A stretch of 64,000 nucleotides of DNA from Acholoe squamosa. Lineage: Eukaryota; Annelida; Polychaeta; Phyllodocida; Polynoidae. Position 1 is the stretch's first letter. The number at the start of each line of letters is the position of its first letter. Under the pieces are notes generated by a model that was not told where the DNA came from, did not search any database, and was given only the letters and a program-made list of their open reading frames with translations. Where the stretch lies: positions 54,127,777 through 54,191,776 of the forward strand of contig OX439050.1 in assembly GCA_949317995.1 (NCBI GenBank), written 5' to 3'. The position numbers and the translations under genes are program-made. Shown piece by piece: positions 1-64,000 of this stretch.

Positions 1-1090
1 TGGTTTCTCACCATCTTCCGCTTTCTTTTCCACAATTACTAGTGGGCTACGCCACAAACTGTCAGACACTTCTATTATATTCAGATCCAAAAGTTCCTGA
101 ACCTGAGCATCTATGATTTCCATTTTCTTTGGGGAATGTCTAAATGGTCTACAGGGAGGGGGGCCTTGTGATTCATCAACCCTTATCTTCATAGGGGCCA
201 GGTCACACCTACCTATTTCCTTCATAGAGAAGGCAAATGCTTTTCTGTTCCTTTTCAACATTTGGAGAAGAGACCTCTTCTGTCCCTCATCCAAGCATGA
301 TCCTGTCAGATCCAGAGCCCTAAATCCTTCTTCCTCCCCTTGTGCTTCCACACTTTCTATGTTTGCATCCTGTATATTGTTAGTTAGAAATGTCTCCATC
401 GTATTTAGCACAGGCCTAGGTGTACCAGTCACTCCAACCAAACATTCCACTGTCTCTTTGCCAATGTCTGGCATATAGTAGCCCTTCTCAGCATACCCCA
501 ATATGACATCTTTTGAAATCTGTACACTGTTATCTGTGGGGTTCATCACCTTTATCCATGGTACTCCGTTCCCATCATATGTACAGCACTCCACAAGTAC
601 TGGAGCTGTCAGAGCTGGTTCAAAAACCATTTCTGACCTTTCAGTCCCCGAACTTAAACCTACTGGAATAATCTGCTCCGACATAGGTGGCACTACATAG
701 GATCTCAAGGATGTCACTGCAATCCCCTGAAAAATTTTATCACCTTTTTACCAAAATCCATATCTGAACGGGTAGCAATTAACAAATCTCTCCCTATAAT
801 TATATCATACAAAAGTTTCCTCACCACCTGAAAGTCAAAACTACTGGAACTTCTACTATATGAAATGCAAGTCTAACTGAACTCACAATCTCTGTCCTTG
901 AGGAGTCTCCTAGTGCCAAGGATTGAAGCCCTGTTTCAAATCTCTCAACAATACATTCTGCTGGTAACTGACCTAATAGACTTTCACTTATAAAAATATG
1001 AGATGCACCACTATCTAGCACCCCCATCTGCCATGATTTCCCTATTTTCAGCTTTATCTGTACTGGCTTGTCTTTATCTGGAATTTCCCC
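1..1090 (-). pseudogene. pol: Gypsy-like pol, 5' part: aspartic protease, linker, start of reverse transcriptase (truncated by window)
   Basis: Reading leftwards, a retropepsin active site (LDSGASHIFIS) lies at about 1025-990. A linker follows that ends in the typical pre-RT segment (CRPFRHSPKKMEIIDAQVQE) and the first RT strand (WRSPLVIVEKK) near position 30. The arrangement protease-linker-RT directly after gag is that of Ty3/Gypsy-type elements. The RT catalytic core lies beyond the left edge, so activity cannot be judged. Protease and linker are in different reading stretches, so at least one frame disruption or frameshift is present. Confidence is high for class, moderate for boundaries. 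Confidence 0.85.
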
Positions 1091-1125
1091 TACTTCCTTT
1101 GACCGCGCCTCACACGAAATAAGCT

Positions 1126-2640
1126 CTACTTCCGTGAGAGGTCATTCTGGCCGTTTCCCTGATCTTTTCTAAAACGGCCCTGGCCATATTGGTTTCCATT
1201 TGCCTTTGGCGCTTCTTTCTGCAGCTTGGTTTTTAGCCAGTAACAGGCCTCTGTAGAGTGGGTGTTTGACTCGTGGATAACACAGTAGGGTGTGCCGTCT
1301 TCCATCTGGTTTCTCTGTTGATGGTTCCACTGACGGCTACCGCCCCCTCCATGTGTTGCTCCACGGCCCCCCTTCTTGGAGCATTGAATCCACCCCTTCC
1401 AGGGTGTGACTGCCTTGTTTACCATGGCTTCGCAGTGGCACCCTCAGATGCATTTGCACCACCATTTGCAGATGTTGTTGACATCACAGCCAGCAATGCC
1501 CCCGCCAGTTGGTTTACATCCAACGGCTGTCCTATACCATTGGCTAATGAGGAAGCCCCCATCATTTCAGGTGCCTGCATAACTGCCATTGTCTCTCCAC
1601 AGCTTCCACTCTACATGCCACATTAACTGCCTGTTCAAAATCAGCTGGGTTCTGTATAGCTACTTGCTTTCCGATGTTGGTCTCCAAGCCATCAATAAAT
1701 GCAGCCAGTAGCACTTCCTTTGTAATGCCAGTACGGGCCCGGTGTTGTCTCAATAATCCTGCATATTCCAATACAGTCTGTCCTCTTCCTTGTTTCACTG
1801 AGAACATGTCTTTATGCTTCTGCCATGTCGGCCTTTTATCACTGAATATATGGCATACTTTCGCCTTTAAATGGTCATATGTGTCTTTATCTGTTGCATT
1901 AAGCAGCTTAGCCCATGATGCTGCCCTGTCCTCCAGGCCATGTAGGCCATGGCCAGCTTCTGTGCTTCCGACCATGTATATATTTGGCTAAGTGAATCAA
2001 TCTGATCAAAGTATGTATCCACGAATTCATCTGGTTTACCACCAAACTTTGGTAACCGAAGGTTCGGCCAGCGTCCTTGATTCTCGTTCTCCGGCATTAT
2101 GGGGTTGTTGTGTGCAGGGGTGTCGGCCGTTGGTAAGTTTAGCTCCTGGTATATAGGACTACTTGGGGTACCTTCCAAGGCCTCAGGAGAAGAATACTTA
2201 TCAAGTCTCTGTAGATCACTAGTGTACTGCTGGAGTACACCTGTTGACACCCTGAGCAGCTGTGCAGAGATCGCACCCCCTTGGTTTGTGGGGCTCTCTT
2301 CAAATGAGAGTTGTCGAACAGCTCCAGAGCCAGGTATATGAACGGCTGCCTCTCCCGAGGTTGATTGTACCGCTCTTTTATCCTGGTGTCGGACTAACTT
2401 CTGAGAAACAAGTGTTCTGTCTGAGTACATTTGTCCAATGTTGTCACTAGGCTTACACAAGACCTCCTTCCTAGGAGTTTGTTGTGGTTCTGTGATCACT
2501 GGAGGGGTGGCTGTGCCAAGTGAACACAGCGGTAGGCTATCGATCCGTTCGTTACTCGACTGGGTTGCCGACTGATTGTCCAAGTCCCTCACTGGCAGCA
2601 CATGTTGTACGTTCTGTGGCCAGCCCAATAGTCTCTCAGC
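1126..2640 (-). pseudogene. gag: Gypsy-like gag with terminal Cys/His knuckle, frame-shifted
   Basis: Upstream of the protease, two overlapping reading frames (2628-1867 and 1975-1562) join into a retrotransposon gag: a Pro/Ser/Thr-rich N-terminus, then a capsid-type helical region (FGGKPDEFVDTYFDQI, then LEDRAASWAKLLNATD, then FIDGLETNIGKQVA). A third stretch (1425-1126) has a C-x2-H-x4-H-x4-C type knuckle (YCVIHESNTHSTEACYW). The break near 1940 looks like a single frameshift in an otherwise readable gag. The first codon in the open frame is not ATG and the true start is unclear. It is followed directly by the protease and RT on the same strand. Confidence 0.8.
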
Positions 2641-3190
2641 CTCTAGTCTTCACCAGCACTGTGTCCATGAATGAATTTCCCCCTGCTTAATCAGGCAGGG
2701 ATGTTAGGCTTTATAGGCTGTGGCTACATCCTGTTATGGGATCAAGTCTATGGCTCTGCCTCCCGGAGGTATTGATTACATCCTGCTTAAAGTGCATCCT
2801 GCTAAGGGCATGACTCAATGTCCTGTTATCATCAGCATCCTGATATGAGGAGTTCCTGTTTCAATGTCCTACAGGTAATGAGTCAGCCCTCACATTACAT
2901 CCTATTGGGAGTTAATCCCCTTCTTGTATCCTGTTGTGACTAAATTGTCTCACATCCTAGTACAGTCACCAGATCTAACTTTAGCATTCTCCTACCTCTA
3001 ATATAGTTTTATGCTACATGACATGAATACCTTATTGCCAGCCACATACTTAAGTTGTCGTAACTGACTAACGATCGACAACAAGATCAGAAATGACCAG
3101 AACAGATCGTGAAATTAATAGGAGAGTCCAGAACAGATCGTGAAATAAAGAGTAAATAACTAGAACAAAGTGAGGTCAGAAATATCCAAG
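2640..3190 (-). other. Putative 5' LTR / leader of the left-edge Gypsy-like element
   Basis: This stretch precedes gag on the minus strand. A primer-binding-site-like TGGTGAAGACTAGAGG lies at about 2653-2638 just before gag. The interior contains a scattered repeated motif of the type CATCCTG (at least seven occurrences between 2725 and 2960). The partner 3' LTR is outside the window, so the LTR ends cannot be verified. Confidence 0.35.
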
Positions 3191-5530
3191 GTAGGTCTTA
3201 GAACTAACATACTATGTCAGTAATAGCTACAACGGAGGTCGCCATAGGAACCAATGCTAAAGATGGAAAAGGAAGTACCTCTGGAGTAACTGCCTTTTTT
3301 TTCTCGTTGTTGACATTAAAGATAACCCACAACCACTTTTTCATAACGATTAACAGGTATGAGTGAGGTATAGGACCGGTAGTTAGGATTGCTGCGGATG
3401 AAAAGCGTTCTGAGCACAAAACAGGTAGGCCCTGTCGGTGGAGGGCATATTTTGTATGTTGGAGATACACATATGCATGTGCGGCTGGCAAGAGTCAGTG
3501 CGCAGCAAAAAGTGCCGAACGAGAGTCCAGTTTTATTTTGTTTTGTTTTACCCAAATGCCCCTAGCAGGGTAATTCTGTTTTTGTTTTCAGGTATTGGGG
3601 TTACTTTTGAGTTCATCCTCCCCAACCCCCATCCTACTGAGGCTTCCATTTTCAAAACGCCATTTACACCTCTCATGTCTGAGCACCCTGCCCGAGCAAA
3701 TTAATCCCATTACTTTCCTTTTGAGTCCTCTTGAAATTTGGCAGTCAAAATAGGACTGGTTGCTTCCTGGGTTGCTTGCCTAATTAGTAAAGTGGGCAAG
3801 TGCGGTAGCTATAGCTTCAGTTATTCGTTCATGTATCCTAAAGATGCATCAATGAGTATGATGCACTCCAACATCAGCGGCCCTTAAGATTTTGTCAGTG
3901 TATGTGGGCAATTACTTTATACCTCTCTCACAAGAGGGTGTCAGTGTGCTTTGTGCATAGCCGTTGTAACCATTTCTTCTTAGGCAAACCAGGTGACAGT
4001 ACATCTAAAGTGTTGATTTCCCAGGAGTAAATCGGTCGGATTAGTGCTAATCCGACCAATTTTTTCCATACTTTTGATATATTATAAATCGTCGGATTAT
4101 GGTTATTCAGATCAATTTAATGCTTGTGGAACCAGCCCTTAAGGCGGTTGACCAGATCTTACTAGACTTGTGCCCTTGGCTTTACTAAGGCACCCTCCAT
4201 AAGTGTCTGTTTTTAGCAGATCTATTAGAAAAGTATTTCTAGGTCCATACTCAAGTTACACAATTGCTTTGCTGAGTGTCCCCGAATTTCAAATTTTGTG
4301 AACAGGAGAGTAATGTTAATTGGACAATTTATTACAGAATAGTGTTTTCCCATGTCTAATCATCACAAAGGTGAATTTACTAGTCATTGTATCGAGAACA
4401 AAGCACGCTGCATCTTATCACTAATATAAACATGATACCTCTCTCAGTCGTGACACATTATACTAGACAATCTTATAAAATACTATTCTAAAAAAACATT
4501 ACAAATGTTTACAATACAAGGTGTAGTAAAACAACAGTAAAAATATGATGCAAAGTTTGATTTGGGGTGCACAATTGATGCTCTGAAATGTTGATATGTC
4601 AGGCATAACTTATGTAATTCTTTCAAAATGATTTATAGAAGCCTATAGAGGCGTCTTAATGCATTTGGAAAGTCATTGTTACTTAGTGAAGTGATGGTAT
4701 CAGACAGCAAGCAATTTCAGGAAATGGTTCTGAGAAGTCAACTGACTCTTTTCATTTACTGGCGGTGTAATAGTACTCATAAAATAAAACTGGCCATGTT
4801 TCTTGTTCAATTTGAATTAGTTATTTTATTGTCATGATTCATTAAGGTTGTTTGCAAGCTCTGACATCGATATATAGCTCAACTTCATCACACTCTAGCA
4901 TTGAAAAGGCATATTCATTGTCTTCTCTCTCTGACTGTATGTGAAAAGGTCCCACCACTTATGTGTGTTTTCCCCTTTCCTTTATGTATTTAGTGGGTGA
5001 CCTAGGATTTTGAAAAGAAGGGGGCGCACCCCTAGCTAAGCCCTTATTTTCGGCTAAATTTCAGATTAAATGAGTTGAATAAACTCTAAACTACAGGGAA
5101 AAGGTCAAAATCCGTCACAGGAATTCTTTCCTTTCTAATAAGATAGGAAACATGGGATTTGGGTTCTCCTGATATGAATAGTTCTGAATTTTAGTTAGCT
5201 CTTATTATTTTAACAGTGCTGCACGAGTCTCTACTTCAGTTGATGTTGACTTTGGTCCACATTTATGGCGGAAGTGTTGTGTTCTTTCTCTTATCCATTT
5301 GTTTGCAACTGCAAAATGAAAATCAGAAGTATCAGAATTTTAAAGCATGCTTATCATATTCTTGCATTCTTGCAATTAATTCAAACTCACATTCACTGGA
5401 TAGCTTAAGGGTTATGAGAATTGTCTCAGTTCAATCAAACTTGATACGGCTTAGATATATATTAGCACTGTTTAAAATGGAATGTTGTGGATGAAATCCC
5501 TATAACAATTTCAATAAATTATGTACAAAC
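3191..5530. other. Non-coding flank; no gene recognised
   Basis: No coding similarity was found on either strand. Two copies of a 17-base motif containing AGAACAGATCGTGAAAT lie just before it (about 3098 and 3130). The final short exon of the prolyl hydroxylase gene should lie here on the minus strand but I could not identify it reliably. Confidence 0.4.
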
Positions 5531-5627
5531 TCCATTTTTCACCAACTAGAACAGGGCAGCCGGCATGTCTCACTCTTCTATCCATTGTGCCATTACGATA
5601 AAAGTTGTACCAGAACGCTGCAGCATT
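5531..5627 (-). CDS. P4HA-like exon 13 (catalytic C-terminal exon)
   Basis: Acceptor TTTCAG, then an open frame including FWYNFYRNG and RHAGCPVLVGEKW, then a donor-like GTTTGT; the exon is 97 bp and leaves phase 1. RHAxCPVLVGxKW is the signature of the collagen prolyl 4-hydroxylase alpha subunit. Its His is the third iron ligand and its Lys binds 2-oxoglutarate. The canonical continuation (a second KW and an HERGQEF-like end) would be in one more exon to the left, not found with confidence. It is separated from exon 12 by an intron of about 24.2 kb that contains the Polinton. Confidence 0.85.
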
Positions 5628-6394
5628 CTGAAACACATGGTATCTTGAAATACATGGCATACTTCTGTTAAATATTTCAATATTCACACTGAACACAATA
5701 GCTTGGGGCTTTTTTAAATCCATGCTGCACCTTCTACACTGTAGAAAAAAATGTTGTCAACAAAATAATGATGGGATCCTCATCCTAAAATTGCCAGAGA
5801 TTTTCACAGAGACTCCTTGTACATTTGTGTACTACTGTACTGGGGCTTCTTGTAAAAAAATTAAACTGCTTCCCTGCCATACAACTATGGTGGTTCACTA
5901 TTCAATTTTACGAGGATTCCTGGCTGATTCAACAGTTATTTTTTTACTCTGTGGTCTCTATTTTTAGCAGAGGACGCTAAGTAGTATTTGTAGTACAGAA
6001 TGTTCCCAAAGGGATAAACAAAATATGCACACACAAGTCTCATAGTGTATGTACAAGTGGGATTCTAAATATCAACATTATAGGTAATGTTTCATTGCCA
6101 TTAGTTTGTAGCTGGGAACATACACACCACCTAGTTTCCAAATGTGGCATTCCCACCAAATGTACATGTGTTTATTACGAGTCACCTACATTCATTCTAC
6201 TTCTATCTTTTGGTGTGAAAGTACCATCCCACCCTCCCAATCAGAGTGTTAGTTTTAAGGTGTGTATTTTGTAAATTGAATGTCTCAAAAATAATGTTAT
6301 AGCTTTATTTTCAATTTGTTGTCTTGTGTTATTTATCTGCGCTAATTATATTATAACTCGTAGACTGAATGTGGGCAATGTTACACTGTATAAA
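5628..6394. other. Intron sequence left of the Polinton; nothing recognised
   Basis: AT-rich sequence without coding similarity on either strand. It ends in TATAAA (6389-6394), which resembles the TATAAT immediately right of the Polinton and is the probable target duplication. Confidence 0.5.
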
Positions 6395-6808
6395 AGTAGT
6401 ATATACATGCAAACTGAGCGCAATGCTTCAGCTACTAACTAGGTCATGACCTACTGGTAGACTGGAAGTTACCTAGTTTCAGCCAATCAGAGGGCAGGAT
6501 TTGACAGGAAGTGACATCATAAGGTCATGACCTAGTTTTTTCAGCCAATCAGAGAGCTGGATTCCATTTGACCTAGTGACCTGACCTAGTTGCATAAATT
6601 AAGAGAATTGCACAATACCTAGGGTTGACCTACTTGCAAACCGGAAGTGACCTACTAACCTACTTGAAAAACGGATGTGACATCATGAAAACGTATGACC
6701 TATGTATGAAGGTGTATTGCGCAATGATTGTAAGAAATTACTCAATATCCATGACTCATGTTCTGATGAAATAATTCTATGGATTTACGCAATATATTAT
6801 TCATACAT
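6395..6808 (+). repeat. Polinton left terminal inverted repeat
   Basis: About 410 bp that pair as reverse complement with 29352-29744 over nearly their whole length, with small indels. The outer end is AGTAGTATATAC. Shared landmarks include CTACTAACTAGGTCATGACC near the outer end and CTATGGATTTACGCAATA at the inner end. Confidence 0.93.
6440..6730. promoter_or_regulatory. Dense cluster of AGGTCA/TGACCT half-sites, CCAAT and C/EBP-like palindrome in the Polinton TIR
   Basis: About ten AGGTCA-type nuclear-receptor half-sites lie within 280 bp, including two zero-spaced inverted pairs (AGGTCATGACCT) and a triple run near 6568-6590. There are also two CCAATCAGA boxes, GGAAGTGACC segments and an ATTGCGCAAT palindrome near 6717. 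All are mirrored in the right TIR. The motifs are seen directly; a promoter role is inference. Confidence 0.5.
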
Positions 6809-6856
6809 TAAAATAAAACACAACTCATTCAATTCACATAACAGATTATATTTTTA

Positions 6857-7335
6857 TTAGACACAATATTTACAGATGAAGACAGATTTTCCATTTCCGG
6901 GGCGTGCACATATACAACAGAAACACTTGTTGTGTGTGAATTTACTTGCTTGATACCAGCTTTGACCAGTAAGACTAGTTTTCCATGTGTTGTGGAAACA
7001 ATAACTGTTAAGTTTGGCTATGTTAGATATAGCATGCTCGAACAAAGCCTGGGCCAGGAAGTAAGTTTGGCTGTTTTTGGGTCCAGGTAAAAGACCAGAT
7101 AAAAATCCATCCTTAAAGTTTACCTCCAAAGAGAAATGATTTTTCACTCCAGGTATACTTAAGGCGTGAAGTTCCAGTGAGACCTGCAGACATGTGAAAC
7201 AAATAGTTTTAGCAATAGCAGATACTTCCAGTTTACAGTTACACTGACAAAACACTCCTACTATGGGATTACATTCTAACTCTTGGAGAGTAACAGCAAA
7301 CTTTCTTACACTTCCTAAAGTGTACCTTGTGTAGT
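6857..7335 (-). CDS. Unknown Cys-rich Polinton protein, N-terminus cut by the LINE
   Basis: The open frame ends just inside the left TIR. Visible features are an FCQCNC...CFTC cluster in the middle and a C-terminal CFCCICARPG...CKYC pattern compatible with a zinc ribbon; there is no recognisable enzyme motif. The open frame continues to 7429, but that part reads through the LINE 3' end (AATAAACG plus AAACTC-type tandem tail), so the Polinton-derived portion starts at about 7335. It lies downstream of the polymerase on the same strand and may be a late part of the polymerase-side transcription unit. I do not recognise the family. Confidence 0.5.
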
Positions 7336-7521
7336 GTCTTGAGTTGAGTTTGAGTTTGAAAACGTTTATTGGCCAACAATATCTTAACATATTGAAGCTT
7401 TTACAATTATCAGCCATAGGAAGATACAATCGGTTGATATTAAACAGGTGGTTTCCATGAAACAGTCACATATCACATAATATTCACATATACTATAATT
7501 CAGGACAATCACTATTCAGAG

Positions 7522-8297
7522 TCACATTTCCCATAAGTACTTTTTAAACTTTTGCAGATTTTCTGCAGACTGAACATGCACCGGTAGATCATCCCAAATG
7601 ATGTTACCTCTATACAATGGACTCGATCTATATAATTCTATTCTAGGTCGATTTACTCTGATTTTTATTCTATCATTGCCCCTAAGAGGTCTTACTGGGG
7701 TTATTATATTCTCTGGTTTTTGTATATATTTATACATCATGCATGCAAGTACTACTTTCCTTCTAGATACCAGACTTTTCGCATTGCAAGATAATAATAG
7801 GTCAACAACATGTATGTCCTGAGGTAGTAGAATCTTTTTACAGGCTCTCAGACAATGATTTTGTATGACATCTAAATGGTCTACTAAGGTAACAGGTCCA
7901 CTCTCCAAAATATAACTACAGTATTCTAACAAAGGAATAATCATCATCTTATAGATTTTAAGGCTAGTATCTGTATCCAGGTATTTAACAATATCTCTCA
8001 GTTGTTTCAATTTGGCAATACCCATTGAATCCATCTTTTTACAATGTTGTTTAAAGTTTAAATCAAAATCAATTACAACACCCAAGTAATTGAAATGTTC
8101 GACACATGCCAATTTTGTATTGTTCATGATAATATCGTATTTAGTAATACGTTTCATGATAGAATGGCACCAAAGGACCTTGGTTTTCTTGACATTCATA
8201 GTAAGAATATTTTGTCTACACCACTTTTCAATATTATCCACATCACTCTGCATTAATTTACACATAATCTCAGTATTCCTACCACACAGTACCTGGG
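7522..8297 (-). pseudogene. LINE reverse transcriptase, C-terminal part
   Basis: A readable frame with LINE RT palm/thumb and connection features (MNVKKTKVLWC, FNYLGVVIDFDLNFKQH, IIPLLEYCSYI), ending in a conserved WDDLPVHVQ-type tail (stop at 7522). Upstream, where the FADD catalytic motif is expected, the frame reads ...LAAQVLCGRNTEI, so the double aspartate is not present. It is separated from the rest of the RT by about 1.3 kb of unrelated sequence. It is non-functional as it stands. Confidence 0.88.
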
Positions 8298-9600
8298 CAG
8301 CCAGGTTCAGTGTGCAATTGATATACTCCTATACACCAAGCATGCGATATCAAGTTAACTTTTTTAACTCGACAATAGTACATGCAGTTTCTGTAGGCGT
8401 CCCAGAAAGCTGAAAAGAATTATTTGTACATTTTAACACTAGTTATACAGTGGTCAACAGTGTCTGGTTCAGCTCCTCTAAAATAACCAATGTTTTCTGC
8501 AGGTATTATTTCCCAAAGGAAATTCTCTGAACATCCACATGCTATAGAACTTATATCATTGTCAGGTGTTATAGAAGAAGCATGACTATATGAAGCAACA
8601 CTTTGTAAAACTGGACGCATGTAATAGTGGAGTTTCTGTGGTTTGCTCCACAAGCATAGGTTCTAAACTTTCCATGTTAAATCATAGCTTAAATCTAACC
8701 AGATACTGAAAATCTGGTGAACGTGACGCAATGTGTAAAGAAATCTGGTACCACTTTCTTCAATTCCAAGTTAATTTCTTTAGCATCAGATTTTTATTTT
8801 TTGTGGTGAACATGTATAGCGTTCACTTTTGTGAAAAGTTTTTTGGATTTTTTTTTGGGTGATACAGTTCACTTCTTTTATTTTTGTCAGTTTTATTTCA
8901 TGATACAGTACACATTTTTACCTTTTTGTTCATTTGAACAAATGTTCAGTTTAACACTGTTTTCTATGGGAAAAAATGTTCATTTGAACAAATGTTCATT
9001 TGAACAAATGTTCAGTTTAACACTGTTTTCTATGGGAAAAAATGTTCATTTGAACAAATGTTCATTTGAACAATTGCTCAAAAAAACATTTTCCAGTTTA
9101 ACACTGTTTTCTATGGGGAGAATGTTCATTTGACCAAATGTTCATTTGAACGATTGTTCAAAAAAACATTTTCCAGTTTAACACTGTTTTCTATGGGGAG
9201 AATGTTCATTTGACCAAAAGTTCATTTGAACGATTGTTCAAAAAAACATTTTCCAGTTTAACACTGTTTTCTATGGGGAAAAATTTTCATTTGAACAAAT
9301 GTTCATTTGAACAATTGTTTAAAAAAACATTTTTCAGTTTAACACTGTTTTCTATGGAGAAAAATGTTCATTTGAACAATTTGTTTAAAATTGTTAAAAA
9401 AAACAACTTTTTCATTCAACAAAATGTACAACTGGAAGTGAAACTAGAAAAAGAAACCATTTTTTTTTATATAGAAAGGGGTAGGGTGCTTACACCGTCT
9501 TCACACACTTGTCTCTTTATGTACTGATAGATTAGACCTTGTTTTTTTTTTAGAGTAAGTGGTAACGCTGTGGTGAACTACTTTAAATCCTTTGTTGACT
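8298..9600. other. Unidentified 1.3-kb insert splitting the LINE RT
   Basis: The two RT pieces on either side belong to one polymerase domain but the stretch between them shows no RT similarity. It contains a short minus-strand open frame (8653-8420) of unknown nature and the minisatellite at 8935-9400. Exact insertion ends and target duplication were not resolved. Confidence 0.5.
8935..9400 (+). repeat. Minisatellite, about six copies of a 65-83-bp unit
   Basis: The core GTTTAACACTGTTTTCTATG recurs near 8949, 9014, 9097, 9177, 9257 and 9337. The spacing is first about 65 and then about 80 bp. Copies are joined by variable numbers of the short palindromic motif GTTCATTTGAACAAAT. The resulting plus-strand open frame is a repeat artefact. 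Confidence 0.9.
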
Positions 9601-10225
9601 ACCGTGACAACATTTTCACTGTCCAGTACTTCTTTGTAAGATCGTTTATATAAATGATAAAAAGTAAAGGCCCTAACGTGGAACCTTGGGGTACCCCATG
9701 AGAGATTTTATGTGGTTCAGATGTGGTGTTGTTGGCTCTAGTACATTGGGTTCTGTTTGTAAGGTAGGATTCTAATAGTATTTTTGCATTTTGGCTGAGA
9801 CCAATTTTTTCTAGGTTTTTTAACATGATTTTATGGTCTAGAGTGTCAAATGCTTTCCGAAAATCAATGAATATACAGGATGTCACAGAGTTTTTATTTA
9901 TTGCTTTGTAAATGTGGTCAGTGAATTTTGCAAGGCTGTGGACAGTGGAACGCTCTTCTCTGAAACCATTTTGATCCTCTGTTAATATATTATTATCTTT
10001 TAGATGTGTAGACAATTGTGTATGCAATATTTTTTCAGTAAGCTTTGAGGGGAGTGGAAGGATAGAGATAGGTCTATAATTGTTGACTTGAGTCTTATCA
10101 CCATCTTTAGGGATAGGAGTTACTATACTATTTTTTCATAAATCAGGGAAGCTTGACTTTTTGATAATGTTGTCGATGATGTGCTTAAAGTGAAGTGGAA
10201 GCGTAGTTTGTGCATCTTTTAACAC
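9599..10225 (-). pseudogene. LINE reverse transcriptase, central catalytic part
   Basis: RT blocks are clear: NNYRPISILP, the ILTEDQNGFREERST region, motif A FIDFRKAFDTLDH, and block B GVPQGSTLGPLLFIIYINDL, after which the frame runs into foreign sequence at 9620. One in-frame stop precedes the NYRPIS block (TGA near 10143). The FADD motif C that should follow is missing because of the insertion at 8298-9600. Confidence 0.92.
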
Positions 10226-10827
10226 ATTTTTCTTATAGTATAGGAAAATTACAACAATTAATTTTCCATCCTGTCATATAACTGGACACTTACATCAGGT
10301 GCCAACCCCGACCACTCTCAAAATTACCCACTCACTTGATGGCTAATTAACAAAAAATGCACAGCCCATATTTTAATATCACATAATTATTCTATCCAGA
10401 GTCCAACACAGTTTGCACAAAGAATAAAATAATTATTGATTTTTATTATCCCCAAAATCACAGCATTTTGACAGTAATACAAATCAATCCCTATCCCCAA
10501 TGGACAAGGTACCGCCAAAATTATTTTCAACATTTTAGGCCGAGCCTGAGTGAAGATATAATTTTTATTTCAAAGCAGTCTGAGGATCCCCTAAGGTGAA
10601 ACCGCCCGGTTCCTCTAATTAATCCCCAGGGACATGGAACCAATCAGGAGGCCCGGTACATGCTGCCATAGCAACCAACCCTCCAACAGAAACGTCATAG
10701 CAACCTACCTTGCTGTGATTGGTCAACACTGGTCACATGACAGGCACTATAAAAGGGCACTTTTTCAAAAAGAGTGCCATTCCAGCGGTAACTGCGAAAC
10801 TATTCACATCTACCCCGTAATAGCTTG
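10226..10827. mobile_element. 602-bp insertion with perfect 10-bp target duplication, promoter-like right end
   Basis: CTTTTAACAC occurs at 10216-10225 and again at 10828-10837; deleting one copy plus the insert restores a continuous LINE RT frame. The insert has no obvious inverted ends or coding sequence. Its right half contains CCAATCAGG (about 10640), TGATTGGTCA (about 10718) and CACTATAAAAGGG (about 10746), a CCAAT-CCAAT-TATA promoter layout. The class is unknown: SINE-like, solo-LTR-like or a non-autonomous DNA element. Confidence 0.75.
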
Positions 10828-10837
10828 CTTTTAACAC

Positions 10838-11310
10838 TGTAGTTGATATGTTTGGTATGCCAGAGGGTTTATTTATATTTATATTTTTTATAACCTTGAT
10901 AACTTCTTCATCTGTGGGTAGTCGGAAGTTAAAATGTGGGGGAAGTTCATTCTGTGTATATACCCAGGGTTCAGTCATGTTTTTGCTAGATTTGCCCCTA
11001 TGTTTGAAAAATATTAATTTTATGTATTCTGCCGTTTATTTATGATCCACTTGTACCCCTTCGGAATCAGTAATATTAATGTTTACTACATTGGATTTGG
11101 GGTTAATAACATTGTTAATTTCTTTCCAGTATTGTCGGGGGTTTTCAAGGCTTGCATTGATTTTGTTTTTATGGAATGCATTTTTTGCTGTGCGGTTTAA
11201 TGTTTTTGAGCGCCTCTTAAGAAATTCTGCAATCCTCATATCATCAATATTTTTTGTTTTCCTGGCATGTTTCATGGCAATGTTCTTTTCATTTATAAGA
11301 TCCAATAATT
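10838..11310 (-). pseudogene. LINE reverse transcriptase, N-terminal part
   Basis: Two frames cover the pre-RT and RT N-terminal region. One is a basic segment (KNAFHKNKINASLENPRQYW, typical of the EN-RT linker) ending at 11036. The other is RLPTDEEVIKVIKNININKP with SGIPNISTTVLK (RT block 1) to 10838, where the 602-bp insertion begins. A stop or frameshift separates the two near 11036. Confidence 0.85.
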
Positions 11311-12001
11311 CCCTCGTAATCCATGTTTTTTTTTGATTGTTTAAAATTTGACTGTCTGATTGGGCATGTAATGTTCAATAGAAATTCAATCTGATTAATA
11401 AAAAGTTGCCAGGCTTCCTCTGGATCCTCTGAATCCCAGAAGACATTCCAATCACTATTTTTAAGACCCAGTACGAAGTTCTCCTTTACATAATGCTTAT
11501 ATGAGCAACCAAAGAATGATAACTTTTCTTTAGGGGGGGAATATATTTTCTCGTGATGTATACTGGTTCATGATCACTAATATTAATAAAACAATTTCCG
11601 CAACTTTTGATGTGGTCTGAATTGGTGGATATTAGGTCCGGAAGTGAAAATTCGTAGTTTGGATTAAAATAGGTTGGTTCTTTGATTATCTGTTTTATTC
11701 CGAGAAAATTAAAAAGGTGTGTGAGTGCCTTGACTTGTGGATCATTTTTATGTAGCATGTTGGTATTCATGTCACCCATAATGAAAACCTCATTGTCCTT
11801 CAAAGGGCCCAGGTTTCTCATTGCTTTTGATAATGTCTCACTAAAGTTATGAAAGTCTCCATCGGGAGGTCTGTATACTGAAGCAATTACAACAGGTTTC
11901 AGGTTTGGTTTTGAAAGTGTGGCCCACATAATTTCAATGTCAGCATTGCTGGTATTCAAATGAGAGACATTTGTCTCTGATACTGTCACACTCTCATGCA
12001 C
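11306..12001 (-). pseudogene. LINE apurinic-type endonuclease
   Basis: Signature blocks of the LINE AP endonuclease are readable: SVYRPPD, VFIMGDMNTNM (catalytic Asp/Asn), LPDLISTN and NISDHEPVYI (the SDH catalytic pair). The N-terminal catalytic Glu/TETWL region is missing in this frame. The C-terminal connection to the RT (about 11485-11306) is in another frame. Order and strand match ORF2 of the same LINE. Confidence 0.9.
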
Positions 12002-12263
12002 AAAAATGGCTGCCTACCGAATCATATCTAGGAGTGACCTTACCATTTGCATGTATTTCAGTGAGATTATTAATTCCGCCAATAATTACTACTAGGTGGT
12101 AATTGTCAAGTGGTAGCTCCAGAAGTGTTTTCTCCAGTATGTCATTTAACTTAGCCCCTGATTCATTAAGGACTTTAACCTGCATATTCAATTCTTCATT
12201 TTGGATTAAAGTGGATAGCCTCCCCTCCATGCCAGCCCCTCTGCTGTCCATGGCAATTTATGA
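11994..12263 (-). pseudogene. SGNH/GDSL-esterase-like fragment of the LINE
   Basis: A short frame between ORF1 and the endonuclease contains a block-I-like IAMDSRGAG (nucleophile Ser) and, about 50 residues later, VVIIGGINNLTE, matching the G-x-N-D block III of SGNH hydrolases with Asn in place of Asp. The C-terminal Asp-x-x-His block is absent. Esterase domains are known in ORF1 of CR1-type LINEs. This one seems truncated and is followed at once by the endonuclease frame. Confidence 0.55.
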
Positions 12264-12473
12264 CTTAAATGGTGTCATACTTACACCAATATCGAAGGGA
12301 GAGATCTAGTAAAAAATTAGCCAGTCCATGGGTAGCTACTTGTATCGTCAGGGACAACTTTGGGTGGGGCTGTAATAGTTACTGCTTCCTGGGCTGTGTT
12401 ACCTTTGTCTCTCTGGTCTGTTTGGTCTTTTTCTCCAAGTCAGCTATGGAGATGAGGTAAACTCTTACTTTCT

Positions 12474-14145
12474 CTAAAGTCTTGCCACACAAATTCTGTC
12501 CAGGGCAGCTGCACAGTTTTTGTCCCCATCTTGTAGAGTATACCCGGTTCCGTATGACTTTGAACGTGTTGCCTCAAATAGGCTGGATCTGGAAGTGGCT
12601 ATTATCTTGTTACGTAGCTCCTCATTCTGGAGAAATTTAGCCCTTTGGATTGCCTCCAATTTCCCAATTTTAACTGGTTGCCATTCAGGGGCCTTTTGCA
12701 CTTCTTTCGCCAGTCTCATTGCTTCATACCCATCTTCCGCATTCAGTATCCTGGTAGCAAGTTGAGTGGCATTCGATGTAAGAGCTGCCTGATGTGCAAA
12801 CACATGTTCAGCACTTTTTACTGTGTTGCCTCAAATAGGCTGGATCTGGAAGTGGCTATTATCTTGTTACGTAGCTCCTCATTCTGGAGAAATTTAGCCC
12901 TTTGGATTGCCTCCAATTTCCCAATTTTAACTGGTTGCCATTCAGGGGCCTTTTGCACTTCTTTCGCCAGTCTCATTGCTTCATACCCATCTTCCGCATT
13001 CAGTATCCTGGTAGCAAGTTGAGTGGCATTCGATGTAAGAGCTGCCTGATGTGCAAACACATGTTCAGCACTTTTTACTGTGATTCCTTCAAATGTGAAG
13101 GTACATGGGTAAAGGTTGCTTAGATAGCTATAGCTGGATTGAAATGCTATTCCCTCCTTAACCTTGATTGTTTTGGCTGCTTCTAATGATAGCTCCGGTG
13201 GCAGTAACTCAAGATTGTACTGATTGTATGTAGTATTGTCAATAGTAACTGAGCGTCTTTTTAGATCTACCTCTTTGCCGAGTGACCTAGCATGGGCTGC
13301 TACAATTCTCAAGGCGTGTTGGGCAGACAATTCAGCAGGTGTCAGGTCGTCCTGTATGCTAATGCCCTTCCAGTTTTGGTTGTCCTTCAGTTTTTTCAGG
13401 TTAGAATCGACTTCCCCTTTCTGCTTGTTAGGTGCTAATTGTACAAGAATAGGGCGAGGGAGGGGAGCTCTCTTACCGGGTTGTTTTCTTGGTGTGCCTA
13501 GCCTGAAAATAGCATCACAATCTGCAGTGGTGTACGTAATACCAATGTCAGTGAATAGTTTAGTGACAAGATCTTTGGGCCTGGGGTATTTGGTTTCACA
13601 AGCACCTCTAATAATAATGTTCTGTTTCCTCTTATTGACCTCTAAACGCTGTACCTTTTCCTGTAGCTGGTTTATGTAGGTCTGATTCATGGCATTCTTA
13701 ATTTCTAGGGCCTCAACCCTGTCCTCCAATGTTCTAATTCTATCATGGACCCTTCTTTGAATTTAGCATTGAGATTTTCAGTGGTGTCAAATAATTTAGA
13801 AGAGCGAGCACTGACAGAACCAAGTGTTGAAGCAATAAATTCCAGCCCGGTTGTAATAGCACCTAATCTTTTCCAGAAGCCTTTTTCAATGTTAGTGCTC
13901 TTCTCACTTTCCATATATTTATCCCACTCATCATCATTGGCATTTTCAACAGTGACATTACGTAAATGATTTAAGAAATCATCAGGACTCACTGTAGTGT
14001 CAGGTTGACCTCCTTCCTCCTCCTCTGTAAAGTGACCTGTCAGTGACAGTGTGCCACCAACTGCCCCTATTTTCACCCTCTCCTCTGCTTCTAACCTCTC
14101 CTGCTCCTTCTTCTTCCTGTCTTTCTGAGCCTTAGTAACTCCCAT
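12474..14145 (-). pseudogene. LINE ORF1: coiled coil, RRM-like domain and C-terminal NADAR domain
   Basis: It starts with a Lys/Glu-rich region (MGVTKAQKDRKKKEQERLEA) at 14145, continues through a +/-1 frameshift near 13720 into a coiled coil (EDRVEALEIKN...INQLQEKVQRLEVNKRK), and then an L1-type RNA-binding region (NIIIRGACETKYPRPKDLV...). From about 13147 downward comes a NADAR-like domain: SYLSNLYPCTF, VKSAEHVFAHQAAL, AKFLQNEELRNKIIATS, ending SYGTGY. NADAR proteins (YbiA/DUF1768 family) hydrolyse ADP-ribosyl bonds, including ADP-ribosyl-guanine in nucleic acids. A 257-bp tandem duplication splits this domain and shifts the frame. The domain assignment rests on motif reading only. Confidence 0.75.
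12566..13079. repeat. Tandem duplication of 257 bp inside LINE ORF1
   Basis: 12566-12822 and 12823-13079 read the same base for base by eye, both beginning GTGTTGCCTCAAATAGG. The unit length is not a multiple of three, so the duplication breaks the NADAR reading frame. The near identity suggests a recent event. Confidence 0.95.
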
Positions 14146-14191
14146 GGTGTCTCAGTACCTTTATAATCCAGCAGTACTCAATTATTTGGCA

Positions 14192-17100
14192 TTATTCCCT
14201 GATGTAGCTGGTATAATCCAAGAAAATGTGCAGCGCTTCGCGGTAACTCGACTCACGCGGTGGCGGCCATAACACGCGTTTTTGAATTACACCTTTGCAA
14301 CTCATTTTAATGGACACATTAACTCCGGTGCCTATGTAACATTTGGAGTTCAAGGCAGTCATTTCATCACCTTCCCACTCCACTTTGAACAACCTGTGGG
14401 TTCTCTTGTCAGACACCAGACGGCTCTTACAGCATGGTTGAGGTAGCCACAGCTCACCCAATACTTTGGTCTGAACATAGGTTTCTCTGTGGTCACATGA
14501 TTCAGAGGGCAACCATTTGTGACGTTCTCTGAAGAAAGCTTCGAGTTTCTCAGGAATAATGACATCTTCTATGTTCTCTGCACTTAAAGCAAAGCAAAAA
14601 TGTCAGTGTCAATTTCACACATTTCAAAATCTTTCTCATCTATGTACTCAAGGAGAAAGTCGTAATAGAAGGCCAACATTTTAAGTTTTGCGTATTGGTA
14701 TACCATGAAACCTATTTGAACTGGGAGGTCGTAGGTGATGGAGGGGGGCAAACAGGACAGTTCTACTGTGTTGTCGCTTATGTCTTGCACGTCTTGCACT
14801 GACCAGTGCATGGCCAAACGTCTTGCCTTAGAGGGATGAAGATACTTTGTTTGAACAAAGTTTTGTTTGTTGCATATGGTTTTACCGTATGAACTATTTC
14901 CCAACAGCTTGTAGAGAGCTGACAGAATTTTACAGTCAATGTTTTCATCACCCTTCCTCCTAGCTTTGGTGACTTCATCCATGAAGGGTAAAAACGTTTG
15001 TTCTGGTGTGTATTCTATCAAAAGGTGTACTGTGGTAACTACCAAACCTTTCTCCAGATACCACTTCAAGAGAGGAGTTCCCAACAAAATTCCCTCAGCG
15101 TGGTAGCTGCCTATCAGTTGGCGTTGTGGTTGCTTCAACTTACCTGCTGCTTCCAAGTAACGTTTCATATGTCACCTACATCATTTTTTCCAACTAGACA
15201 GTTTTTGAATATAGGTGTCATTTCGCTGAATTTTTCTATCAAAGATTCAGGTGTTTCTATGTCTACTTGGATAAGTCCAAAAGTTGTTCCTTTTGAAACC
15301 CCTCTCAGTATTTCATCCTGACTTTTCCTACCTTGGCACGATGGTCTTTTAATTTCCCATTCACTTTTTGTTTTTTTTTTACATGAGCTTTCAGTTTTTT
15401 CTTTCATCCACATACACTCATACTTTTCCTCTACTTCATAACCCAATGATTGAAGATATAGGGTAGTCAAGACCGTATTTTGTTTTTTTTCTTCTAACCA
15501 TGCCTTTCCGTTGGATTCTTTCAAAACGGATTTAGTGAGGTGACACATGTGGCCATGCCAGTAGCACCCATGAAACTGGTATACTTTTTTTGAAGCTGGA
15601 TCATATCCGTCCACTTTTATTTTTCTTGAACCTCATACAACCTCCCTGTAGTTGTATTGGTGTAATATTTTCACATTGTCTGTGACAGCTTTGTAGCGCA
15701 ACCATTCTGTGGCTGAGAAGCTAATCTGTTGACTGCAGACAGCTTGAAAATCGTTTTCTTTCCTGCGCACTACATAATAACCTGTGCAGTGTTCTTCACC
15801 CATGCACTTGAGGTACAATCTGTTAGCTTATACCCCTACTATGTGCCTGCATACTTTGCTTTGTGGCCCATATTTCTTTTGTTTTATTCTTGTTTCTCCA
15901 CTTTTGTGATGTCTGTGAAATATAATAGAGGGACCCCCTACTAAGTTGCGTCTGAGCAAGGAGTGAACATCCTTTTCTTTCTCACCGAAAAGAATGTAAG
16001 GTGTGGCATTAGGTGCAGTGTTGTTGTAAAGAAACTTCAAGGTCAGACCTGGCAAAGTTAAACCATCTTTGAACATGTCTACCCCACGGTCTATAAAAAA
16101 TTTTGTGTGCTCGTTTATGGCTAAAACAAAGGGTTTCACGTCCAAGTTGTTGTAATATATCAAGTAGTCCTTAATAGTTTTCATGTTGTTTTCTGCCCAG
16201 GCCTTCTTACATTCAAAGTAATCTTCTTTGCTTATTCCACCACCTGACAAAGAACTGTTGAAGCAGTGGCGTGGAGGAAGAGCTTTGTTGTTCAGTTTTC
16301 TAACGTTGTCCATCCACTCGTAGGGGAAACAAACCCTTTTCAGCTTTCCCTTTAAGAAAGGCTTTCAGGTAGTTCACGTAGGAATAACCTGGTGCCAAAT
16401 AGTTGAACATGTCAAGGAAAAGAAGATGGTCTGTGAAAACTGCTATGTACTTGTTGCATTTTTTTATGGTTTTCATTTCTGTCTTGTCTGTGTCTATAAA
16501 AAAAGAATAAAATTCCTTTTTTATCAAATTAATGTCATACTTCCCAGAGTTGAAACCTAGGACAGGGACTCTTTCTATGTAGGTAAGAAGTTTTTTTTTC
16601 TTCACTTCAAGAACATGGGACAACTTTTTTTCTCTTTTTTCTTTTTCGCTGGAAAAACTTTGCTAGCTTTATGTTCTAATTCCTTTTGTTTTTTCTTCTA
16701 GAGAGTCTAGTTGGTCTAAAACATCTCTAAAATTCTCTTTAACCTGTTCTCCTATTATCTGTCCCAAGTTGTTTATGTGCTCCAACACATTTTTTACCAA
16801 AGGATCGTCATCCCTGTTGGAATTTCTCACAAAACACACTGGTTCTGTATGTCCAGGAAAATCAGAAGCTACACTGGCAGAAAGGGGTATGTGTGTTTTT
16901 TTCTATCACAGTGTTAGCATTTTCTGGGGATGGATTCTCAGGTTGGGCAAAGTAGCTTTCAAAGTCAAAAACAATTTTAAAGGGGTATATTTTTTTTCTC
17001 AGGTGGACAAACTATTCCCAGTTCCTCTAAAACTTGAAAAACTGTTTTGGATGGATTGTAAGCTCCACCTTTGTACCTGAAGCTGACTCTGGTGCAATCT

Positions 17101-18206
17101 TTTTTCACCCCATTGTGTTGCTTTAAAAGGAAACTCCGAGTGAAAACTTTATGACACTTTTAACAGAGGTACATTTTACCGTACAGTCCCATGTTAGTTA
17201 TTAAACTTACATGGTTCCTGTGTAAGTTCAAGTTCATGATTTTTTTGGATGAACACATATTTGACCTAATAATTTTAGGTCGCCCCTTTTTTTTACCAAA
17301 AAATGGAAGGTAAAAAAATTCTTATGTTCACTTCAAACACCTTTTCTAACCTGTCTAAATCTTTAATGTCAGCACCCTCAAAAGTCTCCTTGTTCACCCC
17401 TGGATAGGCTTCAAGGAGAAGCTCTTGAGTTTTTTCTAAAGATCCATACAAGAAGAAAGACAGACATCTAAGAAACACAAGTTGTCCTTGTATCCCCTTT
17501 TGGTTTTAGGGTCTCTGTGAAAGTGTTGCATTCCTCTTTGCCTTAAACCTGGAGGAACAGTGTTCATTCTACCTAAAAGATATTCTCCTCCCGTAGCCCT
17601 TATGAGGGTAATGTTGGCATTCACGTTGCCTATAACACTCCATTTAGTGGAGGGTCTTTGAGTGTCTTCTTTTATGTTATTTTCAATTAAATCTAAACAC
17701 TCTGCAAAGTCTTTGTCGTCCCTTATGAAAATGTAAGGGTCTCTATGAGCTTCACTGTCATAAAACAAAGACAAATTGTTGGCAGAAGCATGAAAGTACA
17801 TAACTTTCTCTTCTTCTTCCTCCTTAGAGGAAGACAACAACCTTCCAAAAGAGACAGCCACTTTGTAAGCCATAACTTGATTTTGATGAATAGAGGTTAG
17901 AGCTTCTATGACCTGTTTTGCTCCCAAGTCTTTGTTAAAACTTGTCATTCTGATGTTGAAAATGGACTGAAGCTTACCAAACACAGCCAAACCTGAAGCT
18001 ATGGACTTGAAGTTGTCACGGTAACTGCTTTTTATTTCTATTTCTTTTGGAATTTCTATGCTGTTGGAAAAAAATTCTCTCTTACAAGAAACTGAGTTAC
18101 ATAGAGTTTTACCACTGTTTTCTACAGTGACCAAACGTGGAGGTCTAGGGGTGTTACACATTGGACAGTTGACCGTGTAAATTTGTTTTACCTTTTTGGG
18201 AGGCAT
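14192..18206 (-). pseudogene. pPolB: Protein-primed family B DNA polymerase (pPolB) of the Polinton
   Basis: The probable start is the internal ATG at 18206 (MPPKKVKQ), followed by a CPMC...C-x4-C finger and the conserved Polinton N-terminal region (KDNLCF...). Exonuclease motifs follow in order: FDFESYF (ExoI, about 16940), VLGFNSGKYDINLI (ExoII, about 16560) and YYNNLDVKPF (ExoIII, about 16150). Then come the pre-motif A GGPSI and a VDGYDP...FHGCYWHGH insert. Polymerase motif B is LLGNSSYGKT, motif C is IDTDIF (usual DTDS), and the thumb is EWEGDEM...SKCY. The residue that should be the motif A Asp (xDANxLY) is a TAA stop at 15828-15830. More stops and frameshifts occur at 15633, 15168 and 14584 and upstream of 16623. 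It replicated the element by protein priming; it is now inactive. Confidence 0.93.
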
Positions 18207-18413
18207 TTTTTTTTTTTTTTTGGTGGTTTCTTTCACCAGTTTCACTTGATATTCAATATACAACTTAAAACTAAAATCTGTCCTGACTAAACATGGAGTA
18301 CATTCAGGTCTAACTTAAAAACTGAAAACTATGCTGGGCTATGTCGACTAAACATGGAGAACATGAGTACTGAATAAGGAGCTGTTGACCAGACACTATA
18401 CAAAGTTGACCAC

Positions 18414-19716
18414 TTACCCCGAGTAGAAATCGGTTGTGTCATCTAGGAAGGGTCCAACACGTGATTTGATATCCTCCAGAACGAAGGGGGACACAGTGTG
18501 TCCACAGTGTGTGGCTGAGGGGGGCATCCTGTAGCTGGAAGACACCGAGGCGTTTATCTCCTCGACGTAGCTGGCCGTTCCTATATGAACTTTAGGAGTT
18601 CCCTTGAACAGGTTAACCAGGATCATAGCCCGTCCTCCACGGGGGTCGGTGCAGTATTCGTTCAAGGACAACAGGAGATTCTCTACCTTCCCCTCTCCAA
18701 GGGCAGCTCGGCGGTGTAGCTCCTTGTACTTTCCAAGGATGCACTCTATCTGGTCCACTAAGTTCCTAAACTCACGTGCGTCTAGGTTCAAGCACCACTC
18801 GTAAGGTTTGTCCAGGTACGTCCTCAAGCATACTCCCCTGATACTAGGTTCCCTGTATATTTCTATGCAGGCATTCTTATCCCCTTCCGGATAAAAAACT
18901 TGGTCGGGGGCAGGTGACTTGAAATCCAAATTGAGCAGGCCATTTCTTTGCCACCAAAGGTACTAACCTGAAGCCCACAAGCTTGCTGGAAGTACTGGGG
19001 GCAGCGCCCTCCCCAAACGAAGCAGGGGCAGAGGCAGGGGTTCTCTTGTTGTAGGCCCGTTTCTGTCTTTTCTTCTTAGGCTCCCCTTCACTCTCACCAG
19101 GACAGGACCTTTTCTCCGGCAGGGTTTTAAGCAGCTTCTCTACCAGAACCGGGAGAGAGTATTGGGGAGCAGGGCCAGTCAGATCTATGATCTCTACCTG
19201 TGAATACCCCCCTTTGTGAGCAGGTGAAGGTGTGCCTTGTGTTAAATCCACCACTTCAATGGGGTGAACTGCTGGTGATGATGTGAGGTCTATGACCTCT
19301 ATTGGACTGACCTGGGGAGAAGGTTCCTCCGGAGCTGCTGGCGAGTAAGTGGTGGACATAGGTGCTTCAGTGGGGGGCTGGTAGTTCAGAGGTGCAGGGG
19401 GATTGATGAATTCCCTGATGTCAAAATCGCCATAGCCAGCTTCCTCAGGAGTGCGATCCTGGACGCGATCCAGGAAATCATTGATTTCGCAATGAAGAGC
19501 TGCAAGAGCGGCTTCCTGTTCTCCTGTATCAGGAACTTCAGTTGGAAGCCCAGCAGGAGTTGCAGGTGGTTCCTCAGCGGCGGCTGGAGAGTTGGGAGGA
19601 GGGGCGACGCCTGACGTCTTTTCCACTACCGGTTTAGGTATCGGGATAGAAAGTGAAGCAAGTTTTTTAGCAGCTACCCTCCTGACACTAAGTCCCGTCT
19701 TCATGCGACCAGGCAT
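18414..19716 (-). pseudogene. Polinton protein with three SUMO-interacting motifs and an NLS, fused by frameshift to a conserved C-terminal domain
   Basis: The first frame (19716-18877) is Pro/Ala-rich and carries three tandem motifs IEVIDLT, IEVVDLT and VEIIDLT at residues about 139-180, each matching the hydrophobic-V/I-D-L-T consensus of SUMO-interacting motifs. A bipartite-like basic NLS follows (EPKKKRQKRAYNKR, about 212-225). Near 18930 the frame changes and continues as a well-conserved-looking globular region (PAPDQVFYPEGDKNACIEIY...GVCLRTYL...WCLNLDAREFRNLVDQI) to 18414. This could be a PC4-like single-strand-binding fold, but I am not sure. It is the first gene of the leftward unit, next to the divergent start region. 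Confidence 0.65.
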
Positions 19717-20113
19717 TATCGTCCTTTAGATGAAAGGGTTGCAGGGCTGGAAGGTGCAGGAGCAGGATGGCGAACAGCAGACAACCGTCAGAAAAGGATT
19801 GATGAAGACCGAGCAGCTCAAGCCTTCTTTATAGTAACTATCCTGATACGATCCTGGGACGTTCCCTTGTCGTTCAGATAACATACAACCACGACCATGA
19901 GTTGTAGATAACCATACTTTTCCATTTGTAGTATGTATTACGCTCAGAGAGCGTTGTTTGGGTAAAAAAGTTATGAACTGAACTCAATTAAAAACCGTTA
20001 TATCGTTCAGTCAACGTTCAGCGTTCGGGGTGTAACACGAATCTGCCTGTAACCGTTTTGTGATTAACGCAGACCGTACGTCATTTTTCAAAACGAGCTT
20101 CTCTCAAGCAGAC
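19717..20113. promoter_or_regulatory. Divergent intergenic region between leftward and rightward Polinton genes
   Basis: About 400 bp separate the starts of the minus-strand SIM protein (19716) and the first plus-strand gene (20114). It must hold both promoters if these starts are right. It contains AT-rich segments and a GTTCAGTCAACGTTCAGCGTTC direct-repeat-like stretch near 20010, but no clear TATA box. Confidence 0.4.
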
Positions 20114-20419
20114 ATGGCTCACTTTTATTCTTTGCCTTTCTCCTTAACCGTAGGTCACAAAAGGCGTCAGGAGGTGTTTATATCAGACATTAGGAGGGGC
20201 GTAGAAGAAGGTAAGGTGTGGGCTGTGTGGAATTTCTGTCCTGAAAATTTCAACAGGGATCTTTACATCCCTCCTAACTATAACTTTAGACAATGCTTCT
20301 TGCACAACCAAACCACTGCATTGGTTCCCAGTGGACCCTCTGTGAAAAACTTATCTCAGAAGATGGGGAAAGTTTGTTTTCAGGTGTTCTTTTGGGATAT
20401 GGTGCTATGGTACACTTAA
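20114..20419 (+). pseudogene. Unknown Polinton ORF A
   Basis: The frame starts MAHFYSLPFSLTVGHKRRQE and includes WAVWNFCPENFNRDLYIPP; the frame is lost at 20419 while neighbouring frames remain coding-like. The preferred start is 20114, since upstream codons to 20060 look like leader. It is the first rightward gene of the element. No family recognised. It may be one gene with the next fragment (20488-20769), joined by frameshifts. Confidence 0.45.
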
Positions 20420-20487
20420 TGTCGAGGCATTCTATTTCGTCTGGAAGTTAAAAAAAATTCATCTCAGACAGACAAAACCCCTTTTTT

Positions 20488-20769
20488 TTAAGGGATCAAC
20501 CTTTTGGGGGAGGACCTGGTAATTCAGTTTTCATCGATTCTACTATGGTGAAGGCTTTAATTAAAGCCACTTTACTTCACCCAGACAAAATTACACACTC
20601 TGTAGGTTCAAAAACTTTCTATGAAAGAGGATTTAGGACAGAGCTTGGACACAATTACCATGGGTGCTGTCATGTTGTGAGAGTTATAACTGAAATCACT
20701 GCCTCCCATGAAAAAAGTCAGCTCAAGGTGGTGACAGCCTACCCCGTATCTCATTTTTGGTCCACCTAA
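20488..20769 (+). pseudogene. Unknown Polinton ORF B, weakly BECR/RNase-like C-terminus
   Basis: The frame begins after PFGGGPGNSVFIDSTMV and reads LIKATLLHPDKITHS, TFYERGFRTELG, HVVRVITEI and ends LKVVTAYPV. The pattern of a charged helix, a YxR strand, a VVRVI strand and a terminal VVTAYP strand resembles BECR-fold ribonuclease domains found in phage and bacterial toxins. This is a shape-level impression only; catalytic residues cannot be assigned. It may be the C-terminal half of ORF A. Confidence 0.35.
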
Positions 20770-20997
20770 TGAAACTGAAAAATAAACGATGATCCTCCGG
20801 GTAAGGCCCCAGGGCTAAACCCACCCTTCTACATGTTTTCCCCTCTTTCACCATGCTCAGCCACTCACCCTAACGTCTGTTTCGTCCTTGAGCAATAAAT
20901 CATTTTAGAAAAGCGCGATAAGGAAAGACTGACAGGTTTCTTATAAAGGTTAAATGGGGACTAAACCATCATTTGATACAACAACCTTCATCCTACC

Positions 20998-21615
20998 ATG
21001 CCGCGTTACTCCCTGCAGCGTGTGTTAGAACGTCACCCCCACGACACTCAAGTCCTAACTTACGTCAGGCAAAGAAAGGAAATTATATGTTGCACTTCAA
21101 GCTGTTTCAGGTATGTGTGCAAATACTTCAAAGAAACTATTCTTCACCGAGAAAAATTGAACTTAGTATTTTCTTCAGTTGAATCAAGTTTTAAATCCAA
21201 AGACAGAAAAACCTTGAGGAAAATGGTTTTGAGTCATAACTTGTCAAAATTTTCAGCGGTGGAAACCTTGGGTTATGCCCTGATGTATGGAAGAAAGGGA
21301 AAGGGTCCACTGAAAAACCCCTTCAATCTGGAAGCATTGAAAGCAGCAGAAGATCATCACGCCAAACAAAATACCCGCCAACTTAACCATCATCTTGATT
21401 TGTTCATGACTATTTTGGACCTTCTAGCTAAGAGCTTAGAAACCAAAACTTTGTTTTCGTCCTGCCCTATATTTCACATCCCATCATCGTCCCTAGATCG
21501 TTTCAGTGTGGAGGAGAGACAAAAAGTGTGGTCTTATCTGGCTATGTGGTGCACCAAGCTCACCTCCCTTACTCACTGTTTTCACCGCAATCAGCTCGCT
21601 TTACACACAACATGA
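20998..21615 (+). CDS. Unknown Polinton ORF C (205 aa, intact)
   Basis: One of the few uninterrupted Polinton frames: MPRYSLQRVLERHPHDTQVL to a stop at 21615. It is predominantly helical, with Cys residues in EIICCTSSCFRYVCKYF and several His in AEDHHAKQNTRQLNHHLD, and no recognised catalytic motif. It lies between ORF B and the G-rich tract preceding the death-fold gene, same strand, so it is probably in the same rightward unit. No family recognised. Confidence 0.5.
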   Translation: MPRYSLQRVLERHPHDTQVLTYVRQRKEIICCTSSCFRYVCKYFKETILHREKLNLVFSSVESSFKSKDRKTLRKMVLSHNLSKFSAVETLGYALMYGRKGKGPLKNPFNLEALKAAEDHHAKQNTRQLNHHLDLFMTILDLLAKSLETKTLFSSCPIFHIPSSSLDRFSVEERQKVWSYLAMWCTKLTSLTHCFHRNQLALHTT

Positions 21616-21649
21616 TAACAAATCCAAACGAATGAAGAACGATGTAACA

Positions 21650-21890
21650 GGCAAACCTAAAGAGGGGAGTGTATGGTAGGGTAAAATAGGGTAGGATAGA
21701 ATAGGGTAGGGTAGGATAGGGTAAAATAGGGTAGGGGTAAGGGTAGGGTAGGGATGGGTTGGGGTGGGTATAAAAAACTATGGGGTGGGGGGGTGGGGGC
21801 ACCCCTCAAGTATGGGGGGTTGGGGGTTGTTGGCCCAGGCTGGCCGCCCAAAAACCCCACCTAATACCCTACCCTACGCTGCCCTACCCT
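21650..21890 (+). repeat. Degenerate GGGTA-type G-rich tract with inverted complement
   Basis: Twelve or so G-runs are arranged as TAGGGTAGGG/TAAAATAGGG variants (21657-21770), then longer G-runs (21781-21840), followed by TACCCTACCCTACG and CCCTACCC on the same strand (21865-21890). It has clear potential for G-quadruplex or hairpin formation. It separates two Polinton genes. Confidence 0.85.
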
Positions 21891-21900
21891 TTTTGCTGCT

Positions 21901-22296
21901 ATGGAGTTTCACCTTTCGGACAAGTTGTTATTCAAGATAAGTTAAAAAATATCGGAAAAAGACTACCCTCGATTAGGGGTTTATTTAGGACTTAGACTAA
22001 GTTTAATGAATTACATGGAAAAAACACCATCTCTTCGTTCTATGGGGAGAAAAATGCTCATATCATGAAACAGGAAGAACGTGCGTTGCAAGTGGATGGT
22101 TTTAAGACAAGCATTAAGTGACATTTTTGAAGTCCTGATGGTGTGGAAACATCGAGAGATATCTCATCCAAGCACTCTTATAGCCAGTTTGAACAACATG
22201 GGTCTTTTTGACGTAGCACTTTACGTGGAAGGTTTAAGAGAGGGTTCTCCTGACTTAAAAGAGGACAAGGTGGCTCCTTTGGTCACTCTGGTTTAA
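21901..22296 (+). pseudogene. Polinton-borne death-fold (death-domain-like) protein, two nonsense codons
   Basis: A single frame from ATG 21901 to the stop at 22294-22296, interrupted only by TAA (21943-21945) and TGA (22066-22068). Its pattern fits a death domain: an amphipathic first helix, KISEKDYPRLGVYLGLRLS (the helix 2-3 'LxxxLGL' region), then FEVLMVWKHR (conserved Trp of helix 5) and STLIASLNNMGLFDVALYVE (helix 6). Death domains assemble apoptotic and innate-immune signalling complexes. An acidic tail follows. It lies 13 bp before the ATPase gene. It could alternatively be a DED or CARD; profile comparison is needed. No host death-domain gene is visible in the window. Confidence 0.6.
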
Positions 22297-22309
22297 GATT
22301 TCATCCAAC

Positions 22310-22962
22310 ATGGATCACAAGGAAGAGGAGGTTATTTTTGACCCACGTCTACAAAGCCCCTTCACCATGATAATAGCTGGACCTACTTCTTGTGGAAAAA
22401 GTCCACTTGTTTTCATGTTGACAAAAGGTGTAGACGAGATGGTAACTCCAAAAATACATGACATATACTACTGCTACAGTCAATGGCAAGATGGATTCGA
22501 TGAAATGGTGAAGTTGGGAGTTAAGTTCAACAAAGGTCTTTTTTCAGAAGACTTTTTGTTTGAGGATAAAAGAGACGTGACTAAACATGGACCTTATGGA
22601 TCCTGAGTACGTTCCTACCATAGTCACACCATCGCAGTTTAATTGTAATTTTTATTACACAAAACTTGTTTTTCAACAATCCTGCCTTCAGAACATTGAG
22701 CTTAAATGCACACTACCTAGTGGTTTTTAAGAACCCTAGAGACATGAGTCAAATAGGACACATCAGCAAACAGGCCTTTCCTGGACAAAAATCCTTTCTG
22801 ACGGAGGTATATAACTCAGAAACCAAAGAGAAGCATTCATATATCCTATTGGACTTTAAGCAGAGCACACCTAACGAGCTGAGGGTAAGGAACAGCATAA
22901 CAACTCCTTGGAATACCTTGGTTTTCATTCCTAAAGCTCCAGCTTCAAAAAGAAAACGTTAG
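22310..22962 (+). pseudogene. Polinton packaging ATPase (FtsK/HerA, A32-like), frame-shifted
   Basis: The N-terminal half has FTMIIAGPTSCGKSPLVF, the Walker A loop (Pro where Thr is usual). Walker B lies in another frame as NMDLMD near 22590. The C-terminal half has HHRSLIVIFITQN (after a TAG), then the family signature FKNPRDMSQIG near 22730 and a basic end (KAPASKRKR) at 22962. At least two frameshifts and one stop. The enzyme would pump DNA into capsids. It lies between the death-fold gene and a small basic virion gene, the usual Polinton neighbourhood of capsid genes. Confidence 0.92.
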
Positions 22963-22966
22963 GATT

Positions 22967-23322
22967 GTGACCAAAAAATCTACTACTGGAGGAAAATTGA
23001 AACTTTTAAGGAAGCATTACCACTTGTTGAAACACATATCCAAATGTTCCTCGGAAGAGTGTTCCCAAATCATAAAAGGCTTGAGTGATGAGGTTATCAG
23101 GTTAATGAGTCAAATTTGTGTCAATGTCATAACAAAAACCTGTTGCGTAACGAATCAGACACAGTTAAACGTCTAACACCCTATAAGAAAGAACTGAAGG
23201 CAGTGACTAGGCACAAGGCTACCGTAAAGCAGAAAACCTTTGAGCAAAAGGGTGGATTTTTAGGAACCATATTGGGTCTAGCCTTACAGCTAATAACAGG
23301 TCTCATAGGAGCACGTCGATAA
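22967..23322 (+). pseudogene. Small basic Polinton protein with C-terminal KGGFL-hydrophobic segment
   Basis: Two overlapping frames make one protein: KLKLLRKHYHLLKHISKC...SDEVIRL, then RLTPYKKELKAVTRHK and FEQKGGFLGTILGLALQL. The frame shifts at about 23120-23170. A basic helical body ending in a GGFL-plus-hydrophobic tail is a recurrent companion of the capsid genes in Polinton-like elements. Function unknown; membrane or core association is plausible. It follows the ATPase by 4 bp and precedes the next gene by 4 bp. Confidence 0.7.
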
Positions 23323-23326
23323 GATC

Positions 23327-24280
23327 ATGTCTTATTCAAGGATGGCCCTCGTAAGAGCGGATCTTGTTCCCCGAGAAAAAAACCCTTCTCCTGTTACTAC
23401 TACCTCTCATGTTTCTACATCTCCGTCTCCTCCCCAGCCTGGACCTAGTGTTCAAGACCAGTACTACAGCACTCAACTTTTAAGGGAAGGTTTAACTCCT
23501 GATTCCAGCCTGGTTCAAGTCCTGAACCACCTTCAAAGTAAAGCACACGAGGTCCTTAACTCTCCTAACCTTAAACTGAAGGACAAGTTAAGGCAGTACA
23601 ATCAACTTATGATAAAGTCGGGAATATTAACTAAAAAAGCCGAGGCCTTAGGACAACGTAGGGAAGGACCCTATCCTGGTCGAGCAGTAGGACAAGGACC
23701 TGCAGCAGCAGCAAGGGGTATAAATAAAACTTTAGAAGACACCAACGATGACGACGATGACGGCACTTTCACAGATGACAGAGAAGTTCCCCAACTTCCT
23801 GACGATTCGGATGGAGACAGCGTAGATGAAGTTTATGGGGGGGAAGTACCTGGACCTCATGCAAAAGACAACACAGTGGGTATAGACGCCAACATCAAAG
23901 CAAGAATACCTGCCACTAACAGAATGACTGCTAAAAAAAACTCTACAGAGAATTATCATGTCATGGAAGTGAGATATTAAATTGGAACAGAGACGGGGAA
24001 ATATATGTCAACCGGGAGCGTGTTTCTGGAACCGACATAACAGATTTGTTAGCTTTTGCTGCCAGACCAAAGTCGTTGAGAAAGGACCAACCTAAAGGAA
24101 GCCAGGTCTTCATAAGAGCAGTTCAAAGGTTAAACCCCACCTTGAAATTTGTCAAAAACAAGTCGGCTTTTGTAGGATACAGTCCTTCTTTTGCTGCCAG
24201 TCCCTTGAAGAGGGCATCCCCTATCAAAAAGAGGAAAGTAAGTCAAAAAGGAACTGGACGTAAGTTGATATGGCACACAA
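23327..24280 (+). pseudogene. Conserved Polinton protein of unknown function (acidic middle, C-terminal WNxxGE domain)
   Basis: Frame 1 (23327-23980): MALVRADLVPRE start, a helical segment ending KDKLRQYNQLMIKS, then a strongly acidic DDDDDGTFTDD stretch. After a frameshift near 23960 the frame continues LNWNRDGEIYVN, GTDITDLLAFAAR, VFIRAVQRLNPTLKFV and a basic tail (KKRKVSQKG). This two-part plan (N-terminal helices, C-terminal 'W-x-x-x-G-E-I' domain) is seen in many Polinton relatives beside the integrase. It overlaps the start of the integrase frame. Role unknown. Confidence 0.65.
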
Positions 24281-25348
24281 GGCTTTGAAGAAAGATGTCC
24301 TCAGGTTTTACACAGATCCTAAACAACCTGGAAGTTTCACCAGTGTTTCTAAACTTCAACGTCATCACTTCAAGAAAACAAAGAAAAAAAACATAGAACA
24401 AGCATTGGAAGATGTAGCAGATACACCAGACACAAACCTTACAAGAGAAGATTTCCTAGAAGAAAAACACAAACATGGGGCATAGACAAACAGTAGCAAC
24501 TTGATCTTATAGACATGCGAGAATTTTCAAAGGAAAACAAAGGATACCAGTACATCCTAGCGGGAATAGATGTGTTTTCAAGGTATGGTTTTGGGCAACC
24601 CGTGAAAAGTAAGAGCGCTGATGACGTCACAGAGGCTTTCAAAAAAATGAGCAATGAAAGAAAACCTCAACAAATTCAAACTGACAAGGGCAAAGAGTTT
24701 GTCAACAAAATTTTTAAGAAACACTGTGAAGATGAAAACATCAATTTTTTCACAGGTGAAAACGACGACATGAAATGTGCCTTAGCTGAAAGGTTCAACT
24801 CTACTATTCAAGGAAAAATGTGGAGATGTTTCTCTCATTTCAATAACTACAAATGGGTTAACTTGCTGCCCGACTTGGTTAAGTCCTACAATCTAACTTA
24901 CCACAAAACCTTAGGAGCTGCCACTTTAGACATAAATAAAAATAACTCAGAAGTCTTGTTTTACAGGTTGTACGATCAACCTCAAAAGAAACAAGTTCCT
25001 GTCCTTAAGTTGAAGAAAAAAAATCAAGTGCGAATGCTGAAAACAAAGAAAACATTCAACAGAGGGTATGAACCTAACTGGACATAGGAAATATACACAG
25101 TGGACGGTGTTTCGCCCAAAGGGTACCACCTCAAAGATCTCCTTGGAGAAGAGATAAAAGGAAGCTTCTACGAACCTGAAGTTCAGAAGGTGCAAGCCAG
25201 TCACGGAAGATGCTACAACATAGAAAAAATAGTTAAATACAGAGGAAAAGGCAAGAAAAGAGAAGCCTTCATCAAGTGGAAGGGTTATGGAGACAAGTTC
25301 AACTCTTGGGAACCTGTTAAGAACATAGGCAAATGGCGTTTACCTTAA
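24270..25348 (+). pseudogene. Polinton integrase (rve DDE core) with C-terminal chromodomain
   Basis: The N-terminal segment (FYTDPKQPGSFTSVSKLQ) precedes the core. The core has DLIDM (first Asp), YILAGIDVFSRY, IQTDKGKEF (second Asp) and CALAERFNSTI (Glu), giving a complete D,D,E set. A stop just before the core (TAG near 24490) and another at about 25087 break it. The C-terminus (25200-25340) is a chromodomain: YNIEKIVKYRGKGKKREAFI then KWKGYGDKFNSWEP. It inserts the element with 6-bp duplications, and the chromodomain may steer target choice. It overlaps the next gene by 16 bp in another frame. Confidence 0.93.
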
Positions 25349-26650
25349 CTCTACCTAGCAACTCGTCTATGAATGTGTTTCCTGACAATACTTTAACAAG
25401 TTACAACACTATTTTGGCAGAATACATTAACTCTCCTATTCAGTTAGAGTGTGCTCTTCAAGAAATAACCTGTCCTACCACGTGGTACAACCTCAAAGAA
25501 GAAGCAATTCTCTTGGCAGAGGGAGAAAACGACATGAAAAACAACCTCCGCACTGTGGTAGCTTTATTAAACAAACGCAAAAGAGAATTTTTTCCTCTGG
25601 GAAGACCAGGAGCCCATAGTGTCTTCAGTAGATCTTCAAGCTCTACATCAAATCTAACAGCCCAATCTGCTTTGAAAAGAGGAGTGAAAATAACAAAGAA
25701 CCTACGTCATGTCTATCCTGTGGGACCTTCTGAAACCATTCCTCCTGTTGGTCCTGAAAGTGAAAGTTCACCGCCTCCTGCTGCTGCGCCTGAGACGCCA
25801 TCTGGAGGATCCACTTCTAACCAACCGTCACCAGAAGAGGAGGAGACGAAAGAAGAGGGGGAAAAGGAGGAGACACGGCAGGCAGAGAGAAAAGGGAAAT
25901 ATCGCCAGCTGTTGCTGAGGTGATGTCAATGGATGACAGGGGCAAAAGATCTGTTTCTTATTTTGAAGAAAATGCCGTCTTCACAGAATCTGCTCATGTT
26001 TTTCCTCTGTCTCCCAGTCAGTTACAGGCTGTGAAAATATCTACACACTTCAAAGAAATAAGTAGATTCCTCTCTAAGTATTACTTCAAGGAAAGGAGCA
26101 CCTACAAAATGTTTGCCTTAGAAGGTGTCAACCTGGAAAGCAACTCAGAGTTGATAGGATACTTGAACAGGACCATAAATAAACTACAGAGCATGTTGGT
26201 AAGAAAACTAAGAAACTACAGAAAGAACAACAAAGCCACCGTGTTTCACTACAACAGATACACTATGAAAAGTGTAATTTCCTTGCCTCCTGGTGTGGTC
26301 ATGCAACTGCCAGAAAACTTAGGGAAACAATTAGGTTTCGATGGAAGTGTTTTCCTGAGTGGCAAGACGGAAAGCCCCTTCGTAGTAGACCTTCAGTACA
26401 AAAGTCGATGTGCTTTCGTGTACTCTGACATAGTCAATCACAGTCTAGTGGGTGATTCTAAAGCACCCCTTTTGAGGCGAATCAACATAAATCGCTACAA
26501 CGGTGACATGCAAACCATAAGTTTTCAAAACTTGATATATCTCCCAGTCACTAGATAGGCATATACTTAAGAGACAAAACTGAGGAACCGATACCATTTG
26601 AAAGCGGATCAGTGTCGGTGGTACTTGCCTTCAGACCTCTTCAAGGATAG
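25333..26650 (+). pseudogene. Polinton minor capsid (penton-like) protein with Pro/Glu-rich insertion
   Basis: It starts MAFTLTLPSNSSMNVFPDNT, continues with CALQEITCPTTWYN (strand pair typical of the family), and has a later jelly-roll half (LPPGVVMQLPENLGKQLGF, FVYSDIVNHSLVGD, LLRRININRYNGD). It ends PIPFESGSVSVVLAFRP after a frameshift at 26558. Between the halves sits a low-complexity Pro/Ser/Glu-rich region (about 25730-25920) followed by a frame change at 25920. The family forms pentameric vertices of Polinton/adintovirus capsids. Confidence 0.9.
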
Positions 26651-26662
26651 AGGTATATCACC

Positions 26663-27113
26663 ATGCTTCACTACTATGGAACCCCTCCCTACCTGGCCCC
26701 TAGGGGTCAGTACGCTGAATACTACAGAAAATCACAGTTTGGGAACGGCGCTTTACCAGCATACAGAGGTAGGGGCAGACAAAGAGGACATGGACTGGGA
26801 TCGTTAATAGGTGGTTTACTGAGAGGAGCTGTTCCCCTCTTGAGTACTATAGGACGCTCAGCTGCCAAATCTGCAGGTAAAGCCTTGCTTTCTACAGGAG
26901 CTGGAGTGTTGTCAGATGTGGTAGCAGGAAAAGGTTTCAAGAAAAGCAACAGGTAAGCAGTTACTCAAAAGGGCTGCTTCTTCTGCTCAAGGATACATAA
27001 AAGGTTTATCTGGACCTCCTCCAGCCAAATGACGAGCAACCAGGAAGCATGGAGAACGTAAGGGACAACGAGGCAGAGGTAGAGGTCAAGGCAGAGGAAA
27101 CACCTTGTTCTAG
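26663..27113 (+). pseudogene. Polinton pX/pVI-like small virion protein with RG-rich tail
   Basis: MLHYYGTPPYLAPRGQYAEY, then GLGSLIGGLLRGAVPLLSTI and SAAKSAGKALLSTGAGVLSD, an amphipathic glycine/alanine-rich membrane-active-looking region. A frameshift occurs near 26950. The C-terminus continues with KQLLKRAASSAQGYIKG, one TGA, and an Arg/Gly tail (GQRGRGRGQGRG). It lies between minor and major capsid genes, where adenovirus-like core/lytic factors sit in Polinton relatives. It ends 2 bp before the major capsid ATG. Confidence 0.75.
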
Positions 27114-27115
27114 TC

Positions 27116-28371
27116 ATGAGTCTCATTCATCCCAAGGGTCAAGTATGTGCAGTAGGAGAACTAGACCTACACGCCTTACCTGTCACTCAAAAGGACATTT
27201 TAAAGTGTGAAGTAATAACCAAGACTACCAACAATGCCCTCACTCCACACACTGAGACATTTGACTTCACCTTCGAACCAAGCAACCTGTACACAGACCT
27301 CTCAGAAACTGAGATGTACATGGAACTGGAAGCCGTGGCGGCTGATGGAACAACTCACTTTGCCGTCGACATAGAAGCTGCTCCAGTCAACAACTTGGCA
27401 CACGCTCTCTTTGCATCCTGTCAGTTGCTCATAAATGGAGAGAAAGTCACCGGCAACAATGAAGACTATGGTCTCAAGGCCTACATTTTGGACACAATTT
27501 GTTGCAACAAAGAAGACAAAGAGACTCGACTGAAAGGATGTCAAAAGTACATGAAAGACACCTGTGGACACATGGAAGCCAGAGCGGATGCCAATGCAGG
27601 ATGGACGGCACGGAGAGCAGAATTCAGTGCCCGCAACAAACATGCCTTAGTGATGAGGCCGCACCTGGATTTAATCAAACAGTGCAAGGTGCTGCCTCCG
27701 AACTGTAAAATCAAGTTCATCTTCGAGAAGAATCAACCCAATTACTACATGATGCAAGCAGCCGATCAAAACTACTGGATCAAAATCACCAAAGCTGAAA
27801 TGTCACTTCTCCAAAACAGTGTCGCGACAAGGTGATAAAAACTCACGTCAGCAGTGTGAGGAACCCACATTGGGGACCATTCAACTATCACATAGCCAGG
27901 TGTAAAGTCACTAAACACACTTTGGACGGTGGCTCACAAGACTACAGTTGGACTCAACCTGACACTACTCAAATCCCCACCAGGATAGTCTTGTGTATGA
28001 TAAAGGAAACAGCAGCTGCTAGGACTAAGACAGAAAATCCTTTCAACTGCAGACATTTCAACGTGAAGGAAATTTGCGTAAGATATGACGATCAGAAGTT
28101 TGAGTTGAAGACTGACTTCGAAACAGGCAACTGCATCAGAGCCTACAGTCAAATGTTCATAGACAGTGGGTTGTGGGCTTTGGGGCAAGACTGTGACATA
28201 ACTTTGGAAGATTTCAAAGGTGGGTATTCCTTCTTTGTTTTCGACCTCACCCCAGACAGAGCACCTGAAGACAGCCGTATAAATCTAATCAAGCAAGGAA
28301 AGCTGGGCATTTCCCTCAGATTTGCCGCCCCGACTACTCATGCAATATCTGCCGTCTTGTGCTCCTTCTAA
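27116..28371 (+). pseudogene. MCP: Polinton major capsid protein (double jelly roll), one frameshift
   Basis: The first half (27116-27835) opens MSLIHPKGQVCAVGELDLHA, with EMYMELEAVAADG, CQLLINGEKVTGNNEDY and LPPNCKIKFIFEKNQPNYYM. The second half (to 28371) has VSSVRNPHWGPFNYHIARCK, RIVLCMIKETAA and FSFF-type strands, ending FAAPTTHAISAVLCSF. The single shift is near 27830, where the stop and the next frame overlap. Total length about 418 codons fits the family. It builds the icosahedral shell (hexon-like). Confidence 0.93.
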
Positions 28372-28436
28372 GACAACAACATCCAACTGATGGCTGACTG
28401 TCTTCCTGTCACAGACTACCACATGAACTGAGAAGA

Positions 28437-28913
28437 ATGAGAACTTCAGACATAATAGCTGCACTGGGAAACCATCCACACACAAGGCGTTTCTACCTGG
28501 GAACTTTTGCCAGTAATCAATGTCCTAAGAAACCAATTCCCTCTACGTGTTTCGTCAGTAACACAGATCCAAGTTCTAAACCTGGACAGCACTGGGTGGC
28601 GTTTTACATTTCTCATGAAGGGAACGTGTTCTACTTTGATCCCTATGGCTTACCTCCATTAACTATATATCACCAGAGGTTCATGCAGAAGTCGTCAGAT
28701 GGCCATGGGTCGTTCAGCAGATAACAAGTACAAAACTTTTACGCTAAAACGTGTGGAGCCCACTGCATTAACTTCCTTATACAGACATGTCGCACCAAGG
28801 ACCCACACCACACTGTGAAAAGGTTTTCTCAGGTGCCCTTCAACTTAATGGACAAAATAGTAAGACCCTTGCTGAGGAAAAGAGAGAAGAAGAGGAGAAG
28901 GATTTCGAAATGA
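28437..28913 (+). pseudogene. Polinton adenain-like maturation cysteine protease, frame-shifted
   Basis: MRTSDIIAALGNHPHTRRFY, then GQHWVAFYI (catalytic His), VFYFDPYG (catalytic Asp), a frameshift near 28720, and QNFYAKTCGAHCINFLIQ (oxyanion Gln and nucleophile Cys). The order His-Asp-Gln-Cys matches adenovirus-type (C5/Ulp1-like) proteases that cleave capsid precursors. The C-terminus is very basic (LRKREKKRRRISK) and ends at 28913, overlapping the next ATG by 4 bp (ATGA). Confidence 0.92.
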
Positions 28914-29212
28914 GTCCAGAAGAAGTAGCAGTGAAAACAGACGTGAGCAACCTGTTGGTGAGAGGGAAAGTTAAACGTGAATTGGACATGATAGACGGGC
29001 TTCAGAGCACGGCAGAAGTAATAGACAATATTCTCATGATTATGGGAGGGTTAATGGACAAAGTGGTAGCCCTGGAGGAGAATGACATAGGAAGAAGAGC
29101 CCTGAAGGATTTGATGGAGAGAATGCGGGCCTTAGAGGATCGTAGTCAAAGTCCAACTCCAGCTAAGACCGGGTGCAGTTGGTACTGCAACAAGAATTCA
29201 TTTTCCATATAA
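28910..29212 (+). CDS. Small helical Polinton protein (about 100 aa)
   Basis: The ATG at 28910 overlaps the protease stop; an upstream open frame to 28787 is just out-of-frame protease sequence. MSPEEVAVKTDVSNLLVRGK, then LQSTAEVIDNILMIMGGLMD and ALKDLMERMRALEDRSQ form an amphipathic/coiled-coil protein with a short Cys-containing end. It is intact. Last gene before the right TIR; a likely polyadenylation signal AATAAA follows near 29288. Function unknown. Confidence 0.6.
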   Translation: MSPEEVAVKTDVSNLLVRGKVKRELDMIDGLQSTAEVIDNILMIMGGLMDKVVALEENDIGRRALKDLMERMRALEDRSQSPTPAKTGCSWYCNKNSFSI

Positions 29213-29351
29213 TATCCATGTACTCTGCTTGCAAGCATATATCATTATAATGATTCATACCTAGCATGTACTCTGATTGGAAGAAACAATAAAAAGATTG
29301 AATTAAAAAAGAACCGAGTTGTTTCTTTGTTGCAGTTTAATCTGATATCAA

Positions 29352-29744
29352 AATGAGTCATAAGTATTGCGTAAATCCATAGAAATATTGCATCAGAACA
29401 TGAGTCATGGCTATTGTGTAATTTCTTACAAGCATTGCGCAATACACCTTCATACGTAAGTCATACGTTTTGCAAGTAGGTTAGTAGGTCACTTCCGGTT
29501 TGCAAGTAGGTCAACCATAGGTATTGCGCAATTCTCTTAATTCATTCAACTAGGTCAGGTCACTAGGTCAAATGGAATCCAGCTCTCTGATTGGTCGAAA
29601 AAACTAGGTCATGACCTTATGACATCACTTCCTGTCAAATCCAGCCCTCTGATTGGTTGAAACTAGGTCACTTCCGGTCTACCAGTAGGTCATGACCTAG
29701 TTAGTAGCTAATCCATTGCACCCAGTTTGCATGTATATACTACT
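29352..29744 (-). repeat. Polinton right terminal inverted repeat
   Basis: Reverse complement of 6395-6808, ending ...GTATATACTACT at 29744 and followed by TATAAT. It carries the same AGGTCA half-sites, CCAAT-type boxes and ATTGCGCAAT palindromes as the left copy. Divergence between copies is visible by eye, so the insertion is not very recent. Confidence 0.93.
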
Positions 29745-29845
29745 TATAATATTGAAGAAACTTCATTGGTCGATCTGCTAACTGTGATAGATTTATGGGC
29801 TGTGTCCATCATAAGAAGTAAGTTCTAAGTAATAGAATTACTAAC

Positions 29846-29914
29846 CTTCACTGGGGTTAGGTAAAGATTGAGATGCGGGAAAACAGTGGCGCCACCTTCT
29901 TCCACATCAGATAA
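29846..29914 (-). CDS. P4HA-like exon 12
   Basis: Acceptor TTCCAG, 69 bp in phase 0, donor GTTAGT. It reads LSDVEEGGATVFPHLNLYLT with PVK, the conserved 'SDVEAGGATVFP' strand of prolyl 4-hydroxylase catalytic domains. It lies only about 100 bp right of the Polinton end. Confidence 0.93.
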
Positions 29915-31821
29915 CTGGAATCAAACAACAATTTAAGGCAATGAACATCAAGGTAAAGTATCAGCCAGTGTAATACCAGGTCTTCAAAGTGCTGGGGTAA
30001 AAATATATTGAAAGGTTCAAATTCACGATGATATGTTTCTTGAATGAGTGCTTGTTTTGATTAAGGGCCCAGGTCTAGCCAGCTTGAAATAAACAAGCAC
30101 CCTGACGCTTATACTTAGACAAAGGTACACAAGAATTAGTCACCACTGAGATTTATCACACAAGGCGACCAATGAGGACCCGAACGCTAGATGGGGCTTC
30201 AAGGAGTCCAGGTAAACGCGATCCCAGTTTTCTTACCTGGGTTTCTTCAGGTAAAAAACATGTAAGAATCATGGGGTCACATTTACCTGGACTCCCTGAA
30301 GCCCCATCTAGTGTTAAACAGATCTCGGGTCCTCATTCAAGTGCTCCTTTGTATTTATCTCAAGTTGATATACAAATAGATACCATTGGTAGAATAGATG
30401 CTTTTAAAACTATATAGCATTAGTACAGAAATAAGAAGAATGGTTAAATAATTTTTATTCCACAACCAAACAAAGCCAAAAAGACCCCAAAAAAACAGAA
30501 AGTGGGAGGTTTCACAAAAATGACCCATAGATACCTTCTCAAAGATAATGACCTATTACTCTATTGCAATTGATACATCTAACAGTATTGATTGGTGTCA
30601 CTATAATATTTTTATGGTGTACCAGCGCCTACGGCGCTGTGATAATTGACAAAAGGTTATCACATTTTTAAATCCTTAGGTAGGTTATGGGAGCGCAGGT
30701 GTAGCTGGTTACTGACAGGTCCAGCAGAGAGTGAGATTGCAAATGTTGACAACATTGAATGAAAAAAAAATCATCATTTGCAATTACTAAAGAATTTTGC
30801 CATAAGAGTTGAGTTAAACATTCTTGCTACATAATACGAAGTGTAGGCAATTTAAGAAAACTGTAATTTTAGGGGATCAGATTTATAAAAAACCTAAGGT
30901 TCTAAGAAAGTGTCAATTTCGCAAGACTCTACTTCCGTTTTCACACTTCCGGGGCCACCAACTCGATCTCGGTACCTTTTTAGAAGAAGTAGGTTAACAA
31001 GATAACTTCTGACTGAAAATGTTAATGGTGATCCCAATATTTTTATCTGATATCTGTCTACAAATAGCCGAGTCAGCATCAGACCTCATAAACTTTTTGA
31101 AATCCATGGCTGATATTGTCCCCCTACCCCCTACTTTCTGAAAATCCTGGATCTGCCCCTGTAGAACACATAATTTAGCACTTTTAGGCCAATATTCCCA
31201 ATGTGTCCCTAGGGGTATATTGAGGACCATTATGTCGATATACCAGGCTGGTGCCACTTGCTAATTTTTTACTTTCAACAATTCCTCAGTCATTTTCATT
31301 TTCAGAAGTTTACAACACTGTCATTTGTCTGTCGAGATTGGAGCAAATGGAATTCGTATAACTCACTTGAGGGCAATATGACAGCCTCTCGATGTCAATA
31401 AAGACATTCGATACACAGAAATATGTCATTCCTATATTTATTTTTATATGTTTAGTTTAAGGGATGCAATGAAATTCAAAAAAACTCACTGTTTAATCGA
31501 ACTTTTGGACCAGATGCAGCCATGTTGGCCTTGACTGTTAACTTCTTGGTTGAGAGTGCTCCGCAGAAAATATAGTTCTCGATAAAAGATTCATTAATTT
31601 TTTGCTAAATTTAAATTTCCCTTCATCTTTAACTCCAGATAAGTCATATTTGTATTAAAATAAAGTTTACTAGGCCATTACAATGCTTACAAAACCTAAT
31701 TTTTGTTTAAATGTATGCACACATCGTTTCCTCTTTGTTCCTATATGGGTCAGGTCATCAGAAAGAGAATGATTTTGCCCTTGAAGGCCCTGAAAACCTA
31801 ATTTTCTGATTACTAAGTTTT
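29915..31821. other. Intron sequence with a foldback element; no gene
   Basis: No coding similarity. It contains the foldback at 30171-30337. The left LTR of the Gypsy-like element begins at 31822 after AAGTTT. Confidence 0.5.
30171..30337. repeat. Foldback/MITE-like hairpin of about 165 bp
   Basis: The left arm (ATGAGGACCCGA...CTAGATGGGGCTTC...GAGTCCAGGTAAA) is the reverse complement of the right arm at 30283-30337, with one arm carrying about 9 extra bases. The loop is about 65 bp. Confidence 0.85.
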
Positions 31822-32173
31822 TGTAGGGGCCGGCATCGTTGTATATATATTAGTGCGCTTCATCCGAGAGATGTATTTGTGTGGTGCTCGTTCCTTCTAT
31901 GCCAACCAGGTGTCGCTTCGCGATACCCGTTTGGTACAAGAGGGGGCAGCACCACGCCTTGCATCCAGCTCCTACTAAGGAGCCGGATGAACCGCAGAAG
32001 GGGACTGGACATAGTCCAGTCCAGACGTGTGTTTTGTACTTACAATAAGGCCTACCCGAGCGGTAGGAAGTCTGGGGCTTTGCCCAACCCGAACTACTCG
32101 TGTTGTGTTGGTATCTCTAGTGTTAAGCAAGCCAAAGAGCCACCCAACATATAAGTCGAAACGAACCGTTACA
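31822..32173 (+). repeat. 5' LTR (352 bp)
   Basis: It starts TGTAGGGGCCGGC and ends ACCGTTACA immediately before the PBS. A TATA-like GTATATATATTA lies near 31842. A 21-bp perfect inverted repeat around GGACTGGACATAGTCC (about 32003-32024) is conserved in both LTRs. Confidence 0.93.
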
Positions 32174-32174
32174 C

Positions 32175-32189
32175 TGGTGCCGTGACCAG
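32175..32189 (+). other. Primer-binding site
   Basis: TGGTGCCGTGACCAG one base after the LTR end. The identical PBS follows the LTR at 63750, so both elements use the same tRNA primer type. Confidence 0.85.
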
Positions 32190-32200
32190 TTGTTTCGGGG

Positions 32201-33930
32201 GTGGAGCGCGGCCAAACGGTCGAAAGTCGCAGACGACCTAATGTGAATCCTTCCAGCCCTAGGCTAGAGGGATTCGAAGAGGATGATTACACATCCCAGC
32301 ATCTGCTGTTAGACTGGAAACCAGGACAACAGCATGTGTATAACCCGGAAGGTGTCCAGACAGTTTTCTCGACACCGGGTCTAACAGACGATCCCACCAG
32401 AATTGGAGATGGGATCGTTAAACTGTATCCAAGTACCCCTAGACAGGTTGCTACAGGGGTATTTAGCGGGTTGGTTAAACCTGCCAGGTTAGACTTGAGT
32501 GATTGGTCCCAAGTTCTAACTAGTAGGCGCCAGCTTGGACCTAGCATCCCAGCTAGCGCTCCTGGTATTCTGGAAACCCCTAAGGCTCAAAGTCAAATCC
32601 AATGGACGGAGATGCCTACGAGGCGTGTAGTGGATGGGGCGGTCCGATCAACTCGGGTGGCCCCATTGATGACATCATCGGATCATGAGAGCGATGATGA
32701 TAGGGATGGGGAAGATCCAAAAGGACCTACTGGCACCAAGAGAGATAGCACCCGAGAGACATGCGTGGAAATGTATTCTCTGGGGCTATCCCTAGACGAG
32801 GGCTTATCTGACTCCGTGTTCAATCCGGGGGGCAGCCGTAAGTCGAGGTATGGACGTTGGATGGGCCCCGGGTATAAGACAACCGCAGCTTATTTAAAAG
32901 CCAAAGAACAGGTAGAGCAACGAGCTAAGAGACAGCATGAACAATTCATAGCTGCACAAAAGAAAATAGAGGACGAGACAAAAGAACGAATTGGAAAGCT
33001 TCGTTCTGTCGAACAGGAGGCGATTCTAAAGGAATCAGACCTGAAGTATCGTTTGTCGTCTCTAGCCCATCAGTCGGAGTTGAAAGAGAAGGGTGAGAAG
33101 GAAAGAGAGATTAAATTGGCTGACCTAGAAAGGGAAGAAGCCAATAGGCGAAGGGCGATTGACAAGGCTAGAGCCGAGGAAGTCGCTAAGGCTCGGGATG
33201 TAAATAAATTGCAATCCGAGTTGCACGCTATGGAGGAGAAGTTGAAAAGACTTCAACTCCGTAAAGCGGAGACAGAAGCCAAGTTGGTCTCGGAACAAGA
33301 TGAGATTCGTAAGGAGACCACCGAGTACCAAAAGTCTCAGAAAGAAAAAGGTGAGAAGTATCGTCTATTAAAGGATACTTTGAAGAAGGAGGCACTAGGA
33401 GGGGACCTACTCCGGTGGCGTCTGTAAGTCAACGATCTGAGGTAGATAACACCTCGGACAACTTCGAGTTGATAGACATTGAGCAGGAGGATGGTACCTT
33501 TTGATCAATGCAACTAAGAAAAAACACTTCTGGTAGGAAATACATTTCGAGGAAGGTTTTCAACAGGCCAAAGGATGCTTAACCACCATCCAAAGCCAGG
33601 GGCGAAGCTAAAGCTAACAGCAAAGCTTATAAGCCCACTGATAGTGCTGACAAAGCGAGGGGTCAGTCTCCAGATATGACTTAAATGATGGAAGAAATGT
33701 GCAAGAAGATAACTGATGCACTACAAGCCAATCGGTCGAGACCCAGAGTGGATCGCCAAACGGTTAAGTGTTTTAGGTGCCAAAGGATGGGGCACTATTC
33801 TTCTCAATGTACTGCTGCAAAGCCGGTATTGGCGGCTTATTATGAAGCCGAAGCCGAAACCGAGGAAGACCAAAATGAAACGGAAGCTCCCCGCTGGGAG
33901 GGAGACAGTGGTATGTACCCATATCTGTAG
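32201..33930 (+). pseudogene. gag: Gag with long coiled coil and CCHC knuckle
   Basis: The main frame 32201-33427 begins at a non-ATG codon. It has a disordered N-terminal half, then a charged coiled coil of more than 150 residues (from YLKAKEQVEQRAKRQHEQF to EYQKSQKEKGEKYRLLKD). A frameshift at about 33400 is followed by the original tail, ending at TGA 33502. Further right (33685-33930) is a CCHC zinc knuckle: VKCFRCQRMGHYSSQC. I see no classical capsid region between coiled coil and knuckle. It may be deleted or highly divergent. Confidence 0.8.
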
Positions 33931-34452
33931 AAGGCGGGGTAGGAGAATTCTACTGGAGCTAGCCATTCCTGTGTGTCCAAAAGATTCTTCGACTCGGTGG
34001 CCAGCAGTCATGAGAACCTCAAAACGGGGGTAAATGCTTGCACGGTCGAGGGAAGCAGTATGAGAACTTTTGGGAGGATGTTTATGCCTATCCGAATAGG
34101 AGGCAAAGAATTTGTTCGTTCGCCAACTATTGCAGAGGTTAGCGATGATGGAATCCTCGGATTGGACTTTGCAAGCCTATACAGGGCCGTGTTGGACCCA
34201 CGGGATGGTATGATGAGTATCCGGAGCCCCTATGGCTTGCATGTACAGTGTGTATTAAGACAGGTGTCCTCAGTAGCTTCGGTTATGCATACGGTGAAAA
34301 TCCCTCCGGGTACCACTTGTGATGTCCTTTGTGGCGGATCAATGGCCCAGAAGGGTGAGACGGGAGTCTTTGAACCTGATACGGTATACTTATCGAGCAT
34401 CGGGTTAGATTCAGTGGATACATTGGTGGCAAATGCAGCATGGTCTGTATGA
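33931..34452 (+). pseudogene. pro: Retropepsin-like protease region
   Basis: GKEFVRSPTIAEVSDDGILG and LDFASLYRAVLD match the C-terminal half of Gypsy retropepsins (flap followed by I-L-G-x-D). The D-T/S-G active-site segment expected upstream, near 33940-33990, is frame-disrupted. The downstream part leads into the RT linker. Confidence 0.7.
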
Positions 34453-34455
34453 CAC

Positions 34456-35955
34456 ATGACTAACCGAACGGGCTCAGTGATTTACTTAAAACGTGGCGAC
34501 AGTGTTGCGGAGATGAGTTCGGTAGAACACGTCGCCGAGGCCAAGTTTAATAAACCATTGAACCCTGTTAGTAAGCATCCATTGGATGAAGAATTCCAGA
34601 AACTGATTGATAAATCATATTTACAGAATACGGAGGACAAATGGCACCTAGGGAACCTCCTGCGAAGGTACGAGAGTGCTTTCGGTAGGGAAGGAGGACC
34701 CGTAGGTAAAACCGATAAGGTGTTGCACACAATAGATGTTGGCGACGAGAAACCTTTCAAGATCCCGTATCGTAGACTTCCTCTCAAGAAGAAGTTAATA
34801 TGCTAGCAAGAAATACAAAAGCAACAGGAACTGGGGGTAATCGTGCCTAGCTCGAGCCCTTGGTCCAGTCCCGTTTGTATGACTACAAAGAAAGACGGTA
34901 CAATCCGTTTCTGTGTCGATTACCGGAAATTATACGGTATGACAAAGAAGAACTCGTATCCTCTACCAAGGATAGACTAGACGTTAGATAGCTTGGGTGG
35001 GAACCAATGGTTCAGCACCCTGGATTTACAATCCGGGTATTGGCAAATACCTATGCATCCCGATGACATAGAGAAAACTGCTTTCTCTAGCCATTTGGGA
35101 CTATTCGAGTATAATGTCTTGCCCTTCGGATTGTGTAACGCTCCAGCTACGTTCGAGGCTATGATTGAATCTCTACTCAGTGACCTGCTGTGAAAGAAGT
35201 GTTTGGTTTACTTGTACAACGTTGTCGTATTCGGCAAGTCGTTTAAGGAATGCCACGCGAACCTGCAGCTGGTACTGGATCGGATTCTAGCCAATGGCCT
35301 AAAACTCAGGCCTAAGAAATGTAACCTGTTCAAGAAAACAATTACATACTTGGGAAGGATCATAACCCCTAGCGGGTTGAGTGCAGATCCAGAAAAGCTG
35401 GAAGCGGTTGAAAATTGGGAAAGACCAACGAGTGCTAAGGAGGTTAGATCATTTCTAGGATTTTGTTCCTACTACCGTGATTTTATACTGAATTACTCTC
35501 GTGTAAGCTTCCCCATGCAATGCTTAGCTCACTGGACCCCAGGTAGGGCTTGGGAACCATTCCCATGGACCAGCAAGCAGGAAGAATCTTTTAACAAAAT
35601 AAAAGATTTGTTTAGGAATACACCGGTATTAAAATATCCTACTCCTAAAGGGCATTTCGTACTAGAGACCGATGCGAGCAACGATGCTATAGGGGCGGCC
35701 CTCTCTCAGGTCCAGAATGGAGTCGAAGTCCCATTAGCATTTGCTAGCAACACGTTAAGCAAAACCCAGCGTAATTATTGTACCACTAAAATAGAACTTC
35801 TCGCCGTAGTGGTGTATACGAAGAAGTTTAAGCACTTCCTGTGGGGAACTGACTTCACTTTACGGACCGACCATTCGTCTCATGTATTTTTGATATCATG
35901 TATTTTTGTCATGGACACCAAACGAGTGGCCATTTTGGAAAGAAAAGATCTATAG
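34456..35955 (+). pseudogene. pol: Reverse transcriptase and RNase H, three stops, catalytic YLDD changed to YLYN
   Basis: RT blocks: [45 protein letters not shown] (motif A Asp present), NVLPFGLCNAPATFEAMI and LVYLYNVVVFGKSF. The last should be YLDD but reads YLYN (35209-35220), abolishing two catalytic Asp. Stops at 34804, 34978 and 35191. RNase H: LETDASNDAIGAAL, KIELLAVV, LRTDHSS. The frame then meets the TRIM insertion in the integrase zinc finger after HGHQTSGHFGKK. Confidence 0.92.
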
Positions 35956-35975
35956 AGTGTCTGCAGAGACGATAC

Positions 35976-36203
35976 TGTAGGGGTCGGCGAAAACGTTTAG
36001 GGAATCCGGGATTCGAACCCGGGACCTCTCAGCCTTCAGACGATTGCTCTACCACTGAGCTACTACCCCGTACAACGTTTTCTGCCTTCCACCCACGCCT
36101 GGATCGGTGTGATACCGACAGGGGACATGTGACTACCCGGTGACCCACCTCCTCAGGTCGGCCACCCTGGGCACGGGGACTCACATAGTCACGTTCCCCT
36201 ACA
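35976..36203 (-). repeat. TRIM-like LTR, left copy (3' LTR in element orientation)
   Basis: 228 bp with TG...CA ends; contains the tRNA-like unit at 35998-36069. Six differences from the right copy by eye. Confidence 0.88.
35998..36069 (-). tRNA. tRNA-like sequence in left TRIM LTR (degenerate)
   Basis: A-box-like TAGCTCAGTGGTAGAGC, D stem GCTC/GAGC, T arm CCGGG-TTCGAAT-CCCGG containing the B box GGTTCGAATCC. The loop CTGAAGG would place anticodon GAA (Phe-like), but the anticodon stem pairs poorly. The acceptor stem has two mismatches. Probably a promoter relic rather than a working tRNA. Confidence 0.7.
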
Positions 36204-36366
36204 CAGACCCCAACCAGCTTCGACCACCGAATTAACCAGCACTGAGTCACACACATGGTTCGCACGGCCTGTGGGCACCCCAGCGCTAGCAGGTCGAAGC
36301 GCTTGCTGTATCACACCAACCCAGGAACCGAGTTCCGTAGCCCCCCCCTCACGCGGGTCAGGACTA

Positions 36367-36382
36367 CTCGGTTTCCCTACCA
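36367..36382 (-). other. TRIM primer-binding site matching its own LTR tRNA
   Basis: The plus strand reads CTCGGTTTCCCTACCA, one base before the right LTR, so the minus strand is complementary to a tRNA 3' end. The embedded LTR tRNA ends CCCGGTTTCCCTA, which matches in 12 of 13 bases before the added CCA. Confidence 0.7.
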
Positions 36383-36383
36383 C

Positions 36384-36611
36384 TGTAGGGGTCGGCGAAA
36401 ACGTTTAGGGAAACCGGGATTCGAACCCGGGACCTCTCAGCCTTCAGACGATTGCTCTACCACTGAGCTACTTCCCCGTACAACGTTTTCTGCCTTCCAC
36501 CCACGCCTTGATCGGTGTGATACCGACAGGGGACATGTGACTACCCGGTGACTCGCCTCCTCAGGTCGGCCACCCTGGGCACGGGGACTCACATAGTCAC
36601 GTTTCCCTACA
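36384..36611 (-). repeat. TRIM-like LTR, right copy (5' LTR in element orientation)
   Basis: 228 bp with TG...CA ends; contains the tRNA-like unit at 36406-36477. Confidence 0.88.
36406..36477 (-). tRNA. tRNA-like sequence in right TRIM LTR (better preserved)
   Basis: As in the left LTR, but the acceptor stem GGGGAAG/TTTCCCT pairs at all seven positions counting G-U. With the D and T stems intact, three of four arms fold; only the anticodon stem is weak. Confidence 0.75.
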
Positions 36612-37324
36612 ATACTACTGGCCCGGTATGAGAAGTGACCTACTTCGGTGGATTGCAACTTGTCCTGATTGTTGTAAAAACAAGCCAGGACCAGGCCTAG
36701 GCAAGCTACCCTTGTCCCAGGAATTGTTTGGTGTCCGCTTTGCTCGAGTAGCAATCAACATAATCAGCGGATTTAAAACGACGCCTAGAGAGAACACTTG
36801 TATGATGGTCGTCACAGACTATTATACTAAGTACACTCGGGTGTTTCCTCTTCCAAACCACAAAGCCGCTACATGTGCCGAAGCATTTGTAAAAGGCTGG
36901 GTGCTACATTTGGGTGTACCCCTCACGATGCACAGTGACCAAGGAAGAGAGTTTGAGTCGGAGTTATGGCAGGAAATGTGCCATTACTTAGCAATTTGTA
37001 AGACCCGAACCAACCCATACCGACCACAATCGGATGGTCAGGTGGAAAGGTTCAATAGGACTTTGATACAAGTACTAAAGCTTATTGGTTATAACTAGGA
37101 AGCACCCTGAGGCGAAGGTAGCTTCTAAAAAGAAGACTACGGCCCCGAAACGGCCTAATCGTAAGAAATGGAAAAATGTCTCGCTGAGTGAAGGCATTAC
37201 ATATGGGGAGGGTCTCGCCGTGGCTAGGCACGACCCGGAGAAGGCCGTATATAAAGCCGGGAAAAATATAATGGTAACCCAAGGCGTTAGACGCAGTCCT
37301 CGGTTGAGGTCCGCCTTTACCTAA
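36612..37324 (+). pseudogene. pol: Integrase core and pol C-terminal tail
   Basis: After the TRIM the HHCC finger is completed by CPDCC (LLRWIATCPDC). The core has MMVVTDYYTKYTRVFPL (Asp), MHSDQGREF (Asp) and QSDGQVERFNRTL (Glu), a complete D,D,E. The frame stops at 37098. The C-terminal DNA-binding part seems deleted, and a different frame (37085-37324) gives a basic tail (KKKTTAPKRPNRKKWKN ... VRRSPRLRS). Confidence 0.9.
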
Positions 37325-37829
37325 CTCAGTACACAACGAGCTACTGTGTGTTGTCCGCCGTAGGCGAATAACATATGTATCGCAAATGGGGGCTTCAAAC
37401 GCGTGTTCCTCGGGTAGCCGTATCCTGTGAGTGGTGGACGGATTAACCAGTACATTCGCTTTATAGCGATGTATATACCACCAAGCTCCAGATGATAGCA
37501 CCCGGGTAGCAACCTGCATCTCGTATACCGAGTAGAATTTTAGTTTGATTCTAGTCCACTAGGTGAGGCCACAGGGGTGGCGGGAACGCGCGGAACTAGG
37601 TCACCGGATAGCCCATAGCGGGATCTCGCGAGACGAAAGGTTAGACGCCATATTGGTTATAACTAGGGCGGAATTGTGGCGGTAAGATGTCACTGGTTTT
37701 GCTCCAGTTATTCCACACCCTCCGGCAGCTTGTAGCTGTACTTTTTCACTTGTTTTTGTTGGACGAATCCTTTGGGAGGAGTCCAACACAACTACTGCCA
37801 ATTTTATATTGGAAGATCGCCCCACTGTG
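37325..37829 (+). other. Spacer between pol and ORF3
   Basis: About 500 bp with no coding similarity and no splice or promoter signal that I can support. Confidence 0.4.
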
Positions 37830-40800
37830 ATGGCACAGTGGACGAATGATGCCGTGCGTCACACCGCCAACATTGAGTTGGACGAAGGCAAGGACCCAAC
37901 GGTCTCGTCTCGGGTAGAGGAGACCATGGAGTCCTCTAATGCTGGCCTCGGACGAGAACCAGAAGTGGAAGAAACTGCATAAACTCGCTCTGCAATGTTG
38001 ACTGATGTCACTGACAGGGAGCGGATGCCTCCTCCACCGAATCCGGGTCCAGTACCCTTAGCGTCGGGTTCAGCAAACCCGTCTTGTCCGCCGCGAATAG
38101 ATGTCATGGACATACTGCTGTATCCTCCGGGATTCAGGACCCGTACCGAGTGTCTCGCCCACGTGGATGAAGACGAGGGTATAGTGTATACGAGCTGGGG
38201 GACGTACATCCCCATGCATCCTTCTGTTTGGATGCGGTCCCTTAGCGGAAGTGCCCGGCCTACCCGAGAATATCCCAGACGATTTCAAGACTCTGGTGAT
38301 AAACTCGTGTACAGATGAGTTGGCAGAAAACATGCCAGTGTCGTGGCTTCGCAACTACAGACGGTTGGCAGGGGCCATGTCACTGGATGAGAACTTGGCT
38401 CAAGCTGTACTTCTGTCCGAAGGGATTACCCAGAAGGCGAGTCAGCTCAGAGAATCCAAGTCTGAGATGGACACAGACTCCACCGTCACACAGGCGTCGG
38501 TGGAATCCAGACGGACCAAGAAATTGGTCCGTAAGTCTGCACCGAAGGGGCCACTGACCGAGTCTGATCTTGAGGAAGAGGACCTTCAGATAGCCATCGA
38601 GAGGTTGAAGTCCGAGAAGGAGCCATGCGCCAGTATACCTGAGGTGGCTCGTGGCATCTCGGACGAGGATATCTCTGGTCAGCAAGCTGCTGTAGAAGCC
38701 AAGCGCTGTGAGCTTGACAAACAGCAGAAAGAGCTAGCCGCTGCCCACCGGGCACATCGCAAGCAGCAGGCTCAACTCCAGGCGAGTGTTGCCTCCAGCA
38801 CTGACACACCAGTCAGTAGTAGGAGGAGCACCCAGTGTAAGGACAAGGAGTCCCATAAATCGGATTCCAGCCCCAAGGCCCCGCCACAGCCCACCAAAGG
38901 GAGGAAGAAAAAGAAGAATGGAGCCAAAGCGTCTCCGGCGGAGCCTGAGCCGCAGCCTCCAAACCTACTGCAGTCACAGTAGCCACTTCGGTTACTGCAG
39001 CGCCCACTGTCACCACCAGCAGGACTGCTGCCACCATCTTGGTTGTGGCTTCGACTGGGACCACTACCACCAGCCGAGCCCAACCCAGAGGAGCGGGCAT
39101 CTACATGAGCAGCGACTCGGGAAGCGAAAGCGACCTGGAGCTGCCCACGTCAGCCAAATCTGATTTGGAGTCCATGACGACGTGGGAAGAAATGACCACG
39201 GACGTCCCTAAGGATGAGAATCAGAAATGGATGTCGAAGAATGCATTGAGATATTTAAAGAACGTGTCCCCCGCTGCTTCTCGGATTGTGCTTACGACAC
39301 AATCCACTACATCTGCCCGGGCACCGTCAATAAGGATGGTGATAGTGACGATGAGGAGTGGATGAAGTCTGGCCCTCATGACACGCCAGTTGGGAAGTTT
39401 TACCTGATTTGGATTGATTAGCTCAAGTCCAAATTAGGTACTATTTACCATTATGAGTCCAGGACCAAGGTCCAATGGGCTATGATTTATGGGGACCAAG
39501 CGGCAGCCGCCGTAAGTGCCCATTCGAGTCGTGTCAGCTCTCGCTCACCCGGGAGAAGATCTTTAAGACGAAGCCTCGGTTCGCCAGGCATATAGTGGAG
39601 CACCATATGCACCATAAGCCCTTCATGGGGTGTGTCCCTGGAGACTGCCCAGGCAAGTTGTGCGACGGCACCTTCATGACCAACTGGCGCCGGGACCTGG
39701 CTCTGCATCTGCAGAAAGCCCACGGTCCCGGTCTGGAAAAGACACAAAAGCATGCTGTCAAGTGCTTCAACGAGCTCCTGGCGAAGTGGGCTACGTTGAG
39801 CGTACAAGACGTGAAAGAGCAGGCGTTTGAACCTGAGTTCTGCGCCTGGAGGAGTGGCAACCTTGTCACCTATTTCACAGTCAACCCCTCCAGTACGAAA
39901 TTCAGAATGCCCACCGAGGTGCATCTGAAGGTCAAGAAGTGGCGGAGCGATGACAAATGAGAAAAGGGAAAACAGTCTCATTCGAAGGGAACCAATGGAG
40001 GTTCGGCTCCGGCCGCAACCACCTCCAAACGGACCCGCGCAGACCAATCCATAAGCCCGTCGGGCAACAGGGATCAGCCCAGACCAGCTAATCCAGCTGA
40101 TCGTCGCCAGTCGGGACAACAAGTCTCGGCTTTGGATATGCCTGGCAACCAGACCCATCGGGTGGTCAGCCAGGTAACACCACCACCACCTCCCCAGCAC
40201 CCTCCGGGTGAAGCCACTGGAAGTCAGGATGACTGGAGCACCTTCGTCGGTGCTGTTCCTCCAGTAAACAGTGCCAGGCTTATAGCGAGTACACGGCGAA
40301 GTTCCCTGCCATGGGACCTGCAGGACCCAAATCACAGGTCCTGACCTCCTCGGGCCGAGCTAAGTCTCGGGGTAGAGGCCACAGTGGAATTGAATCTACC
40401 CGAGCGCCCCCTGGCTACGGCCGAGGCCAGGGAGGCACCACGATTGAGGGTTCCGAGGTCCCTTCTGCAGGTGCTCCACCTGTTACTGTGCACCCTCCTG
40501 CACCAGCGACGGCTACCACCCCATCTGCGGGCCGTCGGCTCCCCGTCATGGGATTGATAGCCAGCACCCTGTCGGGCCTTCAGGATCCGGATACTTTCGT
40601 CGATCATAGAGATGTACGTACCTGCCAGATCCAGAATGACCTGATGGGCGAATGGCAGTCCTTCCATCGCTAGAAGTCTATTGACTACTGGCGAACCATG
40701 ACTGAAGCCACCTTCAATCTAGTTTATGAAATCCAGAAGAGGGAGGAGGATAAAATTAAGGAGCAGGAGATTAAGCGGGTCGAGGAGGCCTATAAATCCT

Positions 40801-41410
40801 GCCGGGAAAAACAGAAGGAAGCCGAGAAGCTTAAGGAGTTCCACGCTGCTGAGAAAAGTACATCCATAGGTACAAGGAGGCAGACTTGAAGTTCTTCCTC
40901 TGCTTCGGCAAGCACCTGGATGACTGGGACGGCTCTGCGTCGTCTCTAGTCATTCCTTCGGGTGCCGAAGCCGATGCAGCGGTGGATAGTCCCTCCGAGG
41001 GCATGGGTGCTCTGAGTTTACTCAGTGACCCAAGCACCGAAGCCCTTAAGCTCCTTACTACAAGCAGCAGCAGCTCGGCTCCCGTACCTAACCCGGAGCC
41101 AGCTGAGAAGATGGACACTGAGTCCAACTGCCGGCTCCCCCTCACTAGTACCCGAGGGTACAGGCAATCATTATGCCAGAGATTATTTCTTAAAGCACTA
41201 CTCGGATCCAACGGACTGGAATGACAACCTGCAGCCAAGATGGACGCCACCCGAAACACCTATGGATTACCACACGAATAGGGGGCTCCATCTTCCGTTC
41301 CTCACCAGGGCACAACATACAGCAACATGGCTTGCCACCACTCGTTTGTCGCCGTATGGAGCTGCAGAAACCAGTCATTTCAGGTTCGCCGGAAGTTTAG
41401 TATTATTGTA
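37830..41410 (+). pseudogene. Third ORF of the LTR element: disordered/coiled regions plus C2H2-like zinc fingers
   Basis: Starts near MAQWTNDAVRHTANIELDEG. Successive frames, joined by frameshifts and stops, give a structured part (38040-38300: DILLYPPGFRTRTECLAHVD), a helical charged region (38251-38982, including LAENMPVSWLRNYRRLAGAM and LQIAIERLKSEKE), a Thr/Ser-rich linker, and a cysteine/histidine region (39475-39960). That last region reads CPFESCQLSL...FARHIVEHH, then CPGKLCDGTFMTNWRRDL...HLQKAH, two C2H2-like fingers. A second charged helix lies at 40698-40880. It occupies the env position but has no signal peptide or membrane anchor. Function unknown. Confidence 0.6.
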
Positions 41411-41852
41411 AGGGTGATCCTGCTACTCGGGTAGGACACCTCTTAAAGTCATATTTCATTGTGTAACATATTTTTCTATAAACTAAACATAAATCTTTTT
41501 CGGGTTACCTCACCTCTCGGGTTACTGTTATTTCATATTGTATATACTACTACAACATGTAATCTCTATATATAACTTAATATATTTAAACACGTCATAA
41601 CTAAAATAACTTCGTAACACTGTTACCTACTTATTCCACCATAGGTTGATGGTGCATAAGGCACCAGCTCCTATTTATGTTATTATTTAGTTACTTCGGA
41701 TTATATGCGACGATGCCTATTACTATGTACATATTATTTATAACGCCCCTTAATGTCATATATTCTATATAACATTGTTATATTAGACTTACCTGTGTAT
41801 ATATTGTTATATAACTTTAACAATAGGTAATTTTTAACACCTACCCTAGGTA

Positions 41853-41869
41853 AAGTCTAGGGGGGGTGG
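41853..41869 (+). other. Polypurine tract
   Basis: AAGTCTAGGGGGGGTGG immediately before the TG of the 3' LTR, the expected plus-strand primer site. Confidence 0.85.
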
Positions 41870-42100
41870 TGTAGGGGCCGGCATCATTGTATATATATTA
41901 GTGCGCTTCATCCGAGAGATGTGTTCGTGTGGTACTCGTTCCTTCTATACCAACCAGGTGTCTCTTCGCGATACCCGTTTGGTACAAGAGGGGGCAGCAC
42001 CTTGCCTCGCATCCAGCTCCTACTAAGGAGCCGGATGAACTGCAGAAAGGGACTGGACATAGTCCAGTCCAGACGTGTGTTTTGTACTTACAATGAAGGC
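41870..42100 (+). repeat. 3' LTR, truncated
   Basis: Aligns with the first 230 bp of the 5' LTR, then homology stops at about 42100. The missing about 120 bp and the absent right target duplication suggest a deletion that stopped about 115 bp from the P4HA-like exon 11 donor. Confidence 0.92.
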
Positions 42101-42214
42101 ACCGGTAATATAGAGAAAATGTCAAATAACTTTTTCGCAAATTCCCAATGCTTTAGTCTATGCGAGTTCAGAATCTTACTAAACACATGAAAATAATGCT
42201 TAATACATACTTAC

Positions 42215-42289
42215 ATAGAACATAAAGGTTGCAATTCTGTCACCTGTTCCTGCCAGAAAATCCTTGAGATCATCTACTGCCTTTGGGTT
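42215..42289 (-). CDS. P4HA-like exon 11
   Basis: Acceptor CCACAG, 75 bp in phase 0, donor GTAAGT. It reads KAVDDLKDFLAGTGDRIATF with MFY, matching the 'F-x-D-L-G-T-G-N-R-I-A-T-x-L-F-Y' segment of prolyl 4-hydroxylases. Confidence 0.93.
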
Positions 42290-44799
42290 CTGTGGGTCCA
42301 GAAATACAAAAGAACTTCATGACTAAACCTTTTGTGAAATATCATATACATTCTGGTAATCATTCCGTTAGGGCTCTATGGGCATTTGGGTAACTTCTGG
42401 GGATTTCTACCTGGCCGGAAGTAGAATGACGTCACCCTAGAGACAAACATTCACGCCGTCTCTGTTCCTCAGGGACATGGTGGCACCATGCTGTCACACA
42501 CTTCCAACTGTTTTCAGATGAGATCTCATCTGAATTATAACCTTCCATTTAAGTTTCCACGAGTTTCAGATGATCTCATCTGAATGTAATTCAAATTCAG
42601 ATGAGATCTGGCATATATCCTTAATCGGGGGCTCTGCCCCGGAACCCCGTTTGGCCGGGTACCCCGGTCAGCGCGAAGGCATCAACATTCGTCTCTGCGG
42701 AGGGCCAGGTAAGTTTTTCAAGAAGTGACCCTTTTGAGCTATATAGATACACATCAGCAGTTCTTGATTTGGAGCTAATTTACCAGATGCAATGCTCAGT
42801 GGCTGGCCCAGAAAAAAGTGGTCCACCATGCAGGCAGAGTGTAGAAGTTATTCAATTTTATACCACAAAATCATCCCTTTCAATTGTATAGCCAATCATA
42901 AAAACCCATACAAAAACCCGAGCTAGCTACTACTTATAGTATAGCAGACAAAAGTTTGAATCAAAGTAGAATGGATAGGGTGTTCAGCCTATTTTTAGAA
43001 AAAGGTAGAAAATTTCATTTTTTTCCCAGGAAAAGGATAGAGGAAAACTTGAGTAATTGAAAGCTGAAGGAACACCTAGTTTCATTTTAATTGAACATCT
43101 TTTCTTGAAAGTGAGGGGTTTTGGACAGACAAACTAACCTATACTGGGCCATAGAGAGTGTTCTACGTCTCCGGTTAAGTTTCTGTGAATGTGGGGAGGT
43201 CCCTGTGTGTGCACCCTAAGCACCCAGGTAGCAAGGATATATTGGGCCAATGTTGGCTTATATCAGGCCAATGTTGGCTTATATTGGGCCATGCATGGAC
43301 AAGCATGCCCCAATGCTCCATTGCTGATTGGGGGCTCTGCAGTTAGTGGGGCCTACATGAGCTATAGAAAAGGTAAACACATTTACTGAAAACCTACAGG
43401 ATCCAGAACTCGTCAATAGTGACTACTTTAGGTGCTCAAGTTGACAATACCTAAACCTACAGCTTTAGGTCGTAGGGGGTAGTCATAGGTGATGACCTAA
43501 AGTCGTCACTATTGCTGTCAGTTATAACTATATGGTCCTGTGTAGAAATTAAATGTAATATGTATAGTGTTGTCTTTTCCATTTTCCCAATATTATTTCT
43601 TTAATTACTTGTTATCTCATCCACCATTAAAGAGTTTACTGTGGATATTCCTAACCCACTGTCATAGATTCAGTGAAACATTGTGATGTAGTATATTATT
43701 GTGAGTACACCCATCTACATGTATTATACATTAGACACACTCAAATAAGGGGTCACACTTTAGCAATATCTATCAGAGCGGTGTGAATGACCCATCTTTT
43801 TCTACCTTTTCTACTTAGAAATCCCTATCTTTCTCAGGTACATTTGTATCAAACATTGCCCATATTCTCCTACTCATAGTAGACTATACAACAAGAGCAA
43901 TGTAAAGATAAGGCTCAATATATGCCCCAGATCACATCATTTGTATCATAGAAATGCATAGTGGGGCCCTCTCATGGAACAATCCCAGACTGGCAGTAGA
44001 GCCAAGGTGGTCAGTATGACGACTTAGGGTCGTCATAATGACCTGACGACCCTCTGATGAGCATAAACTCTTCATATATGACGACTTACCAATAGCGGCG
44101 GGTTTTCAGTGCTGCAGTATTTGGGAGCCCAGGGGGTATCAATCTCACTATAATATGTTAGGGTTTTCTTGTCCAATCAATTCGAACTTTCGGCAGTAGA
44201 TTCTAGAGACACACAAAATTCAGATCTACCCTGCTGCATTTCCATTCTTATAAGCAATAAGGGTGTTTTGGCACTTCTTGGGACACATTCAGCTGTAGTT
44301 TTACTACTTGCATTCAAATTAATTATTTACGATGGCTTATATCATAGCCTTCCATTACAGGCACTTCTGGACTGATTTGTCCAATTTAGCCCAGCATTTT
44401 AGGACAGGGTGTTTTGGAGAGCCATCAATTTCCACTACCAAAACTGCATGCCTTCACAGGCAGTGCAAAGTGGTCACTTCTCATTTACTCATTCATATAA
44501 AACCTTGATTTTCCTATAGTAAACCTTTTGGAAAGTGACATGTATGTGTAGTATGAAACCATATGGCTTCCCATTCAGTACAGATCTTCATGTTATATAT
44601 TTGAGGTAAATACTCATAAATAGAAGTTTAGTCTGAGGAGAGGGGAAAACAGCTGAATGTGCCCTGTGAGCATGAACTGAACACCACCCTAGAATACAGC
44701 TAGACCTCAATATAAGTGGGTTGTTTAACACTGTGACGGACATAGGTGTGGCACTGTGGCCACTGATTGCCTTACCTACAATAAGTAACAATAACTTAC
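42290..44799. other. Intron 10: palindromes and minisatellite, no gene
   Basis: Contains a perfect 22-bp palindrome at 42513-42534 (arms TTCAGATGAGA) and related half copies up to 42612. It also has a short GGCCAATGTTGGCTT minisatellite (43236-43300) and inverted GACGACTTAGG/CCTAAAGTCGTC-type motifs near 43400-44090. No coding similarity. Confidence 0.55.
43236..43300 (+). repeat. 21-bp tandem repeat with GCCAATGTTGGC palindrome
   Basis: ATATTGGGCCAATGTTGGC recurs with period 21 (two full copies and one partial that turns into GGGCCATGCATGG). The core is an NF1-like palindrome. Confidence 0.75.
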
Positions 44800-44853
44800 T
44801 TCGTAGGAATCAAAATGTGGCTCGAATTGGCCTCCAATCCCATAGTTTACAAC
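44800..44853 (-). CDS. P4HA-like exon 10 (iron-binding HxD)
   Basis: Acceptor ATTCAG, 54 bp in phase 0, donor GTAAGT. VVNYGIGGQFEPHFDSYE contains the H-x-D iron ligands of 2-oxoglutarate dioxygenases in the canonical P4HA context. Confidence 0.95.
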
Positions 44854-45169
44854 CTGAATACAAAAAGTAGAAGAACAGCAGTGAAAAAAAGTTGCAAAAG
44901 GATTCTTCCCTACTTAGCAACTCCTATTTGTACCATATTGGGCTGTATACGCGCCCGGGCACTCATTAATCTCAACCAGGCTCTACCCCCCGCATTTATA
45001 CAATACATAAATTATAGTGTAATCTGAAATTTCAATACCCCTGTACCACCCGTGCTTATTCAAGACCTTCGTTCATTCAAGACCCCGGTGCTTTTACAGT
45101 GCATGTTCCTTGTAATTAGTAAAGGGCCTCCTTTATTAGTGATTAAATGCTATTTTATAACAAACACAC

Positions 45170-45290
45170 CTGCAGGGGCTCAGCACTAGAAAATCTGTTC
45201 CTTAGAGTGGTCTCAAGTCCTGTGATGCCCTGTACCCTCAGTGCTAGGTTGGAGACAGGCTGAAGACCCTTGTGTTCATACAGCCATGCA
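45170..45290 (-). CDS. P4HA-like exon 9
   Basis: Acceptor TTACAG, 121 bp, donor GTGTGT. AWLYEHKGLQPVSNLALRVQ and GITGLETTLRN match 'SAWL...V..R...ITGL' of the family. It needs two bases from the previous exon to keep frame; see exon 8. Confidence 0.92.
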
Positions 45291-46624
45291 CTGTAAAATA
45301 ACAATGATATAGGTTGCCATTTACATTGGCTAATATTCTGAATTCATACAGATTTCATCTAAAGCCTAATGAGAAAAGAAGTTATCTTGGGTATGGCAAC
45401 CAATGAGATAATTCACAAAGCAATAAAGGGTAAAGACGACATGGCTATTCAGTTACATCATAGGTAAAATTTAGGTATACGAGCAATTATGGTCTACCCC
45501 ACTGCTGGAGAAGTAAGGCGGATATTGGCATATATAATTATATAGCACAGACTTTGGACCAGACTGGTTCTCAGGAGCGGCACTTGCACACTGACATCAG
45601 CGACTTCCGGACCTGATTTCGCAACTACATCTTTTCCTGGCATGTCACTCTATTTGCTGGTACCTACATGATCTCACAAGAGATTCCGAGTTCAGGTCCA
45701 TCATGGCAGTGCACACTGCTCAATATGGATTCTCGCTATAGGGGAAAGCCCACGAAACTTAGACTAGTCATGTGACATCTGAACTGAACCCAATGCAAGT
45801 GCTGCTACCTGCATTAGAATCTCTCTAACACACCCATTGATCTTAGTCTAAAGCCCCAACTCCACTAGGCTGGGTGGGCGGCAGCGTTTCATGTGGCACA
45901 GGTTTTCCTTCGCTATTGTTGACATTATGTGTCAGTTTTTTGTGAATTTCATGTCAATATCATGCCATTCAAGCCCGGGGGGGCACTCCCTATATGTTCT
46001 ATAGTAACCATGTACGTACACAGCCCTTGGCTTGGTACCCCTTTTAGAGGGGCAAAATTAAAAGAAAATATACTCCTTTGAATGGGAATCATCTAGTAAA
46101 GGTACCCCTTTTCCTGCTGTCAGAATGCAAGAAGACAAACTCTCAATTTGGGTACATTTTTCCAGGGAATTCTCAAATAATAAGCTAGGAAAGGGGTACA
46201 TTTATGCAACTATTCTGTTGAAAGGGTGCCCAAATTTCCCCGTAGAATTTTTAATGAATTGATTGAAAAAGTTTGGAATTAGATAACGACCCCATGATAT
46301 CAACCCTAACTCTGGCACAAAAGCGGCCCTTTTAACAGGTCTGCTCCTGGGTCCTAAAAAGTAGCCCTTTCCTGCTAGTTTGTGTACGCACATAGCTTCC
46401 AATTATTCTCAAGTGGCCCCCCTGGGCATTCAGTCACCTGTGTCGCCTAGAACAATGATTTTGGTGTGTCGTCTGTGATGCTGCTGCCCCTTGCAGCCTA
46501 GTGGAGCCCCGGCATATGTCCCAGAGGCATACGAATAACAAGTGTAATTAAACATAATATAACATTATTGCTACACAATCATAGCACAAAGAAATAATTA
46601 TATTGCTCCAAACTCACTATTTAC
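45291..46624. other. Intron 8 sequence, no feature
   Basis: No coding similarity, RNA gene or clear repeat seen. Confidence 0.4.
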
Positions 46625-46682
46625 TTATCCGTATTGATGATGCCCTCAGTGCACTTGGGGGTCCAACTTTGGCTCGATACAA
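46625..46682 (-). CDS. P4HA-like exon 8 (probable; frame clash with exon 9)
   Basis: Acceptor TTCAG, then LYRAKVGPPSALRASSIRI, the expected position and spacing of the family's 'LSRATV...T...YRVSKS' segment. The only GT donor (ATAA^GTAAAT) leaves phase 1, whereas exon 9 needs phase 2. Either a one-base loss has destroyed the frame or a non-canonical junction is used. Confidence 0.65.
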
Positions 46683-48577
46683 CTGAAGCATATGGTTTAG
46701 GAGGATATCAATGATATCTAGACAAGCTTGCATTCGTATTTTATTATGCCATTGACTTGAGTCAATGGCATAATGACTTGATTCTGCTACAATGGAACAT
46801 AGAGAAAAATTACACACTTGCATTTGCACGAATATGAGCACTACAAATTTCACAAAGAGAGAATCTTCATGTAATTCATTCAAAGCCACCCATAACTCAT
46901 GCTGATAGACGAGGTAGGTAACATGTGTCATTATAGTATAGTACAAACAAAGAAAGTTGCGAGGAGGATTAACTCTGTGGCTATTAAGGTTAATAGCCAT
47001 CATCCTGGGGCATGTCAAATGACCGCTGACCATTAACCCTTTAAGGAACACCTTAACCCTTTAATGGCCAATAGTGCATACATGCCCATTTGTTGTTTAA
47101 CTCATGCAGCAGTGACATAGGACATAGACAATGACATAGAACATAAATGTCAATGGCAACATATGCCAATGGACTAAACGTAACTTTCATAATGAACTGA
47201 CCAGTGGTGAATAGTCAATGGCATGTGATTAAAAAGAAGTTCCTGGTTGATCAGTCCGGTGAATCGTTGCTTCATTATCGTTTACTTTCCTAGAAATGCT
47301 TTGACTAAAGCACATGTATATACTTTGTGGATGACTTTGTCTAGCACTACTCTACTTTTTTTTTCTAACATTGATGAAGAGATAACTCAAGAACCCGTAG
47401 ATACAATTTATATATCTTTATTGTATAAGCTTAACAACTGATATTTCGTGGTGAACAATACTTCTCGCTTGGCTAATGAGGCGACACATGTTTCCATTGT
47501 GAGAGATTCCATATTCAACTTAAAATACAATAAATAGATCCTTCTGCATCGCGATGATGATCTCCATCCTGCACTCTGATATTACCATAGGGAGTCTATG
47601 TTTCTAGGCTTGGCAAGCCTGTATATATATGTCAAGTTATAGGTTGCAGCACTATGCAGCTATGCTATTGTATACCAGAAGGTGGCGCTGCACAACCTGC
47701 GTACGAGCTGGGTGACCGTCGTGGCTGCTACTGATTCTACTACATAGGGATATGGATGTCCTGTCCCATGGGCTTGCTAGATCTGGTTCATACTGGAATG
47801 TACCGGTCTATGGGCCTCGCTATGGGATCCCCCTGTGGTTATCCCGTGTGATTGGTCTTCTGCCTGATGGTTATCCCTTGCATGCTCCATATACATTCTG
47901 GACTATTAGTAATATGGTTTACACGTAATTGTTTTAGTGGGGTCTAATTGTACAGAAAGGCAAAATACGGGTGGTTAATAGGTAGAGGTGATAATTGTAT
48001 AGGAATTACTATAGAGTGGGATATATATGACCGCTATACTTAACTAAGGATATATAACCAAACAGTAATTAAGTTGTCACAGTTGGCGCTCTTAACGCCC
48101 TTAATTTATTAGGAAAAACAAAAAGAAAAAAATTGAGGTCCAACCAAAACAATATGGTGTCCTCCTTGTGTGTGTGGTGACTACCTGGGAGGGGGTCAGG
48201 TGACTTAGATGATACTATGCAGGCCTGCCCCCTATGTGAGTCCCAGTGTAGCAGACACCTGAGTAGCAGAACCGCTACCATATATACCATTATAATAAAC
48301 TAGTAGGCTAGATAATTATAACGCCCTTATAATGAATTTCATGTATGTATTATGCTGACAGAATCATCGTAAAACTGAACAGTGAACCACTGTAATTGCA
48401 CTGCAGGGAAGAAGTGTAGATTTTACAAGAAACCCGACATGGTAGTATGGTGGTAGAAGGAATCTCTGTGGAAATAACCATGGATCTCTGGCAACATTGG
48501 GACAAGCCCAGTGTAGATAAAACAGCTGATACACAAAGACATAAAGGCATGCATCTAGATTAAAAGAGTCAACTTAC
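46683..48577. other. Intron 7 with a 30-bp palindrome
   Basis: No coding similarity. A near-perfect palindrome (arms TTATGCCATTGACT, 2-bp centre) lies at 46744-46773. Confidence 0.5.
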
Positions 48578-48745
48578 ATGTGGTGTAGCAAGCTTTTTGA
48601 TTTGTTGTACCTCGGTGTTTGTGATGACATCGTAATACATGACAATCCAGGGGTCAGCACTGAGGACCTCCATCTTATAGGTAAGGTATGGTACGGTGTT
48701 AGTGTGATATGCACACCACACATTGGACGTGAGGAAACTCTTTTT
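48578..48745 (-). CDS. P4HA-like exon 7
   Basis: Acceptor GTTACAG, 168 bp in phase 0, donor GTAAGT. VWCAYHTNTVPYLTYKMEVL and DPWIVMYYDVITNTEVQQIK with KLATPH correspond to the start of the catalytic domain ('L-x-C-x-Y ... P-x-I-V-x-Y-x-D-V-I-S'). Confidence 0.95.
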
Positions 48746-49057
48746 CTGTAACATCAAATTGAGACAAGTTACAACTTGTCTCGATTGTCTGCATATAAAC
48801 TGTCCATCCATACCCAATTGATATGAGGACTAATCTTTTTTGGTGGACTAGCAGCAAAGTACATTAGTGATATACAGATTTATTCGGAATGTTAGAGGTC
48901 TTAGTTGAATATAAATCAATTCTCAGTTCATTAAAGCAGATTATGTATTTTGATTATTGGCACAAATTCTCAAAGTGGGGAGCTTTTCAAATTCTTGTCA
49001 TGCATATATATTTAATCACAATATGAAATGCAATCAATGTTCAAGCCAATAACATTA

Positions 49058-49150
49058 AATTAGGGAGTGGTCATTTTTCAACAACAGGGGGGTTGGTGAA
49101 AGTCCGTGCGCGCATGGCGAAAATTTTTCCGTCCTCATAAAGGGGTCTGA
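49058..49150 (+). repeat. Truncated MITE copy flanked by 26-bp direct repeat
   Basis: GGGAGTGGTCATTTTTCAAC to GGGGTCTG matches the left half of the element at 50124-50357. It is flanked by near-identical AATCAATGTTCAAGCCAATA (49030 and 49153). Confidence 0.75.
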
Positions 49151-49295
49151 AATACAATCAATGTTCAAGCCAATATCAGCGTGTGTTAAATAAAGTGAGA
49201 AAATTAATTCCAATGCACAATTTAGAGTGGACCATCTTCCTAATATTTACTTTGAGCAGTAGGGTAATGAAAAGACACAATAACAAAAAGCTCAC

Positions 49296-49444
49296 CCAGG
49301 TCACCCCTTGACTGCAAATCTTTTCGTATCCCCGATTGAACACTAAAACATCAGCTTGACACTCGTCCCCTTCTCCTGAATCGTTCTTGGCTGCGATAGA
49401 TGCCATGACCTGTGCTGCAGTTTTCAATGCTGTATTCTTTGTAT
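49296..49444 (-). CDS. P4HA-like exon 6
   Basis: Acceptor TTTGCAG, 149 bp completing a split Asp codon, donor GTGAGC. It ends ADVLVFNRGYEKICSQGVTW, the 'YE-x-L-C-R-G-E' segment preceding the catalytic domain. Confidence 0.92.
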
Positions 49445-49710
49445 CTGCAAAATAATTCAAAACTATGCAATAGATTTTATGAGATGTCATTGTATACCAG
49501 ATGAAATTTCCTTTGGAGTCCAAAAGACGTACATTATCATTTTGATGTATGATTTTAGTTCTTGTTCTATATCTAAAATTGTAATTAGACATGCTCGTGT
49601 GATTGTGGCCTTGAAAATATGGTATCTTCAATGAGCTTCGAAAATCATTTTGGCATAATTCTGGAGATACTTAGTGCTGGTACCTCTTACTGCAGAATTC
49701 TGCATCTTAC

Positions 49711-49762
49711 CTATAAGATATGCAAGATGCACATATTTCGCGGCTTTATCGAAATTGGCTGT
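49711..49762 (-). CDS. P4HA-like exon 5
   Basis: Acceptor TTTCAG, 52 bp, donor GTAAGA; TANFDKAAKYVHLAYLI continues the tetratricopeptide-like peptide-substrate-binding domain. Phases agree with exons 4 and 6. Confidence 0.88.
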
Positions 49763-49930
49763 CTGAAATAAAGTAGAGAATAGACACATTGACAATCATC
49801 ACTTGTTCTAATTAATATTGATCAAATCTATTCAATGGTCATTCCAAAAGAGGTAGCTGTTCATGGTTTATAAGAGTATTTGTGAATAAGGTCCTCTATT
49901 CTACTATGTGACATCGATTTTGACACTTAC

Positions 49931-50075
49931 TCGATTGTATGCCTTTCCAATGTGGAAATATAGTTCAGATTTGGGTACTTCATGAGAAGGGGTTTCTAAT
50001 GCCTTTGTAAGCCAGTTAACAGCTGTAAGATTCAGATTCCAATTGAGTGCAGCTAACCCCATGTCAAACATGTCT
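49931..50075 (-). CDS. P4HA-like exon 4
   Basis: Acceptor TTTACAG, 145 bp completing a split Arg codon, donor GTAAGT. DMFDMGLAALNWNLNLTAVN and WLTKALETP match the TPR-type substrate-binding helices of P4HA. Confidence 0.93.
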
Positions 50076-50123
50076 CTGTAAAAAAGAATTATAGTTGTGT
50101 TTAAACATAGGTCTAATATTAAA

Positions 50124-50357
50124 TTAGTGAGTGGTCATTTTTCAACAACAGGGGGGTTGGTGAAATTCCGTGCGCGCATGGCGAAAATTTTTCCGTCCTC
50201 ATCAAGGGGTCTGAAATTTTTCCGTCCCCCCTTTTATTCTATAGTCGCGCGCGAGCTTTTTCGCTCAAATGGTGTGAAAATCTTTTTGTCCCCCCCCTTA
50301 GAGGGGTCTGAATTTTTTTGTCCCCCTTGTTTTTAATAAAAGACCACTCCCTTATAG
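50124..50357 (+). mobile_element. MITE of about 230 bp with GAGTGGTCATTTT inverted ends
   Basis: The left end (GTGAGTGGTCATTTTTC) pairs with the right end (TTTAATAAAAGACCACTCCC). The interior has three TTTTTCCGTCC/TTTTTGTCCCCC-like steps with long C-runs. A partial copy lies at 49058-49150. Confidence 0.75.
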
Positions 50358-50431
50358 TGAGAGTTACATCTTGTATTGTTTTGGAAGAACTGTTTAATAC
50401 CCCTTAGGGTCAGGCATATTTTGCTTATGTT

Positions 50432-51459
50432 GATAGTCCACTTGGCCTCTGTTGCATGATTGAGCCATACATTTCCTATTTGAATTCCTTCGACAGAGGC
50501 CTAGTGGACTATGGGTGTTAGTGAATCTGAAAATCCTATTCAGATCGCCACATATCCGCAGAGCCCACATCACTCAGAGCTCTTCTAGCTAGCATGCCAC
50601 TTGTATCAGCATTTCCTGGCCCATGGAACACTGAAAACTCTTTGTTCTGTGTCCCTAAATTTAAACGATAGCAAATGAAAGAAAATGTCAAAGAAAGTGG
50701 ACAGAGAGGTAAACAAACGCATGTAAAACAACTTGTCTCATAGGTAGGGCTGATGCTTTTGTCACCTGATACCCATAGTCCACTAGGCCCCATTTGCGCG
50801 AATGACCCATACAAACCCTATATGGAATCTGGCGAATGAGGCCTAGAGGACTATGGTATTACGGCCCGTTTCCACCACCCGACATGGTCCCTCTATCGGC
50901 CGACCGCTCCACCTCGGCCGACAGGGCTGCCATAGGATTCAATGGAGGGGCATGGCCTCTGCCGGCCGACTGTAGTATTCATGATGGGACTATCGGCTGA
51001 TACAGAGGCCATATCGGGTGGTGGAAAATGGGCCTAACTAGACATCAGACAAAACCCTGGAATGACTGTGTCTCCTATTGCACGATATTACAAGGGCTTA
51101 GTCTTTATTACATAATGTCAGGTTCACCTTTGATATCAGATATGAAGTATAACATTATGAATGCACAAAAATTCAAACTTACTTGGGATCCTAAGATCAA
51201 GTAGTAATTACAATCATACAGAAGCAGTACTAGTTTATGAATGCAATATCACAAGGAAGAGGCTATCTACGTGCCGGAAGAGTACTTGGCTTTCTAGAAG
51301 CTAGAAGAGCTCTGAGTGATTTGGGCTCTGCGGATATGTGGAGATCTGAATAAGATTTTCAGATTCACTAACACCTATAGTCCACTAGGCCTCTATGGCA
51401 GTAATCGATATGGGAAATGTATGGCTCAATCGTGTGACAGAGGCCAATTGGACTATCGA
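50432..51459. mobile_element. Foldback element (about 1.03 kb) with 160-bp inverted arms
   Basis: The left arm (GATAGTCCACTTGGCCTCTG ... GAGCTCTTCTAG, 50432-50590) is the approximate reverse complement of the right arm (51295-51459). The motif AGTCCACTAGGCCTC and its complement recur at least six times inside, giving nested hairpins. It contains another MITE at 50859-51037. It sits in intron 3 of the host gene. Confidence 0.8.
50859..51037. mobile_element. MITE of about 180 bp nested in the foldback
   Basis: Terminal inverted repeats GGCCCGTTTCCACCACCCGA and TCGGGTGGTGGAAAATGGGCC. The interior is rich in CGGCCGA. Confidence 0.8.
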
Positions 51460-51600
51460 TGTAAGATCTGGCTCTGAATAATATGACTTAACAAAAAATT
51501 AAGTCAATGCATATAAAAATGACCCCTTCCCAAATTGAATCTCAGGAAGACACAGCTTCTTACTTCTGTGAACGAAAAGAAAGTCTAGCTAGATACCCAC

Positions 51601-51769
51601 CTTCCATCTAAGGGTCGTAGAGCTTTATAGCCCCGCACACTGCCCTCTGAGAGCGCATCAATAGATAAGTTGTATGTGAGCTGAAGACGTAGCAGTGACT
51701 GTAGTGCTCCCTGCCTATCTGCTGCATTAGGAATGGGTGCTGGTAGTTTGAACATTTCAGTCTGGAACT
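51601..51769 (-). CDS. P4HA-like exon 3
   Basis: Acceptor TATTTAG at 51770 chosen because it keeps frame with exon 2 (a CAG 16 bp upstream does not). 169 bp, donor GTGGGT. ADRQGALQSLLRLQLTYNLS matches the conserved 'GAA-x-A-L-x-R-L-Q-x-T-Y-x-L' of the N-terminal domain. Confidence 0.92.
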
Positions 51770-52300
51770 CTAAATAGAATATAGCCTGATACAATTTATA
51801 GGTAGATTGTGAGAAAGTGAGACATGCTGCACATATCTATTCAATTGCAATGATACCATTAGGAATTTCGACCCAGAAGACAGTAGTGCTTGACACTAGT
51901 TGCAGAACAGACATCTTTTCGAAATGCCTAACTTCAAGACCCAGAATAGAAGGTATTCTGCCTGGTTCATGTGGTAGAGTAGAAACCGGAGAGCTGCTAT
52001 GTAAAGTGCCCTTGTCAAAAAGATGCACTCCTCAATGGCAGGGTTAAGGGTTGAGGGTTAACTTACAGGTTGCTAGGGTAGAGAGCTACCCCGCTGGTAA
52101 ATTATATCTAATAGCCCGTCACACTATAACCTGTAAATTAAAAAATTAAATTTGTGACACAATCTGCGAAAAGGGCCCTTAGTGCAGGGGAAATAAGGGC
52201 CCTTTGCCCAGTACATGTCACTGTTATGAAACCCTCCCATTTAAATTATTGCATTAGTTTTTGGGCACTATCAGGAAAAGTAACAATGATGTATACTCAC

Positions 52301-52440
52301 CCCATAGGGCAGAGCCATCAAATATTTGGTCAGACAGAAAAGACCAGTCCCTCACCAAGTAGTAGGCCGATAGAGGGTGTCTTAGAGCAGCTAGTTGTGT
52401 GGCAGCCTGTTTGGGCTCATCTCTCTTAGCCTTAATTAGC
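52301..52440 (-). CDS. P4HA-like exon 2
   Basis: Acceptor TGACAG, 140 bp completing a split Arg codon from exon 1, donor GTGAGT. ALRHPLSAYYLVRDWSFLSD corresponds to 'HP-x-N-A-F-x-L-x-x-R' in P4HA N-terminal dimerisation region. Confidence 0.93.
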
Positions 52441-52703
52441 CTGTCATAGGAAAATGTCCATATTTATTTTATTGAAATAGATTTACATTGCAAAAGATTA
52501 GTAATAACTGTGGTATTTTTTCCTTTTATGCTTTGCTTACGAATGATGATAGCTGTGCCCTACAGAAATTTAGACCCCATGTATATATGCCTGATAGCAT
52601 TGACTTAAACTGGGTGCATCCTAGACACAGGGTTGCCTTATACAGAAAGTATACATACTTTTTCTGGGGGGGGGCTAAATATGAGGATGATGGTTCTCCT
52701 TAC

Positions 52704-52882
52704 CTCCTTATTTCCTTGAGTCTGCTCTCCTCTTGTTGCACATACTTTTCAATGGTGCCCAGGAGCATGTCCTGGTTCATTAACAGATTCCTTAGTGTCT
52801 GCACAGCAGTAAATACCTCTCCACCAACCCCTGGAGGACTAACTCCAACCAGACATAACACACCTAGCAGTAACTTCAACAT
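52704..52882 (-). CDS. P4HA-like exon 1: start codon and signal peptide of collagen prolyl 4-hydroxylase alpha-like protein
   Basis: ATG at 52882; MLKLLLGVLCLVGVSPPGVG is a typical ER signal peptide. It is followed by EVFTAVQTLRNLLMNQDMLL and a coiled-coil-like start (EKYVQQEESRLKEIRR) as in P4HA dimerisation domains; donor GTAAGG. Exons 1-13 total 1476 bp (about 492 codons found; family about 520-550). The enzyme hydroxylates proline in collagen-like Gly-X-Y repeats in the ER with iron and 2-oxoglutarate, usually as a tetramer with protein disulfide isomerase. Divergence is substantial, so it could be a lineage-specific paralogue. Introns 11 and 12 are inflated to about 12 and 24 kb by mobile DNA. 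Confidence 0.93.
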
Positions 52883-54939
52883 GCTTATTGTCCCCTATCA
52901 AGTACCATATCACCACACCTATATGTAAGCACTGAGTTTAGATGATGCACTTGTCTCATAGAACCTGATGATGCTGTCTCAGTTAGCTTGGTTATCTTGG
53001 TCTTATAGGTACTTTGTATTGTATCGTAAATTCCTTTATTTATATTGATGTCTTGTAGCTCGCTGAGCTGTAATTGGTCACACTCCAGAATGTCCTTGAT
53101 CTAATTCTGACTAGATAAATGCATTGAGTGTTGTCAGAAGTGTCTTCTGTATTGTTTTGGTGTATTCTATTCTGTCCTACGTGAGAATAGACAACTGTGG
53201 TTGGGTCATGAATACAAAGGGTGTTGGCATGAAAAGTGTTCCAGGTCCAGGTATATAGATCTCTGTGTAGCATATTTAAATCATTATCAAAACAATTATA
53301 TGATTTTCACAATTTCTATTCATATCATTGTAGAGAATCGAAGTGTACTGATCCTCATAGCTGAATATGCCCTGATCTTGGTGACATCTTTCGTATTAGA
53401 TTATTCTAGAGGCTCTGGGTCTATTGTATGCCAATAGGTGAATATGTATTTGTATATAAATGCCTCGATGGCTCTGGGGCCGTGGTAGTCGTATCAGGAG
53501 AATCATTATCATACATGTCCTATTTCTGACAGTTCTAACTCTTCATTCTTCTTACACAATCTGATTGATTAACAATAAAGTCAGTTCTCACCTTCTATAC
53601 TTGTAACTTGTAAACGTCATCCATGTACCACTGATATAACCTGATTATTGAGGGGTCTATGTGGAAGATATCTAAAACATGCTACGTGTATGTATACACG
53701 TCTAGTTAGGCCAAGAAAAGTGAATTTTAGATACAACTGAGAAAAGACTGCATGTGGGGACGGTATATACACTCTAAATTTCTCCATTTGTAGTAGGTAC
53801 TGCAATCCATTGGAAGCATGTAGTTATGGACACAATATTTTCATCTATATCTATGGCTGATTGTGCAACATAATATGTTATAAGTATATTATAATTATTT
53901 CTGTTTGGCCTTAAAATGAGAGGCTTCACCCCTCACCACACCCCAGTGCACAGCCCTGACCTACCTTATTCCAGTAGGATACTAGCTTGGCTAGACCAAA
54001 GTCTATGTTGTACCCACTACATAGGCAACAGGAATTCTCTATATGCCTTGTAATTCCACTTAGCTGAATAAGAAAGCATTCCCATGTAGTAACACTCATG
54101 AATGCTAATGCATGATTTCTCTGATATTGAGCATGGGGGTACATAAAGTACACTCTGATAACATTAAACTCTGATAACCAGTGCTCCTGCTGACTTTTAC
54201 CCCCTTGATATTGAAGGCTGACTTTTATGGCCCTTGGATAATGTAATTTATGTTGGCATCTTTGTGTTCACCGTGTACAGCTAACCTACCTCATTTTATA
54301 TCCTTGTAGGTATCGAGATGATCAAAAATTAGTTGGTTCAAAATCAGATTTCAGAAGATGTCAGAAGATGCAGTAATGCTTTAGTTTATATGATGCTTTT
54401 GGGTCTTTTACTATAGAGTACAACCTACCAGCCCAGTAGGATCATATCACCTCAGCTTGTATGTGAAAAGTGGCTCGTTAGGGTTCTTTAGCTCTCCTCT
54501 GAGATATTTCCTACATTATACACTCAAAGCTAAGCCACCAGTAGTGCCCTCTCATGAGAGATAAAGAAAGCGATCCAAAAGGAAGCTTATTCCCGTACTA
54601 TCCTTGTTACAGTAATGGTCTCATGAATAGTCAATTTCCTAGACACTTTAAACGTGCATACTTATTTATACCTTACAGATATCATTAATGTTAGGTTATT
54701 GCAGTATTTCCAGTGACAAACTGAAAAATCTCGTTTTTGTGACTTTTGACCTTTGACCCCCGTTCAAGGTCATCAGGGGTCACTTTTTGAGTGGCTAATG
54801 TTTTTTTTCATTCTTAAAACACTGTCTATAGAGAGTATCCAGTCAAAATTTTCTGCTTGTATCACAGTAGTATAGTAGGTATCGGAATGGGACTATAGCT
54901 AATCTAAGGATATTACTAACTGCGCATGCAGCCAATCAG
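52883..54939. other. Upstream flank of the P4HA-like gene; no gene recognised
   Basis: It should contain the host promoter, but no TATA/Inr combination could be assigned. No coding similarity on either strand. Confidence 0.4.
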
Positions 54940-55225
54940 AGGCCCCCATTTGGTCACATAACCTGGATCCCCGTGGTGTACCTCATTTGCATAATAGGCC
55001 ACACCCCCTTAGCCAATCAGAGCCCTCCATTTGGTCATGTGACCCCTCATTTACATAATAAGCCATGCCCCTTTATGCTAATGAGACCTCATTTGCATAA
55101 GAGGCCATGCCCCCTCAGCCAATTAGAGCCCTTCATTTGGTCACATGACCCCTCATTTACATAATAGACCATGCCCCTTTATACAAATGAGACCTTATTT
55201 GCATAATATACCATGTGACTCAGGC
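54940..55225 (+). repeat. Tandem repeat of about 106 bp with octamer and CCAAT motifs
   Basis: Copies start at about 54981 and 55088 (CCTCATTTGCATAA...GCCAATCAGAGCCC...TTTGGTCA), with partial copies on both sides. Each unit carries ATTTGCAT (octamer, reverse), an AGCCAATCAGAG box and CATTTACATAATA. Confidence 0.85.
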
Positions 55226-55254
55226 CCCCTGTGGAGTGATTTCAAAATGGGGGT

Positions 55255-55470
55255 CTCTGATTGGCTAATGTTTTAGGTCACGTGACCCGATTATGTAAAT
55301 GGGGCCGACCGACCATGTGACCTCCCTTGTTTGTAAACAACACGCGATCTAGCTGAGTGACTTAGCCACAGCGTTTCTATAATAGTTTATACCCCCTTGA
55401 TCATGTGGTGTAGTCACGTGACCACTTGTTTGTAAACAAGGGGTGGGGTTAATTATGCATGAAAGGTCTG
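55255..55470. promoter_or_regulatory. Cluster of CACGTG and forkhead-like palindromes
   Basis: GTCACGTGAC (about 55277), GTCACGTGACC (about 55413) and two TTGTTTGTAAACAA palindromes (about 55328 and 55425) within 170 bp. E-box and FOX consensus sites by sequence; function is inferred only from clustering. Confidence 0.35.
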
Positions 55471-58400
55471 AGTTTTTCTCGAGAAGAAATATTTAAGTGT
55501 TGGTGAATTTTACTGTTGTAAAACTTTTTTCGATGAGAGGACAAAATAAAAAAGGCAATCTAAAAGCTTGCCAAAAAAATATTTGCGCCCTTTAGTTTGT
55601 TTTTAAGGCAAGCTAAATGCTTGCCCCCCCCAAACAAAATATTATTTTAATCAGAGAACCTGCCCCTTAAAAAAGGGGCGGGTTTACTGGTATTAAAAAA
55701 TTTGGGGAATTTTATAAAAATTTTATAAAGCGAATAAAACGCATCACTGTTATGCAAATGAGGATTAACCTTTTATTCAATTAGAAACCTTACTACCACC
55801 AGCATGTAGTTACATGAAGATATCACAGCAGCATTTAAGAAGAGGAGGAAGGAACAACTACCATCAACACCCCACTGCTACCTTTATGTTAGTCTCTTTA
55901 TATAGTGATATGCAAGGGAGAAGCTACATAAAAGGTGTGTAAGGCAAAAACGTGGAGCGACGCGAGTAAAACGATGGAGTAACGTAATGAGCAGGTGGCG
56001 CCATATGGCGTAGACGGTGGGACTTTTTTTTTAAGGCGAGTTTTTAGCTTGCCCAGAAAATTTGTGACCTTTAGTTTTAGGTCCAAATGAGACGCCTCCC
56101 ACTAAGGAAGGTCCTAGTTACCATGCCCCCCCCTTGGAAACGGCCTGGTGAGATTTTGAAGAAATTTCATTATAACTTTGGGTTCCAAAGCTTGTAACGA
56201 CTGTGATTTTAAAATGCATCATGTTGGCAGATATGCCAGTATGTTTTATGGGATGATAGCTTAGAAACAAACTCTCATCTCTGGCCTGCCATGATCCTCA
56301 CAGTGGGCCAGAGCTGAGAGCTTACATTTCTAAGCGAGGGTGGGAGTGTTAAAGCTCATTGACACCTGAGGTGTGAATAGCTAGCACTGGGTATCACATT
56401 TGACAGTGCTATACTGACCATAGCATTACCTTAGCAGTGTTCCTCACTCCAGACACTCTTTTATATTAACGGGGGAAGTTGGCTATGGCTGAACATATAA
56501 AAACTGACCCACAGCTTGCTGCTTATCATAATTACGACCCGCCTATATGTCACTCAACTCAATGATATGCCGATAGCCATGGGTTGGGGAGAGAGTAACA
56601 GCCAGAACAGTGTGGAGTATGCTATATTTAGCAGGGTGGTGGCAGTGGTTTGGGGTAAGGTAGTTGCCTACGCTCAGGCCTTGGACACACTTTTCCTGAG
56701 GGGGGGACACTCCCGCATATTTATATACCATGTGCAAACCTGACTTCAAGGGAAAGGGGTCCTATCTGGGCATAATATGGGTCCTGGGCATGACCACTAC
56801 AGGGGCCTTGAACAGGACTGATGTTTGCCCAATTCTGGGACATATATCACATCCATCCTTTACCTGAGATGCAAACTTTACAATAGACAGAGCAAACTTC
56901 AGTCTGGCCCATTCATTTGTGTGCAGCAGCATGGGATTTTCAGGCCTATATATAGTTTAACATATCCATAGATAATAATTTTGTATAACACTTCTGGGTT
57001 AATAGCATTTAGTGGGTCCCCCTTTATAAGCGTTATTTGGCACTTTTCCACAAAATGAGTCCCAAATTTTCAAGTCTTTCACCCATGACAATGGCACTGA
57101 ATTAGAGGGTTTGCTTCTGCATAGAAAGACAAGGAGCGACCCCCCTGACAGACTTTATTTGTAGCCAATATTTGTTAGTTAGCAGTGCAGCACTAGGCCA
57201 TATTTAGCTGCCACCAGGAATAGCACAGGTTAGACCTAGCTGACCTGTTTGTCACAGTCTGGTCAACATGCATAGGGTGACAGATCAGGCTGACCTTCAA
57301 AGTTCAAGTCAGCTATATTTAGCAGGGTGGTGGCACTGGTTATGGACCTGCCTCAGATGAGGTCTTGGTCAGCATGATTTCTTGGGAGTGGTCATTATTA
57401 GGGCTGGATATATAAGTTATTGAGTAATTCACATCACAAACCTCTTACGGAGCCTCTTCCCTCATAACCTTAGCCTTTAATGGCTTAGGGTCTGCCCTGA
57501 GTCATAACCGCCAGTTTTTGGTGGTGATTTCCAAGATTTCAATCATAGATTTTAAAATCAAATTTTGTATATGAAATCCAAATGATACATCATGAACGAA
57601 ACACCCCTAAGAAGACGAAAATCACAGGTTTCCAACGACCCCCAACACATCCACGTTCATGTTGTATAAACCTCTTAAGATGTCAGACAAAAAAACATAC
57701 ATTTTTCCCTCCTGTTTTCAAACTTTCTCTCTCCCCATAGACTTCTACTCCTAGCTGACAAGAGGCCAACTGCGATTCCTATTCAATTCCTATATAATCA
57801 AGTAAAACCTTCCCAAAAGTGTCTGAAATTAAGATCGAACAGGCAGTTTTATGCCCGTTTGATATACTTTCCTGATGGAAAATGGGCATATTTGAAAACT
57901 GTGTGGCAATTCCCTCTGACCGTGCATACTGCATGGTGATATATTGTATGATGGTGATAGAGAAATCTCTGATAGATAATAATGTGTAATCAGCAGTGCG
58001 GACAATAATAAGATATGTAAAGGATTTAATAAGGATATGAAGAAAAAGACAGTAAGGCAAGACAGAGTAATGGATGTTTATTGATAAAGCATTTTAGGAA
58101 GAAATGGATTGGTGGCGTGTTCCAGTGGAATTAGTAGTGTAAGCTGTAGTCCATAATGAGATTTGGGGTAGAAAGCTTGATTGCTCCAGTCAAGAGATAA
58201 AAACACCAATAGCCAGGGGGAAAGCAGGAGAGACTCCACCTGAAAATAAAAGAGATAATTAATTTAGGACCAGCAGAATTAGAGGGACTAATGATGAATA
58301 ATAGGAAGAAGAATACTAGATTAAGAGATAACTACTTTATAAAGTTGAACAGAAGTTAATAATAAATGGGAAAAAAATACGAGGTAGTGACATCATGAAA

Positions 58401-61400
58401 TGATGACATTTCTCGGAGCAGGCGCATTGAGATAACAACGCTTAGAAAGGAGGCTACTTAGATAATATATTTATGGAATTCTGAGATGGAAACGGAGAGT
58501 TCGTTCAGAGGGACATGGAAGAGATATTGAAAGTTAGGCAGGCGTGTCTGAGCTAGCAGTTAATAGCCAGATGCTATTAGAGCAAAGGAGTGAATAGCCT
58601 ATACACATCAGAAAACAATAGCATTATATAGGAGGAGAGTTATCACCTTGGGAATTGCATGCACATTCAACAACAAACACACTCACCATTCACTGCTGAG
58701 GAGATTTAGAGAGTAGAGCATGCACAACTATTGTGAAAGACACTGACTGGGAATGGCTGGCTCTCAACCAAGGGACTTCATATAAGATGAAGGTAGGAAT
58801 TAGAGGCAGTGATTAGTACAATTGGACTCCAGGCCTGGGGAAGGCCTTTCCCTCTCCATGCAGGGATAATCGCTGTGTGGACTTAGGATCCACCACGAGG
58901 TCGGCATCCTATAAAAGTTATTGAAACTTTCCATGTGAATGCACTACACTGCTTTATAAGAGGTTAAAATCAGACTGAACTTGCCTTCTGCCTTGCCTAC
59001 TATTTAACATCATGGGAATGTAGGAATTGTGAGTTGTCATCAGGATAGGGAATTTTTAATATCAGAAGGAAATTAGGAGAGAACGAGGAAGACATTATCT
59101 GAAGGAGTAGAGATTGTCATGATAAGACTTTGTGAATGATAGGACATGATCGAGTGTTGGTCATTTATGAAATGCCAGGATATTTGGCAAACCATTGTAC
59201 TCTTTTGATGCTTGACGTACTAGTAGCAGAAGAGAGGAATCAATAAAGCCTTTAGTCAATAGGTATCTCTCACTGGTTTTATTTGAGTAGGACTGCCTGA
59301 CAGCTTAATAGGTGTACTGGGCTGAGGTAGTGGCATACTCTACCTTTTAAAGGAAGCTAGCTCAAACCCCAAAAGACACTTTATTACCTCTATATACAAC
59401 GATCAGGAAATAGGCTTAAACGACATCAAATTAATAGAGTGACCTCACAGTACAGAATAGCCGTGATAGCAGCACAGACAGACTATATATTCAAACACAG
59501 AATAAAACACAGAAAGGCAGTGAAATACAAAACACAGCACAAGCCTCAGGACTGACACCACAGCCAATACCCCCCTCCCCCGTGCACTGTTAAGGGTCTA
59601 GATTTCGCTCTACTACCACCTTATACCATCTGTTTTTCGGACAACTGGCGAAAAAATGATAGACTTGCATCAGGAATGGATTTTTTTAGGGGGGGGGGGG
59701 CTGGACCAACACAACAGTCCAGGGACTGACACAAAATTGGCTGGACTGGCATTTGAAAAGACAAAACCCTTCTCCCTTAATGATAGGAGTTTTAACATTG
59801 TGTGACCTATCATTTTGGGGTAGCTTGTGATGACAAACATTTTGCAATTCTCAGATTTCACTTTTGACTTTAATTGAAAAAAGTTAGATACTAGAATGCA
59901 GCCCTGAAGGGACTTACACAATATTTTAAAGCTATCACATTACCTTAGTGATACTGTAGGCCTATATAACAATCTTTGAAGGGCAAATAATTATTTCCAG
60001 ACCAAGGACCACACTGTTTCTCTATCTGAACTGACTATAACAATGTTTAGAGTCTAATACACCAAATTTACAATACTATAGGCCTAAATGACTATCTTAT
60101 AAGGACAAATAACTAGTTCCCAAGCAAATTTGTCTGAATTTATGTAGCACATGCCAGCATCTATTAATTTTGTTCAATGCTTCAACTTATATATGCCAAA
60201 CTCTGAGCCATATGTGGTGTATATCACACATTAAATCTTCCACGTGTACACACCTATCTTGGCTTTCACAAATCCTTTTGGCTCTAAAGAATAGTATAAA
60301 GTAGTGTTTCATTTCCTCAAAACTATGCCCAAAAATTGGCCCCTTTTTCCCAAACTTCATCACATTTTAAACCTTTATAAAATGATGATACTAAGATTTT
60401 TATTCTCTGACTAAACAGTATCAAACAAGAACAGCTGTTTTTCTTTGCTGCTTTAAGATCTAAAGGGTTAAACTCTAATCAGTCTTCTCAACTCTTTGCT
60501 TGCCATTCTCTCCTTTTAAACTTTCCTTGTATCATTTTGAAAATGTGAGATCTTTGCTAGGTATCAACTGCAGGCCATACCCTGAACCCTCCCCTAATAC
60601 TGATGTACAAACATGACCACTCCAACAGCTGGCGATGAAGAAGGTAGCTGCAGGTTGGCTCCAAACACTCTACCTGATCATCAGGTCAATGTTTCTATGG
60701 GATGCAGAAGACTCTCTAATTCTATAGATAATCATATATACTTTGGGATGTTACTATATTTCAGATATACCCTTCTGTGTACATATAGCTATTCACCCTC
60801 ACATTTTTGAGGGCACATGAAAATTAAAGTCAACAATAATCAGGCAAATACTACACTGTCTCATGGAGTGTGTACTACGCACATGACCTACTGACAGCCA
60901 TCACTCTGTACCAGCTACGTAACATGTGGCATAATTAAAATTGATTCTCCTCCCCCCACACTGCGCATTGCAGAAATGATGTAAATATCACCATAAAGTT
61001 CCCTCAGTAGCCACCTAAAATTCAGAATTTCTTGTAAAGTGGGGGAAGCATTTTGAGTAAGTTTTAAAGTACATTGCTTTTACTTAAAAGTGGGTTTGAT
61101 TTGGTCAAAATTCAGCTCATTTAGTTTTCTCAGGTTAGGGGGTTGGCTTCTGAGGGATGTTTTATAAAATATGCTAGAAATATTTGGTATGTAAGAGAGT
61201 CTTCCTCTAGTAATGTATTTTATCACTTCTATTATCTAGAGGGAAACAAACAAACCCTTATTAGGTTTTAACAAAGGTATGAAAGATACCAAGATATTCC
61301 TATTGCTTTTAGACTTTTATTCACACATCCTAAACCCCATACTAATACTGTACAAAGGTGCAGTGAGGAAGTTTCTATGTGGAACAATCATTTATATTCT

Positions 61401-63073
61401 TAATTGCTAATTTTGGCTGCATATGTGTATGCCTGGTACTAGAATAGACCAGGCTCTGGGTGCCTCCATTCATCCATGACTGAAACTGCAAATTCCACAA
61501 CTCTAGCTCAGGTAGAAGGCAAACTTTAGATGGATGTTCAAGGGCCTCCCTACTAACCCATGGATGACCTAGTTATACTTTGGAGACCTCTGTTGAATAA
61601 TTCAAAATACCAATGCTACCAATATTATTATTGTTATTAGCTACATGTGTACTTTCTGAGCCCATTACCTACAACTACCAAAGGTCCCCAGCAAAAGGCT
61701 CTGTTCAGTGTGGTGCATATAATCTGACTTTTTAAATATAGCTTGCTGTGTTTAGGTGTGTGTGTTGCAGAAATGGGTCAGGCTCTGTGTGCCTCCATTC
61801 ATTCCTGACCTCAGTTACAGAATAGCAGATGGTATGCCCCTTCCCACACAGCTTTGTCTGAGGCCCCACACACTATGCTGCAGAGACAGCTGTTGTGTCA
61901 TAATGGTACTGTACGACTAGGTCCCAGTGGCACCAGTAGTCTCTCCCTTTAAGAGACTCCTATGTGTCATATGGTGCAGATTTAATCATTTAAACGTGTC
62001 ATTTAAGGAGGAAATGCGTGTAATGTGTGCTGCATTGCCCTGTCAAGACCCCAGCAAGCTGCATGCTACATATCAATTTTAAGAAAAGATAATGTCATCC
62101 AGATTTGAGAGGATTCACAGAGAACTGGATTCATTTCTACATGGTCGTTTTAGTGCGAGAAGCATTGAATAGTTCCCTTCCCTGCTAGCACAACTCATCC
62201 AAATGATGTCTTTTTTACATAAAAACGATCAGTTTTCACGTAAGAATGACGTAAATTACACGAGTAGTGCTAGCTGGGTTGTCTTACATACCAAGGTCAT
62301 GAATGGATTGGATTGGTCAACAATATGCATAGTAGGTCTGGGATGTGATAGAGAATGGGCAGGGCATGTTAAGAAGGGGCTAACACAAACACTATAAAAC
62401 CTCACCTATATGTCAAATTTTCTTTGCTGTTTTATTTTTGTATAAGTCTATTTTATTACCCCAAATTAGGGGGTTAACTTAAAGGTGACATTTTGAAAAA
62501 GAAAATGATATCAAAGGTAGCCAATGATAAATTCTTTATTTTAGAATTTTCAAGGGGTAGATAAAATGATTTTATCACATTTTAATCATATTTATTATAT
62601 TATTCAGAACTAGTTCCAAGTAACATATTTCAAACGTGAATGATGATCATAATGATTCAATATAAGTCAAACCTTTAGCCCTAAGTTTGGGGATCAACAT
62701 ATAGGTGAGGTTGACTAAAAGGTGGGGTTTTACAGTAGTCAATAGGGTGGTCTAGTGTGTAATGTGACCAATAGGTGGTGAATGAATGGCAAATAGTTAG
62801 GAATTGGCTCAGAAGTTCAGGATCGAGAATTTTGCAAGTGGGAGAGAAGTGGGTTGGCCAGGTCAGGAAAGAGCTTGATAGGTCTTGATTGAGCTAGATA
62901 GGCTGGGAATGGGTCAGGTAGCTAGGGTCCGGCAGTCGGGCATGGAATGGGGGGAGTCTCATGAGCTTGTTGCCTTTAGTATACTTTTTTGTATTAGAGA
63001 TACGCCCCATAACATGTCTGCTGACAGGAGTACAGAGGGAAGCTCTTACTGTCTAACCCATACCTAAACACCC
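55471..63073. other. Gene-poor flank with scattered repeats; no gene recognised
   Basis: Inverted AGCTTGCC/GGCAAGCT-type motifs at 55560-56060, an 11-12-base G-run near 59690, and a 60-bp direct repeat (61426-61490 and 61757-61815). No open frame has recognisable similarity; all are short. Confidence 0.45.
61426..61815 (+). repeat. Direct repeat of about 60 bp, copies 330 bp apart
   Basis: CAGGCTCTGGGTGCCTCCAT then TCATCCATGAC at 61450, and CAGGCTCTGTGTGCCTCCAT then TCATTCCTGAC at 61780. Confidence 0.7.
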
Positions 63074-63332
63074 ATGGCATCACAGAGTCTATGTGATAAA
63101 TATGAATATTTAAACCGTAGAATATCTGGTTTTGATTATGTAGCCATCACTGAAACCTGGCTGAAAGAGGGTATATCTGATGGCCACCACTATATACAGG
63201 ACAAGACTCTGTTCAGAAGGGATAGGATCAAGGGCACTCAAGGTGGCGTTGCATGTTATGTTAATAATATCTACGCCCCATATATACTGCTATCTGTCAT
63301 GAATTCACTGTATCTACCCCAGACATAGAAAG
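63074..63332 (+). pseudogene. LINE endonuclease N-terminal fragment, interrupted by an LTR element
   Basis: SGFDYVAITETWLKEGISDG (catalytic TETW Glu), then FRRDRIKGTQGGVACYVNN, are the first blocks of a LINE AP endonuclease. The reading frame is lost just before 63333, where TGTAGGGG of an LTR begins. Unlike the LINE in the Polinton it is on the plus strand; the relation is unknown. Confidence 0.85.
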
Positions 63333-63750
63333 TGTAGGGGTATGGTATTTTACACTTTAACGTTCATGCACCCGTGAGACTCAGACCTAGGTCCTTCGGG
63401 TGTGGTGGGGGAATCCGGATGGCAGGTGGCAGCACCTGCCTCTGGGTTCGTATCCACTACACCAGGGGGCCTACCACTCGTCCGCCACACGTCACGTGGC
63501 CGGTCTGAGTTTCGCTGGCTTTTCCCCTATATAAGGCTGGTCCTAGCCCTAGGTTCCTCAGTAGTGGTTTACCCACTGCTCAACCAGGTTGTTACCCGAA
63601 GGGGTAACCGAATGCCCTAGCAGCATGTAGTCCTCTGAGGCTGTGATCGTATGTAACGCAAGCTATAAAATAAAAGCTCGGTTGCCTACCCGGAAACTTT
63701 TCTCTCTCTTCGTTATGATTTAATCTAACTTAACGAGATGAACCATTACA
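63333..63750 (+). repeat. 5' LTR (418 bp) with TATA box and polyadenylation signal
   Basis: Starts TGTAGGGGTATGG, ends CCATTACA. TATATAAGG at about 63528 is a good TATA box; AATAAA lies near 63669. The right LTR is outside the window. Confidence 0.8.
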
Positions 63751-63751
63751 C

Positions 63752-63766
63752 TGGTGCCGTGACCAG
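63752..63766 (+). other. Primer-binding site
   Basis: TGGTGCCGTGACCAG one base after the LTR, identical to 32175-32189. Confidence 0.85.
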
Positions 63767-63793
63767 TTGGTCTTCGGGTAAGCGCAGTCAGAA

Positions 63794-64000
63794 ATGACTG
63801 AGCTGAGCCCAGTCAGGGGAAATGGCCCAGATTATGAGCTAAACTCCCCGATGGAGGATGGTGAAATCAAATCACCACCCCAAGGTACAGAGTGGAGAAA
63901 TCCACTGGAACACTACCCTGATGGGTTAGAGGATGTAAGAAAAAACTTACATGATGAACTGGATGAATTTGGAGACTCCTTATTCATGCCAGGAGGTACT
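63794..64000 (+). CDS. gag: Gag start (truncated by window)
   Basis: ATG at 63794, 28 bp after the PBS, opens a frame without stops to the window end. The product is acidic (MTELSPVRGNGPDYELNSPM, HYPDGLEDVRKNL), as in the N-terminal disordered part of the related gag at 32201. Too short for domains. Confidence 0.65.
   Translation, partial: MTELSPVRGNGPDYELNSPMEDGEIKSPPQGTEWRNPLEHYPDGLEDVRKNLHDELDEFGDSLFMPGGT

Follow-up and report, generated by a model that had tools for sequence, protein, structure and literature searches.

Miniature LTR elements of Helenus type whose primer-binding sites match the tRNA-like sequence of their own LTRs

The element in the window and its family

The window, i.e., the whole stretch of 64,000 nucleotides that was analysed, contains at 35976-36611 a complete miniature LTR element of 636 bp on the minus strand, its orientation being set by the primer-binding site (PBS). 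Given this orientation, the 5' LTR lies at 36384-36611 (-) and the 3' LTR at 35976-36203 (-). Both are 228 bp long, begin with TG and end with CA, and repeat comparison found them identical at 222 of 228 positions (six differences). They enclose a non-coding interior of 180 bp without a T4 run (36204-36383, -), and the target-site duplication ATAC flanks the element at 35972-35975 and 36612-36615. These coordinates confirm the repeats, the interior and the 4-bp duplication reported in a preliminary description of this DNA.

A tRNA-like unit with A and B boxes occupies positions 135-206 of each LTR and is recognized by both ARAGORN and Rfam (RF00005). The unit of the 5' LTR (36406-36477, -) scores 56.5 bits and has a fully paired acceptor stem, two G-T wobbles included, while that of the 3' LTR (35998-36069, -) scores 47.6 bits and has two acceptor mispairs. 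The preliminary description, which placed such a unit in each LTR with full acceptor pairing in one, was correct on this point. T4 runs at 36398-36401 (-), a few nucleotides behind the tRNA end of the 5' LTR, and at 35990-35993 (-) in the 3' LTR are possible Pol III terminators. Before the tRNA, GAAAACGTT (36482-36490, -) can pair with AACGTTTTC behind it (36397-36405, -), and a second type of the family, type B below, has the counterpart GAGAACGTC/GACGTTTTC; in types A and B, these sequences possibly extend the acceptor stem.

The PBS, TGGTAGGGAAACCGAG, is located at 36367-36382 (-), one base behind the 5' LTR. It agrees at 15 of 16 positions with the complement of the LTR tRNA's 3' end plus CCA, a count that includes the CCA, which the LTR does not encode. 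No second place for this 16-mer with at most two mismatches was found on either strand of the 64-kb window, so the match between the PBS and the same tRNA, claimed in the preliminary description, is unique there. A G-rich stretch before the 3' LTR (36204-36215, -) is a weak candidate for a polypurine tract; it includes pyrimidines in the window copy and reads GGGAGGAG in type D. With a length below 1000 bp, an LTR pair and a short non-coding interior, the element has the size and plan of a TRIM.

The element is inserted antisense in the pol of a Gypsy element, with the RNase H side at 35203-35955 and the integrase core at 36628-37098. The LTRs of this Gypsy (31822-32051 and 41870-42100) are 94.8% alike and start with TGTAGGGGCCGGC, similar to the plus-strand start of the miniature element, TGTAGGGGTCGGC; the two elements run in opposite directions. 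A PBS common to both was considered and rejected, since the candidate PBS of the Gypsy, TGGTGCCGTGACC from about 32175 (identified by eye), differs. Elsewhere, the stretch 6394-29745 of the window has integrase (rve) and DNA polymerase B-like ORFs between two inverted arms, each about 400 bp long and 89% alike; this element starts with AGTAGTATATAC, has flanks TATAAA/TATAAT and, judging by its sequence, looks like a Polinton/Maverick. A tandem repeat with an 80-bp unit, about five copies and 91% matches is present at 8974-9379.

When the genome (1.48 Gb, 63 contigs) was searched with the window element, at least 44 matches were obtained (40 scored of 2182 first-look candidates). For parsing, 39 loci were taken from the genome in addition to the window's own, and two LTR matches 100-260 bases apart were required. 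The LTR-interior-LTR plan is present in 42 of the 44 matches listed, the window's own included; of the remaining two, one is a 76% relative reading as type B and one a piece of 88 bases. In two loci there are two units each, and one of these loci (L024) is a tandem with shared LTRs. Exact flush 4-bp duplications flank 29 of the 42 copies, whereas shuffled flanks averaged 2.1 and never exceeded 9 in 5000 shuffles. Within copies, the LTR pairs are 92.1-100% identical, which indicates that some copies are young. The junction pattern of LTR end, one base and TGG occurs at 2163 places in the genome, against 36 for the reversed pattern. Among the first 100 of these places, 94 are PBS-like by a loose criterion, with one doubtful. 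One LTR/PBS junction pattern searched in viral contigs gave no match.

The preliminary description had named a lack of further copies, or copies made only of tandem tRNA genes without TG...CA ends, as findings that would speak against an LTR element; neither is the case. Although the internal A and B boxes would suit tandem tRNA genes or a SINE, this reading is hardly tenable and was rejected given the TG...CA ends, the duplications in 29 of 42 copies, the PBS adjoining the 5' LTR and the LTR pairs in 42 of the 44 matches listed. A SINE2, with a tRNA head, a LINE-type tail and no LTRs, was likewise discarded, LTR pairs being present. The window element is almost certainly a non-autonomous miniature LTR retrotransposon of Helenus type, Helenus being the name given by Kojima in 2024 to elements with tRNA-like LTRs in fungi, animals and a plant (PMC10886601).

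Origin and signals of the LTR tRNA

According to the sequences of the LTR tRNA and the PBS, types A (the window's), B, D and G are distinguished. Compared with host tRNA-Ala(TGC), their LTR tRNAs are identical at 56 (A), 54 (B), 59 (D) and 61 (G) of 72 positions, which points to host tRNA-Ala as their likely ancestor. The Phe and Ser labels that ARAGORN assigned to types A and B were rejected, given these tRNAs look Ala-derived with altered anticodon arms. Types A and B, in which the anticodon arms are poor or degenerate, score 44-57 bits in Rfam, against 66-69 bits for type D. The acceptor stems of the four representatives pair at 7 of 7 positions, with wobbles, despite variation at nt 6, 67, 69, 70 and 72. 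5S rRNA was not found in the LTRs: Rfam scans of the window and eight loci gave tRNA matches only.

The preliminary description proposed that the LTR had captured its primer tRNA by read-through or template switching. Judging by the layout, plus-strand synthesis running on into the primer should leave the tRNA antisense and outside the LTR end; the LTR tRNA is sense and inside the LTR, which makes a read-through origin unlikely. The insertion of a tRNA-derived SINE into an LTR, proposed for Helenus (PMC10886601), fits better, the source here being tRNA-Ala.

All 63 tRNA matches scored genome-wide (of 97417 candidates), e.g., L048-L108, lie in LTR sequence of such elements, part of them not seen in complete elements. 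Each is followed by a T run and the LTR end, three having one LTR-end base changed. It was through these matches that type D was reached. The tRNA gene counts and annotation of such genomes can thus be inflated by LTR tRNAs. As for the genuine tRNA-Ala 3' end, 36 of 50 places are in a single array (G000:C15:5103929-5141531), mostly 0.9-1.2 kb apart.

The Pol III-type signals that the preliminary description saw in the LTR recur in the family. Besides the A and B boxes, 79 of 84 LTRs have a run of at least four T shortly after the tRNA (four T in 76, five in 3, none in the remaining 5). Other T4+ runs number three in 42 elements, none of them in an interior; T content alone predicts about 0.6 per element for the part before the terminator plus the interior. 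A T4 of this minimal kind may let transcription end in a short tRNA product in some cases and run on to the second LTR in others.

Change of the LTR tRNA and the PBS in step

The tRNA 3' end and the PBS are GGTTTCCCTA and TGG-TAGGGAAACC in type A, GGTTTCTCCA and TGG-TGGAGAAACC in type B (L037, L038, L040 and L042-L047, with LTRs 84-87% like the window LTR), GGTGTCTCCA and TGG-TGGAGACACC in type D, whose LTR tRNA is tRNA-Ala(TGC)-like, and GGTGTTTCCA and TGG-TGGAAACACC in the type G representative. The PBS varies between types where the tRNAs vary, so these sequences show that PBS positions 67, 69, 70 and 72 change with the tRNA. Over the 14 positions that run from the added CCA to nt 63, the PBS of every type agrees fully with the tRNA of that type (14 of 14), compared with 10-13 for the tRNAs of the other types and 10-12 for host tRNA-Ala; the comparison uses one representative per type, with the L143 tRNA and the L139 PBS standing for type G. 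The latter type rests on three copies only, whose tRNA has GTGTTTCCA: L139 shows a full 14/14 match between PBS and tRNA, L140 combines that PBS with one tRNA change at nt 64, and the PBS of L143 has an extra base.

A further sample was chosen by genome position and PBS context, blind to the tRNA, although parsing presupposes a tRNA-like 3' end. It comprises the first 30 of 749 places, with a pattern requiring CCGAG behind the variable part; 29 places were parsed, including L136, whose tRNA end is a hairpin copy. Over nt 73-64, 282 of 290 positions match the place's own tRNA, against a mean of 256 and a maximum of 273 in 100000 shuffles. Given the sampled copies are related, this value describes the agreement and is no strict probability.

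Counted as changes, four positions or more have shifted jointly in the LTR tRNA and the PBS, and it is very probable that the PBS tracks the LTR tRNA. In the copies read, the CCA behind the tRNA is not encoded in the LTR and the PBS nevertheless starts with TGG, which indicates that a mature tRNA shaped the PBS.

One alternative is that these are ordinary Helenus elements primed by a host tRNA, the LTR tRNA serving only as Pol III promoter. The PBS match would then reflect a shared tRNA-Ala origin, or the primer would be an unsampled host tRNA, and a host tRNA gene ending in CTCGG plus TTTCCCTA, TTTCTCCA, TGTCTCCA or TGTTTCCA is called for. The closeness of the LTR tRNAs to host tRNA-Ala (54-61 of 72 positions) agrees with this reading, as do the animal Helenus elements reported with host tRNA primers (Kojima 2024, PMC10886601). 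Nt 62 of the PBS also fits a U62, which is present in only 1 of 77 LTR tRNAs with a PBS junction, and a host tRNA with U62 would be the simplest alternative. However, in each of the four types the LTR tRNA suits the PBS better than host tRNA-Ala does, and each of the four PBS types would need a host tRNA sharing the changes of the LTR tRNA. Among 27 human tRNA 3' ends, the best agrees at 6 of 8 acceptor positions. Moreover, two PBS copies described next fit their own LTR tRNA over 18 nt. Host priming is therefore unlikely, if still the strongest of the alternatives.

The unbroken match from CCA was measured in 96 distinct tRNA/PBS junctions of the loci collected. It is 14 nt long in 47, 12-13 nt in 24, 16 nt in one, 18 nt in two and shorter in 22 (places without a PBS and parsing slips included), and lengths of 15, 17 or above 18 nt do not occur. 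The 16-nt match is that of L105, whose tRNA has T62. In the two 18-nt cases, L060 (type D) and L148 (type A, picked because its PBS reads CCGGG), the PBS is an exact copy of the own LTR tRNA. Both matches end before A58. Within nt 59-60 the two tRNAs differ at nt 60 (A60 in L148), and each PBS follows its own tRNA. L060 is a young element with 100% identical LTRs. A narrow genome-wide 18-nt pattern matched L060 only, being too narrow to find L148 with its A60.

Either the primer or the RNA can be the source of an inherited PBS (PMC1797187), and HIV-1 plus-strand strong-stop synthesis ends before m1A58, after 18 nt of tRNA (PMC13191261). With an 18-nt match to the own tRNA that stops before A58, the PBSs of L060 and L148 look rewritten from their own LTR tRNA; such copies are rare (2 of 96 junctions).

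Other observations count against the LTR tRNA as primer, among them the degenerate anticodon arms and lower Rfam scores of types A and B. In 89 of the 94 PBS-like junctions, an A at PBS nt 62 faces C62 of the tRNA, a mismatch that regular rewriting from the primer would be expected to remove. The 3' part of the PBS, CCGAG, can pair with CTCGG about 35 nt downstream in single-sequence folds of types A, B and D, in an arrangement different in each type; as a guess, this pairing may hold A62 in place. Mismatched pairs also exist: L065 has, at 708, a D tRNA with a B PBS. Among 20 junctions picked mostly for odd PBSs (L155 being read by eye), nt 73-64 match only in L139, L147, L148, L149, L157 and L158, and the other 14 have at least one mismatch, an indel, a deletion (L156) or no PBS (L152). 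L065 and L156-L158 share a similar LTR end and PBS and have different interiors (CCGCTTCAACTTG, CCGAGCATCCTAACGC); they are a possible lead to an autonomous partner.

Six A and six B copies were compared for divergence, which is 23.8% in the tRNA, 20.2% in the part behind it and 21.1% in the spacer and PBS start, against 7.3% in the LTR part preceding the tRNA and 5.1-7.8% in the remaining interior. This concentration indicates that the tRNA-U5-PBS stretch behaves as an exchangeable block, and hence that a single exchange of the block, instead of a series of events, can account for the change in step between A and B. Matched pairs are spread by such exchange, and they could originate through rewriting from the primer.

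A match could also arise without any primer role if the tRNA 3' end and the PBS formed a short hairpin whose arms were kept alike by DNA-level template switching. L136 has lost the 3' half of its LTR tRNA to a 19-nt sequence perfectly complementary to the PBS and its flank, the outcome expected of such an event, and shows that LTR and PBS can undergo hairpin correction. Yet this explains neither the PBS TGG opposite a CCA that is not encoded nor the stop of both long matches exactly at nt 59, and as an account of the family it is improbable, more so than host priming. It is very improbable that the match lets a 3' fragment of the LTR tRNA block or control the PBS instead of priming. 3'-tRNA fragments that target endogenous retroviruses through their tRNA dependence are described (PMC7472051), but an element gains little from its own inhibitor and nothing favours a fragment role over priming.

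Proposed mechanism and comparison with known systems

From the layout, the T runs, the PBS and the duplications we infer Pol III transcription, processing, primer use and a helper partner, as follows. The LTRs would hold an internal Pol III-type promoter, i.e., the tRNA derived from host tRNA-Ala, and Pol III would start there. A stop at the T4 just behind the tRNA would give a short pre-tRNA, which would be trimmed and receive CCA, becoming the primer of reverse transcription, while read-through of the weak T4 to the second LTR would give the template RNA. The primer would pair with the PBS of the same element, about 23 nt behind the tRNA, and a Gypsy-type element would supply the enzymes, as the preliminary description also proposed; the 4-bp duplications, which Kojima 2024 links to Gypsy in animals, fit this. 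The PBS and the LTR tRNA would stay matched by inheritance as one tRNA-U5-PBS block, and the PBS would also be rewritten now and then from the primer, keeping the match.

Judged on sequence evidence, it is likely that the LTR tRNA actually primes reverse transcription. The whole account, comprising Helenus type, LTR tRNA as primer, read-through template and Gypsy-type enzymes, is given a probability of roughly 0.63. We put at slightly better than even odds the wider reading that the family encodes its own primer, with one LTR Pol III tRNA gene yielding both primer and template, and with primer gene and PBS forming an exchangeable cassette free of host primer tRNAs.

A tRNA borrowed from the host is the usual primer of LTR retroelements and retroviruses. 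Some LTR elements, e.g., Tf1, self-prime (PMC6934838). If the proposal is true, an LTR-encoded matching tRNA would be a third way of priming, i.e., a self-supplied primer, and these elements would be a natural test of PBS/primer co-evolution and primer switching. No report of an LTR-encoded tRNA matching the own PBS was found in a literature search that covered few subscription papers.

Among known systems, Cassandra shares a small-RNA gene with a Pol III promoter in its LTRs; in contrast to the present elements, this gene is 5S rRNA rather than tRNA, the hosts are plants, and PMC10886601 describes no match between the LTR RNA gene and the PBS for Cassandra. Ajax elements are likewise animal TRIMs with Pol III-type promoter sequence in the LTRs, but it is 5S-derived, the PBS is for tRNA-Leu and the duplications are of 5 bp (PMC10886601). 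The biv-TRIM of bivalves is an animal TRIM with terminal repeats of about 200 bp and tandem arrays, whereas, in the part of PMC6934838 consulted, no LTR tRNA is described and no canonical PBS was found.

Helenus is the closest system. It shares the two LTRs with a tRNA-like A/B-box sequence, the PBS behind the 5' LTR, a size below 1.3 kb, the non-coding content, tandem forms and many predicted tRNA genes as a by-product, and in animals also the 4-bp duplications (PMC10886601). Published Helenus elements also have a PPT, for which the G-rich stretch is a weak candidate here, and in animals Gypsy is named as their likely helper (PMC10886601). Its primers in bivalves are Lys, His, Ile, Pro, Glu and Ser tRNAs, and section 3.6 of the same paper found no complementarity between LTR tRNA and PBS, concluding that the LTR tRNA makes no contribution to the initiation of reverse transcription (PMC10886601). 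In the present families, by contrast, the tRNA is Ala-derived, and the PBS and the LTR tRNA match and change together. At the sequence level, these families contradict the statement of non-complementarity for at least one animal genome. The overall plan is thus already published, and the tie between PBS and LTR tRNA is the new part.
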